Below, piece by piece: positions 1 through 64,000 of a stretch of DNA of 64,000 nucleotides. The stretch spans positions 1-64,000 of the forward strand of contig JANRJM010000019.1 in the NCBI GenBank assembly GCA_033763975.1, in the 5' to 3' direction. The translations under genes and the position numbers were made by a program. How positions within the stretch are numbered: the first letter of the stretch is position 1; each line of letters opens with the position of its first letter. The notes beneath the pieces are model-generated. The model did not search any database. It was not told the DNA's origin and saw only the letters and a program-made list of their open reading frames with translations. The stretch comes from Planctomycetota bacterium. Lineage in GTDB: Bacteria; Planctomycetota; Phycisphaerae; Phycisphaerales; UBA1924.

Positions 1-46
1 CCCCCCCCCCGCGATGTGTCAAGGGGAAACTGTGGGTGGGCAAATG

Positions 47-73
47 AAAAACCCGTGTCCAAGGGGACACGGG
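47..73 (-). terminator. Rho-independent terminator of pnp
   Basis: Read on the minus strand, a perfect 9-bp stem (positions 52-60 against 65-73) with a 4-nt loop is followed directly by five T residues (47-51). It lies about 90 nt beyond the pnp stop codon and is the cleanest intrinsic terminator in the window. Confidence 0.85.
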
Positions 74-159
74 GGTGCAGCTGTGAGCATGGCGGCCCGC
101 GGATTTGTCCAGCGAATCGCAGCGGGGAAGTCCATAGCCCGCTGCGGCAAAGGTCGAAC

Positions 160-2355
160 TCAGGCCTTGGCCGGGGCCTCGGGCGCCTTCTTGGTCTTGG
201 CCTCTTCCTGCAGCACGGCCTTGCGCGAGAGCTTGATGCGACCCTGCTCGTCGACGTTGATGACCTTCACCTTCACCACGTCGCCGAGCTTCACGACGTC
301 TGACACGCTCTTGACGTAGCCGTCGGCGAGTTCGGAGATGTGGCACATGCCGTCGGTGCCGGGGGCGAGCTCGATGAAGGCGCCGAAGTCCTTCATGGAG
401 ACGACCTTGCCGGTGTAGACGGTGCCGACCTTGATCTCCTCGCAGAGGGCCTCGATCTCGGCGCGGGCGCCCTCGATGGTCTCGGCGTTGAAGCCGGCGA
501 GCTGCACGGTCCCGTCGTCGTCGACGTCGATGGTGACGTTCCAGCGCTCCTGGATGGAGCGGATGGTCTTGCCGCCGGGCCCGATGAGCTTGCCGATCTT
601 CTCGGGGTCGATGTGCAGGGTGATGAGGCGCGGGGCGAGGGGCGAGATGTTCTCGCGCGGGGCCGCGATGATCTGCTCCATGGTCTCGATGATGTCGAGG
701 CGGCCGAGGCGCGCCTGGTCGAGAATGGTGCGGATCTGGTTGATCGTGAGCCCGCGCGTCTTGAGGTCGAGCTGGATGCCGGTGATGCCGGCGCGCGTTC
801 CGGCGACCTTGAAGTCCATGTCGCCGAAGAAATCTTCCTCGCCGATGATGTCGGTGACGAAGATCTCGTTCTGGTCGTTGTCGTCGGCGAAGCGCCCGAC
901 GGAGATGCCCGCGCAGGTGGCGCCGATGGGGACGCCCGCGTCCATGAGGGCGAGGCACCCGCCGCAGACCGAGGCCATGGACGACGACCCGTTGGACTCG
1001 GTGATGTCGCTGACGACGCGGATGGTGTAGGGGAACTTGTCGGCCGGGGGCATGATGGCCAGGAGCGAGCGCTCGGCGAGGGCGCCGTGCCCGATCTCGC
1101 GCCGCCCGGGGGCGGCGATGCGCTTGACCTCGCCGGTCGAGAAGGGCGGGAAGTTGTAGTGGAGGGTGAACTTCTTGCTGTACTCGGGGATGAGCCCGTC
1201 GATGATCTGCTCGTCCTTGCCGGTGCCGAGGGTGACGGTGCAGATGGACTGGGTCTCGCCGCGCTGGAAGAGGGCCGAGCCGTGCGTGCGCTGGAGGATG
1301 CCGACCTTCCCGCCGATGGGGCGGATCTCGGTGGGAGCGCGCCCGTCCGCGCGCACGCGCTGCTGCACGATGAGGCGCCGGGTGACCTTCTCCTCGAGGC
1401 GCTTGAACGCCTCCTTGGCCATGACGCGCGCCTTCTTGCTGGCCTCGTGCTGCGCGACGGTGCCGTCGCCGACGATCTTGAAGTGCTCGTCGAGCACGGC
1501 GGAGCGGAGCTTGTCGACCGCCTCGGACCGCTCCTTCTTGCCCTTGATCTGGCGGGCCTTGGTGAGCTCGGCCTCGGCGACCTGCGTGACCTTGGCCATG
1601 ATCTCGGGGCTGGGCAGGTAGCTGGCGCCGTCCTTCTTGGGCTTGGCGCACTTCGACGCGAGGTCGTTGATGAGGCCCAGGATGTCCTTGATGTGGGCCT
1701 CGCCGAACTGCAGGGCCTCGAGCACGCCGGCCTCGTCGACCTCGGCCGCCCCGACCTCGATCATGTTCAGCCCGTCCTTGTGCCCGGCGAGCACGACGTC
1801 CATGTCGCTGTACTCGAGCTGGGACACCGTCGGGTTCACGACCAGGCGCGGGCCGTCGTCGGTGTGCAGGCGTCCGACGCGGACCGTGGCGAGGGGCCCT
1901 TCGAATGGGATGTCGGAGATGGCGAGCGCCGCGGACGCCGCTGTGCCGGCGAGCACGTCGGTGTCGTTCTCCTGGTCGTGGCTCAGCACGAAGACCTGGA
2001 TCTGGACCTCGTCGATGAACCCGTCGGGGAAGAGCGGCCTGATCGGGCGGTCGATCATCCGCATCGTGAGAACTTCCTTCTCGCTGGGCGGGCCCTCACG
2101 CTTCTTGAAGCCCCCGGGGAACTTGCCCGCCGCGGGGGTCTTCTCGCGATAGTCGACCGTGAGGGGGAAGAAGTCGATGCCCTCGCGCGGGCCGGCGCGG
2201 ACGACCGTCGCGAGGACCGTGCTCCCGCCGTAGTTGGCGAGCACGGCGGCGCCGGCCTGCTTGGCGATGACGCCGGTCTCGAGCGAGAGGATCCGCCCGC
2301 CGATGTCGCGTTCGACCCGGATCAGGCCCTGGTCGGGATTCTGCGCTACTGCCAT
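160..2355 (-). CDS. pnp: Polyribonucleotide nucleotidyltransferase (PNPase)
   Basis: 3'-5' phosphorolytic exoribonuclease for mRNA turnover. The 731-residue protein has the family's usual length and order: two RNase PH domains (about 10-230 and 320-550) around a helical linker, then a KH domain with the GPGGK loop and a C-terminal S1 domain with the DFGAFIEL pattern. The ATG start follows an AAGGA Shine-Dalgarno about 8 nt upstream. It lies downstream of rpsO on the same strand, the classic rpsO-pnp order, but 256 bp separate the genes and a hairpin lies between, so some pnp transcription is probably independent. A strong terminator follows. Confidence 0.97.
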   Translation of the reverse strand: MAVAQNPDQGLIRVERDIGGRILSLETGVIAKQAGAAVLANYGGSTVLATVVRAGPREGIDFFPLTVDYREKTPAAGKFPGGFKKREGPPSEKEVLTMRMIDRPIRPLFPDGFIDEVQIQVFVLSHDQENDTDVLAGTAASAALAISDIPFEGPLATVRVGRLHTDDGPRLVVNPTVSQLEYSDMDVVLAGHKDGLNMIEVGAAEVDEAGVLEALQFGEAHIKDILGLINDLASKCAKPKKDGASYLPSPEIMAKVTQVAEAELTKARQIKGKKERSEAVDKLRSAVLDEHFKIVGDGTVAQHEASKKARVMAKEAFKRLEEKVTRRLIVQQRVRADGRAPTEIRPIGGKVGILQRTHGSALFQRGETQSICTVTLGTGKDEQIIDGLIPEYSKKFTLHYNFPPFSTGEVKRIAAPGRREIGHGALAERSLLAIMPPADKFPYTIRVVSDITESNGSSSMASVCGGCLALMDAGVPIGATCAGISVGRFADDNDQNEIFVTDIIGEEDFFGDMDFKVAGTRAGITGIQLDLKTRGLTINQIRTILDQARLGRLDIIETMEQIIAAPRENISPLAPRLITLHIDPEKIGKLIGPGGKTIRSIQERWNVTIDVDDDGTVQLAGFNAETIEGARAEIEALCEEIKVGTVYTGKVVSMKDFGAFIELAPGTDGMCHISELADGYVKSVSDVVKLGDVVKVKVINVDEQGRIKLSRKAVLQEEAKTKKAPEAPAKA

Positions 2356-2563
2356 GTGTACGATTCCTTAGACGTGGCCCTCTGAACGAGAACCCGGCGC
2401 GGGCGCGACCGGAGTTCGGTCCGCACCCACGCCCTTGGCCGAGTGTGATCCCCGGCGTCCCACAAGGAATCTGCGAGAGGCAGAAGGCATGATGCAGGCA
2501 GGCCGTCCTGACTGCACCGTGCCCACTGCCGCTCCGCTCGATGTGGGGGCGCCGGGGTGCCCC

Positions 2564-2587
2564 AAAAACCAAGCCGCCCCGGGGCGG
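2564..2587 (-). terminator. Probable terminator or attenuator between rpsO and pnp
   Basis: On the minus strand a short GC-rich hairpin (about 5-7 bp, 2574-2587) is followed, after CTTGG, by five T residues (2564-2568). It lies 25 bp after the rpsO stop. The remaining rpsO-pnp spacer (to 2356) shows no convincing gene. The short stem makes this less certain than the pnp terminator. Confidence 0.5.
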
Positions 2588-2611
2588 TGTGCCGCGCCGG
2601 GGCGGGAACGA

Positions 2612-2881
2612 TTACTTGCGAAGCCCGAGTCGGGCGATGAGCGCCTGGTATGCGTTCGGATCTGTCTTCGCGAGGTACTTCAGCAGGCGGTTGCGCCGCC
2701 CGACCATCATCAGGAGCCCGCGCCGGGAGTGATTATCCTTGGCGTGCGAGCGCAGGTGCTCGGCGATCTCGTTGATGCGCGCGGTCAGCATCGAGATCTG
2801 CACTTCGGGTGAGCCCGTGTCCGTCGGATGACGGGCGGCGGACTTGACGATCTGGGCGCGGTCTTCGGCGATCAATGCCAT
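2612..2881 (-). CDS. rpsO: 30S ribosomal protein S15
   Basis: The 89-residue protein matches S15 in length and signature: TGSPEVQI near residue 22, the [20 protein letters not shown] block in the middle and a C-terminal LGLRK. It binds the central domain of 16S rRNA and helps nucleate the 30S platform. The ATG start is supported by the canonical N-terminus. It is encoded upstream of pnp on the same strand and divergently from queG, whose start lies 100 bp away. Confidence 0.97.
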
Positions 2882-2965
2882 GGTTGGTTCCGTCTCGACA
2901 GTGTTTCGTTAAACATCCATGATAGGCCCGGGGCGCGGCACGTTCCACCACCAAGGACCCGCCGC

Positions 2966-2971
2966 TACAGT
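2966..2971 (+). promoter_or_regulatory. -10 box of queG, leaderless spacing
   Basis: TACAGT sits 9 nt before the GTG proposed as the queG start. No Shine-Dalgarno is present. This spacing would put the transcription start at or next to the start codon and helps choose GTG 2981 over the longer upstream reading frame, which runs antisense into rpsO. Confidence 0.5.
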
Positions 2972-2980
2972 CTCGTCGTC

Positions 2981-4123
2981 GTGAGGCCCCCTCGACCAAC
3001 GCTGGGCCCCCTCGGGGGAGCCGGATCGCAGCAACCGACAAGTTCTCCACGAGAACGCGCCGACGTGGTTCTCCGGGCCTGCGCCGACGAGGGATTCTCC
3101 CTGGCCGGCGTCGCCCCGGTGCAGCCCAGCCGGTGGGCCGCCCATGTTCGCGAGTGGCTCGCGTCCGGCAAGCACGGGAGCATGTCCTACCTGGCCGAGG
3201 AGTTGCAGGTGCGCTTGGATCCCGGGCGGGTGATGGAGGGCACCCGGGCGTTCGTGGTGGTGGGGGATCGTTACGCCGCCCGAGGCGGCGCCGACGCGCC
3301 CCAGCGGGGCCAGGGTCGAATCGCCCGGTACGCGCGGGGGAAGAACTACCACGAGGTCATGAAGCAGCGCCTGCACCGCGTGGCCGACCGGATGCGGGTC
3401 CGCTTCCCGGGGTCAGACTTCCGCACGTGCGTCGATACGGCGCCGCTGCCGGAGCGTGAACTGGCGTTCCTGGCGGGGCTCGGTTGGATCGGGCGCAACA
3501 CCATGGTGATCCATCCGCAGGGGGGGAGCTACCTGCTGCTGGGCGTGATGGCGACGAACCTGGAGCTCGAGCCCGCGTCCCGCCCCATGGACGATCACTG
3601 CGGGACGTGCACGCGCTGCATCGAGGCGTGCCCGACGGGGGCGATCACGGCGTACAGCGTCGACGCGTCGCGGTGCATCTCGTACCTGACGATCGAGCGG
3701 CGCGGGCTCGTGCCGCCGGACTTGCACGCCGGGATCGGCGACTGGATCTTCGGGTGCGACGTGTGCCAGGAGGTGTGCCCGCACAACTCGGCGCGGGCCG
3801 GGCAGGGCGACGACGCCGTGCACAGCGCGTACCGCTCGGACCGGCGCGGGCTTGATCTGCTGGCGGTGCTGGGGTGGGACGAGTCGGCGCGGCGCGAGGC
3901 GTTCCGGTCATCGGCGATGAAGCGCGCGTCGCTGGCGATCATGAAGCGCAACGCGCTGATCGCGGCGGGGAACGTGGTGGCGCGTGGGCCCGAGGACGAT
4001 CTCTCGCGGGCGCTGCGCGAGCGCATCGCGGCGATCGCGGCGGGCACGGGCGAGGAAGAGATGGTCACGCAGACCGCGCGGGCCGTGCTCGATCGGCTTG
4101 CGGGCTCTCCGCCCGGCGGATGA
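2981..4123 (+). CDS. queG: Epoxyqueuosine reductase (QueG)
   Basis: Catalyses the last step of queuosine synthesis in tRNA, reducing epoxyqueuosine with cobalamin and two 4Fe-4S clusters. The two ferredoxin-type motifs are visible: CGTCTRCIEACP and CDVCQEVCPHN. Upstream are the family blocks ARGKNYHEVMKQRL and FLAGLGWIGRNTM. From the GTG at 2981 the protein has 380 residues, normal for the family. An in-frame ATG at 2828 would start inside rpsO on the opposite strand and add about 50 low-complexity residues, so it is not used. The C-terminus overlaps the convergent membrane-protein gene by 59 bp. No other queuosine gene is present in the window. Confidence 0.93.
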   Translation: MRPPRPTLGPLGGAGSQQPTSSPRERADVVLRACADEGFSLAGVAPVQPSRWAAHVREWLASGKHGSMSYLAEELQVRLDPGRVMEGTRAFVVVGDRYAARGGADAPQRGQGRIARYARGKNYHEVMKQRLHRVADRMRVRFPGSDFRTCVDTAPLPERELAFLAGLGWIGRNTMVIHPQGGSYLLLGVMATNLELEPASRPMDDHCGTCTRCIEACPTGAITAYSVDASRCISYLTIERRGLVPPDLHAGIGDWIFGCDVCQEVCPHNSARAGQGDDAVHSAYRSDRRGLDLLAVLGWDESARREAFRSSAMKRASLAIMKRNALIAAGNVVARGPEDDLSRALRERIAAIAAGTGEEEMVTQTARAVLDRLAGSPPGG

Positions 4124-5348
4124 ACGCCTTGGCGAGCAGCACCACCCCGAGGCCCACGAGCAGGTAGGGCGTCTCGCGTTCGACGAACCCCATCCAGAAG
4201 AGGGGCGACGCGATCGCGATCGCGCCCGCGAACACCAGCCACGTGCGTTTGTCGGGGGCGGGACGCATCACGCCCCCGCCCACCACGGCGAGCAGCACGT
4301 ACGCCGGCGCGACGAGCGAGTAGAAGCCCATGAACACCCGGTAGACGAGCTCGAAGAGCGAGAGTTTCGAGTACGTCCAGCCCGCCGGGACAAGGAAGCC
4401 CGCCAGGGCGAGCACGACGGCCAGCGCGACCGCGCCCCACGCGATCGCGGCGCCGGCCGGTGGCGGGCCGGCGGCGGCGCTGCGCAGGTGCAGCACCGCG
4501 GTGAACGCGAGCTGGGCCCCGATGTGGGCGCCCACCAGCGCCGGCAGGCCGCGCTCGGGGTGCACGGGATCGGCGCCGAGCAGCGCGGGCGTGTACGCCC
4601 ACGTCAGCGCGAGCATGCACGGGAACAGCAGCAGGAACCCGTACAGAAACGCCTGCGTGCCGGCGCGACCCGGCAGTGACTGGCGCGCGGCGTGGAACGT
4701 GAGATCCAGGTACGGGGACAGCGCGAACCCGAACAGGCTGATCGGCGCCAGCACGAGCAGGTCGAGCACGCCCTCGGTCGGCGCCGGGAGCGGCGCGGGC
4801 GGCCTCGCGGGGGCGGGGGCGTTGAGCCACGACAGCACCAGCACCAGCGACACGCTCCAGAGAATCGCCGACGCCGCGCGGCGCAGGCTCGGCTTCCCGC
4901 CGACGGCCAGAAGCCCGGCGACGACCCCGAGGCCGACCCCGCCCGCGAGGTAGAGGCGATCGACCGATGCCCAGCGCAGGAGCGAGACGAAGAACCACAC
5001 CTGGAAGATGAGCGTGACGAGCGAGAAGACGCGGGCGGCGAGCGCGTGGCGCGAGAGCAGGCGTTCGCTGGAGCCGCGCCGCCAGAGCATCACGCCCATC
5101 GCCGCGGCCCCCAGGCAGTTGGGGATCGCGAAGATCGCGAACGCCCACGGGCCGAAGTCGCGCCGCAGGATCACCGGCAGGTACATCCCGATGCACCACG
5201 TCCACGAGCAGGCGAGGAACGCGGCATAGCCCGCGATGCGCGTCCACTCCGCGATGCGCGCGCCCGCCAGGGGCGCGCCGGCGTTGGGCGCGGGCGTTGA
5301 CGCGTTGCGGGCGCCGTCGGCGGGATGTGGTGCGGGGGCGCGGGTCAT
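4065..5348 (-). CDS. Polytopic membrane protein of unknown function
   Basis: A 427-residue hydrophobic protein with about ten to twelve predicted membrane segments after a 30-residue Ala/Pro-rich N-terminus. The first pair of helices (WTWCIGMYLPVIL and FAIFAIPNCLGA) vaguely recall sodium:solute symporters, but I cannot assign a family. The ATG overlaps the stop of the upstream TPR glycosyltransferase-like gene by 4 nt (ATGA), so it is the third gene of an operon with GT2 and TMTC-like genes and may act in envelope sugar or lipid export. Its 3' end overlaps queG convergently by 59 bp. Confidence 0.75.
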   Translation of the reverse strand: MTRAPAPHPADGARNASTPAPNAGAPLAGARIAEWTRIAGYAAFLACSWTWCIGMYLPVILRRDFGPWAFAIFAIPNCLGAAAMGVMLWRRGSSERLLSRHALAARVFSLVTLIFQVWFFVSLLRWASVDRLYLAGGVGLGVVAGLLAVGGKPSLRRAASAILWSVSLVLVLSWLNAPAPARPPAPLPAPTEGVLDLLVLAPISLFGFALSPYLDLTFHAARQSLPGRAGTQAFLYGFLLLFPCMLALTWAYTPALLGADPVHPERGLPALVGAHIGAQLAFTAVLHLRSAAAGPPPAGAAIAWGAVALAVVLALAGFLVPAGWTYSKLSLFELVYRVFMGFYSLVAPAYVLLAVVGGGVMRPAPDKRTWLVFAGAIAIASPLFWMGFVERETPYLLVGLGVVLLAKAFIRRAESPQADRARPARSA

Positions 5349-7417
5349 TCGCGGAGTCTCTCCCCTTGCGCGTACCGAGCCGCGAGTTCACGGCTCTGGG
5401 CCGCCGCCTCCGGGGTGTTGTAGCGTGCGTGCAGCGCGGCGGCCTCTGACGACACGCGCGACGCGTCCGCCGCCCGCCCCGATTCGGCCAGCGCCGCCGC
5501 GAGCGTGTCGAGCAGGTGCGGATGTCCGCCCCCGATCTCTACCGCACGCGAGGCGAGCTCGACGCCCTCCGGGCCGTTGCGGGCGCTGTCGTCCGGCGCG
5601 GTCGAGAGCAGGCGTGCGAGCATGTTCAGCACCGCGACGTCGTCCGGCACGCGGCGCAGGCCCTCGCGCAGGCTCGCGATCGCGTCGGCGTGCCGCCGCA
5701 GCCCGCGCAGGCTCGTCGCGACCCCCAGGTGCGTCCACGATAGATCCGGACGCAGCGCGCGGGCCGCCTCGAACTGCGACAGGGCGTCGGAGTACCGGGC
5801 GTACCCCAGGTACATCTTCGCCAGCCCCAGGCGGGCCTCGAGGTGACGCGGTTCCCGCGCCACCGCCCCCTCGAACAGCGCCAGCGCGCGCTCGATCTCC
5901 CCCTGCAGTTCGAGCACCGACGCCAGCCCGACCGCGGCCTCGACGTTCGCCGGCGACAGCTCGAACGCCCGGCCGAACGCGCGGGCCGCGGTCTCGATGT
6001 CGCCCGCGTCGCGCGACGTCGCGCCCAGGAACAGCCACGCGTCGGGCCAGTTCGGGCGGAGCTCGACGGCCCGCTGGTAGTGGGGCAGCGCCTCACGCAC
6101 ACGCCCGGACTTTGACAGCCCTTCCGCCAGCGCCAAGTGAGCCGTGTAGTTGTTCGGCGCGACCTCCACGCCCCGCGTCCACATCGAGACCGCGTCGCGA
6201 TAGACCCGCGTGTCGCGGAACGAGAGCAACCCGCACGCGACCAGGGCGAGTGCCGCGCCGGCGGCGATCGGCGTCGGGTTCAGTCGCGCGGCGAGGTGTT
6301 CCCCCGCGCGGGCCGCGGGCAGGAACAGCCCGAACGACGCGAGGTATAGGAAGTGGTCCGAGACGGGCGTCACCGCGAGGTTGCCGAACGCGATGATCCC
6401 GAGCGTCGGGCCCAGCAGCAGCAGGAAGTGACCCGCGCCCCATACCCACCACCCCGACACACGCCCGCGCCCATGCCCCACGAGCAGCGCGACGCCGGCG
6501 AGCGCGCTGACCCCGAGGGGCAGCCACCACAGCAGGCGGGCGGCGTCGACGCCCCACGGGCCGTACGCGGGCGAGAGTCTCCAGGGCCACGCGAGGTGCC
6601 AGAGATACGCCCACGGGGCGGCGCCGGCGATCTGGAGCCGCTGGGCGAGGGAGGGGATCCAGTCCGGGCTCTGGCGATCGACGAACTTCTGCTCGAAGAG
6701 GTAGGTGATGACGCCCAGCGCGACCGCGGCGATGAGCATGGGCACGATGCGGGCGATGCGTCCGCCCCAGGTGGTGCGAAGCACGAACGTGTCGAGGAGC
6801 ACGAGCGCGAAGGGCAGCCCGATGACGGCGGTCTTGGCGAGCATCGCCAGCACGAACGCGAGGAGCGAGACGGCGTACCAGAGCGCGACGCGGGTGGATC
6901 GCGCTGAGCGCACCCAGGCGAGCGCGGAGGCGAACGCGAATGTGCCGCACAGGGTGTTCTTGTGCTCGGCGATCCACGCGACCGACATGACCTGCGTCGG
7001 GTGGATGGCGAAGAGCGCCGCCGCGAACAACGCCGCCCACCTGCCCAGCCCCAGTGCGCGGGCCAGCGCCAGGCAGAGCACGGCGTTCAACGCGTGGAGC
7101 ACGAGGTTGACGGCGTGATACCCCGCGGGGGCGGCCCCGAAAATCGCGTGCTGCACGTAGTACGACGTGAACGTGAGCGGGTAGAACTGCTCGGTGTCGC
7201 GGGTCGTCCAGATACGGGCGAGGGCGTCGGGGGCGTGCATCAGCGGGTTGTTCAGCACGTACGCCGTGTCGTCCCACCCCGTCCAGGAGTTCCGCAGCGC
7301 GGGCGACAGCACCAGCAGCGTGCCGATGAACAGCGCCACCGCGGCGGGCGCGAGCCGCCATGTGCCGGCGGCCGGCGGGTGTGTCGGGCTGTTGGAAAGC
7401 GGCTGCACGGGGTTCAC
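5345..7417 (-). CDS. TMTC-like membrane glycosyltransferase with C-terminal TPR repeats
   Basis: The 690-residue protein has an N-terminal polytopic half (about ten membrane helices, residues 20-400) and a C-terminal half of tandem TPR repeats (about 415-640; repeats such as AHLALAEGLSKSGRVREAL). The first loop contains WDDTAYVLNNP and the second loop HPTQVMSVAWIAEHKN, matching the WDD and HPxxVxSVAWIAE-K signatures of TMTC-type (GT-C) protein O-mannosyltransferase relatives. Transfer of a lipid-linked sugar to protein is the family inference; acceptor unknown. The GTG start lies one base after the stop of the GT2 gene (TAGaGTG), so translation is coupled. Longer in-frame starts would overlap GT2. 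Confidence 0.82.
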   Translation of the reverse strand: MNPVQPLSNSPTHPPAAGTWRLAPAAVALFIGTLLVLSPALRNSWTGWDDTAYVLNNPLMHAPDALARIWTTRDTEQFYPLTFTSYYVQHAIFGAAPAGYHAVNLVLHALNAVLCLALARALGLGRWAALFAAALFAIHPTQVMSVAWIAEHKNTLCGTFAFASALAWVRSARSTRVALWYAVSLLAFVLAMLAKTAVIGLPFALVLLDTFVLRTTWGGRIARIVPMLIAAVALGVITYLFEQKFVDRQSPDWIPSLAQRLQIAGAAPWAYLWHLAWPWRLSPAYGPWGVDAARLLWWLPLGVSALAGVALLVGHGRGRVSGWWVWGAGHFLLLLGPTLGIIAFGNLAVTPVSDHFLYLASFGLFLPAARAGEHLAARLNPTPIAAGAALALVACGLLSFRDTRVYRDAVSMWTRGVEVAPNNYTAHLALAEGLSKSGRVREALPHYQRAVELRPNWPDAWLFLGATSRDAGDIETAARAFGRAFELSPANVEAAVGLASVLELQGEIERALALFEGAVAREPRHLEARLGLAKMYLGYARYSDALSQFEAARALRPDLSWTHLGVATSLRGLRRHADAIASLREGLRRVPDDVAVLNMLARLLSTAPDDSARNGPEGVELASRAVEIGGGHPHLLDTLAAALAESGRAADASRVSSEAAALHARYNTPEAAAQSRELAARYAQGERLRE

Positions 7418-7418
7418 T

Positions 7419-8258
7419 CTACTCGGGCGGCGTCGACCGAGAACGCGGGGGATCGTTCGCCCCGGGCGGCGTGGGGCGCTCGGGCTCCGGGGGCACGCTC
7501 GCCCCCCGCCCGGACGCCCCGCCCCGGATCGTCGCACGCAGCGACACAAGCTCACGGAAGGCGCGGGCGATGACCCGCAGGTTCGCGCCCGTGGCGCGCC
7601 CGGCGCGCCGGGGGTGGTGCGAGACGTCGCGCTGCACCACGCGCAGCCCCGCGCGCCGGCTTCGCGCCAGCAGTTCCGCGGAGATCAGGGCGCCGTCCGA
7701 CACCAGCGGCAGCGCCCGCAAGAACGCGCCCGGAAACACCTTGAACGCGCAGTCCACGTCGCGCACGCGCAGCCCGAACGCCGCGTTCACCGCCAGCGTC
7801 CACCCCCACGCGTTCAGCCGGCGCACCGGCCCTTCGGCGCGGCGTGCCCGGCGCCCGATCACGACGTCCGCGTCGACCAGATGAGCGAGGAATCCCGGGA
7901 GTTCGGCGAGGTCGAACTGCCCGTCGCCGTCGGTGTAGAAGACCCAGTCGGCGGTGGTGGCGGCGAAGCCCGCCCGCAGCGCCCCGCCGTACCCGCGCGA
8001 GCGCGCGTTGTGCACCACGCGGACGCGCGCGTCGCGCCGCGCCAGGTCGTCGGCGATCCCCCCGGTGCGATCGGTGCTCGCGTCGTCGACGAGCACCACC
8101 TCGAGCACCGGCGCCGACGCGCCGCCCCAGCGCAGGGCGCCGTCGACGACATCGGCGACGGCGTCGGCCTCGTTCCGGCACGGCAGCACGATCGCCAGCG
8201 AGCGGACGGGCACGTCGGGGCGGGGGGCGGGCGGCGGGGTGCGGGCGGCGCGATCCAT
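7419..8258 (-). CDS. Family 2 glycosyltransferase (DPM1-like)
   Basis: A 279-residue cytoplasmic enzyme with the GT-A nucleotide-sugar fold: IVLPCRNEADAV near residue 22, VVLVDDASTDRTG near 55, and the DXD-type motif YTDGDGQFD near 110, followed by RDVDCAFKVFP. This pattern is typical of dolichol/polyprenyl-phosphate sugar synthases, though no C-terminal membrane helix is present. It is first in the operon with the TMTC-like protein, fitting a pathway in which GT2 loads a polyprenyl phosphate and the GT-C enzyme uses it. The C-terminal 35 residues are Pro/Arg-rich and disordered. The start ATG 8258 is chosen because the upstream frame is shadow sequence. Confidence 0.88.
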   Translation of the reverse strand: MDRAARTPPPAPRPDVPVRSLAIVLPCRNEADAVADVVDGALRWGGASAPVLEVVLVDDASTDRTGGIADDLARRDARVRVVHNARSRGYGGALRAGFAATTADWVFYTDGDGQFDLAELPGFLAHLVDADVVIGRRARRAEGPVRRLNAWGWTLAVNAAFGLRVRDVDCAFKVFPGAFLRALPLVSDGALISAELLARSRRAGLRVVQRDVSHHPRRAGRATGANLRVIARAFRELVSLRATIRGGASGRGASVPPEPERPTPPGANDPPRSRSTPPE

Positions 8259-8272
8259 CTGGGGCCGCAGGC

Positions 8273-8278
8273 TATGCT
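8273..8278 (+). promoter_or_regulatory. -10 box, leaderless spacing
   Basis: TATGCT ends 7 nt before the ATG of the metallo-hydrolase gene. No ribosome-binding sequence fits between. Confidence 0.5.
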
Positions 8279-8285
8279 CGCGCCC

Positions 8286-9254
8286 ATGAGCGATGCGCGA
8301 TACGAGTGGAAGTTGCTCCGGGCGGGTGCGTTCCGTCTGGACGCGGGGTCGATGTTCGGGCTTGTGCCCCGGACGGTCTGGAGCCGGTCCCTGCCGGTCG
8401 ACGACCGTGGCCGCATGGACGTGCAGCACAACTGCCTGCTGCTCTGGCGGCGTGAGGGCGACGCGACGCGCCGGGTGCTGATCGAGACCGGCACCGGCGA
8501 CAAGATGGACGACAAGAACCGCGACATCTTCGCGCTCGAGAACCGGTCGATCACCGACGCCCTGCGCGAGGCCCAGACCGAGCCCGAGCAGATCGACGCG
8601 GTCGTCGTCTCGCACCTGCACTTCGACCACGCCGGCGGGCTGACCCGTCTGGCTCGCCCGGGCGAGACGCCCGAGTGGACGGGCCCGGGGGCCGCGGGCG
8701 TCATCGGGGTGGTGCGGACGTTCCCGCGTGCCCGGGTCTACGCGCAGGCGCGGGAGTGGGAGGACGCACTGGCCAACCGCAGCGTGATGACGCGGACGTA
8801 CTTCCGCGACCACCTGGAGCCCGTGCGCGATCAGATCGTCACCGTCGATTCGCCCCGCCCGTTCGCGACCGGCTACACCCCCGGGCGCGCCGAGCGCCCG
8901 CCAACGCCGGTCGCGATGCGCGAGACAGAGATCCTGCCCGGGGTATCCGTGTTCCTGACGCCCGGGCACACGTGGGGGCAGCAGGCGGTGCGCTTCACGG
9001 ACGCGCAGGGCCGCACCGTGGTGTTTACGCCCGACGTGATGCCCACGACGCGTCACGTCGGCGCGGCGTACAGCCTCGCCTACGACGTGGAGCCCTACAC
9101 CAGCATGGTGACGCGCGGGTGGTTCCTCGACGAGGCGGCCCGGGGAAACTGGCTCCTCGTGCTCGATCACGACCCCGTCACCCCGTGCGTTCGCGTGCGG
9201 GCGAACGCGGGCGGGTGGTTTGATCTGATTCCGGACGCCGCCGACGGGACCTAA
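8286..9254 (+). CDS. MBL-fold metallo-hydrolase
   Basis: A 322-residue metallo-beta-lactamase-fold protein. The zinc motif HLHFDHAGG lies near residue 110, a second ligand histidine is in TPGHTWGQQ near 225, the bridging Asp is in VVFTPDV, and a final ligand His is in LDHDP. This set marks an active binuclear hydrolase; substrate unknown (lactonase- and glyoxalase-like relatives share it). ATG 8286 is preferred over an ATG 12 nt upstream because of the -10 box spacing. It is divergent from the GT2 gene with only 27 bp between starts, and 24 bp ahead of the DUF4442 gene. Confidence 0.88.
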   Translation: MSDARYEWKLLRAGAFRLDAGSMFGLVPRTVWSRSLPVDDRGRMDVQHNCLLLWRREGDATRRVLIETGTGDKMDDKNRDIFALENRSITDALREAQTEPEQIDAVVVSHLHFDHAGGLTRLARPGETPEWTGPGAAGVIGVVRTFPRARVYAQAREWEDALANRSVMTRTYFRDHLEPVRDQIVTVDSPRPFATGYTPGRAERPPTPVAMRETEILPGVSVFLTPGHTWGQQAVRFTDAQGRTVVFTPDVMPTTRHVGAAYSLAYDVEPYTSMVTRGWFLDEAARGNWLLVLDHDPVTPCVRVRANAGGWFDLIPDAADGT

Positions 9255-9278
9255 ACTCGGGCGTCCGAGAGGATCCAC

Positions 9279-10004
9279 GTGCCCGACGCCACCGACGCCA
9301 TCAGCCCGACCGCTTCGCCCGCGCCCGATGCGGCGGCGATGGCGCGCGAGGCGGCGGACGAGCAGGCCGTGCAGCGACCCGCGCCCACGACGACCATGTC
9401 GCTCATGGACCGCGTGGAGGCGTACATCGCGCGGCTCTCCTCTCGCAACCACTTCTGGCACCGCGTGTGCTCGCTCATCTGGCTGCCCTACGCGTTCAAG
9501 AGCGGGATCCGCATGAAGCGGGTCGACGACACGACCTTTGCCGCCGAACTCCCCTTCCGCCGCTTCAACCGCAACTGGTACAACGCGATGGCCGGCGCCG
9601 CTCTCCTCGCCAACAGCGAGATCGCCGGGGGCATGTACATCTTCGCCCGCACCGGCGGGGGGTACAGCATCGTGTGCAAGGAACTGACGTACAAGTTCCT
9701 CCGCCCCTGCTTCGGGCCCGCGCTCTACCGCGTCACCCCGCGCGACGACATCGAGAAACTCATCGCCTCGGGCGCCGAGTTCAATCTCACCGTCGATCTC
9801 GAGATCGTCCAGCAGGCGCTGCTCCCCCAGGCGCTCGCCAAGAAGCGCAAGAAGGACAACGTGCTCGCGCGCCTCGCGGCGAAGGAACGCCGCGTCGGGC
9901 GCTGCGTCGCGACGTTCCACCTCACGCCGACCACGCAAAACAAGGCGCGGCACGGGCACGCGCGGGCGGTGGGTCGCGGGTCCGAGTACTCCAAGGGCTC
10001 GTGA
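9279..10004 (+). CDS. DUF4442 hotdog-fold protein
   Basis: A 241-residue protein whose core (about residues 60-210) matches the DUF4442 thioesterase-like family: PYAFKSGIRMKRV, FRRFNRNWYNAMAG and KFLRPCFGPALYRV. Members have the hotdog fold and are presumed acyl-CoA thioesterases, but no catalytic residue can be confirmed. The first 40 residues are an Ala/Pro/Asp-rich extension, and the C-terminus is basic. Start is GTG 9279; TAAACT 22 nt upstream (9252-9257) overlaps the end of the preceding gene and could give a short-leader transcript. It converges with the E2 gene with a 54-bp gap. Confidence 0.78.
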   Translation: MPDATDAISPTASPAPDAAAMAREAADEQAVQRPAPTTTMSLMDRVEAYIARLSSRNHFWHRVCSLIWLPYAFKSGIRMKRVDDTTFAAELPFRRFNRNWYNAMAGAALLANSEIAGGMYIFARTGGGYSIVCKELTYKFLRPCFGPALYRVTPRDDIEKLIASGAEFNLTVDLEIVQQALLPQALAKKRKKDNVLARLAAKERRVGRCVATFHLTPTTQNKARHGHARAVGRGSEYSKGS

Positions 10005-10058
10005 CCGCGCGGATGCACTAGGGCGCGGCGCGGGGCGAGAGTGTCCCGCGGAGCGTGA

Positions 10059-11468
10059 CTACCCGCGCGCGGGCGTCAGCAAGTCCTCGGGCTTCTGCAG
10101 CAGCGCGATGATCTCGGCCAGCGCGAGCGCCGCCGTCGCGCCGTCCACCACGCGATGGTCGCACGCCAGGCTGAGGGGCAGCAGCAGCCCGACGCGGAAC
10201 GAGCCCTTGCTGACGACCATGCCCTCCTTCGCGCGACCGACGGCGAGGATGCCCGCCTCCGGGTAGTTGATGACGGGGGTCGCGAAGCGCCCGGCGTGGC
10301 TGCCCACGTTGCTGATCGTGAACGTGCTCCCGCTGAGCTGCTCGCGCGAGGCCGTCCGGTTGCGGGCGCTCTCGGCCACCGCCGTCACGGCCCGGGCGAT
10401 CTCCAGCACGCCCATGCGGTCGGCGTCGCGCACCACCGGCACCATGAGGCCCGTGTCGGTGTCGGTCGCGATGCCCAGGTGCACGCTGCGGTGCTGCATG
10501 ATCGACGCGGCGTACTGCTCGTCCTCGGGCTTCTCGTCCACCGTCGCGTTGAGCGCCCGGAAGCGGGCGTCGCTCAGCACGCGGCACACCGCCGATGCGA
10601 CGAACGGCAGGAACGACACCTTCTCGCCGCTCGCGCCGGCGAGCTTGCGCCGCAGCCCGTCGAGGGGCGTGGCGTCGGCCTCGTCCATCACCGTGAAGTG
10701 CACGCACCGGTCCATCGACTCGCGCAGGCGGTTCGCGATCGTGCGCCGCACGCCCCGGAACGGGATGCGCGTCACCTCGTCGGGCCCGGCGCTGGCCGCC
10801 GGGGCCGCACGTTCGGGCGCGGCACGCTCGCTCTGCGGCACGCTCGCGCGGCTGGGCGCGGGCGAAGCAGCCGGCGCTGACGTCGGGGCGGCGGTCGTGC
10901 GCGCCGGTGCGCCCTGGCCCGCCGCGGCTCGGACGTCCTTCTCCAGCACGCGCCCGCCGATGCCCGAGCCCGGGACGCGATCGATGTCGACGCCCAGGTC
11001 GCGCGCCAAACGCCGCACGACGGGCGTGGCGAGGGCCTTCCCGCTCGGGGCGTTCATCATCCCGACGACCGTTCCGTCGTCGGCGGTCCGCTCGGGGGGA
11101 TCGGTCACGACGTCGGCCCGGGGCGCCGCGTCCGCGTGCGACCCGTTGGCGCTGCCGCGCGACGCGGGCTTGGCGGCCTTCTCCGGGGGCTTCTCAGAGG
11201 CGGCGCCCGCGGCGGGCTCGTAGTTCACGAACGGCGCGCCGACCTTGATGATCGAGCCCGGCTCGCCGTGCAGGCCCGCGATGGTGCCGGCGCGTGGGCT
11301 GGTGACCTCGACGAGCGCCTTGTCGGTCTCCATCTCGGCGAGCACGTCGAGCTCGTTGACGGTCTGCCCGACCTCGACGCGCCACTTGATCAGCTCGGCC
11401 TCGGCGAGGCCTTCGCCCAGGTCCGGGAGCAGGAACACGTTCGGGTCTTTCGAAGCCGCATGCGCCAT
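10059..11468 (-). CDS. 2-oxoacid dehydrogenase E2 (dihydrolipoamide acyltransferase)
   Basis: The 469-residue protein has the E2 order: N-terminal lipoyl domain with the lipoylated lysine in METDKALVEV (about residue 50), Ala/Pro-rich linker, peripheral-subunit-binding domain (ATPVVRRLARDLGVDIDRV, about 165-200), a second linker, and a C-terminal acyltransferase domain ending in the catalytic DHRVVDG. It forms the core of the pyruvate or branched-chain 2-oxoacid dehydrogenase complex. E1-alpha and E1-beta are encoded on the same strand 1.3-4 kb upstream, separated by a GNAT gene on the other strand. An upstream in-frame start would add 15 basic residues; ATG 11468 gives the expected lipoyl N-terminus. 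Confidence 0.93.
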   Translation of the reverse strand: MAHAASKDPNVFLLPDLGEGLAEAELIKWRVEVGQTVNELDVLAEMETDKALVEVTSPRAGTIAGLHGEPGSIIKVGAPFVNYEPAAGAASEKPPEKAAKPASRGSANGSHADAAPRADVVTDPPERTADDGTVVGMMNAPSGKALATPVVRRLARDLGVDIDRVPGSGIGGRVLEKDVRAAAGQGAPARTTAAPTSAPAASPAPSRASVPQSERAAPERAAPAASAGPDEVTRIPFRGVRRTIANRLRESMDRCVHFTVMDEADATPLDGLRRKLAGASGEKVSFLPFVASAVCRVLSDARFRALNATVDEKPEDEQYAASIMQHRSVHLGIATDTDTGLMVPVVRDADRMGVLEIARAVTAVAESARNRTASREQLSGSTFTISNVGSHAGRFATPVINYPEAGILAVGRAKEGMVVSKGSFRVGLLLPLSLACDHRVVDGATAALALAEIIALLQKPEDLLTPARG

Positions 11469-11581
11469 GATGAACCTCGTAAAAAGCCGCCGACGCGGGG
11501 CGGGGCGGGACAAGCACGTAGTCTAGTGCCCCGGGGCCCCAAGTGGGAGTGAGCGTTGGCGTGCGCCGGTCGGCCGACCGG

Positions 11582-11587
11582 TACACT
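11582..11587 (+). promoter_or_regulatory. -10 box, leaderless spacing
   Basis: TACACT lies 6 nt before the GTG at 11594. The same hexamer occurs 7 nt before the RNase HII-like gene at 19706 and upstream of the S1 gene. Confidence 0.5.
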
Positions 11588-11593
11588 GTCCCC

Positions 11594-12412
11594 GTGCGCT
11601 CGCTGCGAGACATCGCGCTGATCGAGGAGCAGCGCCAGGCCGCCGGGCTGGCCGCCGTGGCGCCCGAGTCTCGCGCGCTCGCCGGGGGCACGGTCGCCCG
11701 GGGCGCGCCGGGCACGTGGTACAACTCCGCCGTGGGCCTGGGGCTGGGCGCGCGGGTGTCCGACGCCGAGATCGACGAACTGATCGCGTTCCACGAGTCG
11801 CACGGGGTCGAGCCCCGCATCGAGGTGTGCCCCTTCGCCGACGAGACGCTGGCCCGTGGGCTGGCGTCGCGCGGGTTCGTCGTGCGCCAGTTCGAGATGT
11901 GCTTCTTCCGCGAGCTTGACCCCGCGTCGCCCGCCCGCCCGCTGGTCGAGACGCCCGCCGGCCTCGAGATCCGCGCGGTGGACGTGCGCCGCGACGACGA
12001 GGTGCGTGCGCACACGATGGTCGCGGTGTCGGGGTTCATGCCCCCGGGCCAGCCCATCGCCGAGGAGTTCCTCGAGTCGTGCGCGCGGGCGCTGCGTCAC
12101 GAGCGGACGATCGGCGTCGGGGCGTGGCTCGACGGGCGCCTCGTGGGCGCGGGCGCGATGGAGGCAACCCCGCCCTCGGCCGGGCTCTTCGGGCTCAGCG
12201 TCCTGGCGGAGTATCGGCGCCGGGGCATCCAGCAGGCGCTGCTCGCGTGGCGATTGAACGAAGCCGCCCGGCGGGGGTGCCTCATCGCGTGCATCGGCTC
12301 GCTGCCCGGCGCGGGCACCGAGCGCAACGTCCGGCGGATGGGCTTCCAGTTGGCGTACACCAAGGTGGCGCTGGTGAGGCCCGGCGAGGGGCTGACGCCG
12401 GTCGCCGGCTAG
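11594..12412 (+). CDS. GNAT-family N-acetyltransferase
   Basis: A 272-residue protein with a C-terminal GNAT domain: acetyl-CoA-binding motif A reads LSVLAEYRRRGIQQALL (about 198-215), followed by ERNVRRMGFQLAYTKVAL, the usual beta5-alpha4-beta6 end. The N-terminal half may be a degenerate second GNAT lobe, as in two-domain members. Substrate unknown. It sits alone on the plus strand between the E2 and E1 genes and overlaps the following minus-strand gene by 4 bp at the 3' end. Confidence 0.8.
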   Translation: MRSLRDIALIEEQRQAAGLAAVAPESRALAGGTVARGAPGTWYNSAVGLGLGARVSDAEIDELIAFHESHGVEPRIEVCPFADETLARGLASRGFVVRQFEMCFFRELDPASPARPLVETPAGLEIRAVDVRRDDEVRAHTMVAVSGFMPPGQPIAEEFLESCARALRHERTIGVGAWLDGRLVGAGAMEATPPSAGLFGLSVLAEYRRRGIQQALLAWRLNEAARRGCLIACIGSLPGAGTERNVRRMGFQLAYTKVALVRPGEGLTPVAG

Positions 12413-12768
12413 CGAGCCCGGCGCGTGACGCGCCACGCGGCGTGCGTCGCGCCGATGCCCAGCGCGCACGCGGCGAATCCCGCGCCGCCCCGCAGCAGCC
12501 GGATGCGCGTGCGTTCGCCCGGCGAGAGCGCCTCCCACGAGCGCGTGACCTCGGCGCGGCGCTGCGCCGTGATGTACCGCCCGATGGGCAGGTCGTTCGA
12601 CGTCGCGACGATGGCGCCGACGCCCGCCGCCGCGAGCGCGCCGAGCAGCCAGATCGCCGCCCAGGGAACGTCACGCCGGTGCGCGCGCCACGCGCTGAAC
12701 GCCGCCATGCAGGGGAGGATGCAGGCGACGAACACCCAGCCTCGGACGAGCAGGTCGTGGAAGGTCAC
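12409..12768 (-). CDS. Small membrane protein of unknown function
   Basis: A 119-residue protein with a hydrophobic segment at about 10-27, a second at about 37-58 and a weaker third near 95-110, separated by a charged loop. No family recognised. It starts 10 bp after the E1-beta stop codon, so it is probably the last gene of the E1 operon; whether it has anything to do with the dehydrogenase is unknown. Confidence 0.6.
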   Translation of the reverse strand: MTFHDLLVRGWVFVACILPCMAAFSAWRAHRRDVPWAAIWLLGALAAAGVGAIVATSNDLPIGRYITAQRRAEVTRSWEALSPGERTRIRLLRGGAGFAACALGIGATHAAWRVTRRAR

Positions 12769-12778
12769 GCGCGGCGCC

Positions 12779-13777
12779 CTAGTACGCGAGGCACTGCATG
12801 ACCGCCTCTTCCACGCGCTTGGCGTCGGGCAGGTAGTGCTGCTCGAGCTTGTAGTAGGGCATCATGACGTCGAACCCCGCGACGCGCTGCACGGGCGCCT
12901 TGAGGTGCAGGAAGCAGCGCTCCTGCACGACCGAGGCGATCTCGCCGCCGAAGCCCGCCGTCTTGGGCGCCTCGTGCACGACCACGCACCGCCCGGTCTT
13001 CTCGACGCTCCGCACCACCGTGTCGGCGTCGAAGGGCGAGATCGTCCGCAGGTCGATCAGTTCCACCGACACGTCCTCGGGGAAGTGGTCGAGCGCCTCG
13101 TTGCACGTGTGCAGGCACGCGCCCCACGTGACGATCGTCAGGTCCGTCCCTTCGGCCACGACCTTCGCCTCGCCGATGGGGATCGTGTACTCCTCCTCGG
13201 GCACGAACTCGCGGTGCGAGCGGTACACGCGCTTGGGCTCGAAGAACACCACCGGGTCGGGGTCGCGGATCGCCGAGAGCAGCAGCCCCTTGGCGTCGGT
13301 GGGCGTGCTGGGGATGACCACCTTGAGCCCGGGCGTGTGCGCGTAGATCGCCTCGGGCGAGTCGCTGTGCAGCTCCGGCGCGTGGATGCCCCCGCCCCAG
13401 GGCACGCGCACCGTCATCGGCACCGTCACGGCCCCGCGCGAGCGGTTGCGGTACCGGGCCGCGTGGTTCACGAGCTGGTCGAACGCCGGGCCCAGGAACC
13501 CCTCGAACTGGATCTCGGGCACCGGGCGCATCCCGGCCATGGCCAGCCCGATCGCCGTGCCCATGATGCCCGACTCGGCCAGGGGGGTGTCGATCACGCG
13601 ATCGGGCCCGAAGACCTTCTGGAGCCCTTCGGTGACGCGGAAGACGCCGCCGTTGAGGCCCACGTCCTCGCCCAGGCACACGACGCGCGCGTCGCGCTCC
13701 ATCTCCTGGTACAGCGCCTCGTTGATGGCGTCGACGAGGGTGAGGCCCTGCTTGATCATCTGCTCGGTGCGAGGCAT
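12779..13777 (-). CDS. 2-oxoacid dehydrogenase E1 beta subunit
   Basis: A 332-residue transketolase-type subunit with the expected blocks: ALYQEMERDARVVCLGEDVG, GFRVTEGLQ-type region, PLAESGIMGTAIGLAMAG, EIQFEGFLGPAFDQL and the C-terminal VVHEAPKTAGFGGEI. With E1-alpha it decarboxylates a 2-oxoacid using thiamine diphosphate and passes the acyl group to E2. ATG 13777 gives the standard N-terminus. Between it and E1-alpha, normally adjacent genes, lies a four-helix-bundle cassette. The nearby acyl-CoA dehydrogenase and hydratase leave open a branched-chain rather than pyruvate specificity. Confidence 0.94.
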   Translation of the reverse strand: MPRTEQMIKQGLTLVDAINEALYQEMERDARVVCLGEDVGLNGGVFRVTEGLQKVFGPDRVIDTPLAESGIMGTAIGLAMAGMRPVPEIQFEGFLGPAFDQLVNHAARYRNRSRGAVTVPMTVRVPWGGGIHAPELHSDSPEAIYAHTPGLKVVIPSTPTDAKGLLLSAIRDPDPVVFFEPKRVYRSHREFVPEEEYTIPIGEAKVVAEGTDLTIVTWGACLHTCNEALDHFPEDVSVELIDLRTISPFDADTVVRSVEKTGRCVVVHEAPKTAGFGGEIASVVQERCFLHLKAPVQRVAGFDVMMPYYKLEQHYLPDAKRVEEAVMQCLAY

Positions 13778-13792
13778 GAGAATCTCCGATCG

Positions 13793-13827
13793 AAATGGCC
13801 AGATCGCAAAGATGCAAAGGTGCAAAG
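13793..13827. repeat. Inverted repeat, arm next to E1-beta
   Basis: This arm, beginning AAATGGCCAGAT, matches the reverse complement of 14365-14398 with 4 mismatches over the first 27 bases and a further partial match with a 1-base indel. The two arms enclose the four-helix-bundle gene. Confidence 0.7.
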
Positions 13828-13921
13828 CGAGGGAACCGTACGAACCGGGCGACAAGGGACAGTGGAGAGAGCGTCTGTACACGCGGCGGAGCGCGGACCG
13901 CACGTGGGCCGTGCCGCAAAC

Positions 13922-14290
13922 CTATCTGTTGGTGGCTTCTCGACGAGTGCGGGCCAGAATCGCGCCGAAGATGAGCCGCAGCTCGTGTGCTTCCTGCTCA
14001 ACATCCGTGAGTCTGTCCGTGGCGATCCAACCTCGCCTGCCCACGAACCGGACCCAGTACCGAACCTCAGCAAGCTCCTTCAGAATCACGCTCACGCCTC
14101 GACAGAAATCCGCGCGGCTCATCGCCTCGGTGGTCTCGAACGTGTTCGCTCCGACCGATGTTCCCGACCCATACAGCTGATCGACGACCCGGCGGCTCTT
14201 GCCCATGCCCTCCAAGGCATCGGCGATGTCGGCCACCCGGTGCGAGAACGACTCGACGCGTTCGAGAAGTTCTTCGCGTAGCCGTCCCAT
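13922..14290 (-). CDS. Four-helix-bundle protein (23S rRNA IVS / Avd-like family)
   Basis: A 122-residue protein with the family pattern: an amphipathic first helix, SRRVVDQLYGSGTSVGANTFETTEAMSR-type centre (QLYGSGTSVGAN is diagnostic), FCRGVSVILKELAEVRYWV, then a long C-terminal helix with EAHELRLIFGAIL. These proteins form pentameric helical barrels. Relatives occur in 23S rRNA intervening sequences and as Avd in diversity-generating retroelements, but no reverse transcriptase is present. It splits the E1-beta and E1-alpha genes and is flanked by inverted repeats. ATG 14290 is preferred; a TTG four codons upstream is possible. A TAATAC box lies about 40 bp upstream (minus strand). Confidence 0.9.
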   Translation of the reverse strand: MGRLREELLERVESFSHRVADIADALEGMGKSRRVVDQLYGSGTSVGANTFETTEAMSRADFCRGVSVILKELAEVRYWVRFVGRRGWIATDRLTDVEQEAHELRLIFGAILARTRREATNR

Positions 14291-14364
14291 CAACGCCCCC
14301 AACGTCTGAGTTCGCCTACCGCCCGAGTATTAGTACGGTGTGGTCCTCTGTGCCGCGCTGACTT

Positions 14365-14398
14365 GACCATTTGCATCTGTGCTATTTGGCCATTTGAC
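14365..14398. repeat. Inverted repeat, arm overlapping the end of E1-alpha
   Basis: Counterpart of 13793-13827. Its outer part forms the last codons of E1-alpha (Gln-Met-Ala-Lys-stop, 14382-14396), so the repeat is partly coding. The enclosed segment is about 540 bp. Confidence 0.7.
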
Positions 14399-15500
14399 GC
14401 AGCCCCGCCTGCTCCGGATGCTGCCCCAGCCCGTGCGTGCGGAGCGTCCGGCGCTGCACGTCCAGCTCGGGCGTCATCGTCGCGAACGTGGTGAGGAACA
14501 TGTCGTCGCTCGTGGGAGCCTCGATGCTCTCGGCGGCCTTCGCCACGTCCGCCGCCGTCTGCTTCGACATCTCGTCCAGCTCCGCCTGCTTCGCCTCGTT
14601 CCACAGCCCCTTGCCCGTCAGGTACTTCTTCAGGCGGATGAGCGGGTCCTTGGCGATCCACGCGTCGACCTCCGCCGCGTCGCGGTACCGGCGCGCGTCG
14701 TCCGCCGTCGTGTGGTCGGCCAGGCGGTACGTGACCGCCTCGATGAACGCCGGCCCGCCCCCCGACCGCGCCCGCTCCACAAAGTCCCGCGTCGCCTTGT
14801 ACATCGCGAACAGGTCGTTCCCGTCCACCTGGATGCACGGCATGTCGTACGCCAGCGCCTTCTGCGCCACCGTCGCCGAGTTCATCTGCTGCTCGCGCGG
14901 CACGCTGATCGCCCACTGGTTGTTCTGGCAGATGAACACGCACGGCACCTGGAACGTGCTCGCGAAGTTCATCGCCTCGTGGAAGTCGCCCTCGCTTGTC
15001 GCCCCGTCGCCGAAGTACGTCAGCGCCACCCGGGGCTCCTTGCGCATCTTGAACGCCCAGGCCATCCCCGTCGCGTGCAGCATGTGCGTCCCGATCGGCA
15101 CGCACAGCGGCAGCACGTTCACGCCCTGCGGGATCTGGCTCCCGCGCTCGTCGCCCATCCAGTACATGAACACGTAGTGCATCGGCAGCCCGTGCATCCA
15201 GAGCGCCGCGTTCTCGCGGTAGCACGGCACCAGCCAGTCCACGCCGCGCTTCGCGGCGAAGCCCGACCCGATCGCCGCCGCCTCCTGCCCCTTGTTCTGC
15301 GGGTACGTCCCCATGCGCTTGGCGCGCTGCAGCTTGAACGCCGTCTCGTCCACGGCGCGGCACCTGCACATGTACTGGTACAGCTCCACGACGTCCTCGT
15401 CGCGCAGCGTGTCCTTCGCCAGTTTCTCGTCGAGCACGCCCCGCTCGTCCAGGATCTGGAGGTACTCGACCTTGCCCTCGTACACGGTTCGCATCGGCAT
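14382..15500 (-). CDS. 2-oxoacid dehydrogenase E1 alpha subunit
   Basis: A 372-residue subunit. The thiamine diphosphate motif GDGATSEGDFHEAMN...QNNQWAIS is intact (about residues 175-215), followed by VDGNDLFAMY and the phosphorylation-loop region YRLADHTTADDARRYR. It most resembles the pyruvate dehydrogenase E1-alpha of Gram-positive-type complexes; branched-chain specificity cannot be excluded. ATG 15500 is supported by a TACGCT box 6 nt upstream. Its last codons lie in the inverted repeat bordering the four-helix-bundle cassette, suggesting the native C-terminus was altered by the insertion. Confidence 0.94.
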   Translation of the reverse strand: MPMRTVYEGKVEYLQILDERGVLDEKLAKDTLRDEDVVELYQYMCRCRAVDETAFKLQRAKRMGTYPQNKGQEAAAIGSGFAAKRGVDWLVPCYRENAALWMHGLPMHYVFMYWMGDERGSQIPQGVNVLPLCVPIGTHMLHATGMAWAFKMRKEPRVALTYFGDGATSEGDFHEAMNFASTFQVPCVFICQNNQWAISVPREQQMNSATVAQKALAYDMPCIQVDGNDLFAMYKATRDFVERARSGGGPAFIEAVTYRLADHTTADDARRYRDAAEVDAWIAKDPLIRLKKYLTGKGLWNEAKQAELDEMSKQTAADVAKAAESIEAPTSDDMFLTTFATMTPELDVQRRTLRTHGLGQHPEQAGLRQMAK

Positions 15501-15506
15501 GGGCCA

Positions 15507-15512
15507 AGCGTA
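15507..15512 (-). promoter_or_regulatory. -10 box of E1-alpha, leaderless spacing
   Basis: On the minus strand TACGCT ends 6 nt before the ATG at 15500. It lies in the 47-bp gap after the SpoIIE-type phosphatase gene, so the dehydrogenase genes can be transcribed separately from the genes upstream. Confidence 0.5.
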
Positions 15513-15547
15513 GGCGGCGGGGCTATTCACCCGTCCGCCCCCGGTCG

Positions 15548-16423
15548 TCACGCGGGACGCGCCGACGCACGGGGCAAGCCCGGCCGCTCCAGCTTCTCTC
15601 GCACCCAGTTGAGGGGCGTCCGCAGCACCCGGGCCGCCAGCCCCCGCGTCAGGCTCGCGCGGTTCCGCCGCACCAGCAGCAGCGTGCTGTCGTCCTCGGG
15701 CTCGGCCCGCCCCGCGAACGCCTGCACCCGCGCGTACAGCCGCTCGACGAACGTCTCCGCCGGCTCCAGGGGCTCGGACGCCAGCAGACGCGCCAGCCCG
15801 TCGTAGCCCAGCATCTCGCCCTGCGGCGACCTGGCCTCGACGATGCCGTCGGTGTAGAAGAGCGCCGTGTCGCCGTCGCCCAGCCGCACCCGCGTCGAGC
15901 GGTAGGTCGCCGTGTCGATGACGCCCAGCGGGATGTTGCCCGGGGCCGCGTGCGGGGCGGAGACCTCGGGCTCGAGCGCCGTCCACGCCCCGCCGCCACG
16001 CCGGATCATCGGGGGCGGGTGCCCGGCGAGGGTGACGTCCACCTCGCCGGTGGGGGCCCAGTGCGTCGCGATGAGGGCCGTCGCGAAGCGTCCGTCGTCC
16101 GAGATCGCGGCGAACTCCGCGTTGATCGCGCCGATGAGGACGTCCTGGTCGCGCCGCTGCACGTTGCGGCGCATCAGCGTGCGCAGGCGCAGCGCGACGT
16201 CGGACACCGTCGTGCCGTGCCCCGCGACGTCGGCCAGCAGCATCCGCGTGATCATGCCCGACGAGCACGACGAGACGTAATGAATGTCCCCGCCCGAGGC
16301 GTCCCCGCCGCTGGGACGCGAGAGCAGCCACGCGTCGAGCCCGTACATGCGGACGCCGCGCGAACTCTCGTCGTTGCCGCCCCACACTTCGAGGCACTGG
16401 AGTTGGTGGATGTCGGCGGTCAA
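15548..16423 (-). CDS. SpoIIE-type (PP2C-like) serine phosphatase
   Basis: About 291 residues from a TTG start 8 nt after the acyl-CoA dehydrogenase stop; a longer frame overlaps that gene. The SpoIIE/PP2C metal motifs are present: SGGDIHY near residue 40, LLADVAGHG near 65, FYTDGIVEAR near 190 and a C-terminal EDDSTLLLV. Such phosphatases dephosphorylate STAS anti-anti-sigma proteins in partner-switching modules. No sensor domain is attached. The nearest RsbW/STAS pair in the window is 38 kb away, so partnership is only a possibility. The start codon is uncertain because no ATG or GTG fits. Confidence 0.82.
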   Translation of the reverse strand: MTADIHQLQCLEVWGGNDESSRGVRMYGLDAWLLSRPSGGDASGGDIHYVSSCSSGMITRMLLADVAGHGTTVSDVALRLRTLMRRNVQRRDQDVLIGAINAEFAAISDDGRFATALIATHWAPTGEVDVTLAGHPPPMIRRGGGAWTALEPEVSAPHAAPGNIPLGVIDTATYRSTRVRLGDGDTALFYTDGIVEARSPQGEMLGYDGLARLLASEPLEPAETFVERLYARVQAFAGRAEPEDDSTLLLVRRNRASLTRGLAARVLRTPLNWVREKLERPGLPRASARPA

Positions 16424-16431
16424 CAGGGTTC

Positions 16432-18432
16432 TCAGGCCGACGGCGTCGGCGTGCGGGCGTCGTCGGGCACCGGGCCGGTCCACGGGCCGCCCGGGAACTG
16501 CTTGATGCCCTCTTGCTTGAGCGCTCGCCCCGTCCCCTTCGCCACCGGGCTGCGCTCGGGGATCGAGAACTGCGCGTTGGGCAGGGCGGCGTTGTGCGCC
16601 ATCGCCACGTCCGCGGCCTTCAGCATCGTCGCGTCCGCGTTCTCGTACATCTCGCGGAACCGCGTGTAGATCTCGACCTCCGCGAGGTCAAAGAAGTGCA
16701 GCGCCGCGGCCTTGTCGCGCTGGAACTCCTGGTCCCCCGCGCCGTTGCCCGCGTGCGCCCGCATGTCCGCGTCGAGCTTCGCCAGCGTGCACGCCCACGC
16801 GTGCAGGAAGATCGCCACGTCCGCCACGCGCGCCTGCACCGCCTGGCGGTCCAGCATCGCCACGTCGTACTTCTTGCTCATCACCTTGAACTGGTAGCTG
16901 TGCTCGCGCACGAGGTTGCACAGGCGGTCCGCCACAGGACGCAGCTCGGGCAGCACCTTGTCGATCCGCGGGGCGCTCCGGCGGATCCCGAAGTACACCT
17001 CCAGCCCCAGCGGCACCGCGATCGACATGAGGCGCATGTTGAACGTCGCCTTCGCCGCACGGGCCAGGAACGTTCCCAGCGACTCGTCGGGGTCCTTCAG
17101 CAGTGTCTGCTTCACGCCCAGCATCTGCTCGGCCAGGGCCTTGCCCCCGTACCCGAAGATGTACGACTGCATCACCTCGTTGGCGCCCTCGACGATCAGG
17201 TTGATGCGCGAGTCGCGGAAGATGCGCTCGATCTCGTTCTCGGTCATGTAGCCTTCGCCGCCCATGATCTGCATGGCGTCGTTCGTCACGCGCCAGCCCA
17301 TCTCGGAGCAGAAGACCTTGCACAACGCCGTCTCGACCTGGTGGTCCTCGTCCTTGCGGTCCAGCATGCCCGTCGTCATGTACAGCACGCTGTCCATCGC
17401 ATAGTCGTACGCGCTCATGCGCGCGATGTTCCGACGCACGAGCTCCTTGTCGGCCAGGGGCGCCCCGAACTGGAAGCGCGTCATCGCCCACTTCGTCGCC
17501 TGGTCACGCGCCCGGCGCGCCCCGCCCAGCATGCCCGCCGAGAGCGTGCAGCGCCCGTAGTTCAGGCACGAGAGCGCCATCTGCAAGCCCCGCCCTTCCT
17601 GCCCGAGCAGGTGGCTCTTGTGCACGCGCACGCCGTGGAAGCGGATGCGCGCCTGCCACGTCCCCCGGATGCCGCACTTGCTGCGGTTCTTCTGGAAGAC
17701 CTCCACGCCCTGCATCCACGGGTGCACGACGATCGCGGAGATCTTCCCCTTGCCGTCGGCACGCTTCTCGCGGCACATGACCGTGAACAGGCTCGAGAGC
17801 GCCCCCGACGTCGCCCACTTCTTCTCGCCCGTGATCAGGTAGTAGTCGCCGTCACGCTCGAAGTACGTCTCCTGCCCGCCCGCGTCGCACCCGACGTTGG
17901 GCTCGCTCAGGCAGAACGCGCTCAGCCAGTCCTTCGCCAGGTGCGGGAGCCACTTCTTCTTCTGTTCCTCGTTGCCGAAGAGCATGACGGCCTTGCAGCC
18001 GATCGACTGGTGCGCCGACACCATGACCGCCGTCGACCCGCAGTACATCCCGATCCGCTCGAGCACGCGGTTGTAGCTGGTGATGCCCATGCCCAGCCCG
18101 CCGTACTCCTTCGAGATCGTCATCCCCAGCACGCCCAGGTCGAACAGGCGCCGCACGACCCAGTCGGGGATCTCCTGCTCCTGGTCGATCAGGATCGACG
18201 GGTGCTCGTTCCGCAGATACTCGTCGAGGCGGGCGAGCAACTGGTCGCACTCGGCCTGCTCGCGCGCGTCCATCGCGGGGTACGGAAAGTAGAAGTCCTC
18301 CTTGAGCTTGCCCCAGAAGAGGTTCTTCACCGCGCCCATCTTGGTGGGCTCTGCCCCGAGCCATTCCTCGGCTTCCTCGAGCAGCTTGCGGTCCGCTTCC
18401 TTGATGCCCTTGAGGTTCTTGAGGTCGGCCAT
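16432..18432 (-). CDS. Acyl-CoA dehydrogenase, long form
   Basis: A 666-residue flavoprotein oxidising acyl-CoA to trans-2-enoyl-CoA. Family signatures: CLSEPNVGCDAGGQET, WATSGALSSLFTVM, the FAD-loop FQFGAPLADKELVR, and IMGGEGYMTENEIERIFRD followed by the catalytic Glu region LIVEGANEVMQSYIFG. It exceeds ordinary 380-residue enzymes by an N-terminal 70 residues and a helical C-terminal domain of about 190 residues, as in VLCAD/ACAD9-type enzymes. The ATG follows a good Shine-Dalgarno (AAAGGAAG). It lies 31 bp after the enoyl-CoA hydratase gene, forming a beta-oxidation pair. Confidence 0.93.
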   Translation of the reverse strand: MADLKNLKGIKEADRKLLEEAEEWLGAEPTKMGAVKNLFWGKLKEDFYFPYPAMDAREQAECDQLLARLDEYLRNEHPSILIDQEQEIPDWVVRRLFDLGVLGMTISKEYGGLGMGITSYNRVLERIGMYCGSTAVMVSAHQSIGCKAVMLFGNEEQKKKWLPHLAKDWLSAFCLSEPNVGCDAGGQETYFERDGDYYLITGEKKWATSGALSSLFTVMCREKRADGKGKISAIVVHPWMQGVEVFQKNRSKCGIRGTWQARIRFHGVRVHKSHLLGQEGRGLQMALSCLNYGRCTLSAGMLGGARRARDQATKWAMTRFQFGAPLADKELVRRNIARMSAYDYAMDSVLYMTTGMLDRKDEDHQVETALCKVFCSEMGWRVTNDAMQIMGGEGYMTENEIERIFRDSRINLIVEGANEVMQSYIFGYGGKALAEQMLGVKQTLLKDPDESLGTFLARAAKATFNMRLMSIAVPLGLEVYFGIRRSAPRIDKVLPELRPVADRLCNLVREHSYQFKVMSKKYDVAMLDRQAVQARVADVAIFLHAWACTLAKLDADMRAHAGNGAGDQEFQRDKAAALHFFDLAEVEIYTRFREMYENADATMLKAADVAMAHNAALPNAQFSIPERSPVAKGTGRALKQEGIKQFPGGPWTGPVPDDARTPTPSA

Positions 18433-18463
18433 GGGTCTTCCTTTCGAGCGAACGTCCGGTGAA

Positions 18464-19381
18464 CTACTTCTTCGCGGATTTCTCGAAGAACGCGTTGATC
18501 GCCTGCCTGCCCGCGGGCGTCGAGCGGAGTCGGACGAGCTCCCGCCGCTCGACCTCCAGCGCCGCCTGCCAGCCCTGCGCCAGCCCGGCGTCGACCGCGT
18601 GCGCCACCGCACGCCCCGAGTCGGTCCCGCCGATCTCGTCGCGCACCCGCTCCATCGCGCTCAGCGCCGCCGGCGCACGGTCCGCCCGCCCGATCCAGCG
18701 CAGCGGCGCGCCGTCGCGCGCCCGCGCCCCCGTCTGCCGGGCGAGCACCCAGCGGCACGCCGTCTCGCGCAGCGACGACGCCGACTCGGCGACGTCGTCG
18801 AACACACCCGCCTCGCGCGCTTCGTCGAACGTCAGGGGCTTCCCGCTCGCGGTCCGCCGGATCGCTTCGGCCGGGTCCAGGCGCGCCGGCAGCAGGTTCG
18901 TCCCGCCCCAGCCCGGGCAGATCGACAGCCCCGCCTCGGGAAGCCCGACCGGGTACGCCTTCGCCGCGGGCGCGCCGATGAGCCCGTCGCAGTGCATCGC
19001 GATCTCGAGCCCGCCCCCCAGGGCGGCCCCATGAATCGCGGCGGCGGTCGGATACGGGAGCGCGCTCAACATCCCGAATACCTTCGACCCGTACGCCAGG
19101 TACCGATGCAGCGCCTCATCATCGAGATCGCGGATCGCCGTCAGGTCGGCCCCCGCGATGAACGCCCGCTCCGCGTTCGACGCCAGCACCAGCCCGCGCA
19201 GGTCGCCCGGCAGCGCGTGCACCGCCGCCTCGATCGCCCGGATGAGCGCCAGGTCCAGCACCACCACGGGGCGTCCGGCCTGCTCGAGCGACAGCACCGC
19301 GACCCCGGCGAGAGGGCCGCTCCGCTCGATCTGCACCGGTAGCGTCGGCGTCACTGCATCAATACCCCATTGGCCGGTCAT
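18464..19381 (-). CDS. Enoyl-CoA hydratase/isomerase family protein
   Basis: A 305-residue crotonase-fold protein. The oxyanion-hole segments are visible: SNAERAFIAGADLTAI (about 66-80) and AIHGAALGGGLEIAMHCDGLIG (about 110-130), then LPEAGLSICPGWGGT. The residue after the pro-glycine turn is consistent with hydratase/isomerase activity. ATG 19381 is chosen; TACCAT on the minus strand (19403-19408) would give a leader of about 15 nt. An in-frame start at 19444 adds 21 residues upstream of this box. It heads the operon with acyl-CoA dehydrogenase and points to fatty-acid or branched-chain breakdown. Confidence 0.9.
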   Translation of the reverse strand: MTGQWGIDAVTPTLPVQIERSGPLAGVAVLSLEQAGRPVVVLDLALIRAIEAAVHALPGDLRGLVLASNAERAFIAGADLTAIRDLDDEALHRYLAYGSKVFGMLSALPYPTAAAIHGAALGGGLEIAMHCDGLIGAPAAKAYPVGLPEAGLSICPGWGGTNLLPARLDPAEAIRRTASGKPLTFDEAREAGVFDDVAESASSLRETACRWVLARQTGARARDGAPLRWIGRADRAPAALSAMERVRDEIGGTDSGRAVAHAVDAGLAQGWQAALEVERRELVRLRSTPAGRQAINAFFEKSAKK

Positions 19382-19474
19382 CGCCCCGAAGCCCGGCGTC
19401 GCATGGTAGAGCCTCGGAGCGTGCGGACCAAACCGAACCGACACGTGTTCGTGGCCTGGGCGCTCGCGCGGGCG

Positions 19475-19480
19475 TACGAT
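19475..19480 (+). promoter_or_regulatory. -10 box of tRNA-Leu
   Basis: TACGAT ends 14 nt before the first base of tRNA-Leu, a normal distance for a short 5' leader removed by RNase P. Confidence 0.45.
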
Positions 19481-19494
19481 GAGACCGATTCCCC

Positions 19495-19578
19495 GCGGCT
19501 GTGGCGGAATTGGCAGACGCGCTAGATTCAGGTTCTAGTGGGGTCACACCCGTGGAGGTTCAAGTCCTCTCAGCCGCA
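19495..19578 (+). tRNA. tRNA-Leu (anticodon CAG)
   Basis: An 84-nt class II tRNA. The acceptor GCGGCTG pairs with CAGCCGC (19571-19577) with discriminator A. The anticodon stem CTAGA/TCTAG encloses the loop TTCAGGT, giving CAG at 19529-19531. A long variable arm and the T-loop GTTCAAG follow. CCA is not encoded. CAG reads the CTG codon, the dominant Leu codon in this GC-rich DNA. Confidence 0.96.
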
Positions 19579-19692
19579 TTCGCGGCCCGTCCCGTCCGGG
19601 GCGGGCCGCTGTTGTTTTTGGAGTGCCCGACCCCCACGGCCCGCGCCGCGGCCTGTCGGCGGCCTGCCCCCCGGTTCTCGGGCCTTCGCCGG

Positions 19693-19698
19693 TACACT
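19693..19698 (+). promoter_or_regulatory. -10 box, leaderless spacing
   Basis: TACACT lies 7 nt before the ATG at 19706; no Shine-Dalgarno sequence is present. Confidence 0.5.
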
Positions 19699-19705
19699 CG
19701 CCCCG

Positions 19706-20725
19706 ATGGGAACCGTGCTGGCGGGAATCGACGAGGCCGGGTACGGCCCGCTGCTGGGCCCGCTGTGCGTCGGGCTCGCCGTGCTCCGTGCGCCCGGGCA
19801 CGACGGGCCGGTGCCTGACATGTGGAAACTGCTGAAGGCCGGCGTCTGCCGCGAGCCCGGACGCGGGGGCGCCACCGACCGCCTGGGCCGCGTGCCGATC
19901 GCGGACTCCAAGGAACTCAAGCTCTCTAACGCCGTCACCACCACGCACCCGCTCGTGCACCTGGAGCGAGGCGTGCTCGCGTTCCTCCGCGCGACGGGGC
20001 GGGTGATCCCGCAGACCGACGCCGACCTGTTCGACGCGCTGGGCGTGTGCACGAACTCGCCAGGGTGCTACCGGGTGGACGCGCTGCCCGTGCCCGGGGC
20101 GCTCTCGCGGGGCGAGGCGGACATCGCCGCGGCGACCGTCGAGCGCGCGCTCGGCGGCGCCGGGTGCGCCGCGCTCTCGCTGCGCGCCGACGTCACGTGG
20201 GAGCCCGGGTTCAACGGCGTCGTGCGCAGCACGGGCAACAAGGGCGAGGCGACCATCGCCGCCATCGGTCGCCTCCTCCGCACCGTCTGGGAGACCTGCG
20301 CCGAGTGCGTCGACGCCGACGGCTCGCCCCGGCGACTGGGCATCGTCTGCGACCGGCTCGGCGGGCGCACCAGCTACGCCGGCGTGCTGGCGGCGGTCGT
20401 CCCCGGCTGCACCGTGACGGTCATCGAAGAAGGCCCGGCGCGCAGCCGTTACGTCGTGGAATGCGGCACGCGCCGGGCGGGCGTCTCGTTCCTCACCGAG
20501 GGCGAGCGGGCGCACCTGCCCGTCGCGCTCGCGTCGATGGTCGCGAAGTACACCCGCGAACTCGCGATGCGCCGGTTCAACGCGTTCTGGGGCGAGCGCG
20601 CCCGCGCACGCGGCGTCGAACTGCGCCCCACCGCGGGCTATCGCCAGGACGCGCACCGGTGGCTCTCGGATGTCGGCGACCTCATGACCGGCGACGAGCG
20701 TGCCCAACTCGTGAGGATCGCGTGA
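19706..20725 (+). CDS. Enlarged RNase HII-like protein
   Basis: A 339-residue protein starting with GIDEAGYGPLLGPL, the catalytic DEAG motif of RNase HII, followed by IADSKELKLS (the DSK motif) near residue 70. Near the end SMVAKYTRELAMRRFNAF and AGYRQDAHRW resemble the AKVxRD and GY...H segments of the family. It is about 130 residues longer than typical RNase HII because of a middle insertion, so it is a divergent branch; cleavage of RNA in RNA-DNA hybrids is inferred, not certain. It overlaps ribD by 4 nt (GTGA). Confidence 0.75.
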   Translation: MGTVLAGIDEAGYGPLLGPLCVGLAVLRAPGHDGPVPDMWKLLKAGVCREPGRGGATDRLGRVPIADSKELKLSNAVTTTHPLVHLERGVLAFLRATGRVIPQTDADLFDALGVCTNSPGCYRVDALPVPGALSRGEADIAAATVERALGGAGCAALSLRADVTWEPGFNGVVRSTGNKGEATIAAIGRLLRTVWETCAECVDADGSPRRLGIVCDRLGGRTSYAGVLAAVVPGCTVTVIEEGPARSRYVVECGTRRAGVSFLTEGERAHLPVALASMVAKYTRELAMRRFNAFWGERARARGVELRPTAGYRQDAHRWLSDVGDLMTGDERAQLVRIA

Positions 20726-21915
20726 GCACGCCTCCCCACCCGCGGCCGAACGACCCGCGCCCGAACAACCGGCGCTTCCTCGAACTCGCCGCCCGCGCGG
20801 GGCTGCGCGGGTTCGGACGTGTCGAGCCCAACCCGATGGTGGGGGCGGTGCTCGTGCGCGACGGCGTTGTGCTCGGCATCGGGCACCACCGGCGGTTCGG
20901 GGGCGTGCACGCCGAGCGCGCCGCGATCGACGCCGCCCGCGGGAACGGGCACGACCTCCGCGGCGCGACGCTCTACGTCACCCTCGAGCCCTGCGCCGCC
21001 CCGGGACGCAACCCGCCCTGCACCGGGCTCGTGCTCGACGCCGGCATCGCAGAGGTGGTCTACGCGCGCTCCGACCCGCATCCGCAGAAGGGGGGCGGGG
21101 CGGCCCTGCTCCGCGACGCGGGCGTCACCGTGCGCCTCTGCACCGATAGCCCGCTCGCGAGCGGGCTCGCCGAGCCGTTCATCAAGCGCACGACCACCGA
21201 CCAGCCCTGGGTCATCGCCAAGTGGGCGCAGACCATCGACGGGCGCGTCGCCACCCGCAGCGGCGAGAGCAAGTGGATCTCCGGCGAGCGCGCCCGCCGG
21301 CGCGTCCACGCCTTGCGCACCCGCGTCGACGCCATCCTCACCGGCAGCGGCACTGTGATCGCCGACGATCCGCAGCTCACGCCGCGCAACGTGACGGTCG
21401 TGCGCCGGCCCGTCCGCGTCGTCGCCGACACCGACCTCGACATCCCGGCGCACAGCGCGCTCGTCCGCACGGCCCGCGAGACGCCCACCTGCATCCTGTG
21501 CGATCGCGAGCTGCTCACCGCGTCCATCGCCGCCCGCGTCCGGGGCGACCTTCAGGACGCCGGCGTGCGACTCATCGGCGTCCGCGCGTCGGCCAACGGG
21601 CGCGGCATCGACCTGCGCGACGCGCTCGCCGCCCTGCGGCGCGAAATGAACGTCTCCACCGTGCTCGTCGAGGCCGGCCCCGGCCTCGTCGGGGGCCTCA
21701 TCGACGCCGACCTCGTCGACGAGGCGGTCGTGTACATCGCGCCGCTGCTGCTGGGCGACGAACTCGCCCGCGCCGTCGCGGTGGGGCGCGTCGCCGAGTC
21801 GCTCAGCGCCGCCCGGCGCCTCACGCTGTGGCGATCGAAGGTGGTGGGGGGCGACGTCGAACTCACCTACCGCCGGGACGTCCCGCCGCGCGACCACCGC
21901 ACGAGCCCGTCCTGA
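20722..21915 (+). CDS. ribD: Riboflavin biosynthesis deaminase/reductase RibD
   Basis: A 397-residue bifunctional enzyme for steps two and three of riboflavin synthesis. The N-terminal deaminase has the zinc motif HAERAAI and PCAAPGRNPPC (about 60-100). The C-terminal reductase begins with WVIAKWAQTIDGRVATRSGESKWI-type sequence and has VLVEAGPGLVGGLIDADLVDE near 315-335. Start GTG 20722 overlaps the previous stop. The gene ends inside the convergent ygfZ by 49 bp. The lumazine synthase gene ribH is far away at 56.6 kb, so riboflavin genes are dispersed. Confidence 0.95.
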   Translation: MSTPPHPRPNDPRPNNRRFLELAARAGLRGFGRVEPNPMVGAVLVRDGVVLGIGHHRRFGGVHAERAAIDAARGNGHDLRGATLYVTLEPCAAPGRNPPCTGLVLDAGIAEVVYARSDPHPQKGGGAALLRDAGVTVRLCTDSPLASGLAEPFIKRTTTDQPWVIAKWAQTIDGRVATRSGESKWISGERARRRVHALRTRVDAILTGSGTVIADDPQLTPRNVTVVRRPVRVVADTDLDIPAHSALVRTARETPTCILCDRELLTASIAARVRGDLQDAGVRLIGVRASANGRGIDLRDALAALRREMNVSTVLVEAGPGLVGGLIDADLVDEAVVYIAPLLLGDELARAVAVGRVAESLSAARRLTLWRSKVVGGDVELTYRRDVPPRDHRTSPS

Positions 21916-22997
21916 ACGACGCCCCGCATCGGGCGCGCCTCGCCGCCCGCGATCAGCACCGTGCCGGGCGATGCGTACGCCGCCTTCACCGAGGCCAGCG
22001 CGATCGGCTCGGCCGAGCGCATCGGCGACAGGCACGAACTCGACACCGCGCCCACGACCTCGGCGGGCGAGGCCTCGGGCGCGAGCGTGGCGCCCGACTC
22101 GGCCAGCACCGGCGGCTCGTCCTCGCCGGCGAGCACCCGCTCGAACACGATCGAGACCAGCGCCTGCTTCAGCGCCTTGCGCGCGTGCATCCGCGCGACG
22201 ACCTCCTGCCCCAGATAGCACCCCTTCGTGAACGACACGCGATCGCCCAGCACGCCGGTCTCCGCGGGCAGGCTCTCGGGCCCGAAGTCGATGTTGTACA
22301 CCGGCGTCCCGCCCTCGATGCGCGCGATGTTCCACGCGTGCCACCCCGCGGCACGGGGACGTCCGGCGGAAGACGCGAGCAGCGCCGCGTACGCCGCGGG
22401 CGCACCGGCGACCGGCGCGATCATCTCGAACCCCGGGTCGCCGGTCGTGTCCTCGCGGAACACCAGCACGTTCACCCCACCGATCGGCACCTCCGCGCAG
22501 CGATCCGGGAGCAGGTCGGCCTCGCCCAGCACGCGCGCCGCCTCCGGGCCGTGCACGCTCATGCGGTGCGTCGCATCCGAGACATCCGTGATCGTCACGT
22601 CCTCGGCGATGACGTAGTGCGACAGCGTCTCGACCACGCGGCGTGCCGCGAGCACATCGACCTCCAGCAGCACCCGGTCCTCGCGCACCAGCACGCGCAG
22701 GTCGGCGTCGACGCGCCCCTTCTTGTTCAGCCAGAAACTCCGGCGCACGTCCCCGGTCGAGACCCCCGCGAGCTCCTGCGTCAGCATCCGGTTCAGGAAC
22801 TCGAGCCGGTCGCCCCCGCGCACCTCCACCACGCCCCGCTGCGGGCAGTCGAGCACCACCGCGTGCTTGCGCAGCCACGCGTACTCGATCTCGACGGCGT
22901 CCCACGCCGCCGCCACGTCCGCGCCGTCGTCCCCGCCGTAGCGAAGAACCAGCGCGGGCGCGGGCGGCGTGGCGAGGATCGGGCTCGGTCGGGCCAT
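21867..22997 (-). CDS. ygfZ: YgfZ/GcvT-like folate-binding protein
   Basis: A 376-residue aminomethyltransferase-fold protein. The diagnostic motif KGCYLGQEVVARMHARKALKQ is present near residue 265 (here the cysteine motif KGCYxGQE). YgfZ (IBA57) proteins bind folate and help maintain Fe-S enzymes such as MiaB. The N-terminus contains QRGVVEVRGGDRLEFLNRM, as in the family. It is back to back with folP, another folate gene, with only 26 bp between start codons. The start ATG lies 5 nt after a TACCCT box. Confidence 0.9.
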   Translation of the reverse strand: MARPSPILATPPAPALVLRYGGDDGADVAAAWDAVEIEYAWLRKHAVVLDCPQRGVVEVRGGDRLEFLNRMLTQELAGVSTGDVRRSFWLNKKGRVDADLRVLVREDRVLLEVDVLAARRVVETLSHYVIAEDVTITDVSDATHRMSVHGPEAARVLGEADLLPDRCAEVPIGGVNVLVFREDTTGDPGFEMIAPVAGAPAAYAALLASSAGRPRAAGWHAWNIARIEGGTPVYNIDFGPESLPAETGVLGDRVSFTKGCYLGQEVVARMHARKALKQALVSIVFERVLAGEDEPPVLAESGATLAPEASPAEVVGAVSSSCLSPMRSAEPIALASVKAAYASPGTVLIAGGEARPMRGVVQDGLVRWSRGGTSRR

Positions 22998-23002
22998 GGC
23001 TC

Positions 23003-23008
23003 AGGGTA
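23003..23008 (-). promoter_or_regulatory. -10 box of ygfZ, leaderless spacing
   Basis: On the minus strand TACCCT ends 5 nt before the ygfZ ATG. It is only 4 bp from the oppositely oriented folP -10 box, so the two promoters must overlap. Confidence 0.5.
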
Positions 23009-23012
23009 CCCG

Positions 23013-23018
23013 TACCAT
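23013..23018 (+). promoter_or_regulatory. -10 box of folP, leaderless spacing
   Basis: TACCAT ends 5 nt before GTG 23024. Any -35 contact for this promoter would fall in the first codons of ygfZ. Confidence 0.5.
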
Positions 23019-23023
23019 CGGGC

Positions 23024-23944
23024 GTGCCCAGTTCACCAGTCCCCGAATGGCGCCTCTCGCCGTCCCGCACCCTCGTGCTCGACCGCCCGCGCCTGCTGGG
23101 GATCCTGAACGCGACGCCCGACAGTTTCGCCGACGGCGGGCGACACGACGACCCGATCGCCGCCCGAGATCACGCCGCCCGGATGCTCGCCGACGGCGCC
23201 GACGCGATCGACCTCGGAGGCGAATCCACGCGTCCCGGGGCGGCGTCGGTGCCGGTGGATGAGCAGATCCGGCGCGTCGTGCCGGTGGTGCGCGCGATCC
23301 GCGCCCTCGCCGGCGACGCCGGACGCGTGCCCATCACGATCGACACCACGCGCGCCCCCGTCGCGCGGGCGGCTCTCGACGCCGGGGCCGACACCGTCAA
23401 CGACGTCTCCGCCGGCGCCGACGACCCCGACATGCTCCCGCTGGTGGCCCGCGCGGGCTGTGGCGTGATTCTCATGCACCGCGCGCGCCCGCCGCGCGAG
23501 GACGTGTACTCCGACCGCTACGAGCGGCCTGTGCTGGCGGGCGATGTCGTGCACGCCGTTCGGGCGTACCTCGAGGCCGCCCTCGCGCGAGCGATCGCAC
23601 ACGGCGTCGCGCCCGCGTGCGTCATGGGAGATCCGGGTCTGGGTTTCGGGAAGACCGTGGAGCAGAACCTGGCGCTGCTGCGCGCGGGCGGGACCTGCCT
23701 TCCGCCGGGCGTCCCGCTGCTCTCAGCCCTCAGCCGCAAGAGCTTCGTAGGGCGCGTGTCGCTGGGGCGAGATTCGACGCCCGACGAGCGTCTGGCCGGG
23801 ACCCTGGCGCTGAGCCTGGCGCACCTGGCGGCCGGGGCGAAGGTGTTCCGGGTGCACGACGTCGCCCCGCACGCGGCGATCTTCCGCGCATGGCGCGAGG
23901 CCGGTGCCCCGCACGCCCCCGCGGGAAGCGGCGCGGGCGTATAA
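23024..23944 (+). CDS. folP: Dihydropteroate synthase
   Basis: A 306-residue TIM-barrel enzyme joining p-aminobenzoate to dihydropterin pyrophosphate in folate synthesis. Signatures: LLGILNATPDSFADGG (about residue 25), AIDLGGESTRPGA (about 60), ITIDTTRAPVARAAL, and the phosphate/pterin motif ALSRKSFVGRV near 240. The GTG start at 23024 is chosen from the TACCAT box and because upstream sequence is ygfZ antisense. Its stop codon overlaps a perfect TATAAT that probably drives trxA. Confidence 0.96.
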   Translation: MPSSPVPEWRLSPSRTLVLDRPRLLGILNATPDSFADGGRHDDPIAARDHAARMLADGADAIDLGGESTRPGAASVPVDEQIRRVVPVVRAIRALAGDAGRVPITIDTTRAPVARAALDAGADTVNDVSAGADDPDMLPLVARAGCGVILMHRARPPREDVYSDRYERPVLAGDVVHAVRAYLEAALARAIAHGVAPACVMGDPGLGFGKTVEQNLALLRAGGTCLPPGVPLLSALSRKSFVGRVSLGRDSTPDERLAGTLALSLAHLAAGAKVFRVHDVAPHAAIFRAWREAGAPHAPAGSGAGV

Positions 23945-23945
23945 T
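23940..23945 (+). promoter_or_regulatory. Consensus TATAAT upstream of trxA
   Basis: A perfect -10 consensus overlaps the folP stop codon (TAA 23942-23944). Initiation a few bases later would give a leader of about 85 nt for thioredoxin, which, unlike many genes here, also has a Shine-Dalgarno. No clear -35 is visible. Confidence 0.6.
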
Positions 23946-24038
23946 GCGCATTGCACGTCCGTCGGCGGCCTCGCCGCGGACCATCTGAACCGAACACCAC
24001 CACGAGGCCGCCCGCGAGCCTCCGCACGGGGAATGAAC

Positions 24039-24374
24039 ATGGCCAGCGACAACGTGAAGGAGTTCACCGACGCGAACTTCGACGCCGAAGTTCTCGGGTC
24101 GTCGCAGCCGGTGCTGGTCGACTTCTGGGCGGAGTGGTGCATGCCCTGCCGCAACCTCGCCCCGATCATCGACGCCGTCGCCACCGACCTCGCCGGCAAG
24201 GCGAAGGTCGGCAAGGTCGACGTCGACGCCAACCGCACGGTCGCGATGAAGTACGGCATCACCGCCATCCCCACCGTGCTCGTCTTCAAGGGCGGGCAGG
24301 TCGCCAAGAAGTTCGTGGGATTCAAGAAGAAGGACGAGCTGGTCGCGGCCCTCGCCGAGGCCGGCGCCGTCTGA
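24039..24374 (+). CDS. trxA: Thioredoxin with CMPC active site
   Basis: A 111-residue thioredoxin: VLVDFWAEWCMPCRNLAPIID, VGKVDVDANRTVAMKYGITAIPTVLVFKGG with the cis-proline, and a normal C-terminal helix. The active-site dipeptide between the cysteines is Met-Pro rather than the usual Gly-Pro, which should shift redox potential. A GGGGA Shine-Dalgarno precedes ATG 24039 by 6 nt; an in-frame ATG at 24033 overlaps the ribosome site and is less likely. Confidence 0.93.
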   Translation: MASDNVKEFTDANFDAEVLGSSQPVLVDFWAEWCMPCRNLAPIIDAVATDLAGKAKVGKVDVDANRTVAMKYGITAIPTVLVFKGGQVAKKFVGFKKKDELVAALAEAGAV

Positions 24375-24432
24375 GAATCGTCAGCCTGCGGTCCCGATCG
24401 TCTTTACGCCGGGTCCGCCGGAGCCGCTCCGC

Positions 24433-25521
24433 ATGCACACCAGCGCTCCCGCCTCCACGCCGGTCGAGGTCGCGTCACCGACCGATCGGTTCGAGGGGCG
24501 TCCCGTCCGCTGCGGCGTGGTGGGGGTCGGGCGCATGGGGCGCCACCATGCCCGCGTCTACGCGAAAGACCTGGCCAACTGCACGCTCGTCGGCGTGGTA
24601 GACGCCAACGCCGAGCGCCGCCAGGACCTCGCCGAGCGGTTCGGGTGCCGGGCGCTCGAACGCGTGGATCAGTTGCTCGACCTGGGCGTCGACGCGGTGA
24701 GCATCGCGACGCCCACGATCTACCACTGGGAAGCCGCCGAGCCGCTCATGAAGGCCGGGGTCGCCTGCCTGATCGAGAAGCCCCTGGCGGGCGACGTGGA
24801 CACCGCCCGGCGGCTGAAGGAACTGGCCGAGTCGACGGGTGCGTGCCTGATGGTGGGGCACATCGAGCGGTTCAACCCGGTGATGCGCGCCATGCAGAAG
24901 GCCGCGAGCCTGGGGCAGGCGATCGTCCCGCGCTTCATGCAGGTCGTGCGCGTCAGCCCGATGACGTTCCGCAGCGTGGACGTGGGCGTCGTGATGGACA
25001 TGATGATCCACGACATCGACGTGGTGCTGATGATGATGGGCGGGCGCGAGCCCGACTTCATCCGGGCCGCGGGCGTCAGCGTCGTGACGCAGCACGAGGA
25101 CCTCTGCAACGCGTGGCTGGAGTTCAACACGCCCCACGGGCGGTGCGTCGCGAACGTGACGGCCAGCCGCCTCGCGCTCAAGACCGAGCGCGTGACGCGC
25201 ATCACGGGCGAGAACGCGTACATCAAGATCGACTACGGCGCCAAGAAGGGCAACATGATCCGGCGCCTCGCGAACGAGATCCAGATGCGCGAGGTGCGCG
25301 AGCAGCTCGCGCACGGGCACGACCTCACGACGCTGAAGTGGGACCAGCTCGTGAACATCGAAGAGCTGCAGGTCGACGACGCCGAGCCGATCGTCTCCGA
25401 GCTCGCCGAGTTCATCGAGGCCGTCCGCTTCTCCCGGCGTCCGTCGATCGACGCCGAGGCCGGCTTCGCCAACGTCCGCACCGCCCAGCGCATCGTCGAG
25501 GCCATCCGGCGCACGATGTAA
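24433..25521 (+). CDS. Gfo/Idh/MocA-family oxidoreductase
   Basis: A 362-residue NAD(P)-dependent dehydrogenase. The Rossmann motif GVVGVGRMGRHHARVY lies near residue 28, the substrate-site EKPLAGD near 118, and VGHIERFNPVMRAM near 142; IHDIDVVLMMMGG marks the C-terminal sheet. The strand order and HIERFNP motif resemble WlbA/UDP-sugar oxidases and related dehydrogenases, so a sugar substrate is likely but unknown. The first 25 residues are a flexible Ala/Pro extension. It follows trxA by 58 bp. Confidence 0.87.
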   Translation: MHTSAPASTPVEVASPTDRFEGRPVRCGVVGVGRMGRHHARVYAKDLANCTLVGVVDANAERRQDLAERFGCRALERVDQLLDLGVDAVSIATPTIYHWEAAEPLMKAGVACLIEKPLAGDVDTARRLKELAESTGACLMVGHIERFNPVMRAMQKAASLGQAIVPRFMQVVRVSPMTFRSVDVGVVMDMMIHDIDVVLMMMGGREPDFIRAAGVSVVTQHEDLCNAWLEFNTPHGRCVANVTASRLALKTERVTRITGENAYIKIDYGAKKGNMIRRLANEIQMREVREQLAHGHDLTTLKWDQLVNIEELQVDDAEPIVSELAEFIEAVRFSRRPSIDAEAGFANVRTAQRIVEAIRRTM

Positions 25522-25695
25522 CGCCTCGGCCGGCGCCACTGCGAACACGCCGCGCTGTACGAGCCCGACGCGCGAGCGAGGCCCGGGAGAAAGTCTCGAG
25601 CCCGCGAGCCGGAGGGCTCCTTGCGCTCCCTGCTACCCCGGGCAGTTTCATCATCGCATTGTCATTGCGCTCGCGCACGCCGCGTCCCGGCGCGG

Positions 25696-25701
25696 TATGG
25701 T
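25696..25701 (+). promoter_or_regulatory. -10 box, leaderless spacing
   Basis: TATGGT ends 7 nt before the ATG at 25709. Confidence 0.5.
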
Positions 25702-25708
25702 CCCGCGC

Positions 25709-26455
25709 ATGAACACCACCCTCCTGCTGTGCGCCGCGGCTCTGCTCGGCGCTGCCTCGCCCGCGCCGGTCGAGCCGCTCCGCCTCGACCTGCAGTCCGT
25801 CCGCGAACTGCGACACCTCGACGTCGTCACGGCCGACGACGGCATCACCATCGGCGACCGCCCGGGCCTGTACCTCGAGTTCGCGGCGGTGCTCCCCGAG
25901 GGCGCGAAGATCCTCGACCTCGTGCAGCCCGAGAAAGTCGTCGCGACCGACGACACCGGCGCCGATCTCTCGAAGGTCGAGCCGAACTTCTGGGACAAGC
26001 TCGAGTGGCTCACCACCGGCAGCTTCGGCGATTCCAACCGCATCACGCTGAAACTGCTCCCCGCGTCGCGCGCCGCCAAGACCTGCAGCGTCTCGCTCGA
26101 GGCCAGGGCCCGCGTCAGCTACGGGCTCGAGCCCCACGACGTCGCGCCGGCCACGTCCTGGACCGCCTTCACCCACCCGCTGCTCAAGGGCGTGAAGGCC
26201 GAGTACCGCTACGAGGCGGGTGACGGCACCGCGTCGTTCCACGTCCGCCCCGCCGACGCCAAGGACCTGATCGAATCCATCGTGCCCGCCGCCGACGACG
26301 CTCAGCCGCAGGGCTACTCCGTCTCCTACGGCGACGAAGAGGCGATCTTCGGCATCGATGTCCCGGCAAAGGGCCAGAAACTCCGCCTGTTCGTGCACAA
26401 AGACCTGACGCTCATGCCCGTCGTCATCGAGCTCAAGGACCAGAAGCTCCCCTGA
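25709..26455 (+). CDS. Secreted protein of unknown function
   Basis: A 248-residue protein with a short signal peptide (MNTTLLLCAAALLGAASPAP, cleavage near residue 17-19). The mature part looks beta-rich, with alternating hydrophobic stretches, and contains TADDGITIGDRPGLYLEFAAVLPEGAKILDL-type segments at about 35-70. No known domain is recognised. Upstream (25522-25695) there is no gene. It stands alone in front of the S1 gene. Confidence 0.7.
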   Translation: MNTTLLLCAAALLGAASPAPVEPLRLDLQSVRELRHLDVVTADDGITIGDRPGLYLEFAAVLPEGAKILDLVQPEKVVATDDTGADLSKVEPNFWDKLEWLTTGSFGDSNRITLKLLPASRAAKTCSVSLEARARVSYGLEPHDVAPATSWTAFTHPLLKGVKAEYRYEAGDGTASFHVRPADAKDLIESIVPAADDAQPQGYSVSYGDEEAIFGIDVPAKGQKLRLFVHKDLTLMPVVIELKDQKLP

Positions 26456-26546
26456 GACCACGCCGGATCGGCCGGCTTATGGGGGCGAGCGCGTCCCATA
26501 GGCCGCCCCCCGGGCGTGAATTTGTGGGCGACCGCCGGGATTGGTG

Positions 26547-26552
26547 TACACT
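26547..26552 (+). promoter_or_regulatory. -10 box upstream of the S1 gene
   Basis: TACACT precedes the S1 start by 78 nt, so this gene has a real 5' leader of about 70 nt. A TTGTGG at 26522-26527 is a weak -35 candidate with a long 19-nt spacer. Confidence 0.4.
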
Positions 26553-26630
26553 CCCCTTCCCGGCGCAGCGCGAGGCCTTGGCCCGCCGGGGTCTGTTCAC
26601 CCGTTGGCCGGCCTCGAAGCTTGGGAACTC

Positions 26631-28007
26631 ATGAACTCCGAACAGCAGACCGCGTCCTCCAACCCCGTCATCACCGCCGAGATGCACGCCGAGATCGAGG
26701 CGGCGATGCGGGAACTCGAGCAGGCCAAGGCCGCCGAGGGCCCCGCGAAGAACAAGCCCCAGGCGATCCGGGGCCCGCGGGTGGTGAACGCCGGGCGCGA
26801 GCACCGGCGGGGCAAGGTCGTGGCCGTCGGCCCGTCCGACATCTTCGTGGAGTTCGGGCCCAAGGAACTGGGCATCGTCCCGCGGATGCAGTTCCCCGAA
26901 GACCAGATGCCCGTCAAGGACAGCGAGCTCGAGGTGGTCGTCGACAAGTTCGAGACCAGCGAGAACGTGTTCATCTGCTCGCGCCCCGGCGCCATCCAGA
27001 AGGCCGACTGGGAGCTGCTCGAGCCCGGGCAGGTCGTCGAAGGGCGCGTCACGGGCGTTGCGACGAAGGAGACCAAGCAGGTCGGCCTCGAACTCGAGGT
27101 CGCCGGGCACCACGCGTTCATGCCCGCCGGGCAGGTGTCGCTCGACCACGTGAAGGACCTCTCCGTGTTCGTGGGCGAGAAGATGGCCTGCACCGTCATG
27201 CGCGTCGAGCGCACCGGGCGCGGCAACATCGTCCTCTCGCGCCGTGACGTCCTCGTCCGCGAGCGCGCCGAGCAGGGCGAGAAGCTCAAGGAATCCCTCC
27301 ACGAGGGCCAGACGATCACCGGCGTCGTCCGCAAGATCATGGACTTCGGCGCGTTCGTCGACCTCGGCGGCGTCGACGGCCTCATCCACATCTCCGACCT
27401 CTCCTACGACCGCGTGAACTTCGGCGCCAAGAACGTCGAGAAGCACGTCAAGGAAGGCCAGCAGGTCACCGTCCGCATCCTGAAGCTCGACTGGGAAGCC
27501 AAACGCCTCAGCCTGGGCCTCAAGCAGACGCAGTCCGACCCCTTCGCCACCGCCCTCAACGAGGTCGTCGAGGGCGGCGAGGTCACCGGGCGCGTCGTCC
27601 GCATCGCCGAGTTCGGCGCCTTCGTCGAGATCGGCCCGGGCGTCGAGGGGCTCGTCCACATCTCCGAGCTCGACCACCGCCGCGTCGGCAAGGTCGACGA
27701 GGTCGTGAAGCCCGACGAGATCGTCCGCGCCAAGGTCCTCAAGATCGACAAGGACAACCGGCGCGTCAGCCTCTCCATCAAGGCCTTGAAGCCCCTCCCC
27801 GAACTCCAGATCGGCGGCGGCGGCGGCGGAGGTGGGGGCGGGGGTGGTGGGGGCGGCGGGGGTCGCGGCGGCAAGGACCGCAAGAACGCGCCCGGACGTT
27901 CCATCGAAGAGATCCAGAAGGAAACCCCCGCGCTGCGACGCATGCGCGAGAAGGCCAAGCAGATGCAGTTCAAGGGTGGTCTGGGCGACCTCGGCCGCTT
28001 CGGCTGA
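26631..28007 (+). CDS. rpsA: 30S ribosomal protein S1 homologue with four S1 domains
   Basis: A 458-residue protein with four S1 RNA-binding repeats: a degenerate first (about 57-110), a second (VVEGRVTGVATKET, about 125-195), and two canonical ones (ITGVVRKIMDFGAFVDLGG, about 225; VTGRVVRIAEFGAFVEIGP, about 318), with HISDL and HISEL ends. It helps mRNA reach the 30S subunit. After the last repeat comes a run of 17 glycines (27813-27863), a basic patch and a helical end. Four repeats is fewer than the six of Enterobacteria. ATG 26631 begins the acidic N-terminus; the upstream in-frame extension is not supported. Confidence 0.9.
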   Translation: MNSEQQTASSNPVITAEMHAEIEAAMRELEQAKAAEGPAKNKPQAIRGPRVVNAGREHRRGKVVAVGPSDIFVEFGPKELGIVPRMQFPEDQMPVKDSELEVVVDKFETSENVFICSRPGAIQKADWELLEPGQVVEGRVTGVATKETKQVGLELEVAGHHAFMPAGQVSLDHVKDLSVFVGEKMACTVMRVERTGRGNIVLSRRDVLVRERAEQGEKLKESLHEGQTITGVVRKIMDFGAFVDLGGVDGLIHISDLSYDRVNFGAKNVEKHVKEGQQVTVRILKLDWEAKRLSLGLKQTQSDPFATALNEVVEGGEVTGRVVRIAEFGAFVEIGPGVEGLVHISELDHRRVGKVDEVVKPDEIVRAKVLKIDKDNRRVSLSIKALKPLPELQIGGGGGGGGGGGGGGGGGRGGKDRKNAPGRSIEEIQKETPALRRMREKAKQMQFKGGLGDLGRFG

Positions 28008-28094
28008 TCCCGCCTGGGCCTGGCGTCCAGCCCTCGCACCGTCGCGCCGACCCTGCGCCGGGCGTCCGCGGGCCAATCCCGGGAAAGGCCGCGC

Positions 28095-28547
28095 CTACCG
28101 CACGCCCGTCGAGCCGAACCCGCCGTCGCCGCGCTGCGTGCTGCCCAGGTCGTCCGTCTCGCGTACGTCGCAGCGCGTGACCGGCGCGATGACCAGTTGG
28201 GCCACGCGCATCCCGTGCGTGACGGCGAACGCATCGCGCCCGAGGTTGACGAGCGCGACCTTCAGTTCACCCCGGTAGTCGCTGTCGATCGTCCCCGGCG
28301 CGTTCGCGACCGTCACCCCGTGCTTGGTCGCCAGCCCCGACCGCGGACGCACCTGCCCCTCGTACCCCTCGGGAATCGCCAGCGCGAGCCCTGTCGGCAC
28401 CACCACGATGGCCCCGGGCGCGAGCAGTAACTCAGACGCCGACGTCGGGAGGCACGCGGCCAGGTCCATCCCCGCGGCGCCGGGCGTCTGATACGCGGGC
28501 ACGCCCGCGCGCGGATCCAGCCGACGCACGCCGAGCACAGGCTTCAC
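28095..28547 (-). CDS. dut: Deoxyuridine 5'-triphosphate nucleotidohydrolase
   Basis: A 150-residue trimeric dUTPase converting dUTP to dUMP. All five motifs are present: [26 protein letters not shown] (catalytic Asp), GMRVAQLVI and the C-terminal [10 protein letters not shown]. The GTG start overlaps the stop of the preceding gene by 4 nt (GTGA), so the two are translationally coupled. It converges with the S1 gene with an 87-bp gap. Confidence 0.96.
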
Positions 28548-28864
28548 GCGGTGCGCGCCGCGTAGAGGGCGGCGAGGGTCATCGGGCCGACCATGATGCG
28601 CGGCGCGTGCTCGATGTCGCCCGCGCTCACCACCTCGACCTCGGTTTCCACGTCCCGCAGCAGCCGGTCGTACGCGTCGATGGTCCGGCGCGTCGCCGCC
28701 GCCGCGTTCTCCAGGCTCGAAGCCCCGCTCACGCGCCGGTACAGATCGGCGTCGTGCGGGGCGTTCTTGGCGGCCTCGACGCTCTCCAGCAGCACGCGCA
28801 GCAACCGGCGCGCCTGCTCACGCGCCGCGTGCGCTTCCTCGATGATCCGGGTGCGATCGTTCAT
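28544..28864 (-). CDS. Small protein of unknown function, coupled to dut
   Basis: A 106-residue mostly helical protein: a charged N-terminal helix (residues 3-35), then [29 protein letters not shown], then a short beta-like end. No family recognised. It is directly upstream of dut with a 4-nt overlap. A TACTCT box on the minus strand about 50 bp upstream (near 28921-28926) may start the operon. Confidence 0.65.
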
Positions 28865-28950
28865 GAGCCGTCCTGCTCGTCGTGCGCGGAATGAGGGGAA
28901 CTCAACGCCGTTCTCACCCCTCAGAGTATCGGTAAGATTACACAAAGTTT

Positions 28951-30567
28951 CTACGCCGCGACGACCGCCGGTGTCGAGACTTTGTTCGCCTGGTGTTCGG
29001 TAACTGTCCGCACTTCCGGACGCCGCATTTCCGGCACGTGCCGCGCGATCGCCTCCACCACGCGGGCCCGTTCCGGGCTCGTCCGCACACCCGACAGCTC
29101 CGCCACCATCGCCGTCAGGTCGAACGATTCGCGCCCGGACGCCGCCAGCGCCAGGATGCCCGGGAAGGGCGTCGGCACCAGCGACTCCGCGTCGTACGCC
29201 AACTCTTCGTGCACCTTCTCGCCCGGTCGGGCGCCCGTGAACACCACGTCGATCGCCCGGCCGGAAAGACGCAGCCCCGCCGGCGCGTCCGCGTCGGCGC
29301 CCGGCAGGCGCGCATCGAACCCGTGCAGCATCACAAACCGGCGCGCCAAGTCCAGGATCCGGATCGGCTCGCCCATGTCCAGCACGAAGATCGTCGGCGG
29401 CGCGCTGGTCGTCTCGTCGTGCGCGTCGATCGCCGCGGCCTGGATCACGAGCGTCGCCGCCTCGGTGATCGTCATGAAGTACCGCGTCATCTTCGGATCG
29501 GTCACCGTGATCGGCCCGCCCTCGGCGAGCTGCGCCCCCCAGATCGGCAGCACGCTGCACGCGCTGCCCAGCACGTTGCCGAAGCGCACCATCGTGAAGC
29601 TCGTCCGCCCCGCGCTGCGGTCGCGCGCCGTGCGGTTCATCCCCTGCACGTACATCTCGGCCAGGCGCTTGGTCGCGCCCATCACGCTCGTCGGGTTCAC
29701 CGCCTTGTCCGACGAGATCATCACGAACCGCTCGCACCCCGTCGCGAGGGCCGCGTCGGCCACGGACTTTGTCCCGAACAGGTTGTTCGTCAGCGCATGC
29801 GCCGGGTGGTCTTCCATCAGCGGGACGTGCTTGTGCGCCGCCGCGTGGAAGATCACGTGCGGCTTGGTCTGCACGAGGTGCCGCAGCGTCTGGTCGGCGT
29901 CGACCACATCGTGCAGCAGCGCCCGGCGCACGATGCTCGGAAAGCGGCGCGCGAGCTGACGGTCGATCTCGAACAGCGCGTTCTCCGACCGCTCCATCAG
30001 CACGAGCTCCGCCGGGCGGAACGTCGCCGCGATGCGGCAGATCTCCGAACCGATCGACCCGCCCGCGCCCGTCACCAGCACCCGCTTGCCCTCGATCACC
30101 CGCGCCACCGCGCGACGGTCGATGCCGTACGGCGTGCGCCCGACCAGTTCCATCAGGTCGAGCCCCGCCGGCTGGCCCGCCAGCGGCGCGGGCGCCCCGC
30201 CGGGGCTCGTCAGCAGGTCGGCCAGCGGCGGCACAAAGCGCTCGGGGATGCTCAGTTGGCGCAACCGCGCCCGTGTCCGCAGGGTCGGCGCCGGCATGCC
30301 CGCGGGCAGGCTCACGATCGCCGCCGACACCCGGTGCTGGGCGTGCAGGCGGGGCAGGTCGTCGATGTCGCCCCACACCGGCACGCCGTCGATCACCCCC
30401 GGCGCCGCGTCGGCGCCCTCCGCGAGCACGCACCCCGCCGGCGCGGGCCCATCCGGCTGCCGACGCAACTGCGCGAGCACCGCGCCGATGGTCTCCGGGG
30501 TTCCGATAACGACCGCGCACCGCCAGAGCGGATCGACGCGGGAAACAACGCGGGCGGGCTCCATCAC
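28951..30567 (-). CDS. Nucleotide-sugar epimerase/dehydratase (CapD/FlaA1-like), soluble form
   Basis: A 538-residue protein with a C-terminal extended SDR domain: GKRVLVTGAGGSIGSEICR (about 165), HAAAHKHVPLMEDHPAHALTNN, MISSDKAVNPTSVMGATKR (the Ser/Met/Lys-type catalytic region) and GARPGEKVHEEL. Family enzymes remove water from or epimerise UDP-GlcNAc-type sugars for surface polysaccharide. The N-terminal part has a second nucleotide-binding-like region (about 15-110) but lacks the four membrane helices usual in CapD/WbpM. A GAGAGGA Shine-Dalgarno precedes the GTG ATG start pair. Confidence 0.9.
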   Translation of the reverse strand: MMEPARVVSRVDPLWRCAVVIGTPETIGAVLAQLRRQPDGPAPAGCVLAEGADAAPGVIDGVPVWGDIDDLPRLHAQHRVSAAIVSLPAGMPAPTLRTRARLRQLSIPERFVPPLADLLTSPGGAPAPLAGQPAGLDLMELVGRTPYGIDRRAVARVIEGKRVLVTGAGGSIGSEICRIAATFRPAELVLMERSENALFEIDRQLARRFPSIVRRALLHDVVDADQTLRHLVQTKPHVIFHAAAHKHVPLMEDHPAHALTNNLFGTKSVADAALATGCERFVMISSDKAVNPTSVMGATKRLAEMYVQGMNRTARDRSAGRTSFTMVRFGNVLGSACSVLPIWGAQLAEGGPITVTDPKMTRYFMTITEAATLVIQAAAIDAHDETTSAPPTIFVLDMGEPIRILDLARRFVMLHGFDARLPGADADAPAGLRLSGRAIDVVFTGARPGEKVHEELAYDAESLVPTPFPGILALAASGRESFDLTAMVAELSGVRTSPERARVVEAIARHVPEMRRPEVRTVTEHQANKVSTPAVVAA

Positions 30568-30686
30568 GGGGATTCCTCTCTGCTTGCCGCGGTCGCGGCA
30601 CCGGGGTTATCGGTTCGCCGGGGGGGAGGCCGATACTCACACAGGCCAGAGATCGAAGCTCCCCGGGGTGAACCCCGACCGCCCCC

Positions 30687-30692
30687 TACGGT
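30687..30692 (+). promoter_or_regulatory. -10 box of ruvA, leaderless spacing
   Basis: TACGGT ends 6 nt before the ruvA ATG. Confidence 0.5.
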
Positions 30693-30698
30693 GCACCC

Positions 30699-31358
30699 AT
30701 GATCACGCGGCTGAGCGGCCAACTCGAGCGGCTCGACGGACAGAACGCCGTCATCGCCATGACCGGCGGCGACCTCGCCTACGAGGTGATGCTCCCCGGG
30801 TATCTCGCCGAACGACTCGCCGAACGCGTCGGGCAGCGCGTGACCCTCGTCACGCTCCAGCTCTTCGAGAGCCCGAACCAGGGGGCGACCTTCGTGCCCC
30901 GCCTGCTCGGGTTCGGCTCGACCGACGAACGACGCTTCTTCGAACTGTTCACCACCGTCAAGGGCATCGGCCCCCGCAAGGCCATGCGCGCCCTCGCCTC
31001 GCCCCCGGCGGCCGTCGCCGGCGCGATCGCCGCCAAGGACGCCCGGGCCCTGACCGCGCTCCCGGAGATCGGCAAGCGACTGGCCGAGACCGTCATCGCC
31101 GAACTCTCGGGCAAGGTCGAGGCGTTCCTGGGCGAGGGCGAGCGCGAGGTGCTCGAGCGTGCGGCGGCGGGCACGGGCGAACCCTCCGCGAATCCGATCC
31201 TGGCCGACGCGATCGAGGCCCTGATGGCCCTGGGCGAAAGCCGCGCGGATTCGGAGACGCTCGTCCGCCGCGCGTGCGAGCGGGCGGCGCGGCGGGAGGC
31301 CCCGCTCGACAGCGTGGAGCGTGTGCTCGACGAGGTCTTCGCCGCCAAGGCGCGGTAG
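30699..31358 (+). CDS. ruvA: Holliday junction protein RuvA
   Basis: A 219-residue protein with the three RuvA domains: N-terminal OB fold beginning MITRLSGQLERL, helix-hairpin-helix motifs (VKGIGPRKAMRALAS near 88 and LPEIGKRLAETVIAEL near 123), and a C-terminal domain for RuvB contact. It binds four-way junctions as a tetramer. RuvB and RuvC are not adjacent. The gene stops 5 bp before the end of the convergent YHS-like gene. Confidence 0.94.
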   Translation: MITRLSGQLERLDGQNAVIAMTGGDLAYEVMLPGYLAERLAERVGQRVTLVTLQLFESPNQGATFVPRLLGFGSTDERRFFELFTTVKGIGPRKAMRALASPPAAVAGAIAAKDARALTALPEIGKRLAETVIAELSGKVEAFLGEGEREVLERAAAGTGEPSANPILADAIEALMALGESRADSETLVRRACERAARREAPLDSVERVLDEVFAAKAR

Positions 31359-31363
31359 GCGGC

Positions 31364-32440
31364 TCAGGGCATCAGCGCGAACGTCCCCGGCTCGAACGCC
31401 GGGTTGATCTCGATCTCGGTGATCGTCACCTCACGGGGATTCTTGAGGACGTCCTCGCTCGTGAGCACCCAGGCGGTGGGGAGCGTCACGCCCGCGACGG
31501 TGGTGTGCCCGGTGAAGGTGCGGACCATCTCGCCCGCCAACGCGGTGCCGTCGCGCCCGCGGAACGAGAGCTGCGCCGGACGCCCGTCTGCGCCGATGGC
31601 CAGGCGCGTCGTGGCGCCGGCGATGTGCACCAGCACGTAGTCCACCGGGGTCTCGTTCACCACCCCCGCGCCGTCGGGCTTTGCCACGAACCCGGGCTCG
31701 AACCGGGCCTTCAGGATCACCATCGGCGTGTGCGCCGCGTTGCGACGGAATGCACCCGCCCGCGCGCTCGCGAACGGCTTGCGTTCCGTCGCCGTCACCT
31801 CCACGCTCCCCTCGGGCGTTGCGATCGTCGTCCACCACGAGTCGTCCCACGAGTTGCGCTGCGCGAACCGCCCGGGGAACTCGGCCGCGAAGATGTCCCG
31901 CACGTCGTACGCTTTGTCGCCGCTCTTCTGCGAGGTTCGGATCGTCTGGCGATACCCGGTGACGCCCCGCACGGCGTCGGCCCCTCCAGCCCACGCGACG
32001 AACCGGTCCACGATCGCCAGCCCCGCCGCCTGCTCCTCGGGGGTTGGCGTAGGGGCCGCGTCGGCGGTCTCGATGCAACGCGTCGGGTCCTTCAGGAACG
32101 TCGCCTTGCACCCGTCGGACGCAAAGAAGTAGATCCGCCCCGCGTGCACCGCGTACCGGCGCGCGTCGCCGAGCCCGGAGAGCGGGCCCATGCTGCCGCA
32201 CGCCCCGCCGTCCGCGACCTCGTACCGCGCGGGCGCCTTCTCGAACGCGGCCTTGTTCTGGGGCGTCGCGAACAGATAGCCCGTGCCCTCGCGCTCGACC
32301 ATGAGCTCGGGCTTGCCGGGCACCTCGCGCCCGCGAACGAGTTCCACCGGGTCTACCGGCAGCGTGCGGTTCTCCGCGCACTGGGCGTGCACGATGCCGG
32401 CGCCGGCGAGCAGGCTCACGACGAAGAGGGTGTTCCGCAT
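31364..32440 (-). CDS. Secreted protein with duplicated YHS-like segments
   Basis: A 358-residue protein with a signal peptide (about 19 residues, ending IVHAQ). Two YHS-like copies follow: VPGKPELMVEREGTGYLFATPQNKAAFEKAPARY (about 40-73) and YAVHAGRIYFFASDGCKATFLKDPTRC (about 95-121). YHS domains are often metal-associated. The remaining 230 residues are beta-rich and resemble outer-membrane-lipoprotein-sorting-like (LolA-type) folds only in general composition. Function unknown. It is divergent from the MntR gene, 45 bp between start codons, which is a hint of a metal connection but no more. Confidence 0.72.
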   Translation of the reverse strand: MRNTLFVVSLLAGAGIVHAQCAENRTLPVDPVELVRGREVPGKPELMVEREGTGYLFATPQNKAAFEKAPARYEVADGGACGSMGPLSGLGDARRYAVHAGRIYFFASDGCKATFLKDPTRCIETADAAPTPTPEEQAAGLAIVDRFVAWAGGADAVRGVTGYRQTIRTSQKSGDKAYDVRDIFAAEFPGRFAQRNSWDDSWWTTIATPEGSVEVTATERKPFASARAGAFRRNAAHTPMVILKARFEPGFVAKPDGAGVVNETPVDYVLVHIAGATTRLAIGADGRPAQLSFRGRDGTALAGEMVRTFTGHTTVAGVTLPTAWVLTSEDVLKNPREVTITEIEINPAFEPGTFALMP

Positions 32441-32446
32441 GAGCGC

Positions 32447-32452
32447 AGCCTA
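32447..32452 (-). promoter_or_regulatory. -10 box of the YHS-like gene, leaderless spacing
   Basis: On the minus strand TAGGCT ends 6 nt before ATG 32440. Confidence 0.5.
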
Positions 32453-32473
32453 TCAGACGCATGGCCGGTTCAC

Positions 32474-32479
32474 TACCAT
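32474..32479 (+). promoter_or_regulatory. -10 box of the MntR gene, leaderless spacing
   Basis: TACCAT ends 6 nt before ATG 32486. With the facing box at 32447-32452 it forms a compact divergent promoter pair in a 45-bp gap, a natural place for autoregulation by the metalloregulator. Confidence 0.5.
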
Positions 32480-32485
32480 CCGGCC

Positions 32486-33187
32486 ATGCCCAGCGCCACC
32501 GTCGAGGACTACATCAAGGCCATCTACTTTCAGCAGCGAGAATCTGCCGCGGGCGAGGCCACCGTCGTGCGATTGAGCGCCGCCCTGGGCGTCACCAAGG
32601 GCACGGTCACCTCGATGATCCACAAGCTGCGCGACGCCGAGCTCGCGACCGCCGAGCGGTACGGCGGGATCCGGCTGACGACCAAGGGGACGCGCCTGGC
32701 CCTCGACGTCATCCGGCGTCACCGGCTCATCGAGGTGTTCCTCGTGAACGTGCTGCGGTTCAACTGGTCGGAGGTGCACGAAGAGGCCGAGCGCCTCGAG
32801 CACGCCATGTCGCGCAAACTCCTCGACCGGCTCGACGCCTTCCTGGGGCACCCGGAGATGGACCCGCACGGCGACCCCATCCCCGACGCGCGAGGACGCA
32901 TCGCCGCGCCCGCCGAGATGCCGCTGCGCACCCTCGCCAAGGGCGAGCGGGGCGTGGTGTCGCGCGTGCGCGACGACGAGTCGGCGTTCCTGGAGTTCGC
33001 GGCCCGGCACGGGCTCACGCCCGGCGCGCACGTCATCGTCGTCGACGTCGTGCCCGAGGCCGAGTCGCTCCGCGTGCGACCCCGCGCCGGACGCGAGGTC
33101 GCGATGTCGTTCGGCGCGGCCGACAAGATCCTGCTCCGGCGCGAGGTTCCCCAGCGCCGGGGCACGAGTTCGACGCTGCCGCGATGA
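32486..33187 (+). CDS. DtxR/MntR-family metal-dependent repressor
   Basis: A 233-residue regulator. N-terminal winged helix: VEDYIKAIYFQQ, then VVRLSAALGVTKGTVTSMIHKLRDAELAT (recognition helix) and IRLTTKGTRLAL. The metal-binding/dimerisation domain has RRHRLIEVFL and EEAERLEHAMS with the usual His and Glu ligands, then MDPHGDPIPD. The C-terminal 75 residues form an FeoA/SH3-like domain (GERGVVSRVRDDESAFLEFA). It is first in the metal-uptake locus and presumably represses it when Mn, Fe or Zn is ample. Leaderless start. Confidence 0.93.
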   Translation: MPSATVEDYIKAIYFQQRESAAGEATVVRLSAALGVTKGTVTSMIHKLRDAELATAERYGGIRLTTKGTRLALDVIRRHRLIEVFLVNVLRFNWSEVHEEAERLEHAMSRKLLDRLDAFLGHPEMDPHGDPIPDARGRIAAPAEMPLRTLAKGERGVVSRVRDDESAFLEFAARHGLTPGAHVIVVDVVPEAESLRVRPRAGREVAMSFGAADKILLRREVPQRRGTSSTLPR

Positions 33188-33253
33188 GTGTTTGACTGCT
33201 CGAACTTCACCCCGTACCATTGCCGGGGCCCCATCGGGCCCGGGAGGCGGCAT

Positions 33254-34360
33254 ATGCGCGCGGTGCTGGCACGGACGGCGGCGATCGCCGGAGATCGCGG
33301 GTGGCGCGGCGGACGGAGGCGTCGCCCGCGACAGACGCCTGGCAGGCCGGGGGCGTTCCGCCATGCGGGCGGATTCATCATGCTCGCGATGCTGCTCGCC
33401 CCGGCGATCTGCTTCGTCGCGGGCGCAACCGGCTGCGATCGGCCGGCGCCGAAATCGCCAGAGCCCCCGACGCCGCGAGAGACATACGCGGCGGTCGCGA
33501 CGGTGGGCATGGTCGCGGACGTCGTCCGCGAGGTCGCGGGCGATCGCGCTACGGTCGCGGGCCTGATGGGCGCGGGCGTCGACCCGCATCTGTACAAGCC
33601 CACGCGCAGCGACGTCGAGCGGCTGCTCGCTGCGGACGTGATCTTCTACAACGGGCTGCTGCTGGAAGGACGCATGACCGACACGCTCGTCCGGGCCGCG
33701 TCGTCGGGCAAGAAGGTGCACGCCGTCACCGAACTGCTCGACGAGCAGTACCTGCTCGAGCCCGAGGCCATGGAAGGGCACCCGGACCCGCACGTGTGGA
33801 TGGACCCCCGCGCCTGGGCGAAGGCGGTGGAAGTCGTCCGTGACACGCTCGTCGAGTTCGACCCCGCGGGCGAGGCCGGGTACCGGGCCCGCGCGGACGC
33901 GTACCTCGCCCGGGTCGCCGAGCTCGACGCGTACGCCCAGCGCGTGCTGGGCAGCGTGCCCGAGGGCCGGCGGGTGCTCGTGACGGCCCACGACGCGTTC
34001 AACTACTTCGGGCGCCGGTACGGGTTCGAGGTCGTCGGCATCCAGGGCCTCTCGACCGAGTCGGAGGCGGGCGTGCAGGACATCGAGCGCCTCGTGAGCC
34101 TGCTGGTCGACCGAAGGATCGGCGCGGTCTTCGTCGAGTCCACCGTGTCGTCGCGCAACGTCGAGGCGCTCATCGCCGGGGCGAGGGCGAAGGGGCACGA
34201 CGTCGCCATCGGCGGGCGCCTCTTCAGCGACGCCATGGGCGACGAGGGCACGTACGAGGGCACGTACATCGGCATGATCGACCACAACGTCACGGTGATC
34301 GCGCGAGCGCTGGGGGGCGAGGCGCCCGAGGGCGGCATGCAGGGCAGGCTGGGCAAGTAG
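33254..34360 (+). CDS. Metal ABC transporter substrate-binding lipoprotein (ZnuA/MntA-type)
   Basis: A 368-residue cluster A-I binding protein. An unusually long basic N-region (about 40 residues) precedes the hydrophobic segment, which ends in AGATGC, a weak lipobox with Cys near residue 60. Metal ligands: [21 protein letters not shown] and a late Glu/Asp region ([12 protein letters not shown] and MIDHN). The spacer and the His-His pattern fit Mn, Zn or Fe binding. A GGAGG Shine-Dalgarno lies about 7 nt before ATG 33254; TACCAT at 33217 gives a roughly 30-nt leader. The ATPase gene follows 14 bp later. Confidence 0.92.
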
Positions 34361-34374
34361 GAAGGACACGCGCC

Positions 34375-35205
34375 ATGGAAGGCAACGCGCAGCAGGCGTC
34401 CGCAGCACCGGGCGTGTTCCGGCGTCCGGAGCACTCGGCGCAGAGCCCGCTCTCGGTGCACGCGGTGACGGTCGCGTACGACCGCAAGCCGGTGCTGTGG
34501 GACGTGGACTACGACGCGCCGCCGGGGAACCTCATCGCCATCGTGGGCCCCAACGGCGCGGGCAAGAGCACGCTGATCCGCGCGTGCCTGGGGCTGGTGC
34601 CCCGTGCGTCGGGGCAGGTGGCGTTCTGGGGCGAGGACTACGCGCGGGTGCGCGGGCGCATCGGCTACGTGCCGCAGCGCGAGAGCGTGGACTGGGACTT
34701 TCCCGTCTCGGCCCTCGACGTGGTGTGCATGGGGCGGTACCGCAGCATCGGCTGGTTCCGCCCGGTGACGAGGCGCCACCTGGACGCGGCCCGCGCACAC
34801 CTGGAGCGCGTCGGCATCGCGCACTTGGCGGACCGCCAGATCAGCCAGCTCTCCGGGGGGCAGCAGCAGCGGGTGTTCCTGGCGCGGGCCCTGGCGCAGG
34901 AGGCGGACCTGTACTTCATGGACGAGCCGTTCGCGGGCGTCGACGCCGCGACCGAGCGCGCGATCCTCGAAGTGCTCCGCGCGATGCGCGCCGGCGGCAA
35001 GACGGTCATCGTGGTGCACCACGACCTGCAGACCGTCGCCGAGTACTTCGACCACGTCATCCTGCTCAACATGCGCGTGGTGGCGTCGGGCCCGGTCTCG
35101 CAGGTCTTCACGCGCGAGAACCTGCAGAAGACCTACGGCGGGCGGCTGACGCTGCTCTCCGAGGCGTCCGAGGCCCTCGCGCGGGCGGCGTCGGGAGACC
35201 GCTGA
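34375..35205 (+). CDS. Metal ABC transporter ATP-binding protein
   Basis: A 276-residue ABC ATPase: Walker [10 protein letters not shown] (near residue 60), Q-loop [19 protein letters not shown] typical of Mn/Zn importers, signature LSGGQQQR, Walker B LYFMDEP and H-loop VVHHD. It powers uptake through the two permeases that follow. Its stop codon overlaps the first permease start by one base (TGATG). A 25-residue flexible N-terminal tail precedes the domain. Confidence 0.95.
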
Positions 35206-36593
35206 TGCTCGCGCCCGCGCCCGCCGACTGGCCGACATTCGACCGCGTGCTCGACACGCTCCTCCTCCGCGCGGGCTTCAACACCAACACGGTCATCATC
35301 GGCACCACGCTGCTCGGGCTGGCGGCGGGCGTGGTGGGGGTGTTCGCGCTCCTGCGCAAGCGATCGCTCACGACCGACGCGCTCAGCCACGCCACGCTGC
35401 CGGGCATCACGCTCGCCTTTCTCATCGTCTCCGCCTTCGGGGGCGAGGGCCGCTCGCTCCCGGTGCTGCTGCTGGGCGCCACGGCGACGGGCGTGCTCGG
35501 CGTCGTGTGCATCCAGGCGATGCTGCGCCACACGCGCCTGCGCGAAGACGCGGCGATCGGCGTCGTGCTCAGCGTGTTCTTCGGCGCGGGGGTCGTGGGC
35601 CTCAGTTACATCCAGAAGAACGCGTCGAGCGGCGCCGCGGGCCTCAACACGTTCATCTACGGGCAGACCGCCGCCATGCGCGTGTCGGACGCCTGGCTCA
35701 TGGGCGGGCTGGCGATCGGCGCGGTGGCGGCGTCGGCGGCGCTGCTCAAGGAGTTCACACTCGTCTGCTTCGACGATGCGTTCGCCAAGGTCGGCGGGTG
35801 GCCGGTGTCGCTGATCGACCTGCTGATGATGGCGCTCGTGGTGCTGGTCACGGTCGCGGGGCTGCAGGCCGTGGGCCTCATCCTGGTTGTCGCCATGCTC
35901 ATCATCCCGGCGGTGTCGGCGCGATTCTGGACGCAGCGCCTGTGGCTGCTCGTGGTGCTCGCGGGCGTGATCGGGGCGACGAGCGGGTACCTGGGGTCGG
36001 TGCTCTCGGCGCTCCTGCCCCGCAAGCCAGCGGGCGCGGTGATCGTGCTCACCAGCGGCGTGATCTTCGGCGTGAGCCTGATGGGCGCGCCCGCCCGCGG
36101 GTTCGTCGCCTCGGCGGTGCGCCGCGTGCGCACGCGGCTGGGCATCGCGACGGACCACCTGCTGGAGGTGGCGCACGACCGGCGCGACGGACGCGGCGCC
36201 GGGCTCAGCGCGCGCGACGTCGCGGGCGTGGGCGCGGAACGGGGCTGGCCCGCGTGGTTCGGGCGCGCGGTCCTCTGGACGCTGCGGGCGCGGGGCCTGG
36301 CGACCACCGATGAGGGCGGGCTGCGCCTGACGGACGCCGGACGGTCTCGCGGGGCGCGCGTGAGCCGCAACCACCGCCTGTGGGCGCAGTATCTCATCAG
36401 CCACGCGGACGTCGCGCCCAGCCACGTGGACTGGTCGGCGGACCAGGTAGAGCACGTGCTGCCCGACGAGGTGGTGGAGGCGCTCGAAGCGCAGCTCGCG
36501 GAGGGTGCGGGCGTCCGATCGGGGAGCGATTCGGGCGGCGCTGTGACGGGTTCGTCGCCGCAGCCGCCGGCGCCTGGGAGGGCGCACGCGTGA
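35205..36593 (+). CDS. Metal ABC permease fused to a DtxR-like domain (first)
   Basis: A 462-residue protein. Residues 1-290 are an ABC-3 family permease with eight or nine helices: RKRSLTTDALSHATLPGI, GAAGLNTFIYGQTA, and GLILVVAMLIIPAVSARF. After the last helix, residues about 305-430 form a soluble module similar to DtxR/MntR: TDHLLEVAHDRRDG, a winged helix region, LRLTDAGRSRGARVSRNHRLWAQYL, then DWSADQVEHVLPDEV. The His of HRLW and the Glu-His of VEH align with regulator metal ligands; others are changed. A disordered Gly/Ser/Pro tail ends the protein. Coupled to the ATPase by a 1-nt overlap and to the next permease by 4 nt. Confidence 0.88.
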   Translation: MLAPAPADWPTFDRVLDTLLLRAGFNTNTVIIGTTLLGLAAGVVGVFALLRKRSLTTDALSHATLPGITLAFLIVSAFGGEGRSLPVLLLGATATGVLGVVCIQAMLRHTRLREDAAIGVVLSVFFGAGVVGLSYIQKNASSGAAGLNTFIYGQTAAMRVSDAWLMGGLAIGAVAASAALLKEFTLVCFDDAFAKVGGWPVSLIDLLMMALVVLVTVAGLQAVGLILVVAMLIIPAVSARFWTQRLWLLVVLAGVIGATSGYLGSVLSALLPRKPAGAVIVLTSGVIFGVSLMGAPARGFVASAVRRVRTRLGIATDHLLEVAHDRRDGRGAGLSARDVAGVGAERGWPAWFGRAVLWTLRARGLATTDEGGLRLTDAGRSRGARVSRNHRLWAQYLISHADVAPSHVDWSADQVEHVLPDEVVEALEAQLAEGAGVRSGSDSGGAVTGSSPQPPAPGRAHA

Positions 36594-37912
36594 CGCTCTC
36601 GCCCGGCGCCGATCTTTTTCCCTTGCTGGCGGGCGTGCTCGCGGCGCTCACGTGCGGGCTGCTGGGCAACTTCCTGGTGCTCCGGCGCCTGAGCCTGATG
36701 GGCGACGCGATCAGCCACAGCGTGCTGCCCGGGCTCGTCATCGCGTTCATCGTGTCGGCCACGCGCAGCCCGGTGGCGATGTTCGTCGGGGCGGCGGCGG
36801 CGGGGGTGGTGACCGTCGCGCTCGTGGAACTGGTGAAGCGACTGGGGCGGGTCGAGCCGGGCGCGGCGATGGGCGTGGTCTTCAGCGTGCTGTTCGCGCT
36901 GGGCGTGCTGCTGGTCGAGCACGCCGCCCGCGCGGTGGATCTCGACGCCGATTGCGTGCTGCACGGGCAGCTCGAGACCCTCGCGTGGTATGGCGCGCCG
37001 GCGCGCTGGGGCGAGGTCGGGCTCACCGAGGCGATCAACGCCGCCCCGCGCCAGGTCGTCGTGCTCGTCGTTGCGTGCCTGGCGACGGCGGCGTTCGTCA
37101 CGCTGCTGTTCAAGGAACTGCGCCTGGCGGCGTTCGACCCCGGGCTCGCGACGGTGCAGGGGTTCAGCGCCGAACTGCTGCACTACGCGCTCATGATCTT
37201 CGTCGCGATCGCCACCGTCGCGTCGTTCGAGGCCGTCGGATCGATCCTGGTCATCGCGATGCTCGTGTGCCCGGCGGCGTCGGCGCGGATGGTGACCGAT
37301 CGGCTGCGCGCGCAGATCCTGTGGAGCGCCGGGTTCGCGGTCGCGGGGGGCGTGCTGGGGTACGTCGCGGCGTCGGGCGTGCCGGCGCTCTTCGGCAAGG
37401 ACAGCGTCAACGCCGCGGGCTCGATGGCGGTCGTCTCGGGCATGATCCTCGCGGGCGCGATCGTCGCGTCGCCCCGGCACGGGCTGGCGGCGAAGTGGCT
37501 CCGGCGCCGCGCGCTCGCCGGCTCGGTAGGCGTCGATGACGTGCTGGGCGTGCTGTTCCGTGCGCGCGAGGGTGGGCGCACGCGGGTCGCGCTGGCGGCG
37601 CTGTCGCCCCTCCCGCTCGGGCGCCCGCTCGACGCCGTGCTCGCTCGCGCCGCGCGGGACGGCCTGGTGACCCTGCACGCGGCCGAGGTCGAACTGACCG
37701 GGCGCGGGCTGAGCGCCGCGGCGAACGTCGTGCGGCGGCACCGCCTGTGGGAGTGCTACCTCGTCGCCGAAGCGGGCGTCGCGCCGGATCACGTGCACCT
37801 GAGCGCCGAGCGCCTGGAGCACGCGCCGGTGCAGCCGGGCTCGGATGCCCGCGCAGACCCGCACGGACGGGTGATCCCGGCGGTGTCGGAGCCCCCCAAC
37901 CTCGGGCACTGA
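36590..37912 (+). CDS. Metal ABC permease fused to a DtxR-like domain (second)
   Basis: A 440-residue protein. Residues 1-290 are an ABC-3 permease (GNFLVLRRLSLMGDAISHSVLPGLVIAF, LLFKELRLAAFDPGLA, SILVIAMLVCPAASARM). Residues about 308-435 form a DtxR-like module: GVDDVLGVLFRAREGG, LARAARDGLVTLHAAEVELTGRG, NVVRRHRLWECYLV, SAERLEHAP and DPHGRVIP. The blocks RRHRLWE, ERLEH and DPHG...IP match the stand-alone regulator encoded 3.4 kb upstream, including likely metal ligands. GTG start overlaps the first permease stop (GTGA), with GGGAGG upstream. It ends the metal operon. Confidence 0.88.
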   Translation: MTLSPGADLFPLLAGVLAALTCGLLGNFLVLRRLSLMGDAISHSVLPGLVIAFIVSATRSPVAMFVGAAAAGVVTVALVELVKRLGRVEPGAAMGVVFSVLFALGVLLVEHAARAVDLDADCVLHGQLETLAWYGAPARWGEVGLTEAINAAPRQVVVLVVACLATAAFVTLLFKELRLAAFDPGLATVQGFSAELLHYALMIFVAIATVASFEAVGSILVIAMLVCPAASARMVTDRLRAQILWSAGFAVAGGVLGYVAASGVPALFGKDSVNAAGSMAVVSGMILAGAIVASPRHGLAAKWLRRRALAGSVGVDDVLGVLFRAREGGRTRVALAALSPLPLGRPLDAVLARAARDGLVTLHAAEVELTGRGLSAAANVVRRHRLWECYLVAEAGVAPDHVHLSAERLEHAPVQPGSDARADPHGRVIPAVSEPPNLGH

Positions 37913-38041
37913 CCGGGTGTTTCGCGGGCCGGTTATCTGTCGCCGGTCCGTCTGCGCGCAGAACCGCGCGCTCGCCGAGGCGCGAGTCCGACCGCCGCGC
38001 CACAGCACGGCGTGCCCCGGGCCGATAGTGGAACGCCTCCT

Positions 38042-40747
<2,706 letters not shown>

Positions 40748-40810
40748 GCCGCGCACCCGGCCGGTTGCCACCGGCGACGGGAGTACGCTGCTCCCGAAGC
40801 GAGGTGATCG

Positions 40811-41260
40811 GTGCACGAGCCAGGCCATGCCAACCCGCCCTCTGTCACGCCCGCAGTCGGCATCGATGCCCAGGGCCCGCCGCCACCGTCGAAGATCACC
40901 GGCCCGTGGCGGGTCATCGCGCTGTGCGCCGCGTCGCTCGCCGTCATGGCGCCGTGGCCGCTGCTGGGCATCCTGGCCACGCAGTCGCTCTTTGACCGCA
41001 GTTCCGAGGCGTTCATGCTGTTCGGGGGCATTACCTTGTTCCCCCTTCTGATCCTGGCGATCTTCGGCGTCACATCCGAGGACGTGCTCATCACGCTGAT
41101 GATGCTCGTGTGGGCGGCGGCCGTGGTGGTCCCTGATCTCTGGCTGCGCCGCCGCCTGCGATCATGGGCGGCGGTCAGCGTGCTGCTGGTCGTGCAGTCG
41201 GGATTCTCGTTCGCGCAGGCCGCGATGGGCGCGATGCTGATCCTCGGCAAGAGCGTCTGA
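40811..41260 (+). CDS. Small four-helix membrane protein of unknown function
   Basis: A 149-residue protein: a 30-residue Pro-rich N-terminus, then about four membrane segments (32-55, 65-83, 88-105, 118-142). No family recognised. The GTG start is supported by an excellent Shine-Dalgarno, GAGGTGATC, with its core 6 nt upstream. It follows the histidine kinase by 63 bp on the same strand. Confidence 0.65.
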   Translation: MHEPGHANPPSVTPAVGIDAQGPPPPSKITGPWRVIALCAASLAVMAPWPLLGILATQSLFDRSSEAFMLFGGITLFPLLILAIFGVTSEDVLITLMMLVWAAAVVVPDLWLRRRLRSWAAVSVLLVVQSGFSFAQAAMGAMLILGKSV

Positions 41261-41477
41261 GGGACCGCGGAAGCGTGTTCTCGCGTCGTCTCGTGCGTGT
41301 GTGGGCCGGCCGCACGGCCGCGGTGCCGGGACACCGGTCTTACGACCGCCCGCCCGCGGCGCACGACACAAGTCCACGGCTCGGGAACGCACGCGCCGAG
41401 CGCGTGCCGCCGGCCGCGCACGAGGTTTCGATCGCTCACGCGGCGTGTGCTCGTGAAGTCCGCTTCGGAGGTTCCGC
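41261..41477. other. Gap without a supported gene, upstream of the methyltransferase
   Basis: 217 bp of GC-rich DNA. Open frames pass through but none has a recognisable product or start. The end carries a GGAGG Shine-Dalgarno (about 41467) for the methyltransferase start at 41478. Confidence 0.4.
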
Positions 41478-41969
41478 ATGTCCGCGCCACGCAGCCCCGA
41501 CGCGAACCAGCAGGCCGCGGTCCCGTTCTACGACGCGACCTACACCCGCTTTGACAAGGACGTGTACCGCGAGATCCGCCGGGCGACGTGGGGCGAGGAC
41601 ATCGGGCAGAACAGTTGGATGACCGCCGCCGAGCAGGACCGCTTCATCCAGTGGTGTGCGGTCGGGGCGCAGCACCACCTGCTCGACATCGCGTGCGGCT
41701 CGGGCGGCCCCACCCTCCGGATCGCCGAGCGGACAGGCGCGGCGGTGACCGGCGTCGACGTGCACCCCGACGGCATCGCGGCGGCGCGACACCAGGCGGC
41801 GGCGCGAAGCCTGGCATCGAATGCGACGTTCGTGGTCCAGGATGCCGGCCGTCGGCTGGAGTTCGCCGACGCCACGTTCGGCTTCGCGCAGATCGGCGCA
41901 CGGGCATCGATCCCTCTGCGAGAACTCGGCCGTGCCGGCGCATGGATCCTCAACGCAGGGGTACGGTAA
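41478..41969 (+). pseudogene. Truncated SAM-dependent methyltransferase
   Basis: A 163-residue product with the N-terminal half of a class I methyltransferase: FYDATYTRFDKDVYREIRRATWGEDIGQNSWMT-type start, motif I LLDIACGSGGPTLRI (about residue 70), and VTGVDVHPDGIAAARHQAA. Homology stops after LEFADATF, where the DAxxxxDxxxH motif and the rest of the fold should follow; the last 30 residues look unrelated. A short segment in another frame (41972-42046, containing GEHTKAFNGGDYTEVI) may be a displaced C-terminal remnant, implying an internal deletion plus frameshift. Active enzyme is unlikely. Confidence 0.6.
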
Positions 41970-42141
41970 TGTTCCTCGGAGAGCACACAAAGGCCTTCAA
42001 CGGAGGCGACTACACCGAGGTGATCGGAAGTGTCGGGCTGCAGTGAAACTTCTGAGGCGGACATCGCTCCGCCGAAGCCGTCGTTTCGCAGAGACCTTCG
42101 CTTCGCTCAAGCGGCCTTCGTCGACGCCGCCGGGCACGCCG

Positions 42142-43002
42142 CTACTCAAGCCCGTGGAGCAGCACCGCGCCCGTGCCCAGGGCGTCGAGCAGCTCTCGCA
42201 GGCATGCCTCCTCATCCTTCGGCGAGACGGAGACGCGGAGCATCGGATGCTTCTCCGGGCGTTCGACGGTGAGCAGTTGAGAGATGTCATAGAGGCGGTT
42301 CGTCCACAGCTCGATTCGAGCGTCGCACCCATTCACGAAACTCGAATACTTCTGGGTTTCCCACGCCGGAGGCGGCGTGCGCTGCGAAGAGCCCGGCCAC
42401 GACCACTTCTTGTACCCCAGGCCATCGAGAACCGCTTCGAGATGTTGACGAGTCGGGGCCCCTTCGTCCAGCGCTATCAGCGCGGGTGTCAGGCTCTCCG
42501 GATCCCTGGACAGTCCCGCCACGAGATCGGCGAACGAGCCCGCGATCGGAATCTCGAGCGGTTCATCCGCGGAGGTCTCGCCCGGCTCAACGTGGGTAAT
42601 CGAGGGTTCCCCGTTCGGGCCGCTTACGCGGTAGTCCAGGCAGCACCACCAGTGCCCGTCGCCGAAGAGCGGCACGAGCCTTTCCGCAAGCCCCCATTCG
42701 TCAGCGGCGACGCCCCGCAGCTCCACGATATCATCGCCGGAGCCACCACCAACGCCGGGGATCGAACGTATGTGATAGCTCTTCCGCGCGAAGGACTGTG
42801 CCGGTGGTTTCTTCTTCAACGTGAACCGGTTGAGCCGTAACCTCGCGCCGTTTCGGACGAGCAGCAGCGATCTCAGTTCCTCCGGCAGCCTCACGCCGAG
42901 CACGCGTTCCGCGTCCTTGATCGCGGCTTGCGTCGCCGGGGTATCCGTCTCTTCGGGGCGAAGCTTCGCGAGAACCTCGGCCGGTGATCTGGACTTCGCC
43001 AT
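42142..43002 (-). CDS. SMI1/KNR4 (SUKH) family protein
   Basis: A 286-residue protein. The N-terminal SUKH domain shows AIKDAERVLGVRLPEELRSLLLVRNGARL (about 28-56), IRSIPGVGG..IVEL, and LVPLFGDGHWWCCLDYR (about 105-121). Many bacterial SUKH proteins are immunity proteins against secreted nuclease toxins; none is encoded nearby. The C-terminal 110 residues (after TPALIALDEGA) form a second, unrecognised region. ATG 43002 has a TAGAGT box 8 nt upstream on its strand. Codon use and moderate GC fit the atypical 41.5-45.5 kb region. Confidence 0.82.
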   Translation of the reverse strand: MAKSRSPAEVLAKLRPEETDTPATQAAIKDAERVLGVRLPEELRSLLLVRNGARLRLNRFTLKKKPPAQSFARKSYHIRSIPGVGGGSGDDIVELRGVAADEWGLAERLVPLFGDGHWWCCLDYRVSGPNGEPSITHVEPGETSADEPLEIPIAGSFADLVAGLSRDPESLTPALIALDEGAPTRQHLEAVLDGLGYKKWSWPGSSQRTPPPAWETQKYSSFVNGCDARIELWTNRLYDISQLLTVERPEKHPMLRVSVSPKDEEACLRELLDALGTGAVLLHGLE

Positions 43003-43167
43003 TGCCAATCACTCTAGCGGGGTATTCCTCCCGTTTCACTCTGCAGCCACGCGGCGCGCAGAGTGCCACCGGATGTTGATCTCCCCACGACCCAGTTTCA
43101 AAGCGTCTCCGGCGACGACGAATGCTGCCGTCGTGTGCGGATGTCACCCGGTGACCGAGCGAGACTG

Positions 43168-43203
43168 AAAACGACAACCCCCGCGTCTTGCGACACGGGG
43201 GTT
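43168..43203 (-). terminator. Terminator-like hairpin, duplicate of 45500-45535
   Basis: On the minus strand an AACCCCCGTGTC stem with a GCAA tetraloop and complementary arm is followed by GTCGTTTT. 33 of 36 bases equal the hairpin at 45500-45535, in direct orientation. No minus-strand gene ends just before it, so it appears to be an orphan copy. Confidence 0.75.
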
Positions 43204-43401
43204 CGTCATTTCCAAAAGTAGAGGACGAGAGGCGGTGTGACGAACCTCTTCCCAAAGCCCCGGAGACACGAAGCGAGGGCGCGGACGCCCGGCAGGTTCA
43301 ATCGGCCGCCGCGGGTTACTCGTGGGAGCCCCTTTCGTTGACGCTGCGCCAAGGGCGATCGCCTGCACGCACGTGCCTCGGTGCGATGCCGGGGGTCCGG
43401 C

Positions 43402-43556
43402 CGCCGGCTTCCCCTGGCCTATGACCAGCTCCGCCGCGCCGCCGAATCACATTTGGCGGGGCAACAAAACGCCCACACCTCTCGGCCACCGCCATGGTCC
43501 ACGAGGCGTACCTACGGCTCGTCGGTCCGCGACAGGTGCCATGGGCCGGCCGCGGC
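43402..43556 (+). pseudogene. Frameshifted remnant of an ECF-like RNA polymerase sigma factor
   Basis: In one frame 43402-43479 reads RRLPLAYDQLRRAAESHLAG then QQNAHT; shifting by one base at about 43479, 43479-43556 reads LSATAMVHEAYLRLVG then PRQVPWAGRG. Together they form the region 2 of a planctomycete-type ECF sigma factor, whose usual text is HTLSATALVHEAYLRLVG. One missing C explains the frameshift. The protein also lacks everything after PWAGRG, including region 4, and no clear start is visible. It is a decayed fragment. Confidence 0.75.
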
Positions 43557-44054
43557 CAGCCTCCCTGCGCCCCGAGTTGAAGACGGGGCCGCTGTCGCTT
43601 CCATCCGGACTTTGCAGGATTGAACCGACCCCGCGCGACCCCGGAGGCCCGCAAAGCCTCCGAAGTGCGCGTGCACCTGAGGCGATGGCGGTGTATACTC
43701 ACTCTGCACAGCGCGGTAATGGGGCCAGGCTAACTCCTCTGGGGATTGTCGAGCCAAACCGGACTTGACCGCAGGAAACCGCAGTCTGGAAGGGCCAATC
43801 GCAGATGAATACCAACTCTCATAGCCGGGTGCCCTGGGCCGCCCACCCTCGGACCGACGGCTCGCCTCGCATCCGATCAGATGCACCAGTCAAGCCCGTG
43901 GTTGTGAGGACAGGTCCTGCCCGGTGTGGGCAACTTCGCGGAATGGGAAGGAAGGGGTCGAACTTGAGCTCTCAAACTCTCCCTGTCCGCGCGATGACAC
44001 GGTGTTCGACTCGGGGGGGGGGCGAAATGGAAGTGCGCGGCGCGGTTTGACTGG
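43557..44054. other. Region between the sigma relic and the HAF-repeat gene
   Basis: About 500 bp of lower-GC DNA without a convincing gene. It holds a good -10 sequence TATACT (43694-43699), possibly the promoter of the HAF-repeat gene with a long leader. An open frame from ATG 43805 to 44050 encodes 81 residues without similarity; another in-frame ATG is at 43994. A G10 tract (44013-44022) ends the region. Confidence 0.4.
44013..44022 (+). repeat. Homopolymeric tract of ten G
   Basis: Ten consecutive G residues lie 32 bp before the only in-frame start (TTG) of the HAF-repeat gene. Losing one G would join ATG 43994 to the HAF frame without a stop codon, giving a better signal-peptide N-terminus. 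Confidence 0.85.
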
Positions 44055-45269
44055 TTGGACGTCCAATCGCTGACCGCTGCTGCTGTGGCCCTTTGGGTGG
44101 GGGCCGGCATTGCGCATGCCGATGGTGGGGACATCTGGAACCTCGGTACGCTTGGGGGCTTGCACAGCTACGCCAGCGCGATCAACGACGCGAACCAAGC
44201 CACGGGCGTTTCCGATACCGGCTTTGCTGACGGTGCATTTCGTTTCTCTGGTGTTCCCGGTTCTGGCGGAGTGATGGTCAACTTGGGGAGTGTTGATGCG
44301 CGAGCCATCAACAATGGCGGGCAAGTTGCGGGCCTTTCGTTCGGCCAAGCAGTCGTCTACAGCGGCGTACCCGGCTCGGGCGGATCGCTGGCCAACTTGG
44401 GCACGCTTGGTGGAACAAGCAGTGGCGCCTATGGCATCAACGATTCCGGAAGCGTTGTTGGCACCTCTCAAACCACCGGCGATTTGTTCAATCACGCCTT
44501 CTTGTACAACGGCGTTCCCGGCTCGGGCGGTTCGATGGCGGACTTGGGTACCCTCGGCGGAACATACAGCGTCGCTTGGGATATCAGCAATGCTGGGCAA
44601 ATTGTCGGTCAGGCTGGCTTGACCGGCGACGCCGCCGGTCGCGCGTTTGTGTACTCTGGAGTACCCGGCGCAGGAGGCTCGATGGCGGACCTGGGTACCT
44701 TGGGAGGAATGAACAGCGTTGGTTACGCGATCAACAACGCGGGGCAAACGGCGGGCACCTCGGCCCTGACCGGCGACACCGAGTATCACGCCTTCCTGTA
44801 CTCCGGCACGCCCGGCGCCGGCGGTACTATGGTGGATCTTGGGACTCTCGGCGGCGACTACAGCGAAGCGTTCGGCATAAACGATGCCGGGTTTGTTGTC
44901 GGGTATTCCAGACGCTCCACAGGCCCGGAGGTCTGGCCAACCCTCTGGCTCAATGACGCCGCCCACACCGCCATCGATCTTGCTGCCTGGCTGAACACCA
45001 CCAATCCGGCGATGGGAGCCGATTGGGTCCTCGGAAGCTCAAGCTCACGTACCATCGACATCAACAACAACGGCCTGATCGTTGGAACGGGCTACTACAA
45101 CGGCCCCGGCGGGAACGGCTACGCGCACGCGTTCATGCTTGACGTCAGTACCCTGGTTCCCGCGCCCTCATCATCGGTTCTTCTGGCTGTCCTGGGCCTG
45201 AGCGGCGCGGTTCGTCGGCGTCGGTCGGCAGCCGCGACAGTCCGCGAGACGCAGGCGACCACCGAATAG
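44055..45269 (+). CDS. HAF-repeat extracellular protein with PEP-CTERM-like tail
   Basis: 404 residues. A hydrophobic segment ending GAGIAHAD is the signal peptide. Then come about six HAF repeats of roughly 50 residues, each with LGTLGG, AINDAGQ-type and HAFLYSGVPGSGG-type blocks. The C-terminus has VPAPSSSVLLAVLGL followed by a basic cluster, a PEP-CTERM-like sorting tail, so the protein is probably exported and anchored or released. Function of HAF proteins is unknown. The only in-frame start is a TTG with no ribosome site, giving a very short n-region; a frameshift in the G10 tract may hide the real start. Confidence 0.8.
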   Translation: MDVQSLTAAAVALWVGAGIAHADGGDIWNLGTLGGLHSYASAINDANQATGVSDTGFADGAFRFSGVPGSGGVMVNLGSVDARAINNGGQVAGLSFGQAVVYSGVPGSGGSLANLGTLGGTSSGAYGINDSGSVVGTSQTTGDLFNHAFLYNGVPGSGGSMADLGTLGGTYSVAWDISNAGQIVGQAGLTGDAAGRAFVYSGVPGAGGSMADLGTLGGMNSVGYAINNAGQTAGTSALTGDTEYHAFLYSGTPGAGGTMVDLGTLGGDYSEAFGINDAGFVVGYSRRSTGPEVWPTLWLNDAAHTAIDLAAWLNTTNPAMGADWVLGSSSSRTIDINNNGLIVGTGYYNGPGGNGYAHAFMLDVSTLVPAPSSSVLLAVLGLSGAVRRRRSAAATVRETQATTE

Positions 45270-45499
45270 GCGGTCGCGCCGAGTGCGGCGGCATCTCGCA
45301 GATGGCCGTCTCGGGCGGCCCGATGCTGGGAAGCGGGAACTACTCGGTGAGCGCCGCATCGGGCACGAACTCCGGAGAACGCGTCGCAAACCCCGGCGCG
45401 GTACCTGTGTTCGAGTTGGCGAGGCATGGTCGCTGCTCTCCGAAGACGCTGAGAACTCGCACCGCGCCTCGCGCCGACCGGACCACGATCAACGTCAAC
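45270..45499. other. Gap after the HAF-repeat gene, possible gene fragment
   Basis: 230 bp. One open frame (from about 45302) reads GGPMLGSGNYSVSAASGTNSG, reminiscent of glycine-rich segments in secreted planctomycete proteins, but it has no start signal and runs into the terminator and tRNA. It may be a broken fragment; no gene is claimed. Confidence 0.3.
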
Positions 45500-45535
45500 A
45501 AAACGACAACCCCCAGGTCTTGCGACCCGGGGGTT
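45500..45535 (-). terminator. Terminator of tRNA-fMet
   Basis: On the minus strand, starting 8 nt after the tRNA 3' end, a 12-bp stem (AACCCCCGGGTC with a GCAA loop; one A-C mismatch) is followed by GTCGTTTT. It is nearly identical to 43168-43203. Confidence 0.85.
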
Positions 45536-45542
45536 ATGCGAA

Positions 45543-45616
<74 letters not shown>

Positions 45617-45751
45617 GTCTGGCCGGACCCTAGCGGCTCCCCCACGCGGAGTCAAGGCGGCGCACACGACAGCGACGCAAGTCCCGCGTTCGCCGCCCGC
45701 TTTGCTCTTTGCCCCGATCCACCCGGTATGGCCGCGGGCGGGTGATCCCGC

Positions 45752-45757
45752 TAGGCT
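45752..45757 (+). promoter_or_regulatory. -10 box of the sugar-cluster leader ORF
   Basis: TAGGCT ends 6 nt before ATG 45764, the leaderless spacing seen at other operon heads in the window. Confidence 0.45.
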
Positions 45758-45763
45758 GCCGGG

Positions 45764-45847
45764 ATGCGGAACGCACGCGGAGGCAGGTCGGTCGGCGCGG
45801 CGGGCGGCCCGACGCGCATCGGAACGAGCCCGGGGCGCGGCACATGA
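45764..45847 (+). CDS. Possible 27-codon leader peptide coupled to the epimerase gene
   Basis: ATG 45764 opens a 27-residue Gly/Arg-rich frame (MRNARGGRSVGAAGGP and onward) whose TGA overlaps the ATG of the TIM-barrel gene by 4 nt (ATGA). It has no family. Its position, -10 spacing and coupling make it a candidate leaderless leader ORF through which ribosomes reach the downstream gene. It may also be chance in GC-rich DNA. Confidence 0.4.
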   Translation: MRNARGGRSVGAAGGPTRIGTSPGRGT

Positions 45848-46707
45848 ACGCCGCGTTCACTGAGCGTCTGGGCGTGTGCTCGTGGTCGCTGCGACCGGGG
45901 TCGCCGGCGGACCTGTGCGAGGCCGTGCGGGCCTGCGGGCTTGCGCGCGTGCAGCTCGCTCTTGACCCGATCCGGTCCGGGCAGTGGGACGAGGACGCCA
46001 CCGTCCGCGCGCTCCGCGACGCCGGCATCATCGTCGTCTCGGGCATGATCGCCATGCACGGCGAGGACTACTCAACCCTCGAGAGCATCCGGCGCACCGG
46101 CGGCGTCCGCCAGGACGCCCTCTGGGGCGACAACTTCCGCGCGACCGAGGCCAACGCCGCCCTGGCCCAGCGATTGGGGCTCTCGCTCGTGACCTTCCAC
46201 GCGGGCTTTCTCCCGCACGATCTCACCCCCGAACGCCGCACGATGGTCGACCGAGTCCGCCAACTCGCCCAGCTCTTCGCGTCGCGCGGCGTGCGTCTGG
46301 CGCTCGAGACGGGCCAGGAGACGGCCGAAACGCTGATCGACGTGCTGCAGTCCGTGAACGCGTCGCTGCCCACGCGCTGGCAGGTCGGGGTCAACTTTGA
46401 TCCGGCGAACATGATCCTGTACGGGATGGGCGATCCGATCGACGCGCTGCGCATGCTCCGGTCGCACGCGCGCCAGGTGCACGCAAAGGACGCGACCGTG
46501 GCGACTACGCCCGGGGAGTGGGGGACCGAGGTGCCCGTCGGCGCCGGGCAGGTCGATTGGCGTGAGTTCGCGCACGTGCTGCGAGGATTCGAGGGGTCGG
46601 TCATCATCGAACGCGAGGCCGGCGAGACCCGCGTCGAGGACGTGCGCCGCGCGGCCGAGGTGCTGCGACAGACGGCCCGCGCCGTGGCGTCGGAGGGCGG
46701 TTCGTGA
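45844..46707 (+). CDS. Xylose isomerase-like TIM-barrel protein (sugar epimerase/isomerase)
   Basis: A 287-residue AP-endonuclease-2/xylose-isomerase-like barrel. Expected metal ligands: LALETGQE (Glu, about 157), NFDPANMI (Asp, about 190), QVHAKD (His, about 217) and IIEREAGE (Glu, about 258). Such proteins interconvert keto-sugars or process inosose and related substrates. It overlaps the following dehydrogenase by 4 nt (GTGA), a pairing common in sugar or inositol catabolism. An upstream in-frame GTG (45742) would include the -10 box and is rejected. Confidence 0.87.
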   Translation: MNAAFTERLGVCSWSLRPGSPADLCEAVRACGLARVQLALDPIRSGQWDEDATVRALRDAGIIVVSGMIAMHGEDYSTLESIRRTGGVRQDALWGDNFRATEANAALAQRLGLSLVTFHAGFLPHDLTPERRTMVDRVRQLAQLFASRGVRLALETGQETAETLIDVLQSVNASLPTRWQVGVNFDPANMILYGMGDPIDALRMLRSHARQVHAKDATVATTPGEWGTEVPVGAGQVDWREFAHVLRGFEGSVIIEREAGETRVEDVRRAAEVLRQTARAVASEGGS

Positions 46708-47708
46708 GCATCCGGATCGGCGTCGTCGGCATGGGCTTCATGGGGCAGACGCACGCGCGGGCGGTCGGCACCGTGCCCGGTGCTCGTCTCGCCGCGACGT
46801 GCGACCACCAGGGCGAGCGCCGGCGCGGGTCGGGGAGCGTCGCGGGCAACCTGAACACCGGGGGCGCGTTCGACGCGGGCGAGGCCGTCGCGTTCGAGCG
46901 GCCCGACGACCTGTTCGCGTCCGGGCTGGTCGACGCCGCGGTAATCGCGACGCCCACCGACACGCACGTCGACCTGGCGACGCGGGCGCTGCGCGCCGGG
47001 CTGGACGTGCTGGTCGAGAAGCCCGTCGCGCTGCACGCCGAGCAGATCGCGGCGCTGATCGAAGAGCGTGACCGCGCGCGGCGCCTGGCCATCCCGGCCA
47101 TGTGCATGCGATTCTGGCCCGGCTGGCCCCTGCTGCGCGAGGTCGTGCGCGACGGGCGGTTCGGCGCGCTGCGCGCGTTGCGCCTGGCGCGACTCGGAAG
47201 CCGCCCGGAATGGTCGGACTTTTACCGCGACGAATCCCGCTGCGGCGGGGCGATCTTCGACCTGCACGTGCACGACGCCGACTTCGTGCTGCACCTGCTC
47301 GGTCGCCCGCGCGAGGTCGTGTGCGTCGGCACGCACGACCACGTCGCCGCGATGTACCGCTACGACGACACGGCCATGGTGGTCCTCGCCGAGGGCGGGT
47401 GGATGCCCTCGTCCGGCCGCGGGTTCCGCATGCGGTACGGGGCGGAGTTCGAGCGCGCCACCATCGAGTTCGATCTCTCGCGAACGCCGACGGTGGCCGT
47501 CACGTCCGATGGCCAGACCACCAGCCCGGACCTCCCCGCGGGCTCCGGGTACGAACTGCAGATGGCCCACTTCGTGGCCTGCGTGCAGGCACGGCGCGAA
47601 GGGCGCCCCGTGCCCGAGCACCCGACCCTGGAAGACTCCGTCGCGGTCACCACGATGATCCACGCGAAGCGGGAAAGCCTGCGCCGCGGGGCGGGGTTTG
47701 CCCTCTAG
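46704..47708 (+). CDS. Gfo/Idh/MocA-family oxidoreductase
   Basis: A 334-residue NAD(P)-dependent dehydrogenase: IGVVGMGFMGQTHARAV (Rossmann, residue 3-19), VIATPTDTHVDLA, LVEKPVALH (near 110) and GGAIFDLHVHDADFVLHLLG (near 185), which carries the Asp/His pair used in catalysis. Sugar or polyol substrate expected. GTG start overlaps the epimerase stop. No signal peptide, so cytoplasmic, unlike the second dehydrogenase in this cluster. Confidence 0.9.
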   Translation: MSIRIGVVGMGFMGQTHARAVGTVPGARLAATCDHQGERRRGSGSVAGNLNTGGAFDAGEAVAFERPDDLFASGLVDAAVIATPTDTHVDLATRALRAGLDVLVEKPVALHAEQIAALIEERDRARRLAIPAMCMRFWPGWPLLREVVRDGRFGALRALRLARLGSRPEWSDFYRDESRCGGAIFDLHVHDADFVLHLLGRPREVVCVGTHDHVAAMYRYDDTAMVVLAEGGWMPSSGRGFRMRYGAEFERATIEFDLSRTPTVAVTSDGQTTSPDLPAGSGYELQMAHFVACVQARREGRPVPEHPTLEDSVAVTTMIHAKRESLRRGAGFAL

Positions 47709-47775
47709 GTTCAGACTCGGTTGAATTTCCGTTGCCCCCGATCGCACATTGAGGTATTCTGTCGAGGAGGATGGC

Positions 47776-48909
47776 GTGAGGCAGCAGCAGAACCGACGGG
47801 TACGCGACCTGTTCTGGGAAGCGAGCCCAACCGGGCGTGGGAGTAGGCGAGGCGGGCGGACGGGCGCCGGGGTGACGCTCGTCGCCGCCTCGCTTTTCTC
47901 TGTCCCCGGCGCGGCCGCACCGATCCACGAGCCTCCCGCCCCGCAGGCGCCCGCCCAGTCCGAGAACACCCCGCGGCCGTCGCCCTTTTTCGAGCCCGTC
48001 CCGGCGGCGGCGTTCCGCATCGAGATGGTCCCGATCCCGGCGTCGGCCGACGGCACGGTCAAGGCCTTCTGGATGAGCCGCACCGAGGTCGGCTGGGAAG
48101 CCTTCGACGTGTACGTGTACCGCCTCGACGAAGAGGCCGGGCTGGGCACGGTCGACGCGGTCACGCGCCCGAGCAAGCCGTACCTGCCGCCGGATCGGGG
48201 TTTCGGGCACGAGGGCTACGCCGCGATCAGCATGTCGTACAAGAACGCGAGCGAGTTCTGCGTGTGGCTGTCGAAGAAGACCGGCAAGTCGTACCGGCTG
48301 CCCACGGAAGCCGAGTGGGAGCACGCCTGCCGCGCGGGCGTTGTCGAGTCGGGCCCTCCCGATCCGACGACACTGGGCGAGCACGCGTGGTTCGCGGCGA
48401 ACTCTGACGGCACGCCCCACCCGCGCTCGGGCAAGAAGCCCAACGCCTGGGGGCTGCTCGACATGCAGGGCAACGTTGCGGAGTGGGTCGTCGGGCGCGA
48501 CGGCCAGCCCGTGACCAAGGGCGGGTCGTACCGCGACGAGGCGCCGGCGCTCGCGCCCTCGGCCCGCCAGACGCAGCAGCCCTCCTGGAACGCCTCGGAC
48601 CCGCAGATCCCCAAGAGCGCGTGGTGGCTTTCGGACGGGCCGTTCGTCGGGTTCCGGATCGTCTGCGACATGCCCGCGGCCTCGCCGCCCAACGACAACC
48701 CCGAGGTTCCCGGCCTTCCCCCGAAGCCCGGCCTTCCCCCGAAGCCCGGCCTTCCCCCGAAGCCCGGCCTGCCCGCGAAGCCCGCCCTGCCCGCGAAGCC
48801 CGCCCTGCCCGCGAAGCCCGCCCTGCCCGCGAAGCCCGCCCTGCCCGCGAAGCCCGCCCTGCCTGCGAAGCCGTCCGTGCCTGTGAAGCCCGGGGCGGAA
48901 CGCCCGTAG
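47776..48909 (+). CDS. Secreted formylglycine-enzyme-like (SUMF1-fold) protein with Pro-rich repeat tail
   Basis: A 377-residue protein. A basic N-region and hydrophobic segment (about 28-48) form a signal peptide. Residues about 75-300 are an FGE-sulfatase-type domain: FWMSRTEVGWEAFDVYV, SYRLPTEAEWEHACRAG, NAWGLLDMQGNVAEWV, KGGSYRDEAP and GFRIVCDM. The catalytic cysteine pair expected after GGSY is absent, so it should not make formylglycine; relatives serve binding or other roles. The tail is ten 6-residue repeats (GLPPKP, ALPAKP). GGAGG precedes GTG 47776, and TATTCT (47753-47758) is a promoter candidate. Confidence 0.85.
   Translation: MRQQQNRRVRDLFWEASPTGRGSRRGGRTGAGVTLVAASLFSVPGAAAPIHEPPAPQAPAQSENTPRPSPFFEPVPAAAFRIEMVPIPASADGTVKAFWMSRTEVGWEAFDVYVYRLDEEAGLGTVDAVTRPSKPYLPPDRGFGHEGYAAISMSYKNASEFCVWLSKKTGKSYRLPTEAEWEHACRAGVVESGPPDPTTLGEHAWFAANSDGTPHPRSGKKPNAWGLLDMQGNVAEWVVGRDGQPVTKGGSYRDEAPALAPSARQTQQPSWNASDPQIPKSAWWLSDGPFVGFRIVCDMPAASPPNDNPEVPGLPPKPGLPPKPGLPPKPGLPAKPALPAKPALPAKPALPAKPALPAKPALPAKPSVPVKPGAERP
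48712..48891 (+). repeat. 18-bp in-frame tandem repeat, ten units
   Basis: Ten units of 18 bp encode three GLPPKP, one GLPAKP, five ALPAKP and a final degenerate SVPVKP. Adjacent units are identical or nearly so at the DNA level, so copy number probably varies between strains. Lys-Pro-rich tails of this kind often span or bind the cell envelope. Confidence 0.92.
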
Positions 48910-48976
48910 GTGAAGTAGCATGCGGCGTCACGCCAGAGGCACAGCACGCCATGCGGCGCGAGGGAGCGAGATCACC

Positions 48977-50296
48977 ATGCGGCACCACGAAGCACAGTCG
49001 AACGGCACGGGGCGCGAGGCCGGATGGTCACGCCGCGACGTCATGAAGATCGCCGGCGCGGTGGCGCTCTCGCCCGCGCTGCTGCACGCCTCGCCCACGC
49101 CCGCCCGCGCGAAGCTCAAGATCGGCCTGGTCGGCTGCGGGGGGCGCGGCACGGGCGCCGCGGTGCAGGCCCTGCGCGCCGACAGCGACAGCGTGCTCCA
49201 CGCCGTGGGCGACATCTTTCCGGATCGCATCGCCTCGTGCCTGGGCGGCATCGGCTCGAGCGTGCCGGCGGAGCGCCTCGACGTGCCCGACGCACGCCGG
49301 TTTGTCGGCTTCGACGCCTACCAGAAGGTCATCGACTCGGGTGTCGACGTCGTGCTGCTGTGCACGCACCCGGTGTTCCGCCCCGCGCACCTCGCCGCGG
49401 CGGTGAAGGCCGGAAAGCACGTCTTCGCCGAGAAGCCCATGGCCGTCGATTCGCCCGGCGTGCGATCGGTGCTCGAGAGCGCCGCGGAAGCGAAGCGCCG
49501 GGGGCTGTCGCTGGTCGTGGGGTTCTGCTGGCGGTACAACGACGGCATGCGCGCGACGTTCGAGCAGATCAACGCCGGCGCCCTGGGCGACCTCGTCAGC
49601 GTGCAGACCACGTATCACACCGGCACGCTCTCCAAGAACCCACGCAAGCCCGAGTGGAGCGACCTGGAGTTCCAGTTCCGCAACTGGTGGCACTTCACGT
49701 GGATCAGCGGCGACCACATCGTCGAGCAGGCGTGCCACAGCATCGACCGCCTCGCCTGGGCCACCGGCGACCGCTGGCCCCAGCGCGTGATCTGCCTGGG
49801 CGGGCGCGCCGCCCGCAGCGGCCCGGAGCACGGCAACGTCTTCGACCACTTCTCCGCGACCTACGAGTACGAGGGCGGCATGCGCACGCACCACGACTGC
49901 CGCCAGATCGACCGCTGCCCGTCCGACAACACCGACTACGTCTGGGGCACCAAGGGCATGGCGGTCGTCAACGGCTGGGCGCCGACGTACCACCTCACCG
50001 ACCGCGCGGGCGGCACGATCTGGAAGTACGCCGGGCCCACCGACCGCGACATGTACCAGGTTGAGCACAACGAACTCTTCGCGTCGATCCGCGCCGGCAC
50101 GCCCATCAACGACGCCGAACGCTCGGCCTACTCGACGCTCATGTCGATCATGGCGCGGATGAGCGCCTACACCGGGCAGACGGTGTCGTGGCAGCAGGCG
50201 CTGGAATCCAAGGAAGACCTCACGCCGCGGGAACTCGTGTGGGGCGACTGGCCCACGCCCGAGGTGCCCGTCCCGGGCCGGACGCGTCTGGTGTAG
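48977..50296 (+). CDS. Tat-exported Gfo/Idh/MocA-family oxidoreductase
   Basis: A 439-residue dehydrogenase with a twin-arginine signal (SRRDVMKIAGAVALSPALLHA) ending near residue 46. Then KIGLVGCGGRGTGAAVQAL (Rossmann), CTHPVFRPAHLAAAV, FAEKPMAVD (near 150) and WWHFTWISGDHIVEQACHSID (near 240), the form found in periplasmic glycoside-processing members. The cofactor would be folded in before export. It lies between the FGE-like protein and the secreted fucosidase, fitting extracytoplasmic glycan work. ATG 48977 is chosen for the signal peptide. Confidence 0.9.
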   Translation: MRHHEAQSNGTGREAGWSRRDVMKIAGAVALSPALLHASPTPARAKLKIGLVGCGGRGTGAAVQALRADSDSVLHAVGDIFPDRIASCLGGIGSSVPAERLDVPDARRFVGFDAYQKVIDSGVDVVLLCTHPVFRPAHLAAAVKAGKHVFAEKPMAVDSPGVRSVLESAAEAKRRGLSLVVGFCWRYNDGMRATFEQINAGALGDLVSVQTTYHTGTLSKNPRKPEWSDLEFQFRNWWHFTWISGDHIVEQACHSIDRLAWATGDRWPQRVICLGGRAARSGPEHGNVFDHFSATYEYEGGMRTHHDCRQIDRCPSDNTDYVWGTKGMAVVNGWAPTYHLTDRAGGTIWKYAGPTDRDMYQVEHNELFASIRAGTPINDAERSAYSTLMSIMARMSAYTGQTVSWQQALESKEDLTPRELVWGDWPTPEVPVPGRTRLV

Positions 50297-50320
50297 CCCA
50301 CGCGTCCGCCCGCGCGCCGG

Positions 50321-50326
50321 TACGCT
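50321..50326 (+). promoter_or_regulatory. -10 box of the fucosidase gene, leaderless spacing
   Basis: TACGCT ends 6 nt before ATG 50333. Confidence 0.5.
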
Positions 50327-50332
50327 TGGGCC

Positions 50333-52168
50333 ATGAAGTCAGCCGAAGTCGTGCGTGCGTGCGTCGTCGCGGGCCTGCTGAGCGTGCTGGCCGCGCCCCC
50401 GGAGCCGGCGCGGGCGCAGGCGTCCCCGCCCGCCGAGTCCCCCGCCGCACGCGATGCGCGGATGGAATGGTGGCGCGAGGCGCGCTTCGGCATGTTCATC
50501 CACTGGGGGCTGTACGCGATCCCCGCCGGGCAGTGGGGGGGCACGCGCGCCGGCGGCACGGGCGAGTGGATCCTCACCAACGCGAAGATCCCCGTCGAGG
50601 CCTACGAGCCCCTGCGCGACCGCTTCAACCCGGTGCTCTTCGACGCCGACGCCTGGGTGCGTGCGGCCAAGCGCGCGGGGATGAAGTACATCGTCATCAC
50701 CACCAAGCACCACGACGGGTTCGCGCTCTTCGACAGCGCGGGCACCGACTGGGACATCGGCGCGACGCCCTTCAAGCGCGACGTGCTCAAGGAACTCGCC
50801 GCCGCGTGCGAACGCGAGGGCGTGCGCCTCGGGTTCTACTACTCGATCATGGACTGGCATCACCCGGACTACCTCCCCCGGCGCGGGTGGGAGTCCCGCT
50901 CGGCCGACGGCGCCGACCTCGACCGCTACGTCGGCTACATGAAGGGCCAGCTCCGCGAACTGCTGACGAACTACGGGCAGGTCGGCGTGCTCTGGTTCGA
51001 CGGCGAGTGGGAGAGCACCTGGACCAGCGAGCGCGGCAAGGACCTCGACGCGTTCGTGCGATCGCTGCAGCCCTCGATACTCGTGAACAACCGCGTCGAC
51101 AAGGGTCGCAACGACATGGCCGGGCTCAACCGGGCCGGCGAGTGGGCGGGTGACTTCGGCACGCCCGAGCAGGAGGTGCCGCGGACAGGGCTCCCGGGCG
51201 TCGACTGGGAATCGTGCATGACGATGAACGACACGTGGGGGTACCGCAGCGACGACCAGAACTGGAAGTCGTCCGCCGAACTCATCCGCACGCTGGTCGA
51301 CGTCGCGAGCAAGGGCGGGAACTACCTGCTGAACGTCGGGCCCACGGCCGACGGGCTCATCCCCGAGGCATCCCTCTCGCGCATGGCCGACATCGCGCGA
51401 TGGATGGACGTGCACGCCGAGTCCATCTACGCCACGAGCGCGGGGCCGTTCAAGAAACTCTCGTGGGGACGCTGCACCGCCAAGCCCGGCGTGCTGTACC
51501 TGCACGTCTTCGACTGGCCCGAAGGCGGCCTGCTCCGCGTCCCCGGGCTCAGCAACGCGCCCGCGGGCGACGCGACGCTTCTTGGCAGCGAGGCCGCCCT
51601 CCCCGTGCGCCGGGTGGATGACGACCTCGTGATCGAACTGCCCGCGACGCCCCCCGACGCGCCGGCGCCGATGCCCGTCCGCGTTGTGCGCCTGCCCATC
51701 GCGGGCGAGCCCGAGGTGACGGTCGTGCTGCCCCGGGCCGACGCCGAGGGCGTGATCGACCTGCGCCCCGAGGACGCCGACATCACCGGCTCGCACCTGC
51801 GCTACGAGAGCAAGTACGGCGGGTCGCTCGGCTTCTGGACGAACCCCGAGGACGCCGCGTCGTGGACGTTCGACGCCCAGCCCGGGCAGTACTGGGTCTC
51901 GATCGAAGTGTCGTGCACGCCCGAGTTCGCGGGCTCCGAGTTCGTCGTCGAGCTCGGGGGCACCTCGTTCACGGGCGTCGTGCCGAGCACCGGCGCGTGG
52001 GGCACGTTCACCGTCGTGCGCACCGAATCGATCCTGCTCGAGGACGGCGGCCCGACGACGATCACCGTCCGTCCGGGGGGCGAGTTCCGCGGCGCGCTGA
52101 TGAACCTCCGCGCGGTGCGCCTGACGTGGGCGCCCGGCGAGGTGCACGAGCCGTTCCCGGTGCGCTGA
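50333..52168 (+). CDS. Alpha-L-fucosidase, GH29 family, secreted
   Basis: A 611-residue glycoside hydrolase. A signal peptide ends near PARAQA (about residue 29). The GH29 barrel follows: EARFGMFIHWGLYAIPAG, MKYIVITTKHHDGFALFDS, FYYSIMDWHHPDY and VLWFDGEW, whose Asp (about residue 223) is the nucleophile, then ASKGGNYLLNVGPTADG. A beta-sandwich is at about 380-470, and a further C-terminal beta domain (about 480-600), probably carbohydrate-binding, ends the protein. It releases alpha-L-fucose from glycans such as algal fucans or host glycans. The last 107 bp overlap the convergent GNAT gene. Confidence 0.94.
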   Translation: MKSAEVVRACVVAGLLSVLAAPPEPARAQASPPAESPAARDARMEWWREARFGMFIHWGLYAIPAGQWGGTRAGGTGEWILTNAKIPVEAYEPLRDRFNPVLFDADAWVRAAKRAGMKYIVITTKHHDGFALFDSAGTDWDIGATPFKRDVLKELAAACEREGVRLGFYYSIMDWHHPDYLPRRGWESRSADGADLDRYVGYMKGQLRELLTNYGQVGVLWFDGEWESTWTSERGKDLDAFVRSLQPSILVNNRVDKGRNDMAGLNRAGEWAGDFGTPEQEVPRTGLPGVDWESCMTMNDTWGYRSDDQNWKSSAELIRTLVDVASKGGNYLLNVGPTADGLIPEASLSRMADIARWMDVHAESIYATSAGPFKKLSWGRCTAKPGVLYLHVFDWPEGGLLRVPGLSNAPAGDATLLGSEAALPVRRVDDDLVIELPATPPDAPAPMPVRVVRLPIAGEPEVTVVLPRADAEGVIDLRPEDADITGSHLRYESKYGGSLGFWTNPEDAASWTFDAQPGQYWVSIEVSCTPEFAGSEFVVELGGTSFTGVVPSTGAWGTFTVVRTESILLEDGGPTTITVRPGGEFRGALMNLRAVRLTWAPGEVHEPFPVR

Positions 52169-52811
52169 GCGCGTTCCAGTCCTCGATGGTCATCGCCCAG
52201 CGTTCGTGGTCGCGCCACGCGCCGTTGATGCGGAGGTACCGCAGCGACAGCCCCTCGAGACGGAACCCCGCCGCCCGCACCAGCGCGATCGACGCGACGT
52301 TCTGCGGGATGATGTTCGCCTCGACGCGGTGCAGGCGCAGGTCCTGGAACGCGTGCGCCAGCACCGTCCGGAGCGCGTCGGCCATGTACCCGCGCCGGGT
52401 GAACGGCGCGCCGATCCAGTACCCCGCGACCGCGTTCTGGAACGGGCCCCGGAAGACCTGGTTCAGGCTCACCTGCCCCACGATGCCGCCGCTGTCCTTC
52501 GCGCAGATGAGATACCGCCGGCTGTGCTCGGTGTCGCACGTGGAGAGCAGTTTCCCGAACAGAATGTCGGCCGGGGGCGGCTCGTCCATGCCCGGGGGCG
52601 TCGGATCCCATGGCAGCAGGTGCCGCTCGCTGATTTCGCGCAGTTTGACCCATTCGTCTCGGTCGGCGCCGGTGGGCAGGCGGAGAAACGTGAGTTCGCC
52701 GACACACGCGGCACGGGCGAGGCCACGGACCGCCGGGGCCGGCCCCTTGGGCGCCGGCCGCGTGGGCGCGGCGTCGCGAGCCGGGCGCGTCGAACGGGGC
52801 ATGCGCGCCAC
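52062..52811 (-). CDS. RimJ/RimL-type GNAT acetyltransferase
   Basis: A 249-residue protein. The GNAT domain (about 45-215) has GYWIGAPFTRRGYMADALRTVLAHAFQDLRLHRVEANI and NVASIALVRAAGFRLEGLSLRYL, the RimJ/RimL pattern for N-terminal acetylation of ribosomal proteins or small molecules. About 40 residues before and 35 after the domain are Arg/Pro/Ala-rich and disordered. It starts 4 bp after guaA (GTG 52811; ATG 52802 is an alternative). Its 3' end runs 107 bp into the fucosidase gene on the other strand, within the disordered tail. Confidence 0.85.
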   Translation of the reverse strand: MARMPRSTRPARDAAPTRPAPKGPAPAVRGLARAACVGELTFLRLPTGADRDEWVKLREISERHLLPWDPTPPGMDEPPPADILFGKLLSTCDTEHSRRYLICAKDSGGIVGQVSLNQVFRGPFQNAVAGYWIGAPFTRRGYMADALRTVLAHAFQDLRLHRVEANIIPQNVASIALVRAAGFRLEGLSLRYLRINGAWRDHERWAMTIEDWNALSAPGTARAPRRAPTSGAPRGGSSARRGTRPPDGR

Positions 52812-52815
52812 CGGA

Positions 52816-54432
52816 TCACTCCCACTCGATCGTCGCGGGGGGCTTGCTGCTGATGTCGTACACCACCCGGTTCACCCCGCGCACCTCGTTGATGATGCGG
52901 CTGCTGATCCTCGCCAGCACGTCGTACGGGATGCGCGACCAGTCGGCGGTCATGAAGTCCTCGGTCTCCACCGCCCGCACCGCGATGGTGTTCTCGTACG
53001 TGCGCCCGTCGCCCATCACGCCCACGCTCTGCACGGGCAGCAGCACCGCGAAGACCTGGCTCGTCTTGCGGTACAGGTCCGCCGCGACGATCTCTTCCAG
53101 CAAAATCTCGTCCGCCGGCCGAAGCACCTCGAGGCGTTCACGCGTCACCTCGCCCAGCACGCGCACCGCGAGCCCCGGGCCGGGGAACGGGTGGCGCCAC
53201 ACGAGCTGATCCGGCAGGCCCAGCACGCTGCCGAGCTTGCGCACCTCGTCCTTGAAGAGTTCCCGCAGGGGCTCCACGAGCGTGAACCCAAGCTCCGCCG
53301 GCAGCCCGCCGACGTTATGGTGCAGCTTGATGCCCGCGGCCGTGCCGGCGTGCCCGTGCCCGCTCTCGATGACGTCCGGGTAGAGCGTGCCCTGCGCGAG
53401 GCACGTGGCCCCGGGGATCCGCGTCGCCTGCGCCTTGAAGACCTCGATGAACCGGTGCCCGATCCGACGGCGCTTCTCCTGCGGGTCTGTCACCCCCGCG
53501 AGGTCCGCCAGGAACGCCTCGCCCGCGTCGGCCACCCGCAGATCGATCCGGAAGTGATCGCGGAACGTGGTCTCCACCAGCGCCCGCTCGCCCTTGCGCA
53601 GCAGCCCCGTGTCCACGAACACGCAGTGCAGGCGATCGCCGATCGCCTTGTGCAGCAGCGCCGCCGTCACCGCCGAGTCCACGCCCCCCGACAGCCCGCA
53701 GATGACGTGCGCGTCGCCCACGCTCGAGCGGACCTGCGCCGCGGCCCGCTCCGCGAAGTCGCTCATCCGCCAACTGCCCGTGCACCCGCACACCTCGTAG
53801 AGAAAGTTCCGCAGCAGGTCCACGCCGTGCGGCGTGTGCGTCACCTCCGGGTGGAACTGCACGCCATAGAACAAGCGCCCGCCGACGGCGCTCCGCACCG
53901 CGGCGAGGGGGCACGTGGGCGTCGAGGCAAGCACCACGAACGCGCCGACGTCGTCGCGCACCTGGTCGCCGTGCGACATCCACACCGTCGTGCGGTCCGG
54001 CACGCCGTTGAACAGCGGATCGCGCGTGCCCAGCGAGAGGTGGGCGCGCCCGAACTCGCGCCGGTCCGACGCCGCAACGTCCGCGCCGAAGGCCTTGGCC
54101 GCCAACTGCAGCCCGTAGCACACGCCCAGCACCGGCACGCCGAGATCGAAGATCGCCGCGTCGCACGTCGGGGCGCCCGCGTCGTAGACGCTGGCGGGCC
54201 CGCCCGACAGGATGATGCCCTTGGGACGCAGCGCGCGCAGTTCGCCGGGCGTGATGTCCGGGCGTACCAGCAGCGAGAAGACGCCCGCCTCGCGCACGCG
54301 CCGGGCGATCAGTTGGGCCGTCTGACCGCCAAAGTCCAGGACGGGCACGATCTCGCGCGTGTCATCGCGCGCGGCGAGGCCCGGGGCGGGTGAGGGCGGA
54401 TGAACGACTGCGGGCTGTGGGGTGCTGCTCAT
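52816..54432 (-). CDS. guaA: GMP synthase (glutamine-hydrolysing)
   Basis: A 538-residue enzyme making GMP from XMP. The N-terminal amidotransferase has [30 protein letters not shown] (nucleophile Cys) and [14 protein letters not shown] (His, Glu). The ATP-pyrophosphatase domain has [17 protein letters not shown], and the dimerisation domain ends [13 protein letters not shown]. It is complete. ATG 54432 lies about 30 bp after a TATGGT box (54467-54472, minus strand). A GNAT gene follows within 4 bp. Confidence 0.97.
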
Positions 54433-54517
54433 GGGCGCCGACCGGCATCCTCCAAGGCGAGCCGGAACCATAGTCCGTCGCCGCCTGTCGGTTGAGGGCG
54501 GCGTTCGGCCGCACGCG

Positions 54518-54523
54518 TAGACT
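54518..54523 (+). promoter_or_regulatory. -10 box of the lipoprotein/RsbW/STAS/MlaE operon
   Basis: TAGACT ends 6 nt before GTG 54530. It faces the guaA promoter about 45 bp away. Confidence 0.5.
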
Positions 54524-54529
54524 GAGGAC

Positions 54530-54865
54530 GTGACGATCCCGCGTGCCGTCCTTCTGTGGGTGCTGGTGCCCGGCTGCGCCGCGAGCGTGCGCCCCGACTT
54601 CAACTCGCCCGACCCGGCGGCCCGCAACGCCGCCATCATCGAGGCCTACGCCGCCCGCGACGACAAGGCCATCCCCGACCTGGTCCGCATGCTCGACAGC
54701 GACGACCCCGCCACCCGCCTCCTGGCCATCCGCACGCTCGAGTCGCTGACCGGGACGCGTCTCGGGTACGATCCCGCGGCCCCGTCATTCGAGCGCGAGC
54801 CCGCCGTCCGTGCGTGGGCCGAGCGCGTCGCGGGGGGACGCCCGGACGGGATGAGTGCACCGTGA
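54530..54865 (+). CDS. Small putative lipoprotein with HEAT-like repeat
   Basis: A 111-residue protein with a short signal segment ending in LVPGC, a plausible lipobox with Cys about 16. The mature part contains a HEAT-repeat-like pair: [34 protein letters not shown] (about 42-75). Function unknown. It overlaps the next gene by 4 nt (GTGA) and is first in the operon. Confidence 0.65.
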
Positions 54866-55320
54866 GCGAACGCCCCGACCTGCGCGTAGAGATGGTGAGC
54901 AACCCCCGCTACCTGTGCGCACTGCGCGAACTCATGATCTCGATGTCGCGCCAGCTCGACTTCACCGAGACGCAGTGCTCGCAGATCGCCCTCGCGGTCG
55001 ACGAGGCCGTCACGAACATCATCCGCCACGGGTACGCCGGGCGCACCGACCGCCCGATCGTCGTCGCGGTGATGCCCTTCCGCGACGTCGCCCGGGGCGA
55101 GGGCGTGCGCATCGTCATCGAGGACGAGGCCCGGCAGGTCGACCCCAGCACCATCCGCGGGCGCGATCTCGCCGACATCCGCCCCGGCGGGCTGGGCGTG
55201 CACATCATCCGTGAAGTGATGGACGACGTCGCGTACGAGCGTCGAGGCGCCGCGGGGATGCGGCTGACCCTGGTGAAGATCCGTCAGCCGAGCGCACCGG
55301 CCCGCGCCGCCTGCCCGTGA
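54862..55320 (+). CDS. RsbW-like anti-sigma regulatory factor (GHKL ATPase)
   Basis: A 152-residue HATPase_c protein. The N box is IALAVDEAVTNIIRHGY and the G2 region RPGGLGVHIIREVMDDV, both characteristic of RsbW/SpoIIAB serine kinases. The G1 box, normally DxGxG, reads EDEARQVDP, so ATP binding may be altered. Such proteins hold a sigma factor or other partner and phosphorylate a STAS antagonist. A STAS gene follows 7 bp later. No sigma gene is adjacent. Confidence 0.87.
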   Translation: MSERPDLRVEMVSNPRYLCALRELMISMSRQLDFTETQCSQIALAVDEAVTNIIRHGYAGRTDRPIVVAVMPFRDVARGEGVRIVIEDEARQVDPSTIRGRDLADIRPGGLGVHIIREVMDDVAYERRGAAGMRLTLVKIRQPSAPARAACP

Positions 55321-55327
55321 GGGACCC

Positions 55328-55678
55328 ATGTCCGACCGACCGACCATCGCCGTCTCCCTCTCTCGCCACGCCACCGGCGCCGTGGTCGTGTCCGCCAAAG
55401 GCGACATCGCCTACCACGAAGCGCCCGAGTACCGCACCTACCTGCGCCAGGCCTTCGACCAGCGGCCCACCCGCGTCGTCGCCGACCTCTCCGGCGTGCC
55501 CTACATGGCCACCCCCGGCCTCGCCACGCTCGTCGAGGCCCTCCAGATCTCCAAGAAGTCCGGCACGCCCCTCGTCCTGAGCGGGCTCACCGAGCGTGTC
55601 CGCGCGATCTTCGAGATCGCGCGCCTGCACACCGTCTTCCGTATCGCGTCCGACGTTGACGCCGCGCTCCAGGGGTGA
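55328..55678 (+). CDS. STAS-domain protein (RsbV- or MlaB-like)
   Basis: A 116-residue single STAS domain: VVSAKGDIAYHEAPEYRTYL, VVADLSGVPYMATPGLATLVEAL and LTERVRAIFEIARLHTVF. In RsbV/SpoIIAA the loop reads DSSGL with a phosphorylated second Ser; here it is ATPGL, so that Ser is Pro and only a neighbouring Thr could be modified. It sits between an RsbW-like kinase and an MlaE permease. MlaB, the STAS subunit of the Mla transporter, is an alternative identity. Confidence 0.85.
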   Translation: MSDRPTIAVSLSRHATGAVVVSAKGDIAYHEAPEYRTYLRQAFDQRPTRVVADLSGVPYMATPGLATLVEALQISKKSGTPLVLSGLTERVRAIFEIARLHTVFRIASDVDAALQG

Positions 55679-55681
55679 CGC

Positions 55682-56536
55682 ATGGCGACGCCTCCGCCCA
55701 GCCCCGCGCCCGCGCCCTTCTGGCGAAAGCCGTTCCTCGCGCCCCTGGCCTTCCTGGGCGCCCGCGTCCTCACCGCGCTCGACCAGATCGGCGCGTGCGT
55801 CTTCCTGCTCGCCGAGGCCATGCTCTGGGCGGTGCGCTCCGTCACCCGCCGCCGCGTGCGCATCGGGCGTCCGGCGATCATCACGCAGATGGTGCGCATC
55901 GGCGCGAGGTCGGTCTTCATCGTCGCGCTCGTGTCGTCGGCGGTGGGGCTCATCCTCGCCTTCCAGCTCTCGCCTCCGCTCGACCAGTTCGGGCAGAAGG
56001 AACTGGTCGCGAACATCATCGCCGTCGCCGTGCTGCGCGAGCTGGGGCCCCTCATCGGCGCGATCGTGCTCACCGGGTTCGCGGGCGCCTCCATCGCCGC
56101 CGAGATCGGCACCATGGTCGTCGGCGAGGAAGTCGAAGCCCTAGAGGCCCACGCCCTCGACCCCGTGCGCTTCCTCGTGGTGCCCCGCGTCATCGCCTCT
56201 GTGCTCAGCATGACCGTCCTCGCGGTGCTGGCCAGCGTGGTCTCGATCCTCTCCGCCCTGGCGATCTCCGTCGCCGTCCTCGAGATCCCCGCCACCACCT
56301 TCATCAACAACATGCTCACCCAGGCCAAGGTCGTGGACTTCATGACCGGCACCAGCAAGGGCGCCGTCTTCGGGCTCCTCATCGGCGTCATCGCCTGCGC
56401 GAACGGCCTGCGGGTCACGGGCGGGGCCGCCGGCGTCGGGCGTGCCACCACGGGCACCGTCGTCCAGTGCGTCGTCGCGATCGTCATCGCCGACCTGGCG
56501 TTCACCGCGGTCTTCTACGCCCTGAAACTCTTCTGA
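55682..56536 (+). CDS. MlaE-family ABC permease
   Basis: A 284-residue permease of the phospholipid/sterol transport family. Typical blocks: FIVALVSSAVGLILAFQ, VLRELGPLIGAIVLTGFAGASIAAEIGTM (the family signature) and ALDPVRFLVVPRVIASV, with five or six membrane helices. Neither an MlaF ATPase nor an MlaD substrate-binding protein follows; the adjacent STAS protein is the only candidate partner here. It starts 3 bp after the STAS stop codon. Confidence 0.92.
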   Translation: MATPPPSPAPAPFWRKPFLAPLAFLGARVLTALDQIGACVFLLAEAMLWAVRSVTRRRVRIGRPAIITQMVRIGARSVFIVALVSSAVGLILAFQLSPPLDQFGQKELVANIIAVAVLRELGPLIGAIVLTGFAGASIAAEIGTMVVGEEVEALEAHALDPVRFLVVPRVIASVLSMTVLAVLASVVSILSALAISVAVLEIPATTFINNMLTQAKVVDFMTGTSKGAVFGLLIGVIACANGLRVTGGAAGVGRATTGTVVQCVVAIVIADLAFTAVFYALKLF

Positions 56537-56578
56537 GCCCGGGCCCGGCCCGCGCCCCTGACCCCGCCGATGTCTCGC

Positions 56579-56584
56579 TACCAT
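56579..56584 (+). promoter_or_regulatory. -10 box of ribH, leaderless spacing
   Basis: TACCAT ends 9 nt before ATG 56594, opening the ribH-nusB-ftsY operon. Confidence 0.45.
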
Positions 56585-56593
56585 CGCCCTCGC

Positions 56594-57103
56594 ATGGCGA
56601 AACGCGTGCCGCAAGTTCCGGAGGTCGTGGTCGTGGTCAGCCGCTACAACGCGGCGGTGACCGATCGCCTGCTCGACGGCGCACGGGCCGCCTTCGACGC
56701 CCGCGCTGATGATCGCTGGGCGCTGCGCGTCGTCGAGGCGCCGGGCGCCTTTGAGATCCCCGTGCTCTGCCTCGCCGCCGCCTCGCTCGAGCACACCGAG
56801 GGCGTGCTGGCCCTGGGCTGCATCATCAAGGGCGAGACGATCCACGACCGCGTGCTGGCCGACGCCGTCACCGGCGCGCTGCTGGACATCATGCTCCGCA
56901 CGGGCGTGCCCGTCTCGCTGGGCGTGCTCACCGTCAACACCGCCGCGCAGGCCCGCGCCCGCGCGGGCGGACGCCTGGGCAACAAGGGCGCCGAATCCAT
57001 GGAGGCGCTCCTCGACACCATGCGCACGCTGCGCGCGCTGGCCAGCGGCGAGGCGGCGCCCGCCTCGCCCGCGCGCCCCGACAAGTCGCGGAGGCGCCGG
57101 TGA
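56594..57103 (+). CDS. ribH: 6,7-dimethyl-8-ribityllumazine synthase
   Basis: A 169-residue enzyme for the penultimate step of riboflavin synthesis. Signatures: VVSRYNAAVTDRLLDGA, APGAFEIPVLCLAAA, LALGCIIKGETIHDRVLADAV (with the catalytic His) and VSLGVLTVNTAAQARARAGG, followed by NKGAESMEALL. The C-terminus has a short Ala/Pro/Arg tail. It overlaps nusB by 4 nt (GTGA), the common ribH-nusB pairing. Confidence 0.96.
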   Translation: MAKRVPQVPEVVVVVSRYNAAVTDRLLDGARAAFDARADDRWALRVVEAPGAFEIPVLCLAAASLEHTEGVLALGCIIKGETIHDRVLADAVTGALLDIMLRTGVPVSLGVLTVNTAAQARARAGGRLGNKGAESMEALLDTMRTLRALASGEAAPASPARPDKSRRRR

Positions 57104-57636
57104 CCCAGCCGGACCCCGCCCGCATCGCCGGCTTCGACGCCCTGCTCCAACTCCCGGGCACGGCCGACAGCGCCGGCCTCGCGATCGTCGAAGCCCTCAG
57201 CCCCGTCGAGCGAGATCGCGCGTTCAACATCGCCGCCCGCCGGCTCGCCTTCCAGCTCCTCTTCGAGATCGACGCCGGCGCCACGCCCCCCGACGCCCTC
57301 GAGCAGCGCCTCGCCCGCGTGGAAGGACTCGGCCCGGTGCTCCACGAGCGGGTGCTCGCGATGGTCCGCGGCTCCTACGACGCGCGCGCCGCGGCCGACG
57401 CCGAGTTCGTCCAACTCGCCCCCGACTGGCCCACGCACCGCCAGCCCGCCGTCGACCGTGCGATCCTCCGCCTCGCGCACCACGAACTCACGCTGGGCCA
57501 GACACCCGGCGCGGTCGTCGTGAACGAGGCCGTCGAGCTCGCGCGCCACTACAGCACCGAGAAATCCCCGTCGTTCGTCAACGCGCTCCTCGACCGCGTG
57601 CTGAAGCGCCTGTCCGGCCCCGCGGAGGCGCGCTGA
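57100..57636 (+). CDS. nusB: Transcription antitermination factor NusB
   Basis: A 178-residue helical protein; the NusB fold spans about residues 38-172. Landmarks are RRLAFQLLFEIDAG, LAPDWPTHRQPAVDRAILRLAHHEL and GAVVVNEAVELARHYSTEKSPSFVNALLDRVL. It binds boxA RNA with S10 to prevent premature termination on rRNA. About 40 N-terminal residues are extra. GTG start overlaps ribH; ftsY begins immediately after its stop codon. Confidence 0.94.
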   Translation: MTQPDPARIAGFDALLQLPGTADSAGLAIVEALSPVERDRAFNIAARRLAFQLLFEIDAGATPPDALEQRLARVEGLGPVLHERVLAMVRGSYDARAAADAEFVQLAPDWPTHRQPAVDRAILRLAHHELTLGQTPGAVVVNEAVELARHYSTEKSPSFVNALLDRVLKRLSGPAEAR

Positions 57637-58569
57637 GTGGGGTTCTTCAAGTCCATCGTCGGCTCGCTCAAGAAGGGCCTGGAGAAGACACGCGAGGCGC
57701 TCGTCACGGGCGTGCAGGGGCTCCGCAATCTTCTCACGGGGCGCCGCCTCGACGAAGCGCTCATCACCGAACTCGAAACCCGCCTCTTGCAGGCCGATGT
57801 CGGCCCCAAGACCACCGCCCGCCTCGTCACCACGATCCGCGACGACTTCCACGCGGGTCGGATCAAGACCGGCGACGAGGTGCTCGACTATCTCAAGCGA
57901 GAACTCAAGGCGTTGTGGCCCGCCGCCGACCGCTCGCTGCGATTCTCCCCTGATCGTCCCACCGTCATCCTCGTCACCGGTGTGAACGGCGTGGGCAAGA
58001 CCACCTCCATCGCCAAGCTCGCCTCGGCCCTCAAGGCCCAGGGGCGCAGCGTCATGGTGGGGGCCTGCGACACCTTCCGCGCCGGCGCCGTTGCCCAGCT
58101 CGAGATCTGGGCCCAGCGCCTGGGCGTCCCCGTCATCAAGGGCCTGCAGGGCGGCGATCCCGCCGCCGTCGCCTTCGATGCCTGCGCCGCCGCCAAGTCG
58201 CGCGGCGTCGACGTCCTGATCCTCGACACCGCCGGGCGCCTGCAAACCCAGGACCCGCTCATGCGCCAGCTTGCCAAGCTCGTCGGCGTCATCGGCAAGC
58301 AGGTCCCCGGCGCGCCCCACGAGGTCCTGCTCGTCCTCGACGCCACCAGCGGGCAGAACGCGCTGCGCCAGGCCGAGGAGTTCTCCAGGGCCGCCGGCGT
58401 TACCGGGATCTTCCTGAGCAAGCTCGACGGCACCGCGAAGGGCGGCATCGTCATCGCCATTCGCGACGCGGTGAACATTCCGGTAAAGTACATCGGCACG
58501 GGTGAAATGCCGGAGGATGTCGAGCCGTTCGACCCGGAGGCATTCGTGGACGCGATGTTCGCGCCGTAG
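57637..58569 (+). CDS. ftsY: Signal recognition particle receptor FtsY
   Basis: A 310-residue NG-domain GTPase: P loop GVNGVGKTTSIAKLA, DTFRAGAVAQLEIWA, DTAGRLQTQDPLM, LSKLDGTAKGGIV and the GxGE...PFDPEAFVDAMF end typical of FtsY rather than Ffh. The acidic A domain is missing, so membrane contact would rely on the amphipathic N-terminal helix (FFKSIVGSLKKGLEKTREAL). The GTG start directly follows the nusB TGA. Confidence 0.96.
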   Translation: MGFFKSIVGSLKKGLEKTREALVTGVQGLRNLLTGRRLDEALITELETRLLQADVGPKTTARLVTTIRDDFHAGRIKTGDEVLDYLKRELKALWPAADRSLRFSPDRPTVILVTGVNGVGKTTSIAKLASALKAQGRSVMVGACDTFRAGAVAQLEIWAQRLGVPVIKGLQGGDPAAVAFDACAAAKSRGVDVLILDTAGRLQTQDPLMRQLAKLVGVIGKQVPGAPHEVLLVLDATSGQNALRQAEEFSRAAGVTGIFLSKLDGTAKGGIVIAIRDAVNIPVKYIGTGEMPEDVEPFDPEAFVDAMFAP

Positions 58570-58612
58570 ATCACCCCGCCCGCGCCGGGTACGCCCGGCT
58601 GGAACCAGCACG

Positions 58613-61117
58613 ATGGATCATCGCCGCCCCTGGCGTGCCAATCCATGGACGTGGCGTGCCGCGGGCGTGCTCGCCGCCGGCGTCATCCTCTGGGTTCTCG
58701 CCGCCCCCGCCTGCATCCGCCGGGACATCTCCCTGCGGATCGACGAGTTTCCCGGCAACCGACGCTGCGCGCTCGAGTGGCGATCCGACGACGGCGCTCC
58801 GTACAACGGCGTGTGGCTCGAAGGCGTCTCTCACCTCGACACCAGCGCCACCTTCTCGCTCCGCGTGCCGCCCCAGACCCAGGCGTCCGGCGAGCCGGTC
58901 GAGATCTGGCTGCTCGCCATGCACGTGCCCAACAGCTCCGCCCCGCCCGTCCCGCTGCCGCGCGCGGATCAGGCGATCGCCTCGGACAACGCCCGGTGGC
59001 TCGACGCCGCCGACGGGCCCGGCCTGATCTACCTCGGCGCCTCCGGCGGCAGCGTCCTGACCCACGTGCCCGCCGGGGGGCTTGAGGTCCACCTGCTGGC
59101 CTCCGCCAAGGGCGGACGTGTCGAGATCGAGTACGAGGGCGCTCGCCAGACCGTCGACCTCCGCTCCTCCTCCACGCAGCGCCGCGTCGTCACCGTCGCC
59201 TCGCCCGATGCCAGCAGCGGCACGGTCGACGTCCGCCAGCGCCTCCCCGCCTACACCATCGAGTCCATCCGCGTCCGCGGACCGTCACCTCTCTCGCACC
59301 AGAGCATCCGCGACGTGCGCCTCACCGTGCGTCTCTTCGGCGCGGTGGTCACGTCCCGCGGGGGCAGCGCGTCGCCACCCGACGCGCCCGACGCCGAAGC
59401 CGCGCCCATGGATCCCGGGCCGGGCGTCGTCGCCCAGATCGGCGTCTCAACCGAGATCCCGTGGTGGGCGCACGCTGTTGGTGCCCTGGCCGCGTGCGCC
59501 GCCGCCGCCGGCGCTGCGGGCGCGTTCGCGGTCGGCTCGTGCGTCGTCTCCTGGCTCGCGCCTCGACCCTGGAAGTGGCACGCGCTCGTCGCGTGCCTCG
59601 TGCTCGGCGTCCACCTCTGGGCCGCCCTCAGCACGCGGTTCATCCTGACCGGCGACGCCGTCGACTACCTCGTCGGCGCGGCTCGCTTCGCCCGCGACGG
59701 GTCCTTCTCCGGGCTTTCCCCCTTCAAGGCCCCGCTCTTCTCCATCGTCCTCGCGGCGCCCGTCGCCATCGGCGCCGACCCCATCACCTGGGCGCGCGTC
59801 ATGCTCGTCCTCGCCGGTGGCCTCCTCTGCCCCGCCCTCGTCTACGCCACGCTCCGACGCCTCACCGCACAGACGCCCGCGCTGCTCGGCGCGCTGGCCT
59901 GCGGCCTGAACCCCATCCTCATCACTCTTGAGACCTATCTCCTCCGCGAGACCTTCGGCGCCTGCGTCGTCGCCGCACTCGCGTACCTGCTGTCCAGATC
60001 GACCACCAGGCCGATGCTCGCCGCCCTCGCCCTCGGCGCCCTCGCCGGCCTGGGCGCCCTTCTGCGAGAGAACTTCCAGACCCTCCTCGCGATCGTGCCC
60101 CTGGCGATCCTCCTTCTTCCGGGGTGGCCCGGTCGCCCCTCGCGGCGGATCCTTCCCGCCCTCGCCGCCCTCCTCGTCGCGCTCGCCTGCGTCGGGCACT
60201 GGTACGTCATCCACGCCGATCGCTTCGACCGCCCGGGCATGACCCTCCCCAAGGTCAACCTCAACAAGGCCCTCAACGCCTGGTCCAACGGCACCCTCGA
60301 CCTCAACCAGACTCGCGCCGTATCGCCCTCCACCTACGACGTCCTCTCTTCACGAAGAGCCGCCCACTTGCTGTCCGACTACGGCGCCGTCTACGGCGTG
60401 CTCGACGCCACCGAGCCGGACATCCCGCCCCTCATCCGCGAACGCCCCGAGCCCGCCGACCCCGCGAGCCTCACCGACCGCGAACTGCGCGAGCGCTCCG
60501 CCTGGGCCGAACGCACGACCGCCCTGATGGTCGAAGAGTCGGCCGCGCGAGCGCCCGAGGCCGTCTGGCGCGCGCGCGCCGTCGCGATGCTCAGCCTGAC
60601 CGGGACCTGGATCTACCCCGAGCACCCCAGCGCCCCGTCGATCGAGTGGATGTCGCGTCCGCTGCGGCGTCTGAGCCAGGGGCACCCCACGACGGTTCAG
60701 GTTGGCACGCTCGTCGATCACGTCTACGAGCAGGAATGGGCCGCCCTGGAACCGCTGGTGCGACGGCACGAAGCCCCCCTCCCCGAGAGCACCTCCCCGA
60801 CATTCGCGCCCTGGTTCGAACGCCTTTTCCGGGGCAACCAGCTCCTCCGCCCCGTCCTCGCCCTGCTCTGCGTCGCCGCCGCCGTCGGCGCCTGGCGACG
60901 CCGCGCGTGGCCCGTGCTCGCGCTCGCCTCGATCATCGCGATCAACCTCGCCGGCGCCGCCCTCGTCGTCGTCACGCCCGTCGACCGCGTCGCCGCCCCG
61001 TTCATCCCCGGAATGATCGTCCTCGCCGCGTGGATCCTGTGGGTCTGGGTCGCCCGCCCCGGCAATCTCCCCGGATCCGAATACCCTTCCCCCCAGGGGC
61101 CCGTAGCTCAGCGGTAG
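58613..61117 (+). CDS. Large polytopic membrane protein, GT39-like
   Basis: An 834-residue protein. One N-terminal membrane segment (about 14-34), a beta-rich periplasmic domain (about 40-270), then about twelve helices (285-640 and 745-815) with GDAVDYLVGAARFARDGSFSGLSPFKAPLFSIVLA after the third, reminiscent of GT-C (ArnT/PMT-like) glycosyltransferases with an acidic first loop. Enzyme activity is an inference. The last 7 codons, Gly-Pro-Val-Ala-Gln-Arg-stop, lie inside the downstream CAU tRNA. No Shine-Dalgarno; TACGCC is 18 nt before ATG 58613. Confidence 0.75.
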   Translation: MDHRRPWRANPWTWRAAGVLAAGVILWVLAAPACIRRDISLRIDEFPGNRRCALEWRSDDGAPYNGVWLEGVSHLDTSATFSLRVPPQTQASGEPVEIWLLAMHVPNSSAPPVPLPRADQAIASDNARWLDAADGPGLIYLGASGGSVLTHVPAGGLEVHLLASAKGGRVEIEYEGARQTVDLRSSSTQRRVVTVASPDASSGTVDVRQRLPAYTIESIRVRGPSPLSHQSIRDVRLTVRLFGAVVTSRGGSASPPDAPDAEAAPMDPGPGVVAQIGVSTEIPWWAHAVGALAACAAAAGAAGAFAVGSCVVSWLAPRPWKWHALVACLVLGVHLWAALSTRFILTGDAVDYLVGAARFARDGSFSGLSPFKAPLFSIVLAAPVAIGADPITWARVMLVLAGGLLCPALVYATLRRLTAQTPALLGALACGLNPILITLETYLLRETFGACVVAALAYLLSRSTTRPMLAALALGALAGLGALLRENFQTLLAIVPLAILLLPGWPGRPSRRILPALAALLVALACVGHWYVIHADRFDRPGMTLPKVNLNKALNAWSNGTLDLNQTRAVSPSTYDVLSSRRAAHLLSDYGAVYGVLDATEPDIPPLIRERPEPADPASLTDRELRERSAWAERTTALMVEESAARAPEAVWRARAVAMLSLTGTWIYPEHPSAPSIEWMSRPLRRLSQGHPTTVQVGTLVDHVYEQEWAALEPLVRRHEAPLPESTSPTFAPWFERLFRGNQLLRPVLALLCVAAAVGAWRRRAWPVLALASIIAINLAGAALVVVTPVDRVAAPFIPGMIVLAAWILWVWVARPGNLPGSEYPSPQGPVAQR

Positions 61118-61168
61118 AGCAGCGGACTCATAATCCGTAGTGCGCAGGTTCGAATCCTGCCGGGCCCA
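61097..61168 (+). tRNA. tRNA with anticodon CAU (elongator Met or Ile2)
   Basis: A 72-nt tRNA. Acceptor GGGCCCG pairs with CGGGCCC, discriminator A, D arm GCTCAGCGGTAGAGC, anticodon stem-loop GGACTCATAATCC, T arm GCAGGTTCGAATCCTGC. It lacks initiator features. CAU could be elongator Met or, with lysidine, Ile2; sequence alone does not decide. Its first 21 bases overlap the end of the upstream membrane-protein gene on the same strand. Confidence 0.93.
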
Positions 61169-61301
61169 TTCCCCCTCCGCCCGCGGGGCGATGGCCTCCG
61201 CCGCCCGACCACCGCCCGGCCCGCGGGTGCCACTCCCCGTGCAACCCGCCGCAACCGCGGCCCGCCGCACCCGGTACACGATTCCGCCTCTGGAGGCATT
61301 C

Positions 61302-62168
61302 GTGCGACCGACGACCGATCACCTGCTGGCCCGCGCTCGCGACGCCACCGACATGCTCCGACGCTGCGAACTCTGCGAGCGCCGCTGCGCCGTCGACCGC
61401 ATCGCCGGCGAGCCCGCTCCGTGCGGCCTGGGCGCCTCCTCCCGCTGCTTCAAGCGCCACCTCAGCTACGCCGAAGAGATCGACCTCATCCCCAGCTACA
61501 TGGTCTACCTCGCCGGCTGCAACTTCCGCTGCGAGTTCTGCGTGCAGGCTCCCACGTGCTTCGACCCCCTGCGGGGCGAACTCGTGCACCCCGGCACGCT
61601 CGCCAACGAGTGCCTCCGCCAGGTCGACGCCGGGGCTACCACCATCAACCTCCTCGGCGGCGAGCCCAGCATCCACCTGCACACCATCCTCGAACTCGCC
61701 GCCGCGGCCCCGCGCCACCTGCCCCTCATCCTGAACTCCAACTTCTACATGACGCCCCCGGTCCTCGATCTGCTCGAGGGCGTCGTCGACATCTACCTCG
61801 CCGACTTCAAGTTCGGCAACGACGCCTGCGCCTCGCGCATCGCGACCGTGGACCGCTACGTGGAAGTCGTAACTCGCAATCTCCTCCACGCCGCACGCCA
61901 GCGCGAGAGCGGCGCCCGCCTCATCGTCCGGCACCTGCTCATGCCCGGGCACCTCGAATGCTGCTTCAGGCCCGTCGCCGCGTGGATGGACGCCCACCTG
62001 CCCGACGTTCCGTTCCACGTCATGGAGGGGTACGTCCCCGCGTGGCGGGCCGCGACGAGCCGCCGCAGCCCGGAACTCGCACGCACGCTCGACCGCGCCG
62101 ACCGCGCCGCGGCCCGCGGCGTGATGGTGCAGCTCGGCGTCTCCGCACGCCGGGGAGCCTGCGCTTGA
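61302..62168 (+). CDS. Radical SAM protein (PflA-related)
   Basis: A 288-residue protein. The N-terminal part has a cysteine cluster, LRRCELCERRCAVDRIAG and APCGLG, then the radical SAM motif GCNFRCEFC (CxxxCxxC, about residue 72) and the SAM-binding TTINLLGGEPSIH. The arrangement matches the uncharacterised PflA/YfkAB-like family annotated as pyruvate formate-lyase activating enzyme-like. Substrate unknown. GGAGG is 6 nt before GTG 61302, an unusually clear ribosome site. It overlaps the next gene by 4 nt (TTGA). Confidence 0.9.
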   Translation: MRPTTDHLLARARDATDMLRRCELCERRCAVDRIAGEPAPCGLGASSRCFKRHLSYAEEIDLIPSYMVYLAGCNFRCEFCVQAPTCFDPLRGELVHPGTLANECLRQVDAGATTINLLGGEPSIHLHTILELAAAAPRHLPLILNSNFYMTPPVLDLLEGVVDIYLADFKFGNDACASRIATVDRYVEVVTRNLLHAARQRESGARLIVRHLLMPGHLECCFRPVAAWMDAHLPDVPFHVMEGYVPAWRAATSRRSPELARTLDRADRAAARGVMVQLGVSARRGACA

Positions 62169-62380
62169 GCACCGCGCCCTCCGACACGATCCGGCCGATG
62201 CTCTGCGCCGACCCGAGCGGGAAAGACCTGGTGATCACCATCCGCCTCGCGCCCGACGGGCGGGTATACCTGCACGACATGCCGCCCGACTTCGTCCCCA
62301 TCGCCGCCGCGCTCGCGCCCCAGGACCCCGAGTTGTCCCGGCGCGCGGACATCCTCGCACGAAAGGCAACCCACGCATGA
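62165..62380 (+). CDS. Small protein of unknown function in a radical SAM/AAA operon
   Basis: A 71-residue frame from TTG 62165, which overlaps the previous stop; ATG 62198 would give 60 residues. It contains DLVITIRLAPDGRVYLHDMPPDFVPIAAALAP, predicted beta-beta-alpha. No family recognised. It overlaps the following ATPase by 4 nt (ATGA), so the three genes are made together. Confidence 0.65.
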   Translation: MSTAPSDTIRPMLCADPSGKDLVITIRLAPDGRVYLHDMPPDFVPIAAALAPQDPELSRRADILARKATHA

Positions 62381-64000
62381 CCGCAACTCCCGGCAACGGC
62401 CTGGCCGCCCCCAAGAGCAGCCCCGCGTCGAGCGCGCCGAGCCCGGCGCCCGACTCCCGCCCGGCGCGCCCCGAGCCCCGCATCACCGCCGCCCCGCCCG
62501 CGCCCGCCACCCCGTCGACCGCCTCCGCCGCGGGCGATTCCATCGAACTGCTCGTCCGCGCGCGCTACCCCGTGCTCTACATCGTGAGCTGGGAAGAAGC
62601 CCGCGTCGAGCAGCACCTGCAGGCCATCGCCGCCCGGCGCAACAAGCAACTGCACGTCTGGTCGATCACCGAGGGCATCCGCGAGGCCAGCGCCACGCCG
62701 GGCCAGGCGGCCGGCAAGAAGCGCTCCGTCACCGACCCGATCGAAGCCCTCGACGTCGTCATCCAGCACAAGGAACCCGCGATCTACCTGTTCAACGACC
62801 TCAACGCCTTCTTGAGGCCCGAGATCGCCTGCAACCGCCCCATCATCCGCAAGGTCCGCGAGGTCGCCCGCGCCCTCGCCGACAGCTACAAGACGCTCGT
62901 CATCTGCTCGCCCCTCCTCGAACTGGCCCCCGAGTTGCAAAAGGACGTCTGCGTGGTCGACTTCTCGCTCCCCACGCCCGCCGACATCGACGCCCTCCTG
63001 GACCGCATCATCAAGGATGTCTCCCAGCACGCGTCGATCACCGTCGACCTCAGCCCAAAGGGGCGCGAGGCGCTCGTCCGCGCCGCCGGCGGGCTCACGC
63101 TGCAAGAGGCCGAGAACGTCTTCGCCAAGACCCTCGTGAACGACGGCACCCTCAACGGCGAGGACGTCTCCACCGTCTTCGCCGAGAAGCAGCAGATCAT
63201 CCGCAAGAGCGGCCTGCTCGAGTACTACGAGGCCTCCGACGCCCTCGACGACGTCGGAGGACTCGATCAACTCAAGGACTGGCTCAAGCGCCGCGCCATG
63301 GCCTTCACCGACCAGGCCCAGAAGTTCGGCCTCCCCGCGCCCAAGGGCGTGCTCCTCGTCGGCGTGCAGGGCTGCGGCAAGAGCCTCTGCGCCAAGGCCG
63401 TCAGCCGCGAGTGGAACATGCCCCTCCTCCGCTTCGACATGGGACGCATGTTCGCCAGCCTCGTGGGCAGCTCCGAGCAGAACATCCGGCGCGCCATCGC
63501 CGTCGCCGAGAGCATCGCCCCCGCCATCATGTGGATCGACGAGATCGACAAGGCCTTCGCCGGCTCCAGCGGCTCGGCCGGGGCCGACGGCGGCACCACC
63601 GCCCGCGTCATGAGCACCTTCCTCACCTGGCTCAGCGAGAAGAGCAAGCCCGTCTTCGTGCTCGCCACCGCCAACGACATCTCGCACCTCCCGCCCGAAC
63701 TCCTCCGCAAGGGCCGCCTCGACGAGATCTTCTTCGTCGACCTGCCCACGCACGAAGAGCGCCGGCGCGTCTTCGAGATCCACATCGCCAAGCGCAAGCG
63801 CAACGCCGCCGCCATCGACACCGACCGCCTCGCCGCCGCCGCCGCGGGCTTCAGCGGCGCCGAGATCGAGCAGGCCGTCATCAGCGCCCTCTACGACGCG
63901 TTCTACCTCGGGCGCGACCTCACCACCGACGACATCCTCCGCAACATCACCCAGACCGTCCCGCTCTCGCGCACCATGAGCGAGCGCATCGAATCCCTCC
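62377..64000 (+). CDS. AAA-family ATPase (Ycf46-like), cut by the window edge
   Basis: At least 541 residues, incomplete at the right edge. About 50 Ala/Pro-rich residues precede an N-terminal Rossmann-like domain (55-280, IELLVRARYPVLYIVSWEEARVEQHL-type). The AAA module follows: VGGLDQLKDWLKRRA, Walker A GVQGCGKSLCAK (about 330), Walker B IMWIDEIDKAF (about 385), sensor 1 VLATAND and the arginine-finger region LLRKGRLDEIFFVDLP. This is the organisation of Ycf46/FtsH-like ATPases without the protease. Biological role is unclear. ATGA overlap with the preceding small gene. Confidence 0.9.
   Translation, partial: MTATPGNGLAAPKSSPASSAPSPAPDSRPARPEPRITAAPPAPATPSTASAAGDSIELLVRARYPVLYIVSWEEARVEQHLQAIAARRNKQLHVWSITEGIREASATPGQAAGKKRSVTDPIEALDVVIQHKEPAIYLFNDLNAFLRPEIACNRPIIRKVREVARALADSYKTLVICSPLLELAPELQKDVCVVDFSLPTPADIDALLDRIIKDVSQHASITVDLSPKGREALVRAAGGLTLQEAENVFAKTLVNDGTLNGEDVSTVFAEKQQIIRKSGLLEYYEASDALDDVGGLDQLKDWLKRRAMAFTDQAQKFGLPAPKGVLLVGVQGCGKSLCAKAVSREWNMPLLRFDMGRMFASLVGSSEQNIRRAIAVAESIAPAIMWIDEIDKAFAGSSGSAGADGGTTARVMSTFLTWLSEKSKPVFVLATANDISHLPPELLRKGRLDEIFFVDLPTHEERRRVFEIHIAKRKRNAAAIDTDRLAAAAAGFSGAEIEQAVISALYDAFYLGRDLTTDDILRNITQTVPLSRTMSERIESL

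Follow-up and report, generated by a model that had tools for sequence, protein, structure and literature searches.

Fusion of a metal permease with a metalloregulator is already known from Chlamydia trachomatis, in which YtgCR (CT069) is encoded in ytgABCD and, as stated in the excerpted text of two reports, is cleaved to give an iron-dependent repressor (PMC5599777, PMC7755916). An earlier note on the DNA analysed here had stated that no functional description of such fusions was known; in view of these excerpts, this does not hold for the fusion itself. Among the open-licence PMC papers listed, judged by titles and the beginnings of abstracts, only those on Chlamydia were relevant to the function of a permease-DtxR fusion. 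A second principle is the inhibition of ABC importers by their cytoplasmic substrate (trans-inhibition), which is established for MetNI with methionine and for ModABC with molybdate/tungstate, the regulatory C2 domain of MetNI being located on the ATPase; the excerpted text of this source has no mention of a Mn, Fe or Zn ABC importer, nor of a DtxR-fold gate (PMC10710835).

Here we describe a planctomycete locus encoding a metal importer with a DtxR-like module on each of its two permeases. All coordinates refer to the window, i.e. the whole stretch of 64,000 nucleotides that was analysed. The features are as follows:

32486-33187, plus strand: stand-alone MntR/DtxR-family regulator (233 aa) with winged helix, metal/dimerisation and FeoA/SH3-like domains (translation, Pfam)
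33190-33205, no strand: operator-like palindrome GTTTGACTGCTCGAAC, overlapping the -35 hexamer
33192-33220, plus strand: sigma-70-like promoter TTGACT-17-TACCAT (promoter scan)
33254-34360, plus strand: substrate-binding protein of the importer (PF01297, ZnuA), start codon uncertain
34375-35205, plus strand: ATPase subunit
35205-36593, plus strand: permease 1 (462 aa), PsaC-like membrane part and C-terminal module
36129-36521, plus strand: putative sensor module of permease 1 (residues 309-439)
36590-37912, plus strand: permease 2 (440 aa, GTG start), PsaC-like membrane part and C-terminal module
37514-37894, plus strand: putative sensor module of permease 2 (residues 309-435)

The operon encodes a PsaBC/MntABC-type divalent-metal ABC importer with Mn2+ as the most likely and Fe2+ or Zn2+ as possible substrates. 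Nearest NCBIfam models were AztC and MntC for the substrate-binding protein and MntA for the ATPase, all below cut-off. The Pfam listing of the ATPase comprised 25 families, ABC_tran and further P-loop NTPase models, none of them a regulatory domain; in MetNI and ModBC, it is the ATPase that carries such a domain. The regulator at the head of the locus matched PF01325 (9.5e-10), PF02742 (5.9e-33) and PF04023 (1.1e-12) as well as the structure 5zr4 (E 1.8e-41), and it is the only protein of the genome besides both permeases with a PF02742 match.

As in YtgCR, a single reading frame within a metal-importer operon encodes a metal permease followed by a DtxR/TroR-like C-terminal module. The excerpts on Chlamydia describe YtgC as the fused permease, and the fusion as cleaved and acting as an iron-dependent repressor; compared by description, the planctomycete locus differs, as far as its sequences and models indicate, in that both permeases are fused, the modules are of two types, the DNA-binding part is decayed, the junction helix is predicted to be unbroken and a stand-alone MntR is present.

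Both permeases matched the ABC-3 family (PF00950; permease 1: E 7.8e-53, 180.1 bits; permease 2: E 1.5e-40, 139.8 bits; cut-off 20.1) and, past the membrane part, Fe_dep_repr_C (PF02742; permease 1: E 1.3e-11, 44.7 bits; permease 2: E 2.7e-12, 46.9 bits; cut-off 27). This bears out the earlier proposal of a C-terminal DtxR-like module behind a normal membrane half in both proteins, and the motifs named for it are all present: permease 1 has HRLW and VEH, and permease 2 has RRHRLWE, ERLEH and DPHG. The PF02742 match is not due to chance, since it recurs in 119 of 122 family members (60/60 for permease 2, 59/62 for permease 1). The DNA-binding model PF01325 had no match at E<=1 in either permease and, at E<=0.01, none in 60 permease-2 and 62 permease-1 family members (0/122 overall), nor in any of 10 further proteins. 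For the control, the locus's own and 30 of 31 found regulators were used, and all 31 matched both models, as is expected of complete regulators because they were picked by similarity to the stand-alone regulator model. The permease-2 alignment comprised permease 2 and 59 of 68 candidate references, the 68 having been sorted by a DPHG-like tail, whereby the degraded downstream module of L114 was left out; the permease-1 alignment comprised permease 1 and 61 hand-sorted references and left out the degraded upstream module of L130.

In AlphaFold2 models of both permeases, computed as single chains, a winged-helix-like part precedes the helices of a metal/dimerisation domain. The permease 2 module superimposed on DtxR with Z 15.7 and an rmsd of 2.5 over 125 residues, while the permease 1 module reached only Z 10.1, with some unrelated winged-helix proteins at about 9; thus, the winged helix and dimerisation fold expected for the modules is predicted for both permeases, less clearly for permease 1. 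In the permease 2 model (pLDDT 92.9), helix 299-327 runs unbroken from the membrane into the module, so that the first helix of the module is predicted to be a continuation of the last membrane helix. The membrane parts resemble PsaC of the Streptococcus pneumoniae transporter PsaBC (7KYO/7KYP; Z 33.6 for permease 1, 32.4 for permease 2), whose permease chains of 258-290 residues aligned to the membrane part and have no C-terminal module. With DtxR, IdeR and MntR, the modules share the fold, the metal/dimerisation domain and most ligand positions, but they are anchored to a permease, have no match to the DNA-binding model and have a poorly conserved core.

For the two halves of the module, conservation was compared after leaving out modules without the key histidine (9 of 110 upstream, 6 of 100 downstream) and pairs with more than 75% identity in the membrane part. 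Mean pairwise identity of upstream/downstream proteins was 0.49/0.49 in the membrane part and 0.55/0.49 in the metal/dimerisation part, whereas the winged-helix core reached 0.23/0.22 against 0.18/0.17 after shuffling. In stand-alone regulators, core identity was 0.37 (long type 0.41, short type 0.52). Part of the contrast between core and metal part is a property of the family, since long stand-alone regulators also have a core (0.41) less conserved than the metal part (0.57). The spacing between the positions of MntR D8 and H77 was 68-74 residues (SD 1.3) in 63 stand-alone regulators and 51-103 and 54-89 in fused modules, as read from one alignment on which these spacings depend. The net charge of the core is still positive in fused modules, as in stand-alone regulators. 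Taken from sequence comparison, these data suggest that the fused modules kept the metal-binding and dimerisation half and lost the DNA-binding role.

The primary ligands of MntR, which we take to be D8, H77, E99, E102 and H103 (MntR numbering), fall on D317, H384, E407, E410 and H411 in permease 2 and, with an ambiguous helix-1 ligand, on H390, D413, E416 and H417 in permease 1. Conserved residues in permease 2 are D317, H384, E388, H403, E410, H411 and D423-P424, the conservation of the latter two being biased by the sorting of references by a DPHG-like tail; those in permease 1 are H390, D409, D413, E416 and H417, with A394 at the position of E388. A count free of motifs covered 268 distinct permeases, 230 of them with a C-terminus of at least 110 aa, and included L114 and L130, its loci having been selected because a relative was found there. 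The equivalent of H384 was kept in 101 of 110 upstream and 94 of 100 downstream modules, that of E410 in 108/110 and 99/100, and that of H411 in 101/110 and 99/100. At the MntR E99 position, the 100 downstream modules vary, with E in 55, H in 16, D in 13 and M in 12. Key ligands are therefore lost in a minority of homologues only, not across all of them. Of the 230 fused modules, 227 have a tryptophan three residues past the histidine at the H77 position, compared with 1 of 67 stand-alone regulators, which suggests that fused modules form a separate functional class. Upstream and downstream modules fall into two distinct types that differ in their conservation.

A similarity search gave 121 paired loci, of which 92 have a module on both permeases; in 81 of these, the core H/E/H ligands are retained by both modules. 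A full module was present on the upstream permease only in 12 and on the downstream permease only in 6 loci, and 3 loci have no module at all; since one-module loci exist, a transporter does not always need two modules. One family includes four genomes (L099-L102) whose modules both lack the H77-position histidine, beside a stand-alone MntR, and in seven further loci one partner module is degraded, which for L082 we read as a reading-frame artefact. Single-permease systems (L093-L098) have longer modules. Module-bearing importers occur in planctomycetes, in Verrucomicrobia and in metagenome-assembled genomes labelled with other phyla; one scan of genome contigs yielded no Chlamydiota locus. 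In a tree of 90 alignment columns with a random sample of modules, only of those keeping both histidines, the 28 sampled long stand-alone regulators were on one side of a weakly supported branch (83/19), a topology compatible with a single origin of the fused modules.

The combination of a conserved DtxR-type metal site with a decayed DNA-binding part suggests a pump that measures intracellular metal and regulates itself. We lean, by a small measure, towards paired metal sensors that would gate the importer by trans-inhibition, with repression remaining the task of the stand-alone MntR; inhibition, pairing and metal binding itself are all inferred here. Each permease would carry a cytoplasmic DtxR/MntR-type module, and in permease 2 the first module helix would bring D317, at the MntR D8 position, to H384, E388, H403, E407, E410 and H411. 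The two modules probably pair via their old dimerisation surfaces beneath the two membrane halves. Cytoplasmic metal filling the sites would then stiffen the modules and keep the transporter at rest, with an immediate arrest of uptake (both the coupling and its sign are presumed), while scarce metal would loosen them. Repression of the genes would be a separate and slower task of the stand-alone MntR at the palindrome over the promoter. Membrane-anchored gating sensors are supported indirectly by the conserved ligands, the DtxR fold and the predicted continuity of the helix with the membrane domain, the AlphaFold part of this evidence coming from single chains. By analogy, the proposed principle is that of MetNI and ModABC, in which cytoplasmic substrate on a regulatory domain stops the pump, but the excerpted text places the C2 domain of MetNI on the ATPase (PMC10710835), whereas the planctomycete module would be a DtxR fold on the permease.

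More tentatively, and in our estimate somewhat less probable than its opposite, a whole class of metal ABC importers may have turned a DNA-binding metalloregulator into a heterodimeric metal switch beneath the channel, i.e. a non-identical pair of allosteric sensors, one per permease, that shuts uptake by trans-inhibition; on this view, YtgCR, with its fused sensor released by cleavage to work on DNA, would be either derived from such a system or a parallel to it. If true, this would give an evolutionary setting for the unusual Chlamydia protein and mean direct substrate feedback on an Mn/Fe/Zn-type ABC importer via a DtxR-fold gate. The family with degraded sites, together with genomes that carry both modules, a single one or none, provides a natural control set, and the ligands listed above are concrete residues to mutate.

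It is also conceivable, though rather unlikely, that the modules bind metal without gating, either as a chaperone or buffer handing on the imported ion or as metal-stabilised pairing domains joining the two permeases. This would explain conserved ligands without a conserved DNA-binding part as well as two module types on two different permeases, and it tolerates one-module loci. However, the DtxR/MntR fold retained in the modules is known for a metal-dependent change between its two halves, and permease pairs free of modules exist (3 of 121), so that pairing is not strictly module-dependent. It is very unlikely that the modules are mere remnants of an ancestral fusion of permease and repressor, retained by inertia once a stand-alone MntR had taken over. 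The decayed DNA-binding part would fit this, as would the four genomes L099-L102, in which both modules have lost key ligands and a stand-alone MntR is present. Against it, the E410 and H411 positions are largely kept (counts above) and the metal part is conserved to the same degree as the membrane part, which indicates purifying selection.

A repressor of the YtgCR kind, with modules that are cleaved or held at the membrane and repress the operon when metal-loaded, is improbable and not our leading reading, since the DNA-binding half is poorly conserved. In its favour, the excerpts on Chlamydia YtgCR describe the same order of parts and cleavage to an iron-dependent repressor, AlphaFold still predicts a winged helix, the core net charge is positive and the modules of the single-permease systems are longer. 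On the other side, PF01325 is missing from all fused proteins searched and present in all control regulators, core identity is near the shuffled background, core length is not kept, and the predicted junction is an unbroken helix without a linker, which speaks against proteolytic release in the manner of YtgCR. Also, the locus begins with the gene for a complete stand-alone MntR, and its operator-like site is of the type associated with long MntR proteins. The earlier suggestion of tethered repressors at their own promoter is not supported, given the decayed DNA-binding half (identity, length, PF01325) and the presence of a complete MntR with an operator-like site. The promoter itself had been placed at 32441-32485, where the scan of 32300-38100 found nothing, its sole site being 33192-33220; at 32460-32488 there is a 9-bp inverted repeat spanning the start codon of the MntR gene. 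The core of the palindrome (33191-33204) is one mismatch away from TTTGA-N4-TCAAA, a pattern noticed by eye in some loci and then counted post hoc on the same set, in which it occurred in 15 of 35 loci with a long stand-alone MntR vs 1 of 35 with a short one. Its occurrence in 11 of 55 loci without a stand-alone regulator in the stretch examined is a further point for the modules as repressors, although in the genome of one of them (L165) a different contig carries a 244-aa reading frame that matches PF02742 (five genomes were looked at for the Verrucomicrobiota comparison). Apart from the site upstream of the importer genes, the operator motif has one more match in the window (43963-43976), and elsewhere in the genome there are 32 matches that differ from it at two or three positions; the total is 33, compared with 10 for the reversed pattern.

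By translation and profile search, positions 32486-37912 were found to form a single metal-uptake locus of five genes:

32486-33187, stand-alone MntR/DtxR-family regulator
33254-34360, substrate-binding protein
34375-35205, ATPase
35205-36593, permease 1 (upstream), ABC-3 membrane part and C-terminal PF02742 match (E 1.3e-11)
36590-37912, permease 2 (downstream), ABC-3 membrane part and C-terminal PF02742 match (E 2.7e-12)

The imported metal is probably Mn2+: the closest NCBIfam models for the transporter parts are mostly of manganese or zinc systems, though all those shown scored under their cut-offs. PF02742, the domain with which DtxR-type repressors bind metal and dimerise, is matched beyond the last membrane helix in both permeases (Pfam search). 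Within the own genome (3.27 Mb, 97% complete) it matched three proteins, the regulator and the two permeases. A second ABC-3-type permease of this genome (contig C14, 21391-22176) was matched over the membrane part only (model positions 11-272), and its match includes no sensor module.

AlphaFold2 models were computed from 60 rows for permease 2 and 62 rows for permease 1 (mean pLDDT 92.9 and 89.9). In permease 2, residues 1-302 superposed on the manganese-importer permease PsaBC (7kyp, Z 32.4) and residues 310-435 on DtxR 1g3t (Z 15.7, rmsd 2.5, 125 residues). The permease 1 module resembled DtxR less closely (Z 10.1, rmsd 4.0, 119 residues) and would be unsure by fold alone, since unrelated winged-helix proteins reached Z about 9 in the same match list; the PF02742 match settles its predicted DtxR type. 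The proposal of an earlier note that both permeases carry a DtxR-like module was borne out by profile and predicted fold. In both models, one unbroken helix leads from the membrane end into the module's first helix (299-327 in permease 2, 300-327 in permease 1).

In hand-sorted alignments, the permease-2 family (n=60) kept D317 in 57 members and H384, E388, H403, E410 and H411 in all 60, while the permease-1 family (n=62) kept H390 in 58, D409 in 59, E416 in 60, H417 in 58 and D413 in 55, with E there in 5. These residues correspond to D8, H77, E99, E102 and H103 of MntR and to H79, E83 and H98, the ancillary positions of DtxR. Because of the hand-sorting, ligands were recounted without motif selection in 278 permeases. 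Of these, 268 were distinct, and 230 of the distinct ones extended 110 residues or more past the membrane part. At positions H77, H98, E99, E102 and H103, 84 of 110 upstream modules had H-D-D-E-H and 91 of 100 downstream modules H-H-(E, D, H or M)-E-H, so the modules are of two distinct types, each with its own conservation. Absence of the first histidine (H77 position) counts against this and was found in 9/110 upstream and 6/100 downstream modules, a minority of the homologues. Among these are four genomes of one family (loci L099-L102, genomes G055, G140, G122 and G083), where this histidine is gone from both modules. The C-terminal extensions remain on both permeases there, some other ligands are also lost and a stand-alone MntR adjoins, making it a natural family with degraded sites.

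The fused modules also look like a separate class. Tryptophan three residues past the H77-position histidine occurred in 227/230 of them versus 1/67 stand-alone regulators with that position readable. A tree was built from 99 sampled rows (90 columns); in it, one branch split long stand-alone regulators from fused modules, weakly (83/19), and upstream and downstream modules stood mostly apart. One DtxR-like protein lacks a membrane part yet has the permease-type tryptophan (L063, 6601-7689; HRLWE); it contains PF02742 and FeoA, a PF01325 match is absent, and a complete stand-alone regulator adjoins. It is perhaps a module freed from a permease.

PF01325, the model for the DNA-binding domain of DtxR, matched 0/60 permease-2 and 0/62 permease-1 family members at E<=0.01, while in the control it accompanied PF02742 in 31/31 stand-alone regulators (the window and loci of the same scan). 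At E<=0.05 it was absent from ten more proteins (nine fused permeases and one without membrane part), several of which weakly matched other winged-helix families. The winged-helix core showed a mean pairwise identity of 0.23 upstream and 0.22 downstream (shuffled sequence 0.18 and 0.17), compared with 0.55 and 0.49 for the metal/dimer part and 0.49 and 0.49 for the membrane part of the same proteins. In stand-alone regulators the core reached 0.37 overall, 0.41 in the long type and 0.52 in the short type. The contrast is partly a family property, because in long stand-alone regulators, too, the core (0.41) lies below the metal part (0.57). Spacing from the D8 to the H77 position was 68-74 in 63 stand-alone regulators, and 51-103 upstream and 54-89 downstream in fused modules. 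Judged by these comparisons, the DNA-binding half of the fused modules is decayed; a selected metal site beside a far less selected DNA-binding part is as expected of a sensor no longer reading DNA. The net charge of the fused core remains positive, so that as far as charge goes it may still bind nucleic acid.

In 32300-38100 the promoter scan found a single sigma-70-like site, at 33192-33220 in the interval that separates the MntR gene from the transporter genes. Overlapping this site is the operator-like palindrome GTTTGACTGCTCGAAC (33190-33205), the core of which is one mismatch from TTTGA-N4-TCAAA, a motif with 2 matches in the window versus 0.09 expected. With at most one mismatch, this palindrome occurred upstream of the transporter genes in 15/35 loci whose covered stretch contains a long MntR and 1/35 short-MntR loci (Fisher p about 1e-4, the motif having been picked from the same loci), and in 11/55 loci without a regulator in the stretch covered (shuffled sequence about 0.3%). 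These data fit control by the stand-alone regulator, but given the 11 loci without a nearby regulator, something else may also recognise the site. Of the two roles raised in the earlier note, that of tethered repressors found no support. The other, gating of transport by the modules, is the best-supported reading and, in our estimate, slightly better than an even bet; within it, we infer metal binding, metal identity, module pairing and the direction of control. The second palindrome match of the window (43963-43976, one mismatch) is CTTGAGCTCTCAAA. Upstream of importer operons, a further palindrome, TTAG-N4-8-CTAA, was present in 20/125 loci, giving two operator-like classes, of which TTTGA-N4-TCAAA goes with long stand-alone MntR. 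Also, a perfect 9-bp inverted repeat (CATGGCCGG / CCGGCCATG, 11-bp loop) spans the MntR start codon at 32460-32488 and could mask this start in RNA.

Both the permease-DtxR fusion and the principle of feedback by cytoplasmic substrate are already known. In Chlamydia trachomatis, the permease YtgC carries a fused DtxR-like part, YtgR; once released by cleavage, YtgR represses in an iron-dependent manner (PMC5599777, PMC7755916). In contrast, the locus studied here has modules on both permeases and of two types, their DNA-binding half is decayed, the membrane-module junction is predicted to be unbroken, and a separate MntR is present. Feedback is established for MetNI and ModABC (PMC10710835), in a review whose text does not contain the word DtxR. 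As far as searches of titles and abstract starts in the open-licence literature reach, the combination is new: a metal importer bearing a paired DtxR sensor that apparently does not bind DNA.

Among 41 genomes (the own genome and relatives), both permeases were fused in 23, one of two in 4 and a single permease in 1, while 13 had no fused permease among the matches listed. In 149 genomes sampled evenly across the phylum, matches were counted (by eye) that cover the membrane part from its start and reach model position 396 or beyond. At least 39 genomes had one or more such matches and at least 23 had two (at least 24 including one cut by a contig end), the two lying at different places in three of these (G064, G126 and G144). 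The best 80 loci found by scanning a public genome collection included the isolates Roseimaritima sediminicola, Bythopirellula polymerisocia, Tautonia sociabilis and Aeoliella straminimaris. Among these 80, the closest came from Phycisphaerales MAGs, and others from MAGs labelled Verrucomicrobia, Latescibacterota, Omnitrophota and Spirochaetaceae, labels that may mislead, as L151 (labelled Gemmatimonadota) is almost identical to L148 (labelled Latescibacterota).

Of 121 paired loci, 92 had two full modules, 12 an upstream module only, 6 a downstream module only, 6 a full upstream module with a short downstream extension, and 5 were without a full module. Of 13 loci with Verrucomicrobia-type labels, 9 had the upstream module only, 2 both and 2 none within the stretch covered. 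In L072, L075, L076, L078, L083 and L084, an upstream module with all ligands is paired with a downstream extension of 85-97 residues without the metal domain. Single-permease systems (L093-L098) have a C-terminus of about 223-231 residues including a stretch past the metal domain, which in L093 weakly matches FeoA (E 0.0014), and are possibly nearer to the YtgCR arrangement.
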